Position numbers and translations under genes: made by a program. DNA of 36,610 nucleotides from Streptomyces griseus (lineage in GTDB: Bacteria > Actinomycetota > Actinomycetes > Streptomycetales > Streptomycetaceae): positions 1 to 36,610 of the forward strand of contig MUNB01000130.1 in assembly GCA_002154345.1 (NCBI GenBank), in the 5' to 3' direction. Within the stretch, counting starts at the first letter, position 1; every line of letters begins with the position of its first letter. The notes under the pieces are model-generated. The model had not been told where the DNA came from. It saw nothing but the letters and a program-made list of their open reading frames with translations, and ran no database searches. Shown here piece after piece: positions 1 to 36,610 of the stretch.

Positions 1-17
1 ACATTTGACGACAGAAC

Positions 18-41
18 CTAGGGCCTGTTGCGGAAGTGGAC
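18..41 (+). repeat. Left terminal inverted repeat of the IS
   Basis: This begins CTAGGGCCTGTTGCGG and pairs with 1348-1371. With a TA target duplication the element proper starts at G21. Confidence 0.8.
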
Positions 42-82
42 CGCTGGGCAGTTGAGCCCTCTGGATCGGTACAGTCGCGTGC

Positions 83-442
83 ATGCTGAAGCCACTACTG
101 CGTGCAGTTGATGCGGGCGGCCGTACCGTGGACGACCCGACCGAGGAGGCCCTGCACGACCTGTTGGCCGAGATGAGCCTGTCGTACCGGTTTGTCATCC
201 TGGACAGACTCGATCTGGAGCCTGCGGATCAGCATTACATTCAGGTGTACCTGAACGATGACCTCAGCTACCGGGTCGAGTACCGCGAAGGCAGTGCGGA
301 GGAGCACTACCAGGCCCATGTTCCAAGGGCCCATGAAGTGTTCGGCCCGGAAGAGTCGACCGCCAAGGTGATGATGGACTGGGCTCACGATCGACAGGGA
401 TGGCGCGAGGCGTTGCCGTGGACCCCGATGCCTTTTCGGTGA
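83..442 (+). CDS. Hypothetical protein, IS passenger
   Basis: This 119-residue acidic protein has no signal peptide or membrane segment. It is rich in aromatic and acidic residues (for example the stretches QHYIQVYLNDD and YRVEYREG) and ends with a Trp/Pro-rich tail containing ALPWTPMPF. I do not recognise the family. The compact alpha/beta look resembles small immunity-type proteins, but that is only an impression. It lies wholly between the terminal repeats of the IS and converges on the transposase with 4 bp between stop codons, so it moves with the element. Base composition is clearly less GC-rich than the chromosomal genes to the right, and codons such as TTT, CAT and ATT are used. No strong ribosome binding site precedes the ATG. 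Possible roles are a regulator of transposition, an immunity gene or an incidental passenger. Confidence 0.6.
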   Translation: MLKPLLRAVDAGGRTVDDPTEEALHDLLAEMSLSYRFVILDRLDLEPADQHYIQVYLNDDLSYRVEYREGSAEEHYQAHVPRAHEVFGPEESTAKVMMDWAHDRQGWREALPWTPMPFR

Positions 443-446
443 GGGA

Positions 447-1286
447 TCACAGCCACTCGTTGATCGCCGCGACCAGGACTGTCGCCTCGTAGCGGACAGC
501 GAGCTTGTCGTACCGCGTGGCGACAGCGCGGTTCCTCTTGAGGCGGTTGATCCCGCACTCGACCGCGTGGCGCTCGCGGTAGTCGAGCGGGTCGAAGCGC
601 GGCGGCCGGCCGCCGCGGGAACCGAGCCTTCGGCGGTTGCGGGCCTGGTCGGCCTTGTCCGGGAAGGTGCAGCGAATCCCGCGCCGACGCAGGTAAGCCC
701 GGTTCCCGCGGGAGGCGTACGCCTTGTCGGCCCGCACGCTGTCGGGGCGGACGCGAGGCCGTCCCGGACCGATGCGGGGCACGCGGACCTTGTCCAACAC
801 CGCCTCGAACTGCGGTGAATCCCCGCGCTGCCCGGCCGTCACCACGATCGACATGGGCTTCTGCCCCTGCTCGACCGCCAGATGCAGCTTGGTCGTGAAC
901 CCGCCACGCGACCGTCCCAGCCCGTGATCGACCGGCTCGGTGGATGCACCACCAGGCGGCTCCTTCTGCAGTTCGCCCTGCTTACAGGCCCCGGCTGCAC
1001 GCTGATGAGCGCGGCATACTGTGGAGTCGACGCTCAGGTCCCACGTGATCGCACCTTCCGCATCGGCCAGGGACTGGAGACGGGTGAAAAGCCGGTGCCA
1101 GCTGCCGTTGCGCTGCCACCGGCGGAACAGGTCGTAGACCCGGCTCCACGGTCCGTACTCGGCGGGCACGTCCCGCCACGGAACGCCGGTCCGGACCCGG
1201 AACCGTATGCCGTCGATCAGCTGCCGCCGAGGCCAGACGGGAGGCCGCCCCAACCTGGCACCCTTCGGCAACAGCGGCTCCAGCAC
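447..1286 (-). CDS. IS5-family DDE transposase
   Basis: It catalyses cut-and-paste movement of the surrounding element. The 279 residues show an N-terminal helix-turn-helix part ([11 protein letters not shown], then TGVPWRDVP and [14 protein letters not shown]), then the RNase-H-like core. The likely catalytic triad is D87 in VDSTV, D187 in RADKAY and E243 in [11 protein letters not shown]; the Y-(2)-R-(3)-E-type signature near E243 is typical of IS4/IS5 enzymes. All three acidic residues are present, so the core looks intact. The only usable start is GTG at 1286. The reading frame stays open upstream to about 1331 and encodes conserved-looking [11 protein letters not shown], but has no ATG, GTG or TTG there. 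The enzyme may thus be N-terminally shortened or use a non-standard start. It is convergent with the passenger gene at 83-442. Confidence 0.9.
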
Positions 1287-1347
1287 CGCCCACTGCTCGT
1301 CCGTGAGATCTCCCCGACCTATGAACCGTGATCATCCACAGCCCAAG

Positions 1348-1371
1348 ATCCACTTTCGATACACGCCCTAG
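1348..1371 (-). repeat. Right terminal inverted repeat of the IS
   Basis: On the minus strand it begins CTAGGGCGTGTATCG. It matches the left repeat at 20 of 24 bases, with mismatches at repeat positions 8, 12, 13, 16 or at the inner end. The final CTA (1368-1370) doubles as the stop codon of the neighbouring minus-strand regulator. Confidence 0.8.
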
Positions 1372-2627
1372 CCGCGCTGTTCGGCGTCGAGGCTCCGGAC
1401 CCGGGCCAGCAACGCCGGCCGCTGGTCCTCCGGAACCGCCCCGGCCAGCGCGCGCCACACCGGCAGATCCTCCTCGCCCCACGGGCTGTACGCCCAGTCG
1501 GCGAGCAGTCCAGGATCACCCCGGGCGATCAGCGCGGCCCGCAGCTGCTCGGTGATCCGCCGCCGCAGCCGTACGACGGACGGGGCCCGGGAACCCGGCA
1601 GCAACGGGCCCGCGTACGCGTCCAGCGCCGCCGCCACCGCGCCCGAGGCCAGCCGGCGCGTCACCGTGTCGAAGTCGGCGTCCACCGGAACGGCCAGCCG
1701 GTACGGGCGCGAGTCCAGCAGATCGGGCCCCAGCAGCCGACGGAGCCGGGAGAGTTCGGCCCGCAGTGTCACCGGGGTCACCGACTCGTCCTCGTACAGC
1801 TCGATCAACAGCTCGTCACCGCTCAGACCTTCCGGCCTACGGGCCAGGGCGACCAGGATCTCGCTGTGCCGCCGGCTGAGCCGCAGCCGCCGCCCCCGTG
1901 CCACCAGCAGCGCCTCGTCCCGGCCCAGCGCGCCCAGCCGCACCGTCTCGACGTCCGCTGGCGGGGCCAGCAGCGCGAGCTGCGACTCGGCGGCCCGGGC
2001 CACCGCCTGGACGAACGCCAGACTGTGCGGATGGGCAAGCTGGTCTCCGCCCGTGATGTCCACGGCCCCCAGCACTCGGCCCGTGTGCGGGTCGTGCAGC
2101 GGAGCGGCCGCGCAGGTCCACTGCTGGACCGGCCGCAGGAAGTGCTCGGCCGCGAAGACCTGCACCGGGCGGTCCACCGCGATCGCCGTACCGGGCGCGT
2201 TCGTCCCCGCCACGGACTCGGCCCAGCGGGCGCCCTCCACGAAGTTCATCAGGCCGGCCCGTCGCCGCGCCGCGGTGTGGCCCTCGACCCACAGGAGGCG
2301 CCCGTGGGCGTCGCAGACCGCCAGCAGATGCTCCCCGTCCGTCGCGTACGCGCCCATCAGCTCACGGATCACGGGCATCGCACGGGCCAGCGGATGCGCG
2401 TCCCGGTAGGGGCCCAGCTCGTCCGGGCCGAGCTCCACCGCCGGGGCGTCGTCCGGGCTGACCCGCGCTCGCGCCGAGCGCCGCCAGGACGCGCCGACCA
2501 CCGCGCGGACCGGTCGCTCCAGCCGTCCCGCCGAGGTGAACACGTCATGGGCGCGGCGCAGCGCACCGCTCTGTTCGCCGGGATCGGTGTCCGCCGCCAG
2601 GGCCACCCAGGGATCCGTCAACTCCAC
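1368..2627 (-). CDS. GAF-domain transcriptional regulator with C-terminal winged helix
   Basis: A 419-residue cytoplasmic regulator. Residues about 25-60 carry the ASWRRSARARVSPD segment typical of GAF-type activators next to aldehyde or alcohol dehydrogenase genes. About 75-200 form a GAF sensor domain (LLAVCDAHGRLLWVEGH, AGTNAPGTA, VLGAVDITGGD). About 230-320 resemble an OmpR/SARP-type DNA-binding winged helix (LRLSRRHSEILVALARR, LRAELSRLRRLLG). No sigma54 AAA domain is present. The frame stays open far upstream, but codon use supports a GTG start at 2627; another GTG lies at 2654. The stop TAG at 1370-1368 is made by the IS end, and the original chromosome would have given the same stop. 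The presumed target gene is not in the window and may lie beyond the left edge. Function is inferred from family context. Confidence 0.85.
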   Translation of the reverse strand: MELTDPWVALAADTDPGEQSGALRRAHDVFTSAGRLERPVRAVVGASWRRSARARVSPDDAPAVELGPDELGPYRDAHPLARAMPVIRELMGAYATDGEHLLAVCDAHGRLLWVEGHTAARRRAGLMNFVEGARWAESVAGTNAPGTAIAVDRPVQVFAAEHFLRPVQQWTCAAAPLHDPHTGRVLGAVDITGGDQLAHPHSLAFVQAVARAAESQLALLAPPADVETVRLGALGRDEALLVARGRRLRLSRRHSEILVALARRPEGLSGDELLIELYEDESVTPVTLRAELSRLRRLLGPDLLDSRPYRLAVPVDADFDTVTRRLASGAVAAALDAYAGPLLPGSRAPSVVRLRRRITEQLRAALIARGDPGLLADWAYSPWGEEDLPVWRALAGAVPEDQRPALLARVRSLDAEQRG

Positions 2628-2730
2628 CCTCCCGTCCAGGGCCGTCGTGCCCACCCATCGTCGTCGCCGTGGGTCTCCGCGACAACCTCGGTGCGGAGAG
2701 TCATCACTACGGGGGATGGGGAGGGGCGGC

Positions 2731-3324
2731 TCAGGTGACGGGGACGGCGGCGGCGACGAGCCGGAGGTAGCGCTCCCAGTCCCAGTGGACGCCCGGGTCG
2801 GTGTGGTCGCTGCCCGGTACCTCGTGGTGGCCGACGATGTGCTCCCGGTCCTTGGGAATACCGTGGCGCTCGCAGATCTCCGCGGTGAGCCCTGCGGACC
2901 GCAGGTACATGATGTCCGTGAAGAACTCCGGGCGGTCCACCCACCCTTCGTGCTCGATGCCGATGCTCCGGGTGTTCCAGGTCCAGTTGCCCGCGTGCCA
3001 GGCGATGTCCTTCTCGCGTACGCACTGGGCGACATGGCCGTCGCCCGAGCGCACGACGTAGTGCGCGGACACCTGCTTGGAGGGGCTCCGGAAGATGCCC
3101 GTGGTCGGGGTGAACAACTGCTGGGCGACATGGATGACGATCCGGTCGACCCGGCGCTCCGAAGGGTGAGCGGGAACGGTGTAGTTGGCGGGCGCGGCCG
3201 GGGACCAGAGGGCCGTCGCGAAATCGGTGGGGCCCTGCGGGGCCGCCACCGCCCGGGCGGAGGACGGCAGGACGGCCGCCGCCAGCGTCGCGGCAGTGCC
3301 CTGAATGATCCTTCTGCGGTGCAA
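2731..3324 (-). CDS. Tat-exported N-acetylmuramoyl-L-alanine amidase
   Basis: It is predicted to cut the amide bond between N-acetylmuramic acid and L-alanine in peptidoglycan, outside the membrane. I chose TTG at 3324 because AGGAG stands 5 bp upstream and the protein then begins LHRRRIIQGTAATLAAAV, a twin-arginine signal peptide with probable cleavage near residues 25-28. The 197-residue protein fits the Amidase_2/PGRP fold. Expected zinc ligands are His in RIVIHVAQQ, His in IVGHHEVPG and Asp in HTDPGVHWDW. Tyr in SAHYVV and the IAWHAGNW segment are also family-typical. It is a single-domain enzyme with no wall-binding repeat. A small protein like this usually works in cell-wall turnover. 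It is co-oriented with the regulator downstream (about 100 bp gap). Confidence 0.92.
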   Translation of the reverse strand: MHRRRIIQGTAATLAAAVLPSSARAVAAPQGPTDFATALWSPAAPANYTVPAHPSERRVDRIVIHVAQQLFTPTTGIFRSPSKQVSAHYVVRSGDGHVAQCVREKDIAWHAGNWTWNTRSIGIEHEGWVDRPEFFTDIMYLRSAGLTAEICERHGIPKDREHIVGHHEVPGSDHTDPGVHWDWERYLRLVAAAVPVT

Positions 3325-3750
3325 CAGCTCTCCTGAGGCCGGGGGACGGGCGGGTGCGGAGCGGGGGCAGGGAGGCAGCACAAGGCCGGAACCGGGCAGG
3401 TGGTGCCCGCCCTGTGGATCACCCCCTGCCGATGCGGATGACGAGTCCGCCGGGCATCCGGTTCCCGCAACCGCCGCCCGGGCGCGGGTCCGGACGAGCG
3501 TCCGGATGCGTGTGCAGACCCGTGCAGACCCCGTGCCCGTCCGGCCGCGCCGCTTCCCCGCTCAGGGCAAGCGCCGCACGCGTCAGGCGAACCTGCTGAT
3601 TCCTGCCCCCGGTTCCGGCCCTGCCCTCTCCGCTCATGCAGCACAGCACAGCACAGCCCAGCCCAGCCCAGGCCGGATCCGGCGGCGGGCACCCAGCACC
3701 GGGACCCTCAGCCCGCCATGACCGCCCCGCTCCGCCGCGCCCGTAGCCTC
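3325..3750. other. Gene-free 426 bp upstream of the amidase
   Basis: No convincing gene. It must carry the amidase promoter, but I cannot fix -35 and -10 boxes. It holds a pentanucleotide repeat (3641-3670), a GTGCAGACCC direct repeat near 3511-3530 and a short dyad CCGGACG-AG-CGTCCGG near 3490. Open frames here have poor codon use. Confidence 0.6.
3641..3670. repeat. Pentanucleotide tandem repeat (GCACA)3(GCCCA)3
   Basis: Six perfect 5-bp units run head to tail: three GCACA, then three GCCCA. They lie between the SWIM gene stop and the amidase promoter region, outside any supported gene. Confidence 0.85.
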
Positions 3751-5163
3751 CTACGCCCCGCCCTCCGCTCCCGCCAACGCTCCTGCCGGGTCGTCGTCCG
3801 CCGGCCCGGCAGGCACCCAACGGCCGTGCTCCTTGCGGTAGGGCCACCACCGTCCGTCCGGGTCGAACCGGAGCTGGACGTCGGCGCCCACGACCGTCCA
3901 GCGGGCCCGCCCGCTCGCCCGCAGCGTCGGCCGCTCGCCCTCCTCCCACGCCGCGCCGAGCCGGGCGCGGGCTCGCTCCAGCTGCTCCGCGTCCGGTGCC
4001 CACTCCTCGTCCAGCACCGCGAGTGCCGCGACCCCGCCGTACCGCCAGGCACGGACCGCGGCGCTCAGGTCCGCGGGCGGCCGGCCCGACCCCGTGGCCA
4101 GCCGGGCCCCGAACCGGGGCTCCGGCCGGGCGTCCGCGGCCAGCCGCACCGCGTCCTGCCGCGGGGTCAGCTCCACCGGGAGCGGCTGTCCCCCGTGCCC
4201 CGGAGCCAGGGCGTCCAGCAGCATCCGGCGGGCCCGCACCGCGCTGTCGGCCGCCAGCACCTCCAGCGCCGCCGGGTCGATGCCGGGCACGGGTCCGGTC
4301 TCCGTGTCCAGCGACGGCCCGAGCCCCGGCTCCTCGGGGGCCGACGGAGGCGCGGGGAGCGGCGGCAGGATCCCGGCGGCCGCGAACGCTTCCCCGGCCG
4401 GGACCCCGCGAACCTCCCGCTCCTCGACAGTGTCGGCCTGCTCCCCGCCGTCGCCGGCACGGACCGCGCGGGCCGTGCTGCGCACCTGGAGCTCGTCCAG
4501 CAGCCGCCGCTCGTCGCGCCCCCGCATCAGCAGCAGGACGAACGGATCCTCGTCGAGCAGCCGCGCCACCTGATAGCAGAGCGCACCCGAGTGCGGGCAG
4601 TGGTCCCAGGCACCGCAGGTGCACTCCGGCTCCAGATCGCCGATGCCCGGCAGCAGATCGACCCCGGCGCCCGCCGCGTCCTCCACCAGATGCGGCGGCA
4701 TCTCCCGGTCCAGCAGCGCCGCGATGTGCCCGGCCCGGTCCACCGCCATGTCCAGGAACCGGTCCCAGGCACCCGCGCCGAGCTGCTGGAGCAGGACGTC
4801 GCTGCGGTGGGCCGAGCCGTCGCGGTCCCGTACCACCGCCGTGATCCGCCCCGGCCGTACGGAGACCGCACCGACCCTGCCCTCCCGGGCCAGCCGCCGC
4901 CCCTGCTTGAGCTGCTGACCGTCGAGCGCCGTGTCCTCCAGCGCCTTGAGCCATGCCCGGCCCCACCAGGACGTGGCGAACCCCCGGCCCTGCGCCGGCG
5001 GAAACGCCGCGAACGTACGCTCCGGTCCGCGTCGGCCGTCCCGGGACGCCCCGTCGTCGCCGTCGTCCTCTCTGTCCGAGGCGTCCCTGTCGCCCGCCCC
5101 GGACTCTTCTCCGTACCCGTCCTCGTACGTGTATGCGTAGGCGTCCTCGTACGCGTCGCTCAT
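3751..5163 (-). CDS. SWIM zinc-finger protein
   Basis: A 470-residue cytoplasmic protein. The first 50 residues are acidic and low in complexity (many D, E and Y). The SWIM zinc motif CxCx5CxH is complete at C181, C183, C189 and H191 (ECTCGAWDHCPH), preceded by the usual LQQLGAGAWDRFLD and LLDREMPPHL helices. SWIM domains bind DNA or proteins and often accompany SWI2/SNF2 ATPases, which is the case here. Its ATG overlaps the TGA of the SNF2 helicase gene in an ATGA (5160-5163), so translation is probably coupled and the two proteins likely work together on DNA or chromatin. The C-terminal half is rich in Ala, Pro and Glu and includes two similar WRYGGVAALAVLDEEW-type segments of unknown role. 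The process served is not known. Confidence 0.92.
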   Translation of the reverse strand: MSDAYEDAYAYTYEDGYGEESGAGDRDASDREDDGDDGASRDGRRGPERTFAAFPPAQGRGFATSWWGRAWLKALEDTALDGQQLKQGRRLAREGRVGAVSVRPGRITAVVRDRDGSAHRSDVLLQQLGAGAWDRFLDMAVDRAGHIAALLDREMPPHLVEDAAGAGVDLLPGIGDLEPECTCGAWDHCPHSGALCYQVARLLDEDPFVLLLMRGRDERRLLDELQVRSTARAVRAGDGGEQADTVEEREVRGVPAGEAFAAAGILPPLPAPPSAPEEPGLGPSLDTETGPVPGIDPAALEVLAADSAVRARRMLLDALAPGHGGQPLPVELTPRQDAVRLAADARPEPRFGARLATGSGRPPADLSAAVRAWRYGGVAALAVLDEEWAPDAEQLERARARLGAAWEEGERPTLRASGRARWTVVGADVQLRFDPDGRWWPYRKEHGRWVPAGPADDDPAGALAGAEGGA

Positions 5164-8141
5164 CGTGCGCCCCCTCGCAGCTCGACCAGGTCGGCCAGTT
5201 CCGCATCGGTCAGTTCGGTCAGCGCCGCCTCGCCGGAGCCGAGCACCGCGTCCGCGAGGCCCTGCTTACGGGCGAGCATCTCGGCGATCCGGTCCTCGAT
5301 CGTGCCCTCGGCGATCAGCCGGTGCACCTGCACCGGCTGCGTCTGGCCGATCCGGTACGCCCGGTCCGTCGCCTGCGCCTCGACCGCCGGATTCCACCAG
5401 CGGTCGAAGTGCACGACATGACCGGCCCGGGTGAGGTTGAGCCCGGTGCCCGCCGCCTTGAGGGACAGCAGGAACACCGGTGCCTCGCCCGCCTGGAAGC
5501 GGGCCACCATCTCCTCGCGGCGGGCCACCGGCGTACCGCCGTGCAGGAACTGCGTGCCCACTCCGCGCGCGGTCAGATGCTCCTCCAGCAGCCGGGCCAT
5601 CTGCACGTACTGCGTGAAGACCAGCACCGAACCCTGCTCGGCCAGAATCGTGTCCAGGAGTTCGTCCAGCAGCTCGATCTTCCCCGACCGGTCCGCGATC
5701 CTCGGCTGCTCCTCCTTGAGGTACTGCGCCGGGTGATTGCAGATCTGCTTCAGCGCCGTCAGCAGCTTCATCACGAGACCGCGCCGCTCGAAACCGTCGG
5801 CGGCGGAGATCTCCGCCAGGGTCTCGCGGACCACCGCCTCGTAGAGACCGGTCTGCTCCGGCGTCAGCGACACGGCCCGGTCGGTCTCGGTCTTCGGCGG
5901 CAGCTCGGGCGCGATCCCCGGGTCGGACTTCCGGCGGCGCAGCAGGAACGGCCGCACCAACGCCGCGAGTCGCTCGGCGGCGCCCGGGTCGTCGCCGCCC
6001 TCGACCGCGGCGGCATACCGCGTACGGAAGGTGCCGAGCCGGCCGAGCAGACCGGGCGTCGTCCAGTCCAGGATCGCCCACAGCTCGGACAGGTTGTTCT
6101 CCACGGGGGTTCCGGTGAGCGCGACCCGGGCCCGGGCGCCGATCATCCGCAACTGCTTGGCCGTCGCCGAGTGCGGGTTCTTGACGTGCTGGGCCTCGTC
6201 GATGACGACCATGCCCCAGGACACGGCGGCGAGCCGGGGCGCGTCCAGGCGCATCGTGCCGTAGGTCGTCAGGACGAACTCGCCGTCCACCAGGTCTTCC
6301 AGGGAACGCGACGCGCCGTGGAAGCGGCGGACAGGGGTGCCCGGGGCGAACTTCTGGATCTCCCGCTGCCAGTTGCCCATCAACGACGTCGGGCACACCA
6401 CCAGCGTCGGTCCTGCCGCGTCGCGGTCGCTCTGCCGGTGCAGATGCAGGGCGATGAGCGTGATCGTCTTGCCGAGGCCCATGTCGTCGGCCAGACAGGC
6501 GCCGAGGCCGAGCGAGGTCATCGTGTCGAGCCAGTTCAGACCGCGCAGCTGGTAGTCGCGCAGGGTCGCGGTGAGCGCCTCGGGCTGACCGATCGCCTGC
6601 TGGGCGGCGGACTCCGGATCGGCCAGCCGGTCCCGCAACCGCTGGAGCCAGCCGGTCGCCGCCACCTCGACACGGCGGCCGTCCACCTCCGTCGAACCGG
6701 TCAGCACCGCGCCGAGCGCGTCGATCGGGGTGACCTTGCGGTCCTGGGTCTCCCGGGCCCGGCGCGCCTCCTCGGGGTCGATGAGCACCCACTGGTCACG
6801 CAGCCGCACGATGGGCCTGGAGGACTCGGCCAGCCGGTCCAGCTCCTCGCGGGTCAGCTTCCGGTCGCCCAGGGCGAACCGCCAGTCGAACGAGAGCAGG
6901 GCGTCGGCGGAGAGGAACGAGGGCATCTCCGCGGTGGTACGTCCGCGCTGCCCGTCGCCCTGCCGGCCCGTGCTGTCCGCGTCGTCGCTGTCCGTGTCGT
7001 CCGGGCCGATCACGGCGCGCGCGGTGAGCTTCCTGGACAGCTCCCTGGGCCAGTGCACCTGCACCCCGGCGGCGGCCAGGGCACGCGAGGCGGACCCCAG
7101 CAGCTCGGCGATCTCCTCGTCGGCCGGTTCCACCGAGTCCGGCACCGCGGCGGAGAGCAACGGCGCCAGCGGAGGCCAGGCGCGGGCTGCCCGCCGCAGG
7201 GTGAGGAGGGCGTCCATCCGGGCCCGCGGCCCGAACGCGGTCGCGGTCCGCGAGCCGCCCGCCCACACCTCGGCCGCATCGGCGACCAGCGAGGGATCGC
7301 TGACGCTGTGGATCTGCAGCACGGCCCGGAACGACGGAGCCGCCGCGTCCGGAACGACCGCGTCCGGACCGGACCCCGCCCGTACCGCTCCTGAGCCGGC
7401 CTCCGGGGTCACGTCCGCGCCGCTCGCCCGCGAGGTCACGCCCATGACCTCGATGCGCAACGAGAGCCGTACGCCCGCGTCGTGACCGGCCGCCACATCG
7501 GCGGCCCAGGCCCGCCCCTCGGGCAGATGGTGCGGCTGCCGGGCGGCGAACGCGGGGCCGGCGGAGACGAAACCGGCAGCGGGTGTACGGGGCATCGCGT
7601 CGGCCACGGCATCGAGGAACGCACGGAGCAGGCGCTCCGGTTCCGGCAGGAACGGTTCGCCCGCAGTGCCGTCGGCCGGTACCGGTACCGGAACCGCGTG
7701 CGCGGTCGGCGGCATCGACGCGGCCAGCTCCCGGACCCGTTCGAGATCCTCGGCGCCCAACGGGCCGATGCGCCAGGCGTCGTGGTCGGTGGCGCTCAGC
7801 CCCGGCAGCAGCAGGCCGCGGGCCACGAACTGGAGAGCCAGAAGCGAGGCGGCGCCCCAGAAGGCGGTGGCGGGTGAGGCGTGTGCGGCGGCCCGCGCCC
7901 GGGTCAGTACCGGCAGCGCGTCCCGCACGGGGAGGTGCAGGGCCGAAACCGTACGGGGCCGCAGGTCGGCTCCGACCACGGTCAGTTCCGACGTGGTCCC
8001 GGGGGTGTCGGAAGGGGTGCTACCGTCCGGATCCCAGAACGCGATCCTGCCGGTACGAGCCGGATCCGCGGGGACGAAAACCGCGCAGCAGCGGGACAGT
8101 TCGGCGATCTCGGAGGGCGTTGCCGCAGGGTGCCTGTGCAC
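5160..8141 (-). CDS. SNF2-family DEAD/DEAH helicase (HepA-like)
   Basis: It is an ATP-dependent DNA translocase or remodeller with about 993 residues. The N-terminal half is a bacterial SNF2-associated region. The ATPase half has, in order, Walker A LADDMGLGKT (near residue 550), DEAQ box VVIDEAQHVKN (near 648), ALTGTPVENN, VLVFTQYVQM, LLSLKAAGTGLNLT and the C-terminal motif ATDRAYRIGQ (near 930). All core motifs look intact. The frame stays open to a GTG at 8240 with a GAGAGGAG sequence upstream. Codons between 8240 and 8141 are, however, poor in G/C at third positions (CTA, AAA, TTT), so I prefer GTG at 8141. The gene is first in a two-gene unit with the overlapping SWIM gene. No methylase or nuclease of a known defence system is next to it. 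Confidence 0.93.
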   Translation of the reverse strand: MHRHPAATPSEIAELSRCCAVFVPADPARTGRIAFWDPDGSTPSDTPGTTSELTVVGADLRPRTVSALHLPVRDALPVLTRARAAAHASPATAFWGAASLLALQFVARGLLLPGLSATDHDAWRIGPLGAEDLERVRELAASMPPTAHAVPVPVPADGTAGEPFLPEPERLLRAFLDAVADAMPRTPAAGFVSAGPAFAARQPHHLPEGRAWAADVAAGHDAGVRLSLRIEVMGVTSRASGADVTPEAGSGAVRAGSGPDAVVPDAAAPSFRAVLQIHSVSDPSLVADAAEVWAGGSRTATAFGPRARMDALLTLRRAARAWPPLAPLLSAAVPDSVEPADEEIAELLGSASRALAAAGVQVHWPRELSRKLTARAVIGPDDTDSDDADSTGRQGDGQRGRTTAEMPSFLSADALLSFDWRFALGDRKLTREELDRLAESSRPIVRLRDQWVLIDPEEARRARETQDRKVTPIDALGAVLTGSTEVDGRRVEVAATGWLQRLRDRLADPESAAQQAIGQPEALTATLRDYQLRGLNWLDTMTSLGLGACLADDMGLGKTITLIALHLHRQSDRDAAGPTLVVCPTSLMGNWQREIQKFAPGTPVRRFHGASRSLEDLVDGEFVLTTYGTMRLDAPRLAAVSWGMVVIDEAQHVKNPHSATAKQLRMIGARARVALTGTPVENNLSELWAILDWTTPGLLGRLGTFRTRYAAAVEGGDDPGAAERLAALVRPFLLRRRKSDPGIAPELPPKTETDRAVSLTPEQTGLYEAVVRETLAEISAADGFERRGLVMKLLTALKQICNHPAQYLKEEQPRIADRSGKIELLDELLDTILAEQGSVLVFTQYVQMARLLEEHLTARGVGTQFLHGGTPVARREEMVARFQAGEAPVFLLSLKAAGTGLNLTRAGHVVHFDRWWNPAVEAQATDRAYRIGQTQPVQVHRLIAEGTIEDRIAEMLARKQGLADAVLGSGEAALTELTDAELADLVELRGGAR

Positions 8142-8398
8142 AGCGATGTCAGATTCCTCAAATTTGACTAGTGGGCGGAGTCGCCGAGGGTACTCCACTT
8201 CACGCGACGGCGGGCCGCCTACCTGTGTGGTGTGTGTCACTTCTCCTCTCTTTCGGGGCCGATGGTGCAGCCAGCCCCACCATCGGCCCCGGGGGTCTGC
8301 CCCAGGGGAACCAGGGTGGTGGCGCCATGGCTCCCACCGGCCTCGGATCCGTACGTTCGATCAGGTCAGCGCAGATGTTCCAGAGACCGGAGACGTCC
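8142..8398. promoter_or_regulatory. Divergent promoter region, helicase / desaturase
   Basis: A 257-bp region between divergent genes. It includes an unusually AT-rich patch around 8150-8172 (AAATTTGACTAGT) that probably belongs to the helicase promoter, and the strong hairpin at 8255-8290. No exact promoter boxes could be assigned. Confidence 0.5.
8255..8290. repeat. Perfect 13-bp inverted repeat in the divergent region
   Basis: GGGGCCGATGGTG at 8255-8267 pairs with CACCATCGGCCCC at 8278-8290 around a 10-nt loop. There is no clear T-run on either side. It could be an attenuator or mRNA leader structure for the desaturase, an operator, or a transcription block between the divergent units. 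Confidence 0.75.
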
Positions 8399-9514
8399 AT
8401 GCCCCAGGCGACAGCCACTGTTGCGGATCCCGCCGACGAAAGCAGTCCGGGCCGCCCCGCCGGCGCTCATGGGGCGGCGACGGGTAGCGACTTCGCTCCG
8501 CTGCTGCGTGCCGTACGGGACCAGGACCTGCTGGAGCGCCGCACGGACCGCTACGTCCTCGGCATCACCGCCAACCTGGTGGCCATGGGCGCGCTGATCA
8601 CCGGCTTCGTCCTGCTCGGAGACACCTGGTGGAGCCTGTGCCTCACCCTGCCGTGGGCGGTTCTGTGGACCCGTACGGCCTTCGTCGCCCATGACGCCGG
8701 GCATGCGCAGATATCCGGTGACCGCAGGACGAGCAGGCTGATCGGGCTCGTACACGCCAATCTGCTCCTCGGTATGAACGAGGCGTGGTGGAACGACAAG
8801 CACGTACGCCACCACGCCAACCCCAACCACATCGACAAGGACCCCGATGTCGGTGTCGGCGCGCTGGTCTGGACCCAGAAGCAGGCGGCACAGCGTGAGG
8901 GATTCGCCCGCTGGCTGACCAGGAACCAGGCCCGGCTGTTCTTCCCGATGCTGCTGCTCGAAGGCATCGCGCTGAAGATCTACGGCTTCCAGTTCCTGCG
9001 CCGCCAGCCCCTCCGGGAGCGGGCCGTCTCGGCGCTGCTGCTGACCGCGCACATCGGCCTCTACGCCGCCCTGCTGCTGAGCACACTCTCGCCGGGCAAG
9101 GCGATCGTCTTCGTTCTGGTGCTGCACGCGCTGTTCGGTCTCCACCTGGGCATGGCCTTCGCCCCGAACCACAAGGGCATGGAGATGCCCGACCCCGACG
9201 GCGAGCGCTGGGGCCACCTCCAGCGGCAGGTCCTGACCTCGCGCAACGTACGGGGCGCCGTCCTGACGGACTGGTTCCTCGGCGGGCTGAACTACCAGAT
9301 CGAGCACCACCTTTTCCCGAGCATGCCGCGCCCCAACCTGCGGCTCGCCCAGCCCCTGGTCAAGGCGCACTGCTCCGCGATCGGCATGCCGTACACGGAG
9401 ACCGGACTGATCGAGTCCTACCGGCAGGCGCTGTCGCACATGCACGAGGTCGGTGAGCCGCTGCGACAGGGCGGGCCGACGGGGAACGTACCGGAGCGCG
9501 AAGGCGTTCACTGA
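8399..9514 (+). CDS. Membrane fatty-acid desaturase
   Basis: It is predicted to introduce a cis double bond into acyl chains, with a di-iron centre and an external electron donor, in the cytoplasmic membrane. The 371 residues carry three histidine boxes: HDAGH (near residue 98), KHVRHH (near 135) and QIEHH (near 300). Hydrophobic segments lie near residues 50-85 and 190-245. The QxxHH third box is typical of delta-6-type or linoleoyl-CoA desaturases. The chosen ATG has GGAG 8 bp upstream; an in-frame ATG at 8374 and a longer frame from 8171 have no better support. No cytochrome b5 domain is fused, so a ferredoxin or flavodoxin system elsewhere must supply electrons. The small membrane protein gene begins 36 bp downstream. 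Confidence 0.93.
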   Translation: MPQATATVADPADESSPGRPAGAHGAATGSDFAPLLRAVRDQDLLERRTDRYVLGITANLVAMGALITGFVLLGDTWWSLCLTLPWAVLWTRTAFVAHDAGHAQISGDRRTSRLIGLVHANLLLGMNEAWWNDKHVRHHANPNHIDKDPDVGVGALVWTQKQAAQREGFARWLTRNQARLFFPMLLLEGIALKIYGFQFLRRQPLRERAVSALLLTAHIGLYAALLLSTLSPGKAIVFVLVLHALFGLHLGMAFAPNHKGMEMPDPDGERWGHLQRQVLTSRNVRGAVLTDWFLGGLNYQIEHHLFPSMPRPNLRLAQPLVKAHCSAIGMPYTETGLIESYRQALSHMHEVGEPLRQGGPTGNVPEREGVH

Positions 9515-9550
9515 ACAGGAGCGGCGCCGGCCGCGAAGGAGGCGTGGACC

Positions 9551-9733
9551 ATGTCGAATGGTGCGAAGGTCGCTATCGGGGGAGTTCTCGCGGCAGCCAT
9601 CCTGTGGCCCCTGATCGGATTCTGGTGGGCGCTGCTGGTCGTGATCGGGGTTCCGGTCGCGGGCTATCTGCTGCTGGACCCGTCCCAGCGGCGCAGGCTC
9701 CGCAGGATCAACCGCAAGGAGATCGGCCGCTGA
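9551..9733 (+). CDS. Small membrane protein
   Basis: A 60-residue protein with an excellent ribosome binding site (AAGGAGG, about 9 bp before the ATG). Residues 5-43 are hydrophobic with two closely spaced membrane segments (VLAAAILWPLIGFWWALL, then VVIGVPVAGYLLL). A strongly basic cytoplasmic tail follows (QRRRLRRINRKEIGR). It lies 36 bp after the desaturase in the same direction, so it is probably co-transcribed and may be an accessory or stabilising subunit. No family is recognised. Confidence 0.8.
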   Translation: MSNGAKVAIGGVLAAAILWPLIGFWWALLVVIGVPVAGYLLLDPSQRRRLRRINRKEIGR

Positions 9734-9803
9734 GCCCGGACCCGGAGCTGCCCTGCGCGGGAACGAGGCGTGGGAATCGGGTGGCTCGGACGTCGCACGG
9801 GTG

Positions 9804-9821
9804 ACCCGGACCGGTCCGGGT
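9804..9821. terminator. Perfect 18-bp palindrome between convergent genes
   Basis: ACCCGGACC/GGTCCGGGT is fully self-complementary and lies between the convergent stops at 9733 and 9836. It could end transcription from both sides; there is no T-run. Confidence 0.55.
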
Positions 9822-9835
9822 GACCCGCGAGGGCG

Positions 9836-10696
9836 TCACGTGGGATGGACGGCCAGCTCGTCCAGGGCGGTGAGCAGACCGGGCAGCGCCGCTCCACGGC
9901 CGACCGGGATCACCGTGCCCGGCTCCTCGTCCAGCAGGAAGAGCGCGATGTCGTCGGTGCGAGCCACCATCGACCACCCCGGCCCGTCGACGCGCAGCGT
10001 GCGTGCGTCGGCCGAGGCGTACGAGGAACGGATCCGCCCGGGCGGCGGCGGAGTCTTCGTATAGCCGTCCGCCTCCGACAGGGCCTTGCGTACGCCGGGG
10101 TGTCGGGAGGGCGGGGACGCCAGGGAGGAGGCGTCCTCGGGCTCTCCCTCGGCCCCGGGCCGTACGAACTGCGCGTCGTCGATCTGCTCACGCCAGGTGG
10201 ACCACTGAGCGGCGATCTCGTCGGCGCCGAGCCGCCGCTGCGCCGGACCCCAGGCCTCCGCGTCGGGAGGGGCCAGAGGCGCGGGGCCCTCCCCGTCCGT
10301 CTCGGGATCGTGCGGATCCGGGACGCCGGGCGCCGAGACGGCCAGGTCCATCGGCCACCCCGGCAGCGCGCACACCATGGAGCGCTCGTCGGGGGAGAGG
10401 TCATGCTCCATGCCGCAGTCCCACGCGGCGATGGCGACGGCCACCTGGGAGGCGTCCTCGACGACCACGGTCCACCGGGCCCCCTCGCCGTCCTGGCCGA
10501 GGACGAGGCCGTAGCCCTCCTCGTACGGTTCGAGCGCGAGCGCGCCGCACGCGGCCACGTAGTCGTCGCCCAGCACGCTCGGGAACCGCGCGGGCGTCAG
10601 CAGCATCGCGGTCAGCACCAGCAGTGCGTCGTCGGCGGCCGCATCCTTCGCACCGGCCACGGTGTCCTCCCCATCGCTCATCGCCCACACGCCCAT
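9836..10696 (-). CDS. Acidic protein of unknown function
   Basis: A 286-residue soluble protein that I cannot assign to a family. The N-terminal half contains a well-ordered part (LLVLTAMLLTPARFPSVLGD, then YGLVLGQDGEGARWTVVVED and VAVAIAAWDCGMEHDLS). The middle (about 120-205) is Pro-, Glu- and Ala-rich and probably disordered. The last 70 residues form another ordered part (SWSMVARTDDIALFLLDEEPG, then ALPGLLTALDELAV). No signal peptide or membrane helix is seen. ATG at 10696 is the longest start; a second in-frame ATG at 10681 (MSDGEDTVAG) is equally likely, as neither has a strong binding site. It is divergent from the oxygenase gene. Good codon bias supports a real gene. Confidence 0.8.
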   Translation of the reverse strand: MGVWAMSDGEDTVAGAKDAAADDALLVLTAMLLTPARFPSVLGDDYVAACGALALEPYEEGYGLVLGQDGEGARWTVVVEDASQVAVAIAAWDCGMEHDLSPDERSMVCALPGWPMDLAVSAPGVPDPHDPETDGEGPAPLAPPDAEAWGPAQRRLGADEIAAQWSTWREQIDDAQFVRPGAEGEPEDASSLASPPSRHPGVRKALSEADGYTKTPPPPGRIRSSYASADARTLRVDGPGWSMVARTDDIALFLLDEEPGTVIPVGRGAALPGLLTALDELAVHPT

Positions 10697-10883
10697 CGCT
10701 CGGTCCCGTGTTCCTTGGTCGTCGGCGCACCCTAACTACTCGGTAACCCCCTCGTCGAGGCCCCGGCGAGCGGCGGTGGACCGGCGTCGGGCCCATCTCG
10801 TCCGGGTGGAGGAAGGCCGAAGGGCCGGGCGCGCGTGGGGCCTCCGCGTAAACTCGGCCGTCCGGCCGAACGAGGGGAACAGC

Positions 10884-11789
10884 ATGGTGAAGCGGTACGA
10901 CCGGCTGAAAGAGATTCAGCGCCTGGACCCCGAACGGGACTTCCTGGAGATCTACCGCCTCACCGTCACCTACGAGTTCCCCTGGGACGTCACCCGCGCC
11001 CTCGAACTTGCCCTCTACCGCACCTATGCGGTGCCGAGCATCGGCCGACTCCTCGACGAGACGGCCGAGTTGACGGAGCGTTCCCAGAAGCGGTACGACG
11101 ACACCGCCCTGCTGCTCGACACCGTGGTGGAGCACGGCTTCGAGACCGACGAAGGCCGCACGGCCGTCCGCCGGATCAACCAGATGCACCGCAGCTACGA
11201 CATCAGCAACGACGACATGCGCTACGTCCTGTGCACGTTCGTCGTCACCCCGAAGCGCTGGCTGGACAGTTTCGGCTGGCGGCGGCTGTGCTGCCACGAG
11301 CTGGGAGCCTTCGCCGCCTACTACCGCACGCTCGGCGCCCGCATGGGGATCAAGGGCGTCCCCGGAACGTACGAGGAATTCGAGAGCACTCTCGACGCCT
11401 ACGAGCGCGAGCACTTCGGCTGGGACGAAGGAGCCCGCCGGGTCTCCGACGCCACCTTGGCGCTGATGGCGTCCTGGTATCCGGCGCCCCTCGCTCCGGT
11501 CGTGCGCGGCGCCAGCCTCGCGCTCCTGGACGACTCGCTGCTCAGGGCGTTCCGCTACCGCCGCCCGGGGCCGGTCGCCCGGGGGCTGACCAGGGGCGCG
11601 CTCCGGCTCCGGGCGCGTGCCGTCCGGCTTCTGCCACCCCGGCGGACACCCCACTACGCGCGCCAGAACCCCGAGATCAAGGGATATCCGGAGGGGTACG
11701 AGGTCGCGGAGCTCGGCACGTTCCCCACGCCGGGCGTCCGCGGCTGTCCCGTTCCCGGGCGCAGGCCGTCGCAGTCGCCCGCCGAGTGA
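10884..11789 (+). CDS. MpaB-like oxygenase (DUF2236 family)
   Basis: A 301-residue protein resembling the MpaB/latex-clearing-protein superfamily, haem-containing or putative oxygenases. The N-terminus RYDRLKEIQRLDPERDFLEIYRL followed by TYEFPWDVTRALELALYRTYAVPSI is characteristic. Other conserved-looking parts are RINQMHRSYDISNDDMRYVLCTFVVTP and FGWRRLCCHELGAFAAYYRTLGARMGI. I chose ATG 10884 because GAGGGGA lies about 6 bp upstream; the open frame continues upstream with poor codon use. It is soluble apart from a possible amphipathic C-terminal part (residues 200-260). The substrate is unknown. It stands alone between a divergent unknown gene and a convergent methyltransferase. Confidence 0.82.
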   Translation: MVKRYDRLKEIQRLDPERDFLEIYRLTVTYEFPWDVTRALELALYRTYAVPSIGRLLDETAELTERSQKRYDDTALLLDTVVEHGFETDEGRTAVRRINQMHRSYDISNDDMRYVLCTFVVTPKRWLDSFGWRRLCCHELGAFAAYYRTLGARMGIKGVPGTYEEFESTLDAYEREHFGWDEGARRVSDATLALMASWYPAPLAPVVRGASLALLDDSLLRAFRYRRPGPVARGLTRGALRLRARAVRLLPPRRTPHYARQNPEIKGYPEGYEVAELGTFPTPGVRGCPVPGRRPSQSPAE

Positions 11790-11819
11790 CGCGATCGCCC
11801 CGACCGTTTTGACCTGGCC

Positions 11820-11865
11820 GTACGCCGGGCCGTGCGGCTGCGAGGGGTCTCGTACGGCCCGGTAC
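11820..11865. terminator. Hairpin between convergent oxygenase and methyltransferase genes
   Basis: Arm 11820-11836 (GTACGCCGGGCCGTGCG) pairs with 11851-11865 (CGTACGGCCCGGTAC), with one bulge and one mismatch, across a 14-nt loop. A bidirectional terminator is likely from its place between convergent genes. Confidence 0.55.
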
Positions 11866-11904
11866 TTCCCGTACGGTGCTGCGGCCCGCCGCAGCCTTCG
11901 GCCC

Positions 11905-12504
11905 TCAGGCCTGCCTGACCGCGAGGGCAAGAAACCGGTCGTCCTCGTCGGTGTAGGACTCCAGTCGCCACCCCGCACCGGCCAGCAGCTCACGCAGCCG
12001 GGGCTCGGCCCGCAGGTCGTCGTCGGTGATGGTGCGACCATGACGTGCGGCGAGAGCGGCCCGGCCGATCGGATGGAACAGAGCCAGGACCCCGCCCGGC
12101 CGGACCACCCGGGCGAGCTCCGCCATATCGGCCTCGGGACGGGACAGATGTGAGATCAACCCGGCTCCTAACACCGCGTCCAGAGCTCCGTCGCGCAACG
12201 GCAGCCGCGCGACGTCCGCCCGGAGCAGCGTCCCGCTGTCCCCTCGGCCCGCCCGCGCCGCCTCCTCCAGCATCGCGGGAGTGAGGTCGGCGCCCAGCAC
12301 CGTGCCCTGTGGCCCGACCACCGCTCGCAGTGCGGGCAGCGCACGGCCCGTCCCGCAGCCCGCGTCGAGCACGGCATCACCGGGACGCAGCCCCAGCATT
12401 CCGGCCGCGGCGGCGTAGGCGGGTCCGTCGTCGGGGAACCGGCTGTCCCAGCCGGCCGCACGCGGGGTGAAGAAGTCCAGGACATGAGCGTGGTCGTCGG
12501 CCAT
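11905..12504 (-). CDS. Class I SAM-dependent methyltransferase
   Basis: A 199-residue enzyme that transfers a methyl group from S-adenosylmethionine to an unknown acceptor. Motif I is VLDAGCGTGRALPAL (about residues 44-58), the acidic end of strand 2 is GADLTPAMLEEA, motif II lies near RADVARLPLRDGALDAVLG, and RVVRPGGVLALFHP is the usual post-II segment of ubiE/Methyltransf_11 enzymes. ATG at 12504 (MADDHAHVLDFF) is preferred to TTG at 12522. It lies downstream of the terD-type gene on the same strand with about 60 bp between, so both may share a transcript. The acceptor cannot be predicted. Confidence 0.88.
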   Translation of the reverse strand: MADDHAHVLDFFTPRAAGWDSRFPDDGPAYAAAAGMLGLRPGDAVLDAGCGTGRALPALRAVVGPQGTVLGADLTPAMLEEAARAGRGDSGTLLRADVARLPLRDGALDAVLGAGLISHLSRPEADMAELARVVRPGGVLALFHPIGRAALAARHGRTITDDDLRAEPRLRELLAGAGWRLESYTDEDDRFLALAVRQA

Positions 12505-12564
12505 GGGGACATGATCGCGCAACCGGCGAGGGCCGCGCGATCACCGGAAGCCCGATCGGTCCGC

Positions 12565-13140
12565 TCAGACGTTGACGCCGTAGTCCGAGGCGATGCCCGC
12601 GAGGCCCGAGGCGTAGCCCTGGCCGACGGCCCGGAACTTCCACTCGGTGCCGTGCCGGTACAGCTCGCCGAAGACCATCGCGGTCTCGGTGGAGGCGTCC
12701 TCGCTGAGGTCGTAACGGGCGAGCTCGACGCCGTTGGCCCGGTTCACCACGCGAATGAAGGCGTTGCGCACCTGGCCGAAGCTCTGGCCCCGGCTCTGGG
12801 CGTCATGGATCGACACCGGGAAGACGATCTTCGCGACCTCGGCGGGGACCGAGGACAGGTCGACCTCGACCGACTCGTCGTCGCCCTCGCCCTCACCCGT
12901 CAGGTTGTCACCGGTATGGCGGACGGAACCGTCGGGGCTGGTGAGGTTGTTGTAGAAGACGAAGTGGCTGTCGGAGAGGACCTTGCCCGCCTCGGAGCAC
13001 AGCAGCGCACTGGCATCCAGGTCGTGATCGGCGCCGGTCGTGGTCCGCACGTCCCAGCCGAGCCCGACCGTCACGGCGGTCAGGCCGGGGGCCTCCTTCG
13101 ACAGGGAGACGTTGCCGCCCTTGGCCAGGGTCACACCCAT
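12565..13140 (-). CDS. TerD-family stress protein
   Basis: A 191-residue calcium-binding TerD-fold protein. Family marks are [20 protein letters not shown] at the start, [29 protein letters not shown], the acidic [14 protein letters not shown] metal-binding part and [20 protein letters not shown]. The length is the usual one. A strong binding site (GGAGGAA) precedes the ATG. TerD proteins belong to tellurite and oxidant stress systems, and Streptomyces carries many stand-alone copies, so tellurite resistance should not be assumed. No terB, terC or terZ is next to it; the methyltransferase gene follows on the same strand. Confidence 0.95.
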
Positions 13141-13342
13141 GAAATTCCTCCAGTGTTCCGTCGGTCCGCACCTGCGATCCGGTGCCCGAGGCTGCTCCGC
13201 GTACGGGCCCGGGTGATCGGTGCTGTTCTGCTGTCACTCTTGTGGCCGCTACCTGTACGAACGCTCAGCGCGGCATTCCGGGTTCCCGGATTGCGCAAGC
13301 CGTGAAATGAGCGGCGGCCGAAGGGAGCCGGGGAGGGCTCGT

Positions 13343-13528
13343 TCAGCGCCCCGGCTGTGGCGTGTCAGGGGCGTTCTCGTCCTTCATCGCCTTGGCCTCG
13401 CTCTTGAGGATGCGCATCGACTTCCCCAGGGCGCGGGCCGTGTCGGGCAGCTTCTTCGAGCCGAAGACGACGACCACGATGACCGCCAGGATCAGCAGGT
13501 GCCAGGGCTCCAGGCCGTTGCGCAACAT
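13343..13528 (-). CDS. tatA: Sec-independent translocase protein TatA
   Basis: A 61-residue single-span membrane protein that forms the pore-like part of the twin-arginine export machine. The N-terminal helix (WHLLILAVIVVVVFGSKKLPDTARALGKSMR) includes the FGSKKLP hinge and the amphipathic helix diagnostic for TatA/E. The acidic tail (AKAMKDENAPDTPQPG) is short. It is encoded away from tatC and so is probably a second TatA copy. It follows the P-ATPase gene on the same strand with 105 bp between. That gap holds an 8-8-8 dyad (13562-13585), suggesting its own regulated promoter. Confidence 0.94.
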   Translation of the reverse strand: MLRNGLEPWHLLILAVIVVVVFGSKKLPDTARALGKSMRILKSEAKAMKDENAPDTPQPGR

Positions 13529-13561
13529 TCTGGTCCCGCCCTTCTCTCCGTTCGCACGGCA

Positions 13562-13585
13562 ACAGTTGCCGCATTGCGCAACTGT
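13562..13585. promoter_or_regulatory. Candidate operator (8-8-8 dyad) upstream of tatA
   Basis: ACAGTTGC (13562-13569) and GCAACTGT (13578-13585) are perfect inverted half-sites separated by 8 bp, in an AT-richer patch with flanking GTACAACTAT. The minus-strand reading contains TTGTACAGTTGCGCAA, which looks like sites bound by ArsR-type repressors. The position is 34-57 bp upstream of the tatA start. Assignment to the nearby ArsR protein is inference. Confidence 0.5.
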
Positions 13586-13633
13586 ACAACTATCGCTGCG
13601 AGCCGGACCGGGCGCCCCTCGGCGTGGTGCCCC

Positions 13634-16426
13634 TCAGCGTCCGACACGCTCCCCCTGTCGTTCCGTCACCTGGTCCGGTTCGGCGTCGGGCAGGTGGCGG
13701 CGCTCGTAGCGGCGGCGGGCCGCCGTGAGCCCGACCGCGTACAGCCCCAGGACCGAGCCGAGCAACAGGTAGTAGAGGGGCGGCAGGGCGCTCATGCCCA
13801 GCAATGGCCCGAGCGGGGTGAGCGGAAGGGCGACGCCGACCCCCGCGAGGGCCGCCGCGGCGGCCCTCAGAGGCCCGCCCGCCCGGCGCTCGGCGGCGCT
13901 GCGCCCGGTGCGCAGCAGGATCATCACGAGGGCCTGGGTGAGCAGGTTCTCCGTGAACCACCCGGCGTGGAACGCCGCCTCCCCGCCGTCCCCGGAGGCG
14001 TTGTGGAGGGCGAGCGCGAGCACCCCGAAGGTGGCGAGGTCGGCGGCCGCGTTGAGCAGGCCGAAACCCGTGATGAAGCGCAGGAAGTCACGCGGCCGCA
14101 GTGCGGTGGGGCGGCGCAGGACCGATGCGGCCGGGCGGTCGAACGCGAACGCCAGCTGCGCCGCGTCGAAGCAGAGGTTCTGCACCAGCACCTGCGCCGG
14201 GAGCATCGGAAGGAAGGGCAGCATCAGCCCGGCCGTCAGCATGGCGATGACGTTGCCGAGGTTCGACGAGAGCGTGATCCGCAGATAGGTGGCGATGTTC
14301 CCGCTGCTGCGCCGGCCGGCCAACACCGCACGGTCGATCGCGGTGAGGTCCTTCTCCGCCAGGACGACATCGGCCGCCTCCCTGGCCACGTCCACGGCGT
14401 TGCGCGGGCAGATGCCGACGTCGGCGGCGTGCAGGGCGGGCAGGTCGTTGACGCCGTCGCCGAGGAAGCCGGTCGTGTGGCCGCCCGCGCGCAGGGCCGA
14501 GACGATCCGGGCCTTGTGCTCGGGGGTGCAGCGCGCGAACACCGTGGCCCGGTCCGCCACCCGGACCAGCTCCGCGTCCGACAGGCTGTCCACCACCTCG
14601 GCCGTCACCACATCGTCGGGTCCGGGCCGTCCCTCCGGGTGCAGACCGAGGTCCGCGCACACCCGGGCGGCCGTGCCCGGGTGGTCACCGGTGAGCACCT
14701 TGACGCTCACACCCCGCCGCGCGAGCACCCCGAGGGCGTCGGCGGCGCTCGGAGCCGGGACGTCCCGCAGGGCCACCAGACCCAGGAAGGTCAGACCGCG
14801 CTCGTCCGCGGGGGTGTACGCGCCCGCCCGTGCCACCCGGTCGGCACGGGCCACGGCCAGCAGGCGCAGCCCGGTCCCGGCCTTGCGGTCCGCCAGCGCG
14901 AGCAGCCGGTCGCGCTCCGCCCCGTCCATGGCGCACCGGTCGAGCACCGCCTCGACGGCGCCCTTGGTGACCAGGGTGTGGACGCCGAGCCGGCCGGGCC
15001 TCCGTACCACGGCGGTCGCGACCCGGCGCACCGGATCGAAGGGCAGGACGGCGACACCTTCGTACGCCTCCGGATCCACCTCCCCGGCAGCGGGCGGACC
15101 GCACGCGTCGGCGGCGTCCAGCACCGCCTCGTCGAGCGCGTCGGCCGCGGGCAGCTCCGCCAGCTGGAGCGTCCACAGGGCGCTGACCGCAGCCCACCGC
15201 AGCACATCCGGATCCGACCGGTCCGCACCGTCGGTCGCCCCGGCGACGACAGGCCGGTCCTCGGTCAGCGTGCCGGTCTTGTCCAGGCACAGCACATCCA
15301 CCGCGCCCAGGTCGTGCAGCGCCGGGAGCCGCTTGACGATCACTCCGCTGGTGCGTGCCAGCCGGGCGGCGCCCCGCGCGAGCGTCGTCGTGACGATGAC
15401 CGGCAGCATCTCCGGGGTGAGCCCGACGGCGACGGCCACGGCGAAGGGCAGCGTCTCCAGGCCCCGGCCACGCAGCGCCGCATTGGCCATCAGCACCAAC
15501 GGCGGAGTCAGGAGCATGAAGCGGATGAGGGTCCAGGAGATCCCCTGGACCGACCGGTCGAAGGCGCTCGCGCCCCGCTGCCCGGCCCGCCCCTCATGGG
15601 CGGCGGCGAACCGGGTCGCCCCACCGGTGGCCACGATCACCGCCGTACCGCTGCCGGAGGTGACGCTGCTGCCCTGGAAGCACCACTGCGGCTGTGCGAA
15701 CGGCCCGGCCCCGGACAGCGCGGGGTCGGGGACGTCGAGGGCCTGTTTGACCACCGGCGCCGACTCCCCGGTCAGCGCCGACTGATGGACGGTGAGGCCG
15801 TCGGTGCGCAGCAGCCGCACATCGGCGGGTACGAGATCACCCGGCCGCAGCCGGATCACGTCCCCCGGCACCAGGTCGGCGACCGGCACCTCCCGCTCCA
15901 GCGGAGGAGCGTCGTCCGAGGCGCGGCGCACCACGGTCGCCGTGGTCGCCACCAGCTCGCGCAGTGCCGAGGTCGACCGGTCGGCCCGGTGCTCCTCGGC
16001 CGAGCGCAGCAGGCAGCTCACCGCGACGAGCGTCAGGATGACGCAGGCGGTGCCCCAGGCGGAGACGAGGGCCGACACCAGGCCGAGGCCGAGCAGTACG
16101 GAGGTGAAGGGGTCCCGGAGGCTGCGCAGGAAGCGTCGGGGCCAGGGCACGGGCCGCCGGGCGGGCAGAACGTTCTCGCCCGTCCGGCCGAGCCGGATCT
16201 CGGCCTCCGCCTCCAGCAGCCCGCGCGGCCCGCTGTCGAGCGCGCGCAGCGTCTGCAGAGCGGTGGGGCCGGTGCCGGAGGCCGGGGCGGTGGCCGCGAG
16301 GTTCCCGCCGGCCCCTGTCGCGGAATCCGTGCCGCTGTCCGCGCCGGGAAACGGTGTGACGGAGGCCGGTGCGGCGGCGAGGTGTCCGGAGCCCGCGGCT
16401 GAACTGCTCTCAGGCACCGAGCTCAC
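13634..16426 (-). CDS. mgtA: MgtA-type P-type ATPase (Mg2+ import family, P3B-like)
   Basis: A 930-residue membrane ion pump. The order is a low-complexity N-terminus (1-60), cation-ATPase N domain (ALDSGPRGLLEAEAEIRLGRTGENVL), two membrane spans, actuator loop ending in ALTGESAPVVK, and membrane span with PEMLPVIVTTTLARGA. Then come the phosphorylation motif LCLDKTGTLTEDRPVV (near residue 381), nucleotide-binding segment TLVTKGAVEAVL, hinge GDGVNDLPAL and six C-terminal spans. PEMLP in the fourth helix and NLCFDAAQLAFAFDRP fit MgtA/MgtB rather than calcium or potassium pumps. Length matches MgtA. Start GTG 16426 overlaps the end of the ArsR gene; GTG 16417 is also possible (GTGCCTGA). Translational coupling to the regulator is likely. 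Actual substrate is inferred. Confidence 0.9.
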   Translation of the reverse strand: MSSVPESSSAAGSGHLAAAPASVTPFPGADSGTDSATGAGGNLAATAPASGTGPTALQTLRALDSGPRGLLEAEAEIRLGRTGENVLPARRPVPWPRRFLRSLRDPFTSVLLGLGLVSALVSAWGTACVILTLVAVSCLLRSAEEHRADRSTSALRELVATTATVVRRASDDAPPLEREVPVADLVPGDVIRLRPGDLVPADVRLLRTDGLTVHQSALTGESAPVVKQALDVPDPALSGAGPFAQPQWCFQGSSVTSGSGTAVIVATGGATRFAAAHEGRAGQRGASAFDRSVQGISWTLIRFMLLTPPLVLMANAALRGRGLETLPFAVAVAVGLTPEMLPVIVTTTLARGAARLARTSGVIVKRLPALHDLGAVDVLCLDKTGTLTEDRPVVAGATDGADRSDPDVLRWAAVSALWTLQLAELPAADALDEAVLDAADACGPPAAGEVDPEAYEGVAVLPFDPVRRVATAVVRRPGRLGVHTLVTKGAVEAVLDRCAMDGAERDRLLALADRKAGTGLRLLAVARADRVARAGAYTPADERGLTFLGLVALRDVPAPSAADALGVLARRGVSVKVLTGDHPGTAARVCADLGLHPEGRPGPDDVVTAEVVDSLSDAELVRVADRATVFARCTPEHKARIVSALRAGGHTTGFLGDGVNDLPALHAADVGICPRNAVDVAREAADVVLAEKDLTAIDRAVLAGRRSSGNIATYLRITLSSNLGNVIAMLTAGLMLPFLPMLPAQVLVQNLCFDAAQLAFAFDRPAASVLRRPTALRPRDFLRFITGFGLLNAAADLATFGVLALALHNASGDGGEAAFHAGWFTENLLTQALVMILLRTGRSAAERRAGGPLRAAAAALAGVGVALPLTPLGPLLGMSALPPLYYLLLGSVLGLYAVGLTAARRRYERRHLPDAEPDQVTERQGERVGR

Positions 16427-16775
16427 GCAGGCGGACGGGCTCCTGGGAGGCGTGCCCGGCGCGTTCGGCCAGTTGGCCGACCATGAGCCGGACGACCGTC
16501 ACCACGTCGGGATCGTCGACCAGATAGACCTGCCGTCGGCCTTCGCGGCGGGAGCGGACGAGACCGGCCAGTTTCAGCTTCGTCAGATGCTGGCTGACCG
16601 AAGGAAGCGTGCCGCCCACCCGCTCGGCGAGCCCCGTCACATCGCTCTCACCCTGGGCCAGCGCCCACACGATGTGCAGCCGTGCCGGTGTCGCCAGGAG
16701 CCCGAACGCCGCCGCGGCCTCCGCGAGCACCTCCGCGGGCGGATCCTGGAAACCGCCGCCGGAACCTGTCGACAC
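16410..16775 (-). CDS. ArsR/SmtB-family winged-helix repressor
   Basis: A 121-residue DNA-binding regulator. The winged helix runs from about residue 18 to 95 (AFGLLATPARLHIVWALAQGE, then VGGTLPSVSQHLTKLKLAGLV and wing RSRREGRRQVYLV). GTG 16775 was chosen because GAGGAGA lies about 6 bp upstream; the longer open frame has poor codons. It has no cysteine, so a thiolate metal site is absent. Histidines in the last helix (ERAGHASQ) could still bind metal. The stop overlaps the start of the MgtA-type pump, so the two are one operon and this protein probably represses the pump. I see no matching dyad just upstream of its own start. Confidence 0.9.
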   Translation of the reverse strand: MSTGSGGGFQDPPAEVLAEAAAAFGLLATPARLHIVWALAQGESDVTGLAERVGGTLPSVSQHLTKLKLAGLVRSRREGRRQVYLVDDPDVVTVVRLMVGQLAERAGHASQEPVRLRELGA

Positions 16776-17091
16776 GCTCGAATCTCCTCGTCCCCGGGCC
16801 GTCTGTACGGGCCCGGCACCGCTGCCCGTTCCAGGCAGCCGAAAAGACCAGTGTAGGGGCCACTCCGGAAGGGCCCGGGGCGGGCGCAGAACATCCGGCT
16901 CGTCCAAGAGGCACGTATTGAGGTCGGGATGCGGCAAGAAGCGACCACAGCGAAGCCGCATCGGTCAAGAACGATCAACTCGCTCGGACGAGGCCGACGG
17001 GTTGCCATGCTGTCGGCCCGAACCATTCCTGAGCCCCGCAGCCCGACGCCCGAAGCGATTCCTGAAGAGAGACAGAGAGGGGCGCACGCCC
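16776..17091. other. Gene-free 316-bp divergent region
   Basis: Lies between the divergent arsR and GTPase genes and must hold both promoters. Visible structure is a dyad GATGCGGC (16928-16935) / GCCGCATC (16955-16962) with a 19-nt loop, and CTGCC-N7-GGCAG near 16824-16840. The stretch 16905-16985 is somewhat less GC-rich. No promoter boxes can be fixed. Confidence 0.5.
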
Positions 17092-17673
17092 ATGATCGGA
17101 GAGGACATCGCGCTCACCCTGAAGATCGTCGTGGCGGGCGGCTTCGGGGCCGGGAAGACGACCCTGGTCGGCTCGGTCAGCGAGATCCGTCCGTTGCACT
17201 CGGAGGAGACGCTGAGCGAGAGCGGCCGGGACCGGGACGACACCGACGGGGTGGAGCGGAAGGCCACCACGACCGTAGCGATGGATTTCGGCCGTATCAC
17301 CGTCCACGAGGGCCTCACGCTCTACCTGTTCGGCACGCCGGGCCAGAACCGCTTCTGGTTTCTCTGGGACGAACTGTGCGAGGGCGCCCTGGCGGCGATC
17401 GTGCTCGCCGACACCCGGCGGCTGGAGGACTGCTTCGCCGCCGTCGACTACTTCGAGCGCAGGCGGATACCGTTCGTCGTCGCCGTCAACCGCTTCCCCG
17501 GCGCTCCCGACCATACGGAGCGCGATGTCGCGCGGGCGCTGGACCTCGACCCGGGCACGCCGGTCGTGCCGTGCGACGCCCGGGACCGGGCCTCCGGAAA
17601 AGAAGTCCTGATCCGTACGGTCGAGTACGCCGGGCGGGTGCACACCGCCCGCCTCCTCGCCTCCGTCGGCTGA
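17092..17673 (+). CDS. Conservon-type small GTP-binding protein (CvnD-like)
   Basis: A 193-residue ATP/GTP-binding protein of the type found last in Streptomyces cvnABCD conservons, where it acts with a sensor kinase, a roadblock protein and a DUF742 protein at the membrane. The P-loop is VVAGGFGAGKTTLVGSVSEI (about residues 13-32). Switch regions include TVAMDFGRI and YLFGTPGQNRFWFLWDEL, and base recognition is probably VAVNRF. There is no membrane segment. AGAGAGGGG precedes the ATG. Here the usual neighbours CvnA and CvnC are absent. A roadblock gene lies 600 bp downstream, split off by a convergent oxidase-fold gene. It may signal as an orphan or with remote partners. Confidence 0.92.
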   Translation: MIGEDIALTLKIVVAGGFGAGKTTLVGSVSEIRPLHSEETLSESGRDRDDTDGVERKATTTVAMDFGRITVHEGLTLYLFGTPGQNRFWFLWDELCEGALAAIVLADTRRLEDCFAAVDYFERRRIPFVVAVNRFPGAPDHTERDVARALDLDPGTPVVPCDARDRASGKEVLIRTVEYAGRVHTARLLASVG

Positions 17674-17699
17674 CGGCTCGGCGTCGGAACCCCGGTCCG

Positions 17700-18128
17700 T
17701 CAGTCGGCCATGTCGGCCATCGCTACCACCTTGTCGATCCGCACCCGCACGACTAGTTCGCCGGGCACGCCGTTGCGGCGGCCGAACTCCTCGGCCACGT
17801 CGGACGCCACGTAACGGCCGGCGATCCGCGTCGCCCACCGCAGGAGTTCTTCCGGGTCCTCGCTCAGCTCGGCATGCCCCTGCACCACCGCGAACGCGTA
17901 CGGAGGCCGGTCGTCGTCGACGCACAGGGCTACCCGCCCGTCGCGTGCGAGATTGCGCCCCTTCACACTCTCCTTGCCGGTGTTGAAGACCACCGAATCG
18001 CCGTCGAGAAGGAACCAGACGGGTGCGATGTGCGGACTGCCGTCGGCCCGCACCGTCGAAATCTTCGCCGTGCGCGTGCCCTCGGAGAGGAAGGCCCGCC
18101 ATTCTTCATCGGTCATGTGGTGTGCCAT
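17700..18128 (-). CDS. PPOX-class flavin/F420-dependent oxidoreductase
   Basis: A 142-residue split-barrel protein. Typical parts are MTDEEWRAFLSEGTRTAKISTV, ADGSPHIAPVWFLLDGDSVVFNTG, KGRNLARDGRVALCVDDDRPPYAF and VVQGHAEL. These fit the pyridoxamine-5-phosphate-oxidase-like family, whose actinobacterial members often bind F420 or FMN. ATG 18128 (MAHHMTDEEW) has AGGA upstream; the open frame to 18200 adds poor-codon sequence. It sits between and against the conservon-type GTPase and roadblock genes. Substrate and cofactor are not decided by the sequence. Confidence 0.88.
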   Translation of the reverse strand: MAHHMTDEEWRAFLSEGTRTAKISTVRADGSPHIAPVWFLLDGDSVVFNTGKESVKGRNLARDGRVALCVDDDRPPYAFAVVQGHAELSEDPEELLRWATRIAGRYVASDVAEEFGRRNGVPGELVVRVRIDKVVAMADMAD

Positions 18129-18268
18129 GGGCCCATCCTGGGCCCGATCCCCGCATGGCGCGAAGCGGCACCCCGGGCGGTGAGGGGCGCTTGCCCCCAC
18201 GGGGCCGTTGCGCGAGGCTTACGCGCGTAGCGGGGCACGGGGAACGAAGGTACGGGGAGGACGAGCAC

Positions 18269-18682
18269 ATGCCGCTTGACCGGGGACTTGACTGGCTCCT
18301 TGACGATCTCACCAACAGGGTGCAATTCATACGGCACGCCTTGGTGCTGTCGAACGACGGGCTGGTCACCGGGGCCAGCACCGGGCTCGCCCGTGAGGAC
18401 GCGGAGCATCTGGCGGCGGTCTCCTCGGGGTTGCAGAGTCTGGCACGCGGATCGGGGCGCCACTTCCGGGCGGGCCGGGCCCGCCAGACGATGGTCGAGT
18501 TCGACGAGGCCCTGCTCTTCGTGACGGCCGCGGGCGACGGCAGCTGCCTGTGCGTGCTGACGGCGGCCGAAGCCGACGTCGGCCAGGTCGCCTACGAGAT
18601 GACCCTGCTCGTCAACCGGGTCGGAGAACACCTCGGAGTCTCCGTCCGCCAGGGCGGGCCCGAGGACGTCGGACCGTTCTGA
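18269..18682 (+). CDS. Roadblock/LC7 protein (CvnB-like)
   Basis: A 137-residue roadblock/LC7-fold protein that in conservons regulates the small GTPase. Signature segments are LDWLLDDLTNRVQFIRHALVLSNDGLV (start), EHLAAVSSGLQSLARG, RQTMVEFDEALLFVTAAGDGSCLCVL and VAYEMTLLVNRVGEHLG. The length is usual. GGGGAGG precedes the ATG by about 8 bp. No sensor kinase is upstream and no DUF742 gene is downstream. The likely partner is the GTPase at 17092, 600 bp away on the same strand; the pair is inferred, not shown. Confidence 0.92.
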   Translation: MPLDRGLDWLLDDLTNRVQFIRHALVLSNDGLVTGASTGLAREDAEHLAAVSSGLQSLARGSGRHFRAGRARQTMVEFDEALLFVTAAGDGSCLCVLTAAEADVGQVAYEMTLLVNRVGEHLGVSVRQGGPEDVGPF

Positions 18683-18709
18683 CCTGCACTTTCCGTCGCC
18701 GGTGAGGAG

Positions 18710-18718
18710 TTATCCACA
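18710..18718 (+). promoter_or_regulatory. Single DnaA-box consensus match
   Basis: TTATCCACA is a perfect match to the classical DnaA box and one base from the Streptomyces preferred TTGTCCACA. It is single, so it is not an origin. It could be a chance match or a DnaA-responsive site in front of the gene at 18792. Confidence 0.3.
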
Positions 18719-18748
18719 GGGCTGACGGGTGATGACTCCCTCGGGCTA

Positions 18749-18760
18749 CCGTGATCACGG
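18749..18760. promoter_or_regulatory. 12-bp perfect palindrome upstream of the gene at 18792
   Basis: CCGTGATCACGG is fully symmetric and ends 31 bp before the ATG. It is a candidate operator, possibly for a GntR-like or similar dimeric regulator; there is no direct evidence. Confidence 0.4.
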
Positions 18761-18791
18761 AGAGTATTCGAGCCAACGGGGGAGGACAGCC

Positions 18792-19820
18792 ATGACGGTC
18801 AGGGAAGTGTTCCGAACGCACACCAGGACCCAGGACACGCGGCCCCAGGACACGCGGACCCGGGACGCCCGGACCCGGGACGCGCGGGCGGAGGAGTCGC
18901 GGACCGAGGACGCGGGCGCGGCGCCCGAGGGCGGGCGCACCTCGTGTGCCGCCCCGGCGGGTACGGCCGCGGCCGGGCGTGCGGCCCAGGAGCTGGGCCT
19001 ACGACGCGCGGAGTTCGAGCTCGCGGTGCACCTGGGACTGATCGCGGTCGTCGGCGCATCGGGCGGTGGGCGGCCACGGGTGCCGGAGGAGGAGATCGCG
19101 CGCCTGCGGGAGGAGCCCGGCTTCCCCGATGCCCTTGCGGAGCGGGTCCGCACCGTCGGTACGGCTGCGGGCGCGGCCCTGCTGGACATCGCTCCGGCAC
19201 GGTTCACCCGGCTGGCACGAGCGGGCTGCTTCTCACCGGTCACGTTCTATCTGAACCGGTATCGCGCGGTGGTCTGGCTCTACCTCGCGGGCGAACTGGC
19301 CGCGTTCGCCGGCCGGGAACCCGAGCTGCTCGCCGGACGGACGCCTCCGGGAATGCGCACGATGCTGGAGTCGGGCGCCGACTGGCGGGCCCGCAACTGG
19401 CGTTCGCAGCGCATCGACCGGCTGCTGACCCGCACGCCGGACCCCTGGGCGCGAGCGGCTGTCCAGGCGTCGGCACTGGACCCCGTACAACTGGCGGAGG
19501 TGGTGGACGACCCCTATGAACGCGCCTATCTCGTACGGGTCCGGCCGGAGCCGGTCTTCGGACGGCCGGCGTCCATGGCGGCGAGGGAGACGATGGGCGA
19601 GCTGACACTGGCCGACGACCCCGACGAGATCCTCTGGCGACGGATCAACCTGACGCTGGAACTGGACGCGGCGCGCGAGGACCGGCCGGCCCCGCGCCCC
19701 GGCGGCGACGCAGAAGCCCGGTCGGTGCCGGCCGCGCGGAGCAAAACCGCCGCGGCGAGCCTGCCGACCGGAAGAGGGCTGCTGGCAAGGCTGGGGTGGC
19801 GTGGGCGGGGCACCGGTTAA
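18792..19820 (+). CDS. Protein of unknown function with N-terminal 5-residue repeats (DUF6397-like)
   Basis: A 342-residue protein. GGGGAGGA precedes ATG 18792; the longer frame from 18729 is less likely. Residues 12-41 are six consecutive 5-residue units of the form R-x-x-D/E-A/T/S, encoded by 15-bp repeats and probably disordered. Residues about 60-300 form a helical, Arg/Glu-rich core (LGLRRAEFELAVHLGLI, VPEEEIARLREEPGFP, FTRLARAGCFSPVTFYLNRYRAVVWLYLAGEL, WRARNWRSQRIDRLL). It resembles the Streptomyces family I know as DUF6397, with helix-turn-helix-like spacing near the start of the core. A DNA-binding role is possible but unproved. There is no membrane segment. Confidence 0.85.
   Translation: MTVREVFRTHTRTQDTRPQDTRTRDARTRDARAEESRTEDAGAAPEGGRTSCAAPAGTAAAGRAAQELGLRRAEFELAVHLGLIAVVGASGGGRPRVPEEEIARLREEPGFPDALAERVRTVGTAAGAALLDIAPARFTRLARAGCFSPVTFYLNRYRAVVWLYLAGELAAFAGREPELLAGRTPPGMRTMLESGADWRARNWRSQRIDRLLTRTPDPWARAAVQASALDPVQLAEVVDDPYERAYLVRVRPEPVFGRPASMAARETMGELTLADDPDEILWRRINLTLELDAAREDRPAPRPGGDAEARSVPAARSKTAAASLPTGRGLLARLGWRGRGTG
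18825..18914 (+). repeat. Six in-frame 15-bp repeats
   Basis: Units of 15 bp encode RTQDT, RPQDT, RTRDA, RTRDA, RAEES and RTEDA. Units three and four differ only in their last base. Copy-number change would keep the reading frame. Confidence 0.8.
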
Positions 19821-19859
19821 GACGTGGCGCCGCTCGTACGGATAGGCCATCCTGTCCGG

Positions 19860-20348
19860 ATGTTGATCAGGGAAGCAACCCCCGAGGACTGGCCCGCCAT
19901 CTGGCCTTTCTTCCATTCGATCGTCTCCGCGGGTGAGACGCTCACCTATCCGCTCGATCTCGGTCAGGAGGATGCCGAGGGATGGTGGTTCGTCCCGGCG
20001 CCGAGTCGGGTGGTCGTCGCCGTGGACGATGCCGGGACGGTGCTCGGTACGGCGAAGATGAACCGCAACCACATGGGCAACGGCTCCCACATAGCCAGCG
20101 CCACCTACATGGTCGACCCCGCTCACTCCGGCAGGGGAGTGGGGCGCGCACTGTGCGAATACACGGTCGACTGGGCTCGCGCCGCAGGGTATCGGGCCAT
20201 GCAGTTCAACGCGGTGGTCGAGACCAACACCTACGCCGTCAAGCTTTACCGGTCGATCGGGTTCGACGTGATCGGCACCCTCCCGGAGGGCTTCCAGCAC
20301 CCGACCCAGGGCTATGTGGGGCTGCACATCATGCACAAGGCCCTGTGA
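19860..20348 (+). CDS. GNAT-family N-acetyltransferase
   Basis: A 162-residue acyltransferase using acetyl-CoA. The start MLIREATPEDWPAIWPFF, central GTAKMNRN, the acetyl-CoA-binding DPAHSGRGVGRALCEYTVDWA and the C-terminal NTYAVKLYRSIGFDVIGTLP follow the GNAT pattern, with V-x-x-x-x-S-x-R-G-x-G in the P-loop-like part. ATG 19860 gives the natural family start, although no good binding site is visible; a GTG at 19824 is in frame. It begins 40 bp after the preceding gene and could share its transcript. The acceptor is unknown. Confidence 0.9.
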   Translation: MLIREATPEDWPAIWPFFHSIVSAGETLTYPLDLGQEDAEGWWFVPAPSRVVVAVDDAGTVLGTAKMNRNHMGNGSHIASATYMVDPAHSGRGVGRALCEYTVDWARAAGYRAMQFNAVVETNTYAVKLYRSIGFDVIGTLPEGFQHPTQGYVGLHIMHKAL

Positions 20349-20444
20349 CGTCGACGTCTCTTCCCCTTGCCCAGCATCAATGGGTCTGCCTTTTCGAGCG
20401 TGCCCCTTGGAGCCTGCCGCGATGAGGGGGAGTGGGCGCGGGGG

Positions 20445-21158
20445 TCAGACGATGGGCCGATCATCCGTCGGTCCCCGCTCCGGTCGCAGCTCCGCGACCG
20501 GCAGCGTCTGGCCGGCCGGGCCGCCGTCCGTCCAGCCGCTCGCGGTGGCCCCCGGAACGACCCTCCCGGCCCAGGAGGTTGCCGTCCATCCCGAGTCCGG
20601 CGAGCCCTCGACCACCACCACCCCCGTGTTGTCCAGGCTGTGTTGGGCGGCGAACTCGACCGTCACGTTCCGCGCTCGGGCGGCTGTCCACACGCGGATG
20701 GCGGCACCATGGCTGACAAGGGCCACGGTCCCGTGCTCCACGGCCCGCGCCGCCTCGGCCACCACCGCGTCGAAGCGCGCCAGTGCCTCCGTCCCGTTCT
20801 CGCCCCCGGGCATCCTGCGGGCGGTGTCCCCGGCCGGCCAGGCGAAGACGGTCGTGAGGTACTGACGGGCGGCGTCCTCGTCGGCCCGCATCTCCAGGTC
20901 GCCGGCCGACAGTTCCCGGATCCCGTCCCGGATCAGGACCTCGAGGCCCCGCTCCGCGGCCAGCGGTGCGGCCGTGAGCTGCGTACGCGTCAGGGTGGAG
21001 GCGTACAACGCGGCGATGTCCTCCCCGGCGAGCGCCTCGGGCAGCGCCGCCGCCTGCCGCAGGCCCAGGTCGGTGAGGCCGGGGCCGGGGTGCGCGGTGT
21101 CCAGGAAGTGGCCGAGGTTGGACGGTGTCTGGCCGTGACGGATCAGCAGCATGCGCAT
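20445..21158 (-). CDS. Histidine phosphatase family protein
   Basis: A 237-residue phosphoglycerate-mutase-like phosphatase. The phospho-accepting RHG motif is at residues 7-9 (MLLIRHGQTPSNLG). The second catalytic His is in VALVSHGAAIRVW, and a conserved Glu probably lies in IRELSAGDLEMRAD. The spacing and LTDLGLRQAAALPEAL segment fit the broad-specificity branch rather than glycolytic mutase. The second in-frame ATG (21152) is an alternative start. It converges on the GNAT gene, with a GACGTCGACGTC palindrome at 20347-20358 between. Confidence 0.92.
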   Translation of the reverse strand: MRMLLIRHGQTPSNLGHFLDTAHPGPGLTDLGLRQAAALPEALAGEDIAALYASTLTRTQLTAAPLAAERGLEVLIRDGIRELSAGDLEMRADEDAARQYLTTVFAWPAGDTARRMPGGENGTEALARFDAVVAEAARAVEHGTVALVSHGAAIRVWTAARARNVTVEFAAQHSLDNTGVVVVEGSPDSGWTATSWAGRVVPGATASGWTDGGPAGQTLPVAELRPERGPTDDRPIV

Positions 21159-21406
21159 AGAACGGGTCAAGCTCCAGGCTCGGGCGCGTGGGCGGCGGCA
21201 GATAGATGCACAACCCACCCTCTCATTCGGCCACCACCGCAGGACAGTTCCGCGGGAGGCTTGCCCGCCTTGCCGGAAGTAGCGCGGATATGAGCCGAGT
21301 TGGCGCCGGGAACTACGCACGGGGCGGATGCGCCGTTCCGGGGCGATGGCAGTACTGTGCGCCCCACCGCCATTCGGGCGATGAGAAGTATCTGGAGGAA
21401 CAATCC

Positions 21407-22045
21407 ATGACCATACCCAGGAGATCGTGGCGTGGCGCGGGAGCACTCGTGGCCGCTGCGGTCGTCGGTCTGACCGGAGGCGTCATCGCCGCCGGTCCGG
21501 CCGTCGCACACACCCCCACCTGGGCCGTGACCTGCTCCGAGGTCACCGTTGACCTCACCAACTACACGAGCGACGTCCCCAACACGGTGACGGTCTCGGT
21601 GGACGGCAAGGACCTGCTCCCGACCGAGACGTTCGGCCGGGAGTTCCACAAGAAGCTGGCGCTTCCCGACCACGACAAGCCGGTGACCGTCCGACTGGTC
21701 GTCAAGGACGCCGACGGCGACGGCAAGCACTCCATCGACCAGTCGAAGACGGCGGAGGTGTGCGACGAGCCCAGCCCGACGCCGACCGAGCCGACGCCGA
21801 CCGAGCCGAGCCCGAGCGAGCCGGCCCCGTCGGAGACGCCGTCCACCGAGCCGAGCGCCACGCCCAGCGAGCAGCCTTCGGAGTCCGCGCCCGCCGCGCC
21901 CGCCCCGAGCCCGAGCACGCCGGACCTGGCCGAGACCGGCTCGTCGTCGTCGACGCCCGTCATCGGTGGCGCCGCTGTCGCGGTGCTGCTCGCCGGTGGC
22001 GGCATTCTCTGGGCCGTCCGCAAGCGGCGTACCGCCCAGAACTGA
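21407..22045 (+). CDS. LAETG-type wall-anchored surface protein
   Basis: A 212-residue exported protein. Residues 1-34 are a Sec signal peptide (positively charged start, AAAVVGLTGGVIAAG core, AVA cleavage site). A folded part of about 85 residues follows (TWAVTCSEVTVDLTNYTS and VTVRLVVKDADGDGKHSIDQSK). Two cysteines lie in it (VTCSEV and EVCDEP) and could form a disulfide. About residues 120-170 are a Pro/Thr/Ser/Glu spacer with PTPTEPTPTEPSPSEP. LAETG at 174-178, a hydrophobic helix and RKRRTAQN complete a sorting signal of the LAxTG type known for class E sortases. GGAGGAA precedes the ATG. No sortase gene is nearby. Ligand or function is unknown. Confidence 0.93.
   Translation: MTIPRRSWRGAGALVAAAVVGLTGGVIAAGPAVAHTPTWAVTCSEVTVDLTNYTSDVPNTVTVSVDGKDLLPTETFGREFHKKLALPDHDKPVTVRLVVKDADGDGKHSIDQSKTAEVCDEPSPTPTEPTPTEPSPSEPAPSETPSTEPSATPSEQPSESAPAAPAPSPSTPDLAETGSSSSTPVIGGAAVAVLLAGGGILWAVRKRRTAQN
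21779..21808 (+). repeat. 15-bp tandem duplication in the Pro-rich spacer
   Basis: Two identical ACGCCGACCGAGCCG units encode the PTEPT-type stalk of the LAETG protein. Confidence 0.8.
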
Positions 22046-22191
22046 CGCTCCCACGCTCACCGGCCCGCGCCGGTAGCACAGGGCAGCGGGCCTCGTGAGC
22101 GGTAGGGACGCAGGGAGCGGCCGGAGCCCGTCCGGGACCGGCGGCCGAGGCCGTCCGAACCACGGTTGAGGCCGTACGAGCCGTGGGTGAG

Positions 22192-22227
22192 GGGTGTGTC
22201 GCAGCACGGTGGTGCTGCGACACACCC
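22192..22227. terminator. 16-bp perfect-stem terminator
   Basis: GGGTGTGTCGCAGCAC (22192-22207) pairs perfectly with 22212-22227 around a GGTG loop, followed on the plus strand by TTCTTCG. It lies between the convergent LAETG gene and the phosphatase gene and is the strongest terminator-like hairpin in the window. Confidence 0.85.
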
Positions 22228-22238
22228 TTCTTCGTCCG

Positions 22239-24386
22239 TCACTGCTCCGAGATCGTCGACGGCGGCGCGGTGGACGGCGGGGAAGCGGGCGCCGGGGGAG
22301 TGGGGCCGATCTCGCACCAGACGGCCTTGCCCTCGCCACGGGGCTCGATGCCCCAGCGCGTCGCGACCGCGTCGAGCAGCAGCAGCCCCCGCCCGGAGGT
22401 GGAGGTCTCGCCCGGCGTACGCCGACGGGGCCAGGCGCTGGACCGGTCCTGGACCGACAGCCGGATCCGCCGCACCGGTTCGGGCAGCACCTCCAGGGTC
22501 AGGACGGCCCCGCCCTCGGTGTGCAGGAGCACGTTCACCAGCAATTCGCCCGTGACGAGCTCCGCGTCGTCGGCGAACTCGGCCATGTCCCAGTCGGCGA
22601 GTGCCTGGCGCACGATCGCGCGGGCGTCCGAGAGCCCTTCCGGGTCCGCCTGGTGGATGTACTGGTGGAGCCGCGGCGCGTGCGTCGACCCGACGTCCGG
22701 GCTCCGGCGCAGCACAAGAAGTGCCACATCGTCACCCGACCCCCACCGTTCCCACAGTCGTTCCGACAGATGATCCGCCAGCGCTTCGGCTCCGGCAGGT
22801 CCGGCGCTTACCTCGTTGCGCAGTGCGTCGATCCCGGTGTCGAGGTCGGCTCCGGGCTCCTCCACCAGCCCGTCCGTGTACAGCACGAACGTCTCACCGG
22901 GCACCAGGTCGAGCCGGGTCTCCGGATACTCCTCGTCCAGCAGGTCCGTGGAGGTGCCCAGCGGCAGCCCGCCGCGCACCTGCGGGCTGCCGACCCGCCC
23001 GTCGACGTGGCGGATCAACGGGCCGAGATGCCCGGCCCGCACGACCTTCACCGTTCCGGACGCCAGGTCGACCTGGGCGTATGTACAGGTGGCGAAGCGC
23101 TCGGTGTCGAGTTCGGAGAGAAAACGGGAGGCCCGTGCCAGCACGGTGGCCGGAGGATGCCCCTCGGAGGCGTAAGCACGCAGGGCGATGCGCAACTGGC
23201 CCATGATCGCGGCGGCGTGGGTGTCGTGCCCCTGAACGTCCCCCACGACCAGACCGTAACGGTTCTTGGGCAGGGTGATCACGTCGTACCAGTCGCCGCC
23301 GACCTGTCGGCCGCTCCACGCGGCGTGGTACCGGACGGCGATCTCACCGCCCTCGACGTCCTGTATCCGGGGCGGGAGCATCGCGGACTGGAGCTGGGTG
23401 GCGAACTCACGCTCCTCGTCGAAGAGCATCGCCCGCTGCAGGGACTGGGCCACGATGGCGGCCAGCCCCAGGCACAGAATGCGCTCGTCCGCGTTGAAGA
23501 CCGTGCGTTCGCGGTAGAAGAGGGCCAGGCCGCCGAGCGAACGGGCCTGGGCCACCAGCGGGAGATACGCCGCCGCCCGGAATCTGAGCCTCCCGAGATG
23601 CGGCTCCAGCTCCGGGTAGCGCCGGGCCAGCGCGGCGAGGGAGGTGATGAACCGGGGGCGCCCGCTGCGGATGGTGTCCGCGAGGGGAAGGTTGCGGTCG
23701 AGGTCGCCGGAGCCCAGACCGTCCAGCACTTCGAGCGACTCGCCGCTCAGCGCGACGATGTTCAGCGCGGAGTTCTCCACGAGCCCCAGGGCGAGACCGT
23801 CCGCGCCGAGCCGGGCCAGCCCGCCGGGGCCGGTGAGGGCGGCCGTCACATCGTCCACGGTCACCGCACGGGACATGGAGCTCGTTGTGCGTTCAACGAT
23901 ATTGGTCTGGCGCTGCCGTCGTTTTTCCAGATCGAGGACGAAGGCCGAATGGGTGACTTCCGCCGTCGCGTCCCGGACGACCCCCACGATGCGGTGGGCC
24001 CTGCCGTCCTTCGATCGCAGGATGCGGGCCTGAACGTGGGTCCACTGCGTGGTCCCGTCGTCCAGCGGTACACGGAAGTGGACGCTGTAGGAATTGTTGC
24101 CGCCGGTGATGGCCTCGTCGATCGTGACGTCGAGCCGGGCCCGTTCCGCCGGTTCCAGGTGCTCCAGCAGTGCGCCCGGCCGTGCGTCGAACGTCGCCGG
24201 ATCGACGCCGAACACCATGAGCCCGGCCTCGTCGATGTCCAGGGTCCGGGTGTCCAGATCCCAGTCGAAGCTGCCGGTGCGGTTCATGGCGAGGCGTTCC
24301 GTCGGCCGGATCTCACCGTTGGTCTTCCGGTCGATCCGGCGGAGCGGAGATGCTTCGGCGTCCTGCCGCCGTTCGTCGTCGGTCAT
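22239..24386 (-). CDS. PAS-GAF-PP2C (SpoIIE)-HATPase phosphatase
   Basis: A 715-residue signalling protein, probably cytoplasmic. About residues 30-140 are a PAS domain (GSFDWDLDTRTLDIDEAG, then VHFRVPLDDGTTQWTHVQA). About 165-320 are GAF. About 345-560 are a SpoIIE-type PP2C serine phosphatase with GGDWYDV, GDVQGHDTHAAA and GSGDDVALLVL holding the metal-binding aspartates. About 585-700 are a HATPase_c/RsbW-like kinase domain with N-box ELLVNVLLHTEGG. Such proteins dephosphorylate anti-sigma-factor antagonists and can also phosphorylate them. No antagonist gene is adjacent. GGAG stands just before ATG 24386. Signals sensed are unknown. Confidence 0.94.
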   Translation of the reverse strand: MTDDERRQDAEASPLRRIDRKTNGEIRPTERLAMNRTGSFDWDLDTRTLDIDEAGLMVFGVDPATFDARPGALLEHLEPAERARLDVTIDEAITGGNNSYSVHFRVPLDDGTTQWTHVQARILRSKDGRAHRIVGVVRDATAEVTHSAFVLDLEKRRQRQTNIVERTTSSMSRAVTVDDVTAALTGPGGLARLGADGLALGLVENSALNIVALSGESLEVLDGLGSGDLDRNLPLADTIRSGRPRFITSLAALARRYPELEPHLGRLRFRAAAYLPLVAQARSLGGLALFYRERTVFNADERILCLGLAAIVAQSLQRAMLFDEEREFATQLQSAMLPPRIQDVEGGEIAVRYHAAWSGRQVGGDWYDVITLPKNRYGLVVGDVQGHDTHAAAIMGQLRIALRAYASEGHPPATVLARASRFLSELDTERFATCTYAQVDLASGTVKVVRAGHLGPLIRHVDGRVGSPQVRGGLPLGTSTDLLDEEYPETRLDLVPGETFVLYTDGLVEEPGADLDTGIDALRNEVSAGPAGAEALADHLSERLWERWGSGDDVALLVLRRSPDVGSTHAPRLHQYIHQADPEGLSDARAIVRQALADWDMAEFADDAELVTGELLVNVLLHTEGGAVLTLEVLPEPVRRIRLSVQDRSSAWPRRRTPGETSTSGRGLLLLDAVATRWGIEPRGEGKAVWCEIGPTPPAPASPPSTAPPSTISEQ

Positions 24387-24601
24387 TCCTGCTCCGGAGG
24401 TCGCCCGGCGGGGCCTGCGTCGGCGCACCCCGTAGGCCTCAATTGTCGAGCCGTATCCATCGGAGTGCCACAGCGGCCCGCCCCGCAAAGGCCCCCACCG
24501 CTTCCGGAGCGATCTGGGGGTCGCAGAATGGCGTCCGAGGACCGTCCGTCACCATGGGCGGCGTCCGAGGTGTCCACGAGCCCAGCGAGCGGAGCGCACG
24601 C

Positions 24602-25696
24602 ATGAACGACGACCGGCCCGTCCTGCTGGAGACGCGGGGCACCTGCCTGCACCTCACACTGAACCGGCCCCGAGCCCTCAACGCCCTCAGCCATACCATG
24701 GTGCGGATGCTCGACGAAGCGCTGGCCCACGCCGAGCAGGACGAGACGATCACATCGGTGCTGCTGTCCGGCGCGGGCGACCGGGGCCTGTGCGCCGGCG
24801 GCGACATCCGAGCCCTGCACGACGACGCACGGAGCTCGGGGCGTGGCTCCCTGGAGTTCTGGCGTGACGAGTACCGCCTCAACGCCCGCATCGCCCGCTT
24901 CCCCAAGCCGTACGTCGCACTGATGGACGGCATCGTGATGGGCGGCGGGGTCGGGGTGTCGGCCCACGCCGGAATCCGTGTCGTCACCGAACGTTCACGC
25001 GTCGCCATGCCCGAGACCGCGATCGGTTTCGTACCTGACGTCGGGGGCACCCGCCTGCTGGCCGCCGCCCCCGGCGAACTGGGCACACATCTGGCCCTCA
25101 CGGGCCGTTCCGTCGGAGCGGCCGACGCCATTTCGTGCGGTCTGGCCGACCAGCACGTCCCGGCTCGCCTTCTGCCGGACCTGATCGAAGCGCTGGGCGA
25201 TCCTGCCGCCACGGGCACGCCCGTGGCGGACATCGTCCAGCGGTTCGCCACGGAGCCGCCCGCCGGCGAACTCGCCGCCCAGCGCGACTGGATCGACGCC
25301 TGTTACACGGCGGACACCGTCGAGGAGATCGTCGGACACCTGCGCGGCAGCGCCGTTCCCGAGGAGCAGGCCGCGGCGGACGAACTCCTGACCAAGTCAC
25401 CCATCGCGCTCAAGGTCACGCTCGCCGCTGTCCGCCGGGCAGCCCGGCTCGACAGCCTGGAAGCCGTTCTCGACCAGGAGTTCCGGGTCTCCAGCCGGGC
25501 GTTCGAGCACCCCGATTTCGTGGAAGGGGTGCGTGCCCGGATCATCGACAAGGACAACGCCCCGCAGTGGAAGCCGGGCTCGCTCGCCGAGGTCGACGAC
25601 CAGGAGGTCGCCCGGTTCTTCGCGCCGCTCGGCCCCGGCGAACAGGAACTCGGTCTCGCGCCGCTGCCCACGGGCACCCCTGCGAGGGAGGGGTAG
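24602..25696 (+). CDS. 3-hydroxyisobutyryl-CoA hydrolase (enoyl-CoA hydratase superfamily)
   Basis: A 364-residue crotonase-fold enzyme, predicted to release 3-hydroxyisobutyrate from its CoA ester in valine breakdown. Motifs are LNRPRALNALSHTMV, GLCAGGDIRALH (oxyanion-hole loop), DGIVMGGGVGVSAHAGIRV and MPETAIGFVPDVGGT. The long C-terminal part (residues 200-340, with KSPIALKVTLAAVRRA and LDQEFRVSSRAFEHPDFVEGVRARIIDKDNAP) is the ECH_2 extension that separates hydrolases from simple hydratases. ATG 24602 has GGAG upstream. It is divergent from the phosphatase gene and no other valine-pathway gene is adjacent. Confidence 0.92.
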   Translation: MNDDRPVLLETRGTCLHLTLNRPRALNALSHTMVRMLDEALAHAEQDETITSVLLSGAGDRGLCAGGDIRALHDDARSSGRGSLEFWRDEYRLNARIARFPKPYVALMDGIVMGGGVGVSAHAGIRVVTERSRVAMPETAIGFVPDVGGTRLLAAAPGELGTHLALTGRSVGAADAISCGLADQHVPARLLPDLIEALGDPAATGTPVADIVQRFATEPPAGELAAQRDWIDACYTADTVEEIVGHLRGSAVPEEQAAADELLTKSPIALKVTLAAVRRAARLDSLEAVLDQEFRVSSRAFEHPDFVEGVRARIIDKDNAPQWKPGSLAEVDDQEVARFFAPLGPGEQELGLAPLPTGTPAREG

Positions 25697-25697
25697 G

Positions 25698-25754
25698 CCG
25701 ACCAGGACTCACCCGGCGCAGAGGGCTGACCCGACTCGGACCCACCCGGCGCAG
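25698..25754 (+). repeat. Imperfect 33-bp-period direct repeat
   Basis: 24-bp units beginning at 25698 and 25731 agree at 21 of 24 positions, sharing the core CACCCGGCGCAG. They lie just beyond the hydrolase stop, in a convergent intergenic region. Confidence 0.6.
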
Positions 25755-25770
25755 GCCCGTCCGACGCGTT

Positions 25771-25998
25771 TTATCTTCCGCTGCCGGAAAGGCTCGGCTG
25801 CAGTGCCCGGACGAGAGCGAACAGCCGATCCTCGTTACCCGTCAGCCCCGCACTGCGCAGAGCATGGTCGGCCTCCCGCATCGGGGAGGTGAGCAGCGGC
25901 AGGTAGACCGGTGCGTCGTCGGGGTCGGCGAGCGCTGCTCGGGTGGCCTCCAACAGGCGGACGTACGCCTGCGCCGCGGCGAGCTCGTCGTTGTCCAT
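25771..25998 (-). CDS. Small helical protein of unknown function
   Basis: A 75-residue soluble protein with an excellent binding site (GGAGGAG before the ATG at 25998). The sequence DELAAAQAYVRLLEATRAALADPDDAP then LPLLTSPMREADHALRSAGL and LFALVRALQPSL suggests three or four helices. It has no recognised domain. It is downstream of the gene at 26064-26558 on the same strand with 65 bp between and may share its transcript. Stop TAA lies in a short T-rich patch. Confidence 0.75.
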   Translation of the reverse strand: MDNDELAAAQAYVRLLEATRAALADPDDAPVYLPLLTSPMREADHALRSAGLTGNEDRLFALVRALQPSLSGSGR

Positions 25999-26063
25999 CT
26001 CGGCATCTCCTCCTCAGAGCTGTCTGGCCGCCAAGCATCCCCCATGGGTCTGACAACGCGGCC

Positions 26064-26558
26064 TCAAGCCCGGCCGTACCCGCCGGACAACCCACTCGGT
26101 GGCTCCACCTCCAGATAGCGCCGTCTGCGGGGCCCTCGGTAGAGCAGCACGGTCCAGCCCAGTCCCCGCAAGGTCGAAGCACAGCCGGTCAGGGCCTCCT
26201 CCTCGCCGTGAGCGGCGCCGCTGCCGGGCGGCCCGGCCCACTCGACCCGTACCGAACCCGCCGACTCCCCGTCGCTCACCCGGTATCCGGCCGATACCCG
26301 GAGCCCCGACGGGTCGACAGCCGAAGGTGTCGCCCCTGAACTCTCCAGAGCCAACGCGACCGCCCTGACCGGGCGGTTGAGTTCCCACGGCGCGGGCACC
26401 GCCTCGGGGTCGGGCCGCCCGGCACCGGTGAGGCGACGGATCTGAAGCAGCCCCTCGAACGCCGTCCGCACCGATGCGGCCCGTGCCTCAGCGGGCTCGG
26501 CAGCCGGCGGGCCGTCGCCGGTGGCAGGCTCGAACCCGGTACTTTCCTCGGTGCCCAC
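26064..26558 (-). CDS. Protein of unknown function
   Basis: A 164-residue soluble protein. GTG 26558 follows GGAGGGGG, and the open frame to 26630 is less convincing. The first 45 residues are Ala/Glu-rich. The rest alternates strands and helices (PVRAVALALESSGATPSA, LRVSAGYRVSDGESAGSVRVEW, ALTGCASTLRGLGWTVLLYRGPRRRRYLEVEP). It has no signal peptide and no membrane segment, and I do not recognise the family. It precedes a small co-oriented unknown gene. Confidence 0.75.
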   Translation of the reverse strand: MGTEESTGFEPATGDGPPAAEPAEARAASVRTAFEGLLQIRRLTGAGRPDPEAVPAPWELNRPVRAVALALESSGATPSAVDPSGLRVSAGYRVSDGESAGSVRVEWAGPPGSGAAHGEEEALTGCASTLRGLGWTVLLYRGPRRRRYLEVEPPSGLSGGYGRA

Positions 26559-26702
26559 GCGTCCCCCTCCGTCACATACGTACGGCGCCAAGTGTGCACC
26601 GGCGGGCGCCGACCCGGAGCGCCGCTCCACGGCGCTTCGGTAGACTCGTGTGCTCTACACCTGGACTTTCCGCAGCACCATCCACGCGAGGACCTGCCAC
26701 CC

Positions 26703-27545
26703 GTGCCCGACAACGATCCGACCGCCGTGCCCGACGACGGACGGGAATCTCTGCGCGCGGACTGCACGAACTGCTTCGCCCTCTGCTGCGTCGCGCTCAC
26801 GCTGACGGCCTCGTCGGACTTCGCCATCGACAAGGACGCCGGACGCCCCTGCCCCAACCTCCAGGACGACTTCCGCTGCGGCATCCACACCAGGCTGCGA
26901 CCGAAGGGCTTCTCCGGCTGCACCGTGTACGACTGCTTCGGAGCCGGGCAGAAGGTCTCCCAGGAGACCTACGGAGGCCGCGACTGGCGCTCGTCCCCCG
27001 ACCTCGCCACCCAGATGTTCCAGGTGTTCCCGGTGATGCGCCAGCTCCATGAACTGCTGTGGTACCTCACCGAGGCCCTCACCTTGCCGGCCGCACGTTC
27101 CCTGCACGCCGAGATCCGCCGGGCCCTGGAAGCGACGCAACGGCACACCGAGCGGCCCGCCGTCGACTTCGCGGAACTGGACGTCGCCGGTCACCGCGAC
27201 CGGGTCGCCGGGCTGCTTCTGCGCACCAGCGAACTCGTCCGGGCCACCGCGCCCCGTCGCAAGAAGCGCAACCACCGCGGCGCCGACCTCATCGGGGCCC
27301 GGCTGCGGGGCGCCGACCTGCGCGGCGCGGACCTCCGCGGGGCCTATCTGATCGCAGCCGATCTCAGCGGCGCCGATCTCCGCCTGGCCGACCTCATCGG
27401 TGCGGACTTCCGCGACGCCGATCTCTCGGGCGCCGACCTGACAGGAAGCCTGTTCCTCACCCAGGCCCAGCTCAACGCGGCCAAGGGCAACGAGAAAACA
27501 ACTCTCCCCACCTCACTGAGCCGCCCCCCGCACTGGGCCGCCTAG
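26703..27545 (+). CDS. Cysteine-cluster / pentapeptide-repeat protein
   Basis: A 280-residue cytoplasmic protein. The N-terminal part has cysteines C21, C24, C28, C29, C50, C59, C73 and C78 in a CxxCxxxCC start like YkgJ-type metal or iron-sulfur-binding domains. A helical middle (FQVFPVMRQLHELLWYLTEAL) and a basic linker (APRRKKRNH) follow. From about residue 195 to 255 there are some 12 A(D/R/Y)LxG pentapeptide repeats that would form a right-handed quadrilateral helix. Pentapeptide proteins can mimic DNA (gyrase protection), but the combination with a Cys cluster points to another role. GTG 26703 follows GAGGA; TAGACT at 26641 may be its -10 box. The stop overlaps that of the convergent SRPBCC gene (CTAG, 27542-27545). 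Confidence 0.88.
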   Translation: MPDNDPTAVPDDGRESLRADCTNCFALCCVALTLTASSDFAIDKDAGRPCPNLQDDFRCGIHTRLRPKGFSGCTVYDCFGAGQKVSQETYGGRDWRSSPDLATQMFQVFPVMRQLHELLWYLTEALTLPAARSLHAEIRRALEATQRHTERPAVDFAELDVAGHRDRVAGLLLRTSELVRATAPRRKKRNHRGADLIGARLRGADLRGADLRGAYLIAADLSGADLRLADLIGADFRDADLSGADLTGSLFLTQAQLNAAKGNEKTTLPTSLSRPPHWAA

Positions 27546-28060
27546 CTCTCGGCATCTCGGGCGTCCGCCTCCAGTGCTGCCTTGAGACGCTTCAGCGTCG
27601 TACGGATGTTGCCGCCCTGGAACTGCGCAAAGGTCTTGCCGCCCGTCGCGACGCGGTCGAAGGCGTTGGCGAGGAAGTCCGGCCAGCGACGGCGGTCGTC
27701 GGTCCAGGTCTCAGTGACCAGGGTCGCTCCGTCCACCGCTTCGAAACGGTATTCCCAGGTGGCGATCGGCCCCGGGAGCACCGGGCGTCGGATGCCGATC
27801 GCATGGACCCGGAAGGCGAAGCGCTCGCCGGGTTCCGCCGCCGTCACCGTGCACCGTGTCGTCCAGCGCGCCGCGCCGCGCTTGTTCCGGCCGTCGAAGA
27901 CCATGCCGACGTATGCGCCGCGCCGATCGCCACGCACAGTCGCTCCCCGGTTCTCGGGGCTCCAACGCCCCATCGCCGTAGGGTCGCTGAGCTGTTCGTA
28001 GATCCGCGCCGGGGTGGCGGCGATGACGATGCTGTCCGCTACGGACATGGTGCGGGGCAT
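27542..28060 (-). CDS. SRPBCC-family (START/Bet v1-like) protein
   Basis: A 172-residue protein with a helix-grip fold, a hydrophobic ligand-binding type. Family marks are MSVADSIVIAATPARIYEQLSDPTAMGRWSPE at the start, RWTTRCTVTAAEPGERFAFRV and the C-terminal long helix NIRTTLKRLKAALEA. AAGGAG lies about 8 bp before ATG 28060. It resembles polyketide cyclase/dehydrase-like and AHSA1-type proteins, but no biosynthetic genes surround it and its ligand is unknown. A TACTC-GT-GAGTA dyad upstream (28146-28157) may be its operator. Confidence 0.9.
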   Translation of the reverse strand: MPRTMSVADSIVIAATPARIYEQLSDPTAMGRWSPENRGATVRGDRRGAYVGMVFDGRNKRGAARWTTRCTVTAAEPGERFAFRVHAIGIRRPVLPGPIATWEYRFEAVDGATLVTETWTDDRRRWPDFLANAFDRVATGGKTFAQFQGGNIRTTLKRLKAALEADARDAES

Positions 28061-28145
28061 GGCGCGACTCCTTGTCCACGGCCGTCGTCGGACCACGTCC
28101 GGGTGCCGTACGGACCGTGGGGCCGACATCCCGGAACCTCTACCT

Positions 28146-28157
28146 TACTCGTGAGTA
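28146..28157. promoter_or_regulatory. Candidate TetR-like operator
   Basis: TACTC and GAGTA arms flank a 2-bp GT centre in the AT-richer patch upstream of the SRPBCC gene. The CTTACTCGTGAGTAG context resembles TetR-type sites; there is no TetR gene in the window. Confidence 0.4.
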
Positions 28158-28197
28158 GATTCTGTGGGGTGGCGAGGGGGAGAAGGGCTGGGGTGGT

Positions 28198-28788
28198 TCA
28201 ACGGGTCCGTCGCTCCCGGCGGTTCGCGACCCGTATCCGTACGTCGGCGGGCAGGGCCTGTATGCCGCTGCTGTCGCGGGCGTCCGTGATGACTCCGGCC
28301 ACGGAACGCGCGACCTCCGCCGGCCGGGCTTCGGGCTCCACGACGACCGTCACCGCCACCCGCAACGGGCGGCCCACCAGGCGCACCCGAGCACGCGCCA
28401 CGTCGTCGAACGCCGCCACCTGCGTTGTCATCGCCCGCTCCCACGCACGTCTGCGCAGCACCGGTCCGGTCCGCGGCAGCACCGCCCACCGAGGTCCGCC
28501 GGACACCGCCTGTCGGGCCAACCACCACACCAGCAGCACCAGTACGACAGAGAGACCGGCGATCACGGCGGGACTCCACCAGCCGTTCTCCCGGAGCCGT
28601 GCCGACAGCTCTCGGTCCAGCAACACCCCGTCCGCCGCAGGCGACGGCCACCAGCGCGGCACACGGCCTCCCACCGGGCCCCACGCCGAACCGTCGCCCA
28701 CGGCCAGCCAGCTGCCGCCCACGATCAGCACCAACCCGACGGCACCGAGCAGCGACCGGTTCACCACGCCGCGCCTGATCACCGACAT
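28198..28788 (-). CDS. amaP: Alkaline-shock membrane anchor AmaP
   Basis: A 196-residue membrane protein that in Gram-positive bacteria anchors Asp23 to the cytoplasmic membrane. Two N-terminal spans (about residues 10-30 and 72-92) are followed by a cytoplasmic part. This carries AWERAMTTQVAAFDDVARARVRLVGRPLRVAVTVVVEP and EVARSVAGVITDARDSSGI, an Asp23-like alpha/beta fold. It is the last gene of the four-gene minus-strand operon, 4 bp after the Asp23/DUF6286-like gene. Its co-occurrence with Asp23 supports the assignment; sequence identity alone is modest. Confidence 0.88.
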   Translation of the reverse strand: MSVIRRGVVNRSLLGAVGLVLIVGGSWLAVGDGSAWGPVGGRVPRWWPSPAADGVLLDRELSARLRENGWWSPAVIAGLSVVLVLLVWWLARQAVSGGPRWAVLPRTGPVLRRRAWERAMTTQVAAFDDVARARVRLVGRPLRVAVTVVVEPEARPAEVARSVAGVITDARDSSGIQALPADVRIRVANRRERRTR

Positions 28789-28792
28789 TTAC

Positions 28793-29833
28793 TCACACCT
28801 CTTTCCGTTCAGCCGAAGCCGAAGCCGAAGCCGAAGCCGAAGCCGAAGCCGTCGAGGCTGCCGTGTGAACCCTCGGCTCCTCGGTCGACGGCGGCTGCCC
28901 GTGCAGTTCACCCCGGGGCCGCACTCGGATCCGGACCCGGGGCGTAGGCGTCCGCGTCAGGCCCAGCTCCGGCAGGGCCGATCCCACGACCCGGACCACC
29001 TCGGCCTCCACCTGATCCGGGTCACCGAACCCCACCTCTGCCAGCACTCTCAGACGCCGCCGCCCTGCGTTCACCCGGGCCCGGACCACTCCTGGCACGG
29101 CGGTGGTCCTGTCCTGGACGACGCGGGCGGCGGCCGTACGGTCGAGCGCGGCCCGCAACCGCGGCGTGGGCACGGTCATCTCCAGCCCGCGACGCAACCC
29201 CGGAAGCAGAGCGCACCCCAGCAGCCAGAGCCCGATCAGCGCTGCCAGCACCCCGCCGGCCCGTACCGCCGTGTCCGCCGGGCCGTGTGTCGATGCCCAG
29301 TCGACCAGCCAGGTCCGCCAGGTGGCGGGCGTGCTGCCGAGCCGGACCGCGATGAGGTCCACCAGGAGCAGCGCACAGCCCGCGGCCCCCACAGCAGCCG
29401 TCACCGCAGCGGGGACCCGGCGCTGCGCGCGAATGCGGCCACCCTTGCCGACGCTCCCTCTGAGGTGCTCCGCCTCGCGAGCCGGATCGTCGGCCGTTGG
29501 TGGCTCACCGTCCGCTGGTTGCCGGGCGGGTGGCGCCGGAAGCACCGAGAGCGCGTCGATACGGATGTCCGTGCGCGGAACGGACAGGCCCGTGAGAGAG
29601 GCTGTCCGGGTCTGTGCGTGTTCACGGACCCGTCCGGCCGCCTCATCGGCCCGCACCGGATACAGCAGCCGCACGCCGAGCGACACCCGTGCCGAGGCGC
29701 CGCGCACCGAGGCCGAACCCCGAGTCACCACGCTGCCGTCGGGCAGCGCCTCGCCCGCCGCCCGCTCGGCGATCCGTCGGACGGCGCGGGGCGCCACCGT
29801 CGTCCTGCCACGCTCGGTGGCCGGGACCGTCAT
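28793..29833 (-). CDS. Asp23-like membrane protein with DUF6286-type C-terminus
   Basis: A 346-residue membrane protein. Residues about 8-100 resemble Asp23/Gls24 (TTVAPRAVRRIAERAAGEALP, VSLGVRLLYPVRADEAAGRVREHAQ). A basic linker, then two spans near 150-175 and 205-230, follow. The C-terminal cytoplasmic part (TPRLRAALDRTAAARVVQDR and VNAGRRRLRVLAEVGFGDPDQVEAEV) repeats an Asp23-like shape. The last 40 residues hold an (Ala-Ser)n tract from a hexanucleotide repeat. ATG 29833 overlaps the stop of the preceding gene (ATGA, 29830-29833). It probably helps to anchor or arrange Asp23 under the membrane. Confidence 0.88.
   Translation of the reverse strand: MTVPATERGRTTVAPRAVRRIAERAAGEALPDGSVVTRGSASVRGASARVSLGVRLLYPVRADEAAGRVREHAQTRTASLTGLSVPRTDIRIDALSVLPAPPARQPADGEPPTADDPAREAEHLRGSVGKGGRIRAQRRVPAAVTAAVGAAGCALLLVDLIAVRLGSTPATWRTWLVDWASTHGPADTAVRAGGVLAALIGLWLLGCALLPGLRRGLEMTVPTPRLRAALDRTAAARVVQDRTTAVPGVVRARVNAGRRRLRVLAEVGFGDPDQVEAEVVRVVGSALPELGLTRTPTPRVRIRVRPRGELHGQPPSTEEPRVHTAASTASASASASASASAERKEV
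28811..28850 (+). repeat. Hexanucleotide microsatellite (AGCCGA)6.7
   Basis: Six perfect AGCCGA units and a partial seventh. On the minus strand they encode alternating Ala and Ser near the C-terminus of the membrane protein. Slippage would add or remove two residues without a frameshift. Confidence 0.9.
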
Positions 29834-30057
29834 GGCCGGCGCCCCGTCACCGCGTCCAGGAACTCGCGCAGGCCGGTGCCCCGGTCCACAAGGTGCCCGG
29901 CGAACCATCCCACCGCGCCGAGCGACGCGACCACGAGAAACGCCCCGAACCCGCCGAACCAGCCTGCGAACCCCAGTGCCATGCCCGCCGCCGCCCCGAA
30001 CACTCCCCGGCCCGGCCCACCGCCCGCCGGGCCGGATTGGTCCATGCTCCGTGTCAC
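29830..30057 (-). CDS. Small membrane protein of the Asp23 operon (DUF2273-like)
   Basis: A 75-residue protein. Residues about 19-58 form two close Gly/Ala-rich membrane segments (AAAGMALGFAGWFGGFGAFLV, here quoted in part, and ASLGAVGWFAGHLVD). It looks like the small integral membrane proteins (DUF2273-type) that sit between asp23 and amaP in Gram-positive operons. GTG 30057 is the first start; ATG 30045 (MDQSGPAGG) is a good alternative. Gaps are 4 bp to the asp23 gene and a 4-bp overlap with the gene downstream. Confidence 0.78.
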   Translation of the reverse strand: MTRSMDQSGPAGGGPGRGVFGAAAGMALGFAGWFGGFGAFLVVASLGAVGWFAGHLVDRGTGLREFLDAVTGRRP

Positions 30058-30061
30058 GCCG

Positions 30062-30586
30062 TCACGCCACGCGGGTCTCGGACACGGCGGCCTCGTCGTC
30101 GTCCTCGGGCAGATGCACGTCGTTGACCGTCACATTGACCTCGACGACCTCAAGGCCCGTGGTGCGCTCCACGGCCGCGATGACGTTCTCGCGGACGTCG
30201 TGCGCCACATCGGTGATCGCGACCCCGTACTCGACGACGAGGTCGAGATCGATGGCCGTCTGGCGCTCGCCCACCTCGACCTTGACGCCCCGACCGACGT
30301 TCGGCCGGCCGCCCGGCACCCGGTCGCGGACCGCGCCGAGGGTGCGGGAGAGGCCGCCGCCCATGTCGTGGACGCCCGGGATCTCGCGAGCCGCCATGCC
30401 CGCGATCTTCACGACGACCGTGTCCGCGATGGAAGTGCGGCCCCGTGTCGCCGCCGGCTCGGCCGCCCCGGTGGCCCCGCTGCCGAGGGTGGTCGTCCCG
30501 CCCGTCGAGCCGACCTGCTTCGTCCCTGCCGTCCGCGAAGCCGCGCTCGTGGCGGGCACGGTCGCTGCTGTCTGGGTGGTGGTCAT
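30062..30586 (-). CDS. Asp23/Gls24 envelope stress protein
   Basis: A 174-residue cytoplasmic protein of the family that forms a network under the membrane and is strongly induced by envelope or alkaline stress. The first 48 residues are Thr/Ala/Gly-rich and disordered. The Asp23 domain (49-160) shows TSIADTVVVKIAGMAAREIPGVHDM, VKVEVGERQTAIDLDLVVEYGV, AHDVRENVIAAVERTTGLEVVEVNVTVNDVHLP. The ATG is preceded by GAGGAG. It heads the minus-strand operon, and the proposed ECF-type promoter is centred about 60 bp upstream (30630-30661). Confidence 0.95.
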   Translation of the reverse strand: MTTTQTAATVPATSAASRTAGTKQVGSTGGTTTLGSGATGAAEPAATRGRTSIADTVVVKIAGMAAREIPGVHDMGGGLSRTLGAVRDRVPGGRPNVGRGVKVEVGERQTAIDLDLVVEYGVAITDVAHDVRENVIAAVERTTGLEVVEVNVTVNDVHLPEDDDEAAVSETRVA

Positions 30587-30629
30587 GGAAACTCCTCGCG
30601 TCTCGCTCGGCTCGTTGTGCCTGACATTT

Positions 30630-30661
30630 CGTTGGACACGCCGTCCGACGATTCGTCACGC
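30630..30661 (-). promoter_or_regulatory. Bipartite ECF-type promoter element of the asp23 operon
   Basis: Read on the minus strand it starts GCGTGACG and ends GTGTCCAACG with 14 intervening bases differing from the partner element; total length is 32 bp. The plus-strand element at 30739-30770 has the same two blocks at the same spacing. A TGTCC-like -10 with a GTGAC-like -35 suits an ECF sigma factor. The predicted transcript start is near 30624, about 38 bp before the ATG. Confidence 0.6.
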
Positions 30662-30738
30662 GGGTTCGCGGAAATTTCCCGCGAGCCGGACCGCCGCGGG
30701 CGGCGGCCGACCGTGCCCCGCACAAAACCTCGCACGGT

Positions 30739-30770
30739 GCGTGACGTTCGGCCGCGGCGTGTGTCCAACG
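30739..30770 (+). promoter_or_regulatory. Bipartite ECF-type promoter element of the sigma operon
   Basis: Starts GCGTGACG and ends GTGTCCAACG, total 32 bp, in the opposite orientation to 30630-30661. Eighteen bases in the two end blocks are identical; the middle differs. It implies a 5' leader of about 90 bp before GTG 30869. Confidence 0.6.
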
Positions 30771-30868
30771 ACGAGAAGCGGTCATGAGGACGCGTGGAGA
30801 GTCATGCACCGGACGCGAACAGAGGCAGGAGCGAGGGTCGTGGAAGCGAGCGGGGAAGGGGTTGGTCC

Positions 30869-31456
30869 GTGCCCGGCGACGGGAATCAGCTGACGGAGCG
30901 CGCACCGGACGTCGTGCCGGCCGACGAGGCGCTGCTCGTCGTGCGGGCCGGGGAGGGCGACGAGGAGGCCTTCGAGGTGCTGGTGCGCAGGCACAGCCCC
31001 GCCATGCTGCAACTGGCGATACGCCTTCTCGGCGACCGGTCGGATGCCGAGGACGCCGTGCAGGACGCCTTCGTGAACGCCTGGCGCAAGCTTCCCGAGT
31101 TCCGTAGGGACGCCTCCTTCCACACGTGGCTCTACCGGATCGTCACCAACCGCTGTCTCAACCGGCTCAGAGCCCGCAGACCGGCGGCCGACCTGGACTC
31201 GGTGCCCGAGCAGGCCGCCCCCGAGCACCAGGCGTCCCCTGCCCGAGCGGTGGAGTCACGGGCCGCCGTCGACGCGCTGGCCGAGGCGATGGCGGAGCTC
31301 TCACCCGAACAACGTGTGTGCTGGGTGCTGCGCGAGATGCAGGGACTGTCGTACGAGAGCATCGCGGCAACGGTCGGAATCAGTCTGCAGGCGGTTCGGG
31401 GCCGGGTCTTCCGTGCCCGCCGCTCCCTGACGGAGGCGATGAGCGCATGGCGATGA
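30869..31456 (+). CDS. ECF RNA polymerase sigma factor
   Basis: A 195-residue sigma-70-family factor. Region 2 spans about residues 25-95 (EEAFEVLVRRHSPAMLQLAIRLLGD, then DAEDAVQDAFVNAWRKL and FHTWLYRIVTNRCLNRLR). Region 4 spans about 135-190 (MAELSPEQRVCWVLREMQGLSYESIAATVGIS, quoted in part, with VRGRVFRARRSL as recognition helix). There is no region 1 or 3, as is usual for ECF factors. GTG 30869 has GGGGAAGGGG upstream; a frame open from 30794 has poor codons. Its TGA overlaps the next gene (ATGA, 31453-31456), which carries an anti-sigma zinc motif. It probably transcribes both divergent operons. Confidence 0.94.
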   Translation: MPGDGNQLTERAPDVVPADEALLVVRAGEGDEEAFEVLVRRHSPAMLQLAIRLLGDRSDAEDAVQDAFVNAWRKLPEFRRDASFHTWLYRIVTNRCLNRLRARRPAADLDSVPEQAAPEHQASPARAVESRAAVDALAEAMAELSPEQRVCWVLREMQGLSYESIAATVGISLQAVRGRVFRARRSLTEAMSAWR

Positions 31457-32178
31457 GCGCCAATCCGGACCGGCCGGAGGAGAGCCGGTACGAAGATGAG
31501 GACGAGCGGCTGGCCTGCGGGCGGCTGCTCACCGACGTCTGGGAGGCCGGGGACACCGGCCGCTCGACGGACGACCCCCACTTCGCCACCTGCCCCTTCT
31601 GCTCGGCCGCGCTGGCCGACCTCACGGGCCTCGGCGACGCGGTGCGACGCACCTGCGCGCAGGAGCCGGGCACACCGGACGCCACGGCCGTGACCGCCCG
31701 CGTCATGGACCTCGTACGCCTCGAACTGCGGCCGGGACGCCCACTGCCGCTCGGGGAAGCGGGGGAGGACCACTGGATGGTCGAGGCCGCCGTCGCGCGG
31801 ATGCTGCGGTCGGCGGTCGACGGGCTGCCCGGGGTCCGGGCCGGTAGCTGTCGCATCGCCCCGCTCGACCCGGCGGACCCCGCCGGAGAGCTGCACGTCC
31901 GGGTCGAGGTCGCGGCGAGCATCAGCCTGCCCATGCGGGACCTGGCCGACGATGTGCGCGCGCGGATCGCCGAGGTCGCCGACCGGGACATCGGCATCCG
32001 CCTCGCCACCACCGATGTGTTCGTCGTCGACATCCTCGACCCTCCCGACACTCTCGACATCTTCTACGAGGACGTCGGACACACCCGGTACGGGGACGGG
32101 GAGGACGGCACGGGAGTGGCCACCGGCGATCACGCGGACGGCCGGGCGGACGGACATGGGACGGGAGCAGTGCGATGA
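31453..32178 (+). CDS. Zinc anti-sigma (ZAS-like) protein fused to an Asp23-like domain
   Basis: A 241-residue cytoplasmic protein. Near the N-terminus C22 and the motif H43-x3-C47-x2-C50 (in PHFATCPFC) match the zinc anti-sigma pattern, in which an upstream Cys and the Hx3Cx2C group hold one zinc, as in RsrA. Residues about 105-200 look like Asp23/Gls24 (MVEAAVARMLRSAVDGLPGV, VRVEVAASISLPMRDLADDVRARIAEVADRDIG). The acidic His/Gly-rich tail is disordered. Start ATG 31453 overlaps the sigma gene stop; ATG 31447 is also in frame. It has no membrane segment. I infer that it binds the sigma factor and releases it on envelope or redox stress. The usual annotation would see only the Asp23 domain. 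Confidence 0.85.
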   Translation: MSANPDRPEESRYEDEDERLACGRLLTDVWEAGDTGRSTDDPHFATCPFCSAALADLTGLGDAVRRTCAQEPGTPDATAVTARVMDLVRLELRPGRPLPLGEAGEDHWMVEAAVARMLRSAVDGLPGVRAGSCRIAPLDPADPAGELHVRVEVAASISLPMRDLADDVRARIAEVADRDIGIRLATTDVFVVDILDPPDTLDIFYEDVGHTRYGDGEDGTGVATGDHADGRADGHGTGAVR

Positions 32179-32522
32179 CCGCGGACACACGACGGGACCG
32201 GCTGGCCGAGGCAGCTGCCGAGGCCGCTCGGGGTGTGCTGGGCGTGGCGTTTCTCCGTCCCGGCGTGGCGGACCTGCTGCGCACGCGGATCACCGGCCGT
32301 ACCCCGCTCCGCACCCACCTCACCGGGAACAGGACGTCGGGAGTGCGGGTCAGCCGGGATGAGGGCGACGGCTGGCACCTCGACATCCGACTCGTCCTGC
32401 GCAGCGGTCACCGGGCGCTCGATGTGACCCGGCTCGTGCAGAAAGCGGTCCTCGCCGCGCTGCCTGACGAACAGGAGGAACAAGCGGTCTCGGTGCGGAT
32501 CACCGTGACCGGAGTGGTCTGA
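32175..32522 (+). CDS. Small Asp23-like protein
   Basis: A 115-residue cytoplasmic protein that overlaps the preceding gene in an ATGA (32175-32178), so the third gene of the sigma operon. The N-terminal helix (RLAEAAAEAARGVLGVAFLRPGVADLLRTRI) is followed by strands (SGVRVSRDEGDGWHLDIRLVLRSGHRALDVTRLVQKAVLAALP, quoted in two parts here: residues about 54-78 and 79-97) and a final VSVRITVTGVV. This order matches an Asp23 fold lacking one helix, though identity is weak. It may form mixed complexes with Asp23 or the anti-sigma protein. Confidence 0.8.
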   Translation: MTADTRRDRLAEAAAEAARGVLGVAFLRPGVADLLRTRITGRTPLRTHLTGNRTSGVRVSRDEGDGWHLDIRLVLRSGHRALDVTRLVQKAVLAALPDEQEEQAVSVRITVTGVV

Positions 32523-32536
32523 GGGCTGCCGACGAT

Positions 32537-32573
32537 CCGGCCGAGCGGGCACCCCCGTCTCCCGCCCGGCCGG
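32537..32573. terminator. Hairpin after the sigma operon
   Basis: CCGGCCGAGCGGG (32537-32549) pairs with CCCGCCCGGCCGG (32561-32573) at 12 of 13 positions over an 11-nt loop, followed by AGTCTTC. It lies 15 bp after the stop, before a convergent gene. Confidence 0.7.
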
Positions 32574-32612
32574 AGTCTTCGCCCGGCTGTCCCTCCCGTG
32601 TGACGCCCGCTG

Positions 32613-33272
32613 TCAGGCGCGCCACTCCGCAGTGCGTTCCGGCGAGGCCTCCGAGAGCGCCTTCACGATGGCGTCGACGTCGCCCTGGTTGCCGTACACC
32701 GGGGTGCCGGGCTGCTGGCGCCATGAATCGTCCAGGCCACCGCTGTCGACCGTGTCGAAGCCCAGCTCGTCGATGAGGTCGCGCACCGCCCGCTTGGCCG
32801 TCGGGTCGTCCCCCGACACCGGGAGCGCCTGCCGGCCCGGAGTGCCCTGCGGACGGCCCCGGTCCAGGATGTCCTGGGCGTAGGTGCCGTTGAACGCCTT
32901 GATCACGGGGTGGCCGATCTGCTGCTCCGTCCACCGGCTCTCGGGCAGCCCCTCCTCGATGGCGGCGATGCGGCCGTCGCGCTGCTGCGGGTAGTAGTTG
33001 CCCGTGTCGATGACCGCGGCGCCCTCGGCCGCGCCGTCGAGGAATCCGGCGGGCAGGTCGGGCACAGCCTTGAGCGGCACGGTGACCACGACCACCTGGG
33101 CGCCCTTGGCCGCCTCCGACGCGGTCACCGGCGTCGCCCCGGTTTCCTCGGCGAGGGCGGTGAGCGTCTGGGGGCCGCGGGAGTTGGCGACCGCGACCTC
33201 GTGCCCGAGCGCGGTCAGACGCCGCGTCAGATTGCCGCCGATGTTGCCCGCGCCGATGATGCCGATCTTCAT
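32613..33272 (-). CDS. NAD(P)-binding F420/NADP-reductase-like oxidoreductase
   Basis: A 219-residue enzyme with a Rossmann start KIGIIGAGNIGGNLTRRL and nucleotide-selecting VANSRGPQTL, in which Ser-Arg favours NADPH. Other marks are VVVVTVPLKAVPDLP, VIDTGNYYPQQRDG and VIKAFNGTYAQDIL. It is like NADP-dependent F420 reductases (TIGR01915-type), but such proteins in Streptomyces are many and several act without F420. The binding site GGAAGG stands upstream of the ATG. It is divergent from the oxidase gene and converges on the sigma operon. Confidence 0.88.
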   Translation of the reverse strand: MKIGIIGAGNIGGNLTRRLTALGHEVAVANSRGPQTLTALAEETGATPVTASEAAKGAQVVVVTVPLKAVPDLPAGFLDGAAEGAAVIDTGNYYPQQRDGRIAAIEEGLPESRWTEQQIGHPVIKAFNGTYAQDILDRGRPQGTPGRQALPVSGDDPTAKRAVRDLIDELGFDTVDSGGLDDSWRQQPGTPVYGNQGDVDAIVKALSEASPERTAEWRA

Positions 33273-33585
33273 GGATCCGACCTTCCGAGCTAGCCGAGTG
33301 GAGAGAAGTGGAGAGAAGCGAAAGAGCGAGGTGGTTCTGTCGGTTCACCAACTCCGGGGCCGGAGACGCTATTCCGTTCTCCGTGAGGGAATATTCGGTC
33401 GGCTCCCGGACGTTTACGTGCATTTTCGGTTGTGTCGGCCGAGGACGGAGCGTTGGCCGTAGGCCATTTGAGTGTCCTTGTCGGCCGCTCGCGCCGGACG
33501 GGGAAGGATGTCCCACCGCACCGATCGCCAGGGGTCCATTCTGGTCGCCGAGTCCACACGGGCCGTCGATCGAAGGAGCGTCGTA
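33273..33585. other. Gene-free 313-bp divergent region
   Basis: Contains a tandem AGTGGAGAGA duplication (33297-33316), a TATTCC-N12-GGAATA dyad (33370-33393) with adjoining GAATATTC palindrome, and an AT-rich stretch to about 33430. One of these is likely to control ctaD or the reductase gene. No promoter boxes are certain. Confidence 0.55.
33297..33316 (+). repeat. Two 10-bp AGTGGAGAGA units
   Basis: Perfect tandem duplication about 25 bp upstream of the reductase start codon. Confidence 0.8.
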
Positions 33586-35316
33586 GTGACGACGAGGGGC
33601 ATCTCGCAACCGGTGGAGACCGATACCGCCGAACAGAACGAAATGCCGGTACGGCGCGGGGAACCCGGCAACGTCATCATCAAGTGGATGACCTCGACGG
33701 ACCACAAGACGATCGGCACGCTCTACCTCGTCACCTCCTTCGCGTTCTTCTGTGTGGGAGGGCTCCTGGCCCTGGTGATGCGCGCCGAACTGGCCCGGCC
33801 CGGTATCCAGCTGCTCTCGAACGAGCAGTTCAACCAGGCGTTCACGATGCACGGCACGATCATGCTGCTGATGTTCGCGACGCCGCTATTCGCCGGATTC
33901 GCGAACTGGATCATGCCGCTGCAGATCGGCGCGCCCGACGTGGCGTTCCCGCGGCTGAACATGTTCGCGTACTGGCTCTATCTCTTCGGCTCGCTCATCG
34001 CGGTGGCCGGCTTCCTCACTCCGCAGGGAGCCGCGGACTTCGGCTGGTTCGCCTACGCCCCGCTCAACGACGCGGTCCGCTCGCCGGGCATCGGCGCCGA
34101 CATGTGGATCATGGGTCTGGCCTTCTCCGGCTTCGGCACGATCCTCGGCTCGGTCAACTTCATCACCACGATCATCTGCATGCGAGCCCCCGGCATGACG
34201 ATGTTCCGCATGCCGATCTTCGTCTGGAACGTCCTGTTGACCGGTGTTCTGGTCCTGCTGGCCTTCCCGGTCCTCGCCGCGGCTCTGCTGGCGCTGGAGG
34301 CCGACCGTAAATTCGGCGCGCACGTCTTCGACGCGGCCAATGGTGGCGCACTGCTGTGGCAGCACCTTTTCTGGTTCTTCGGCCACCCCGAGGTCTACAT
34401 CATCGCCCTGCCGTTCTTCGGCATCGTCACCGAGATCTTCCCGGTATTCAGCCGTAAACCCGTCTTCGGCTACATCGGACTGGTCGCGGCCACCATCGCC
34501 ATCGCGGGCCTTTCCGCGACCGTATGGGCGCACCACATGTTCGTCACGGGCGCCGTGCTGTTGCCGTTCTTCTCCTTCATGACCTTCCTCATCGCCGTGC
34601 CGACCGGTGTGAAGTTCTTCAACTGGATCGGCACGATGTGGAAGGGGTCGCTGTCCCTGGAGACCCCGATGCTGTGGGCCATCGGGTTCCTGGTCACCTT
34701 CCTGTTCGGCGGTCTGACCGGGATCATCCTCGCCTCACCGCCGATGGACTTCCATGTCTCCGACTCGTACTTCGTCGTCGCCCACTTCCATTACGTGGTG
34801 TTCGGCACGGTGGTGTTCGCGATGTTCGCCGGATTCCATTTCTGGTGGCCGAAGTTCACCGGGAAAATGCTGGACGAGCGGCTCGGGAAGGTGACGTTCT
34901 GGACGCTCTTCATCGGGTTCCACGGAACGTTCCTCGTGCAGCACTGGCTCGGCGCCGAAGGCATGCCACGCCGTTACGCCGACTATCTCGACGCCGACGG
35001 ATTCACCGCGCTGAACACCATCTCCACCATTTCCTCGTTCCTGCTCGGCCTGTCGATCCTTCCGTTCTTCTACAACATCTGGAAGACCGCCAAGTACGGC
35101 AAGAAGATCGAGGTCGACGATCCGTGGGGTTACGGCCGTTCGCTGGAGTGGGCGACCTCCTGCCCGCCGCCCCGGCACAACTTCGTCACGCTGCCCCGGA
35201 TCCGTTCCGAGTCCCCGGCGTTCGACCTGCACCACCCGGCGGTCCGCTCCCTGGAGGAAGCCGCCACCCGTCCCGGGGACTCCACGATCGTCGCCCCGGG
35301 GGACAAGCAGGAGTGA
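33586..35316 (+). CDS. ctaD: Cytochrome c oxidase subunit I (aa3-type)
   Basis: A 576-residue, 12-helix haem-copper oxidase subunit that reduces oxygen to water and pumps protons. Visible ligands are His in [10 protein letters not shown] (low-spin haem), [13 protein letters not shown] with the cross-linked His-Tyr pair, WAHHMFVTG (Cu-B) and HFHYVVFG (haem ligands). A proton-channel Asn/Asp segment occurs as [11 protein letters not shown], and [19 protein letters not shown] is conserved. All key residues are present. GTG 33586 follows GAAGGAG; the frame open from 33472 is a shadow. No ctaC, ctaE, ctaF or cytochrome bc1 gene is close, so this is a stand-alone paralogue of the main oxidase cluster gene, perhaps for a special growth condition. 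Confidence 0.95.
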
Positions 35317-35356
35317 AGACGGCTCCGGCCCGGACGACCCGACGGAGAGGAGGACG

Positions 35357-35698
35357 GTGAAACCCGACAAGGACAGCGCCCGGGGCCTGGCCCAACTGGA
35401 GGGCTTTCTGCTGTGGAACGCCGAGGTCGAGCGGGCGCGACGGCACGCACGCCGATTCACCGACCAGTTGCCCTGGCTGACCACGGCACAGCGTGAGGAC
35501 GTCGAGCGGGTGTTCATCACCGAACGGGTCACCGCGTCCCGGGAGTCGCTCACCCGCATCCGCGACCGCGCGGACGAACTGCGCGCGGAGTACACCGAGC
35601 GCTACACCCGGCTCCGGGCCCGCTGCGTGGCCGTCTCGGCCGGCACGGTGGGCGCGGCGATCTGCCTCGGCACGGCGCTGACGCTGGTCCTGCGCTGA
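35357..35698 (+). CDS. Small protein with coiled-coil part and C-terminal membrane helix
   Basis: A 113-residue protein. GTG follows a strong GAGAGGAGGA. Residues about 40-90 are a long charged helix (REDVERVFITERVTASRESL, then RIRDRADELRAEYTERYTRL), possibly a coiled coil. Residues 93-112 are a single membrane span (VAVSAGTVGAAICLGTALTLVL). It starts 40 bp after ctaD in the same direction and is followed by a terminator, so the two form an operon. It may be an assembly or accessory factor for the oxidase; no family is recognised. Confidence 0.82.
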   Translation: MKPDKDSARGLAQLEGFLLWNAEVERARRHARRFTDQLPWLTTAQREDVERVFITERVTASRESLTRIRDRADELRAEYTERYTRLRARCVAVSAGTVGAAICLGTALTLVLR

Positions 35699-35710
35699 GC
35701 GTTGCCGACT

Positions 35711-35736
35711 CCGGGGCGGCTCACCGGCCGCCCCGG
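35711..35736. terminator. 10-bp hairpin after the ctaD operon
   Basis: CCGGGGCGGC (35711-35720) pairs perfectly with GCCGCCCCGG (35727-35736) over a 6-nt loop, 13 bp beyond the stop and before a convergent gene. Confidence 0.75.
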
Positions 35737-35807
35737 ACGAGCTCCGGAAGAGCCCGGTCGAGCGTCGGCCCCGGCTGCTCGACAGCCCAGCGCCCGAGCA
35801 GCCGGAT

Positions 35808-36185
35808 TCAGTGCCGTACCAGGCAGAAGGGGTGTCCTGCGGGATCCGCGTACACCCGCCAGCCGCGCGCCTCGTCCCCGGCGTCGAGGAGGGACGCTCC
35901 GTTCGCCAGGACCTGTTCGTGCGCCCGTTCCTGGTCGGTGACGCCGAAGTCCAGATGAAACTGCTGGGGCGGGTCCTGGCCGGGCCAGCGAGGCGGCTGG
36001 TGGTCGGCCACTCGCTGAAAGGCCAGGACGAGCCCACCGGGCGTGTGCAGCGTGGACCAGTCCGCGTCGCATCCCCAGCGCCGGTCGGGACGGTCGACCT
36101 CGCCCCCGAGCAACGACGCGTAGAAGCCGGCCAGTTCCCTCGGGTCGCGGCAGTCCAGAACCACACACTCCAGTTCAGCGATCAT
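35808..36185 (-). CDS. VOC-family (glyoxalase/bleomycin-resistance-like) protein
   Basis: A 125-residue protein with the paired beta-alpha-beta-beta-beta modules of the vicinal-oxygen-chelate fold. Segments are IAELECVVLDCRDPRELAGFYASLLG, LAFQRVADHQPPRWPG, QQFHLDFGVTDQERAHEQVLANGAS (quoted in part) and WRVYADPAGHPFCLVRH. The DPAGHPFCL ending is typical of the large Glyoxalase_6-like group of unknown substrate. Metal ligands are uncertain. It converges on the ctaD operon. Confidence 0.9.
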   Translation of the reverse strand: MIAELECVVLDCRDPRELAGFYASLLGGEVDRPDRRWGCDADWSTLHTPGGLVLAFQRVADHQPPRWPGQDPPQQFHLDFGVTDQERAHEQVLANGASLLDAGDEARGWRVYADPAGHPFCLVRH

Positions 36186-36205
36186 GACCGCATCCTAGAG
36201 GCGGC

Positions 36206-36610
36206 TCAGCGGGCCCCGAACACCTGCGTCCACACAGGACCGCCGCCGGAATCCACCTTGCCCACACCGATCTCCTTGAAGGAGCAGTTGAGGATGTTCG
36301 CGCGGTGTCCCGGACTGTCCATCCAGGACCGCATCACATCGGCCGGGGTCCGCTGGCCCTTGGCGATGTTCTCCCCGTAGGTGGACCACCGGTACCCCGC
36401 GGCGGTGATCCGGTCACCCGGGTCCCTGCCGTCCTGCGAGGTGTGCGAGAAGTAGTCGTTGGCGTCCATGTCGGCGGAGTGCCGCTGTGCGGCCGTGTTG
36501 AGCTGATCATTGACGGTCACCGCACCACAGCCCTCCTTGGCCCGTTCCGCGTTGACCAGTTCGGTGACCTGGCCTGCGGTACCCGCCGGGGCGGGTGGCG
36601 CGGGTGCGGG
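36206..36610 (-). CDS. CAP-domain (SCP-like) secreted protein, N-terminus outside the window
   Basis: The visible 134 residues run from the window edge to the stop. They begin in a Pro/Ala linker, followed by QVTELVNAERAKEGCGAVTV. Then come CAP signatures: LNTAAQRHSADMDANDYFSH, YRWSTYGENIAKGQ, VMRSWMDSPGHRANILNCSF and GGPVWTQVFG. Catalytic-like His and Glu of the CAP cavity are in RHSADM, TYGEN and GHRANI. Two cysteines (GCGAV and LNCSF) could form a disulfide. Such proteins are usually exported and bind cell-wall or lipid ligands; the signal peptide must lie beyond 36610. Confidence 0.93.
   Translation of the reverse strand, partial: PAPAPPAPAGTAGQVTELVNAERAKEGCGAVTVNDQLNTAAQRHSADMDANDYFSHTSQDGRDPGDRITAAGYRWSTYGENIAKGQRTPADVMRSWMDSPGHRANILNCSFKEIGVGKVDSGGGPVWTQVFGAR

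Follow-up and report, generated by a model that had tools for sequence, protein, structure and literature searches.

A candidate zinc-type anti-sigma factor with an Asp23-like domain, encoded beside an ECF sigma factor gene and a divergent asp23 operon in Streptomyces griseus

In the stretch of Streptomyces griseus DNA analysed here (contig MUNB01000130.1, 36,610 nucleotides, in the following called the window) the gene at 31453–32178 is likely to encode a soluble anti-sigma factor of the CHCC zinc type, belonging to a sigma circuit that drives both its own operon and the divergent asp23/DUF6286/amaP operon. The anti-sigma role itself is well supported by comparative evidence and is very probable, and we infer that the protein binds both the sigma factor and zinc and that it acts as an inhibitor. 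The features of the locus, with positions in the window, are as follows.

28198–28788, minus strand: gene of the asp23 operon for an AmaP-like membrane anchor (hydropathy 2.38; NCBIfam AmaP 27.8 bits, under the cut-off of 55)
28793–29908, minus strand: gene of the asp23 operon for a DUF6286 membrane protein (Pfam DUF6286, 82.3 bits; hydropathy 2.28)
29830–30057, minus strand: open reading frame in the asp23 operon, encoding a hydrophobic protein of 75 aa (hydropathy 1.84)
30062–30586, minus strand: divergent asp23 gene, 174 aa (Pfam Asp23, 107.7 bits)
30632–30659, minus strand: promoter-like element of the same sequence and spacing as the next, toward the asp23 operon
30741–30768, plus strand: promoter-like element directed at the sigma gene, GTGACG-N15-TGTCCAA, recurring in relatives
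30869–31456, plus strand: ECF sigma factor gene, with a likely start at GTG 30869 and the longest frame opening at GTG 30794
31453–32178, plus strand: candidate anti-sigma gene, 241 aa when read from 31453
31516–31602, plus strand: CHCC set, codons C22 to C50 (C22, H43, C47, C50), from translation and conservation
31849–31851, plus strand: codon for Cys133, within the Asp23-like domain
32175–32522, plus strand: third gene, an Asp23-only protein of 115 aa (Pfam Asp23), with an ATGA overlap with the anti-sigma gene

Of the sigma-factor regions the first protein has only 2 and 4 (Pfam Sigma70_r2 at 75.9 bits, r4_2 at 49.6 bits). Its likely start, GTG 30869, is taken from a relative (L035) whose annotated start lines up with residue 26 when the long frame is aligned to it. 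The 4-bp ATGA overlap with the next gene that the preliminary description had reported lies at 31453–31456, and an alternative ATG at 31447 would extend it to 10 bp. Translation from 31453 reproduces the numbering C22, H43-x3-C47-x2-C50 given there. According to an AF2 model the protein consists of a zinc module reaching to about residue 96, an Asp23-like domain at about residues 97–195 and a low-confidence tail. The module is modelled with helices at 26–35, 42–46, 48–70 and 77–92, plus a short one at 9–15, with C22 just ahead of helix 26–35, H43 within helix 42–46, C47 between this helix and the following one and C50 within helix 48–70, the same arrangement of ligands and helices as in the modelled sigma-bound RsrA presented in PMC4960319. 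In the model the four helices stand in the order expected of the anti-sigma fold, but a Foldseek search recovered no anti-sigma structure (see below). No membrane segment was found in the 241-aa protein, its top 19-residue hydropathy being 1.0 compared with 1.84 to 2.38 for the three hydrophobic products of the divergent operon. Eight of 117 relatives have values above 1.6; in the five with the highest values this stretch lines up, by eye, with the final strand of the Asp23-like domain.

To assess conservation, full-length matches were collected where their locus was given or requested, leaving out fragmented or stop-bearing ones (e.g. G112:C811, G113, G135, G054, G271, G338) and the window's own copies (L001–L003, L079, L080, L104), and counting identical proteins once. 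Of the resulting 136 unique proteins 115 have both the module and a sigma gene directly upstream, 19 have neither and two (L141, L142) have the module alone; by locus these figures are 123, 19 and 2 of 144, a total that includes places fetched twice (L038 and L055 are one place). The first alignment was made without the duplicates L004, L048, L050 and L055, the window standing for L004. A sigma gene is therefore found directly upstream in 115 of the 117 proteins with the zinc module, and in not one of the 19 read that have the Asp23-like part alone; the latter are a sample of many module-less matches, namely the 15 best-scoring of one search and four of another. Outside the order of Streptomyces the sigma gene is directly upstream in all 18 loci read. 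The same pattern is seen within this genome, where a paralogous asp23 locus (C173) encodes an Asp23-like protein and has neither module, sigma gene nor promoter-like element.

A missing Cys/His set in close orthologues had been named earlier as evidence against the proposal. This was not seen, as C22 is kept in 117, H43 in 113, C47 in 116 and C50 in 117 of the 117 unique proteins. Outside the order, His43 is lost in four further relatives that belong to one family (L260, L266, L268, L270). Because the ligands are kept across so many relatives, the CHCC motif can be regarded as more than a chance occurrence. With the start nearest the sigma stop, 75 of 123 loci have the two genes overlapping by 4 bp and 45 by 10 bp. 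An overlap of 37 bp and a gap of 2 also occur, and since the genes are never in one phase in any of these arrangements no natural fusion of sigma and anti-sigma factor exists among these loci. Covariation between sigma factor and module is only slightly above expectation and was judged too weak to decide: among the top 200 pairs the N-terminal module accounts for 117 and the Asp23 domain for 65, and 47% of these two groups together would be expected in the module (Neff about 60). Selenocysteine was considered for matches outside the order flagged with one inner TGA and was rejected, the TGA being an ordinary stop near the match end in those read.

The preliminary description had called the ligand set RsrA-type, which holds for the ligands and their order, but the ZAS/RsrA family profiles give no significant placement of the module. 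When 113 members were searched at E up to 1 the NCBIfam anti-sigma models RsrA, antisigmaE, antisigma and ChrR matched 17, 8, 6 and 3, respectively, with a best E of 0.001 for the RsrA model TIGR03988, far from its cut-off of 62.5 bits, and of 0.036 for the ChrR model TIGR02451; zf-HC2 (PF13490) matched two of 57 relatives (best E 0.034). The curated cut-offs of these three families were reached by no relative searched, and the window's own module matched no NCBIfam family. Copper-chaperone and glutaredoxin-like NCBIfam models appear in up to 8 and 6 of the 113 members, and the commonest Pfam matches are unrelated (DUF7575 in 17 and Glutaredoxin in 13 of 113). The protein is therefore not filed as a curated ZAS member, only as one predicted to work like them.

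Structure-based searches gave a similar picture. Foldseek with the module model returned eight matches at E 3.8 or worse, none of them an anti-sigma factor, and with the whole model no anti-sigma factor was among the 50 matches shown, which are led by PrgH/PrgK and the C-terminal domains of metal transporters (MamM, ZnT) and were judged to reflect the predicted Asp23-like alpha/beta domain. In a sequence search of the PDB eukaryotic zinc fingers outranked RslA (3hug, E 0.023), and these matches were set aside as composition-driven. A comparison by hhalign with 30 RsrA pieces, colinear over 65 columns at 11% probability and equalled by one of 100 column shuffles keeping the zinc columns, was also too weak to decide.

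The Asp23-like half of the window protein is too divergent to be recognised by Pfam on its own, the only match being DUF6286 (E 0.083). As regards its assignment as Asp23/Gls24-like, 40 of the 57 aligned relatives match Pfam Asp23 (PF03780; best E 7.8e-7) and 37 match DUF6286, both at E up to 1. The third-gene protein scores above the Pfam Asp23 cut-off (31.2 compared with 28 bits); an open reading frame of at least 70 aa follows the anti-sigma gene in 112 of 115 loci and in 88 of these 112 matches this protein. At the loci that lack the sigma gene the Asp23-like domain of the second gene is followed within the same protein, by eye, by a stretch resembling the third gene, and in the C173 protein a second profile match is such a stretch. 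Since both parts are joined in one protein there, the comparison suggests that the products of the second and third genes interact.

The element GTRACG-N14–17-TGTCCAA has exactly two matches in the 7.8-Mb genome, both at this locus. Among the loci of relatives (114 of 115, one near a contig end being omitted) it is present exactly in 32 and with at most one mismatch in 72; among 2280 mononucleotide shuffles, one strand, there were no exact matches and two within one mismatch. Before asp23 in the 15 loci without the sigma gene no element with up to two mismatches was found in any. As the element precedes the sigma gene and the divergent asp23/amaP operon only, the sigma factor probably drives its own gene and the operon for the Asp23 layer, and GTGACG-N15-TGTCCAA would be the promoter it recognises.

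Taken as a mechanism, the N-terminal helical module would hold the sigma factor wrapped about a structural zinc, in the manner of RsrA and ChrR, and the sensory or docking role would fall to the Asp23-like domain at the C-terminus, a probable partner of the Asp23-only third protein. Once freed, the sigma factor would read the GTGACG-N15-TGTCCAA promoters of its own and of the asp23/DUF6286/amaP operon, the output being more sigma factor, more inhibitor and more Asp23 envelope layer. Release might come about by thiol chemistry at C22, C47 and C50, possibly involving Cys133, or because the Asp23/AmaP layer captures the Asp23-like domain. The two routes are rated about equal and both may act. Given CHCC ligands and one more conserved cysteine, a trigger acting on thiols or zinc is roughly as plausible as layer assembly.

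That the signal is purely redox, as in RsrA, with a disulfide among C22, C47 and C50 (or Cys133) expelling zinc and the Asp23-like domain merely tethering the anti-sigma factor near the envelope, is possible and is put forward tentatively. Oxidative release of RsrA is described as requiring the N-terminal Cys ligand (PMC4960319), and this ligand is Cys in all 117 proteins; Cys133 is likewise present in 117 of 117 proteins with the module and in none of the 19 read that lack module and sigma gene, where it is L or V. Outside the order, however, two proteins (L265, L269) have the zinc set but no Cys133, members of the order without the aligned His (L057, L137, L037, L144) retain Cys133, and the operon apparently controlled is an envelope module rather than one for thiol repair. 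Not far short of an even chance is given to capture as the signal, the Asp23-like domain binding Asp23, AmaP or the third protein so that the state of the layer sets the hold on the sigma factor and the system gauges the amount or assembly of the scaffold that it makes itself. This agrees with the Pfam grouping of the sensory half with products of the divergent operon, with the joining of second- and third-gene parts at sigma-less loci and with the polymerisation of staphylococcal Asp23, held at the membrane by AmaP (PMC6954212), although binding does not follow from a fold relation alone. A combination of both, a self-reading envelope circuit in which an anti-sigma factor with a diverged copy of Asp23, the structural protein whose operon is switched on by its sigma factor, senses the state of the Asp23/AmaP lattice by attempting to join it and Cys133 adds a thiol input, is more speculative and on the unlikely side; if true, a single molecule would report on both envelope integrity and thiol state.

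It is improbable that the protein is instead a zinc-bearing co-activator or adaptor tethering the sigma factor or RNA polymerase to the Asp23 layer. The sequence is compatible with either direction of control, and the standard models and the fold search fail to recognise the module as an anti-sigma domain. When 31 whole genomes were searched with the module profile, four family members and 65 further matches were listed at E up to 1, and the top three outside the family (L193, L217, L194) carry a ricin-type lectin domain and are not behind a sigma gene. Against this reading, 15 of the 26 outside matches with a locus given follow a same-strand sigma gene at a distance of 80–293 nt, compared with none of 58 control points (two in each of 29 other loci of the genus; L223 and L230 among them have a sigma gene, but none in the 300 nt upstream of a point), and for RsrA, ChrR and RslA, as treated in PMC4960319, zinc modules of similar order and position after an ECF gene are anti-sigma domains. 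An anti-sigma role for the gene at 31453–32178, as proposed in the preliminary description, is favoured by the co-occurrence of module and sigma gene, ligand conservation, RsrA-like helix order in the model, the outside profile matches that follow sigma genes and the shared promoter-like element, but not by any significant family or fold match.

When compared with known systems, the locus resembles the Asp23/AmaP system of Staphylococcus aureus in its Asp23-family domain and in its adjoining asp23 and amaP-like genes. The staphylococcal system is not known to include an ECF sigma factor or a zinc module, and asp23 is a SigB-dependent gene there. The role of Asp23 is described as unclear even in Staphylococcus (PMC6954212); a dedicated sigma factor with a partly Asp23-like inhibitor and an apparent regulon of two promoters would offer a small genetic handle on it, the signal of the circuit would reveal what the Asp23 layer responds to, and the sigma-less paralogue in the same genome provides a natural control. 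RsrA, the anti-SigR factor of Streptomyces, is likewise soluble with a CHCC set (C11, H37, C41 and C44 according to PMC4960319) and four helices in the same order as those of the AF2 model, but it has 105 aa without a further domain, spaces its first ligands as C-x25-H instead of C-x20-H and has no significant sequence match to the module, whereas the 241-aa protein adds the Asp23-like domain. ChrR, anti-SigE of Rhodobacter, also joins a soluble zinc anti-sigma module to a C-terminal sensor domain (PMC8999054, PMC4960319), but its ligands are described as HHCC and its sensor as cupin-like (PMC4960319).

Also close are the groups ECF286 and ECF292 of Casas-Pastor 2021, which according to the summary in PMC8999054 are encoded beside soluble Asp23-family proteins predicted, and experimentally untested, as anti-sigma factors. 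The sensing design proposed in the preliminary description is accordingly not new in its broad outline, the idea of an Asp23-family anti-sigma factor being in print. What the present analysis adds is the RsrA-type zinc module, the extra Cys133 and the promoter-like element common to both operons, none of which is mentioned in the review's passage on these groups, and with the zinc module and its CHCC ligands the prediction of Asp23-type anti-sigma factors gains a concrete candidate mechanism with residues that can be mutated.

The window is part of contig C36 in the 7.82-Mb draft genome, and translation from 31453 bore out the preliminary description of a gene opening inside an ECF sigma gene and encoding C22, H43, C47 and C50. 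The features of the locus are as follows.

30632-30659, minus strand: GTGACG-N15-TGTCCAA ahead of asp23, same spacing as the sigma copy
30741-30768, plus strand: GTGACG-N15-TGTCCAA ahead of the sigma gene, same spacing as the asp23 copy
ends at 31456, plus strand: ECF sigma gene, regions 2 and 4 (domain match)
starts at 31453, inside the sigma gene, plus strand: window protein gene (241 aa; C22, H43, C47, C50)
32175-32522, plus strand: gene 3, Asp23-family above the Pfam cut-off, overlapping the window protein gene by ATGA

Divergent from the sigma gene runs an operon for Asp23 (107.7 bits), a hydrophobic protein of 75 aa and two membrane proteins, one with DUF6286 and one AmaP-like. An identical divergent sigma/asp23 layout is annotated on five Streptomyces plasmids (L034-L038), which are linear, 202-678 kb in size and in three of five cases have an SRPBCC gene near the locus. 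The window itself holds a Polyketide_cyc2 (SRPBCC-like) gene at 27542-28129 and, by eye, a frame resembling cytochrome c oxidase subunit I at 33472-35316. All nine named relatives of the window protein are from Streptomyces; they include those of S. durocortorensis, S. griseus, S. microflavus and S. cyaneofuscatus, these four being 67-84% identical to it.

Relatives within the Streptomyces order were gathered by searches of genomes together with the five plasmid loci and fetched regions, giving 144 loci; some places were fetched twice, and per-protein counts use each unique protein once. The N-terminal zinc module was present in 125 loci and absent in 19, the latter being those read, a subset of all matches without the module. 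A sigma gene was located directly upstream in 123/125 loci with the module versus 0/19 without it, or, by unique protein, 115/117 versus 0/19. The two exceptions (L141 and L142) have the module but no detectable sigma gene within the stretch fetched and may be orphan inhibitors or decayed loci; L141 appears to continue into a gene-3-like stretch. The preliminary description had named loss of the Cys/His set in close orthologues as evidence against the proposed role, and the set is kept: among the 117 unique proteins C22 is found in 117, H43 in 113, C47 in 116 and C50 in 117. H43 is replaced by Tyr in L057 and by Ser in L137, falls in a shortened region in L037 and lies one residue nearer in L144 (by eye), while C47 is Arg in L128. 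The alignment also brought up a residue not sought beforehand, Cys133 of the Asp23-like domain, which is present in all 117 unique proteins with the module and is Leu or Val in 19/19 without it.

The same genome harbours a second asp23 locus, on contig C173, which is a natural control for the window locus. The Asp23-like partner encoded there lacks the zinc module and continues into a second Asp23-like stretch; neither a sigma gene, as far as the locus was fetched, nor the promoter element accompanies it.

A class-wide search gave matches in 68/394 genomes, and in all 18 outside-order loci read among the matches listed a sigma gene is directly upstream. H-x3-C-x2-C is kept in 13 of them (by eye) and Cys133 in 12; in L257 the module was not seen, by eye, in the stretch read. 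In one family (L260, L266, L268 and L270) the zinc His and Cys133 are both gone although the sigma gene is still upstream, and this may be a differently built version of the system. Cys133 and the zinc set are thus not strictly tied, since L265 and L269 have an intact zinc set without Cys133 and Streptomyces-order proteins without the aligned His retain Cys133.

That the module is an anti-sigma domain is indicated by its ligand order and its position behind ECF genes. In the AF2 model of the window protein (mean pLDDT 78.6, pTM 0.52; residues 21-60 at 92-95 and 71-100 at 68-73) the ligands are carried by four predicted helices, 26-35, 42-46, 48-70 and 77-92, and their modelled placement is that described for modelled sigma-bound RsrA, where the first Cys is at the start of helix I, the His in II, the next Cys between II and III and the last Cys in III (PMC4960319). 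A six-frame search of 31 genomes with the module's own profile (E up to 1) listed 65 matches besides four family members, and 15 of the 26 with the locus given were situated 80-293 nt behind a same-strand sigma gene (control points 0/58). Against an anti-sigma role, the top three outside matches (L193, L217 and L194) and L196 have no upstream sigma gene and contain a ricin-type lectin domain. These four are long frames of 525-586 aa with a zinc-module-like DFGRLI/FRRLI...HxxxC-x-HC segment, ending in the lectin domain; a sigma domain was not detected in them. In the profile search of the module against anti-sigma families proposed earlier, every anti-sigma model stayed far below its cut-off; a PDB sequence search with the module ranked eukaryotic zinc fingers first, and Foldseek with the module model was silent. 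Alignment against 30 RsrA pieces by hhalign reached a probability of 11%, with 1/100 constrained controls equally good, and module-sigma covariation was only mildly raised. Our reading is that of a diverged zinc anti-sigma (ZAS) domain, homology by sequence being suggested but not proven.

The pattern GTRACGN{14,17}TGTCCAA has exactly two matches in the 7.8-Mb genome, on the sigma and asp23 sides, and the backward control pattern one. When a locus is counted if either side carries the element, 32 of 114 non-redundant loci have it exactly and 72 with no more than one mismatch (in 37 it points to sigma, in 52 to asp23, in 17 both ways), and it was not seen at this threshold in 42; 2280 mononucleotide shuffles of one strand gave 0 and 2, respectively. 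Ahead of asp23, a best match with at most two mismatches occurs in 40/51 loci with the sigma gene versus 0/15 without. The element alone is not diagnostic, as the exact pattern is found somewhere in 82/199 genomes of the genus. Head-to-head pairs within ~150 nt occur in eight genomes (G000, G056, G066, G113, G126, G135, G162 and G178), sharing a contig with a family match in all except G113, where the pair is on a different contig. From its position and conservation the element is best read as a putative promoter recognised by this ECF sigma factor, which would then control its own gene and that of its inhibitor, together with gene 3 and the operon for the Asp23 layer.

As the inhibitor is soluble, the signal would arise in the cytoplasm or on the inner face of the membrane, and two triggers fit. 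The CHCC ligand set of the window protein might be oxidised, possibly with Cys133 as a further partner; oxidative sigma release by RsrA requires its N-terminal Cys, according to PMC4960319. Alternatively, the trigger could be docking of the Asp23-like half on Asp23, AmaP or the product of gene 3, which might either hold or free sigma. Loci without sigma have the Asp23-like domain and a gene-3-like stretch in one protein (partly by eye), which suggests that the products of gene 2 and gene 3 pair, and staphylococcal Asp23 is described in PMC6954212 as polymerising and being held at the membrane by AmaP.

The preliminary description had proposed a new sensing design. In the titles and abstract openings of the papers listed on Asp23 and anti-sigma factors, a listing that covers few subscription papers, neither the zinc module nor Cys133 nor the promoter is described, and these parts stand as new to that extent; the Asp23-like sensor does not, having already been predicted in outline. 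The layout, a zinc anti-sigma module joined to a sensor domain, is of a known kind.
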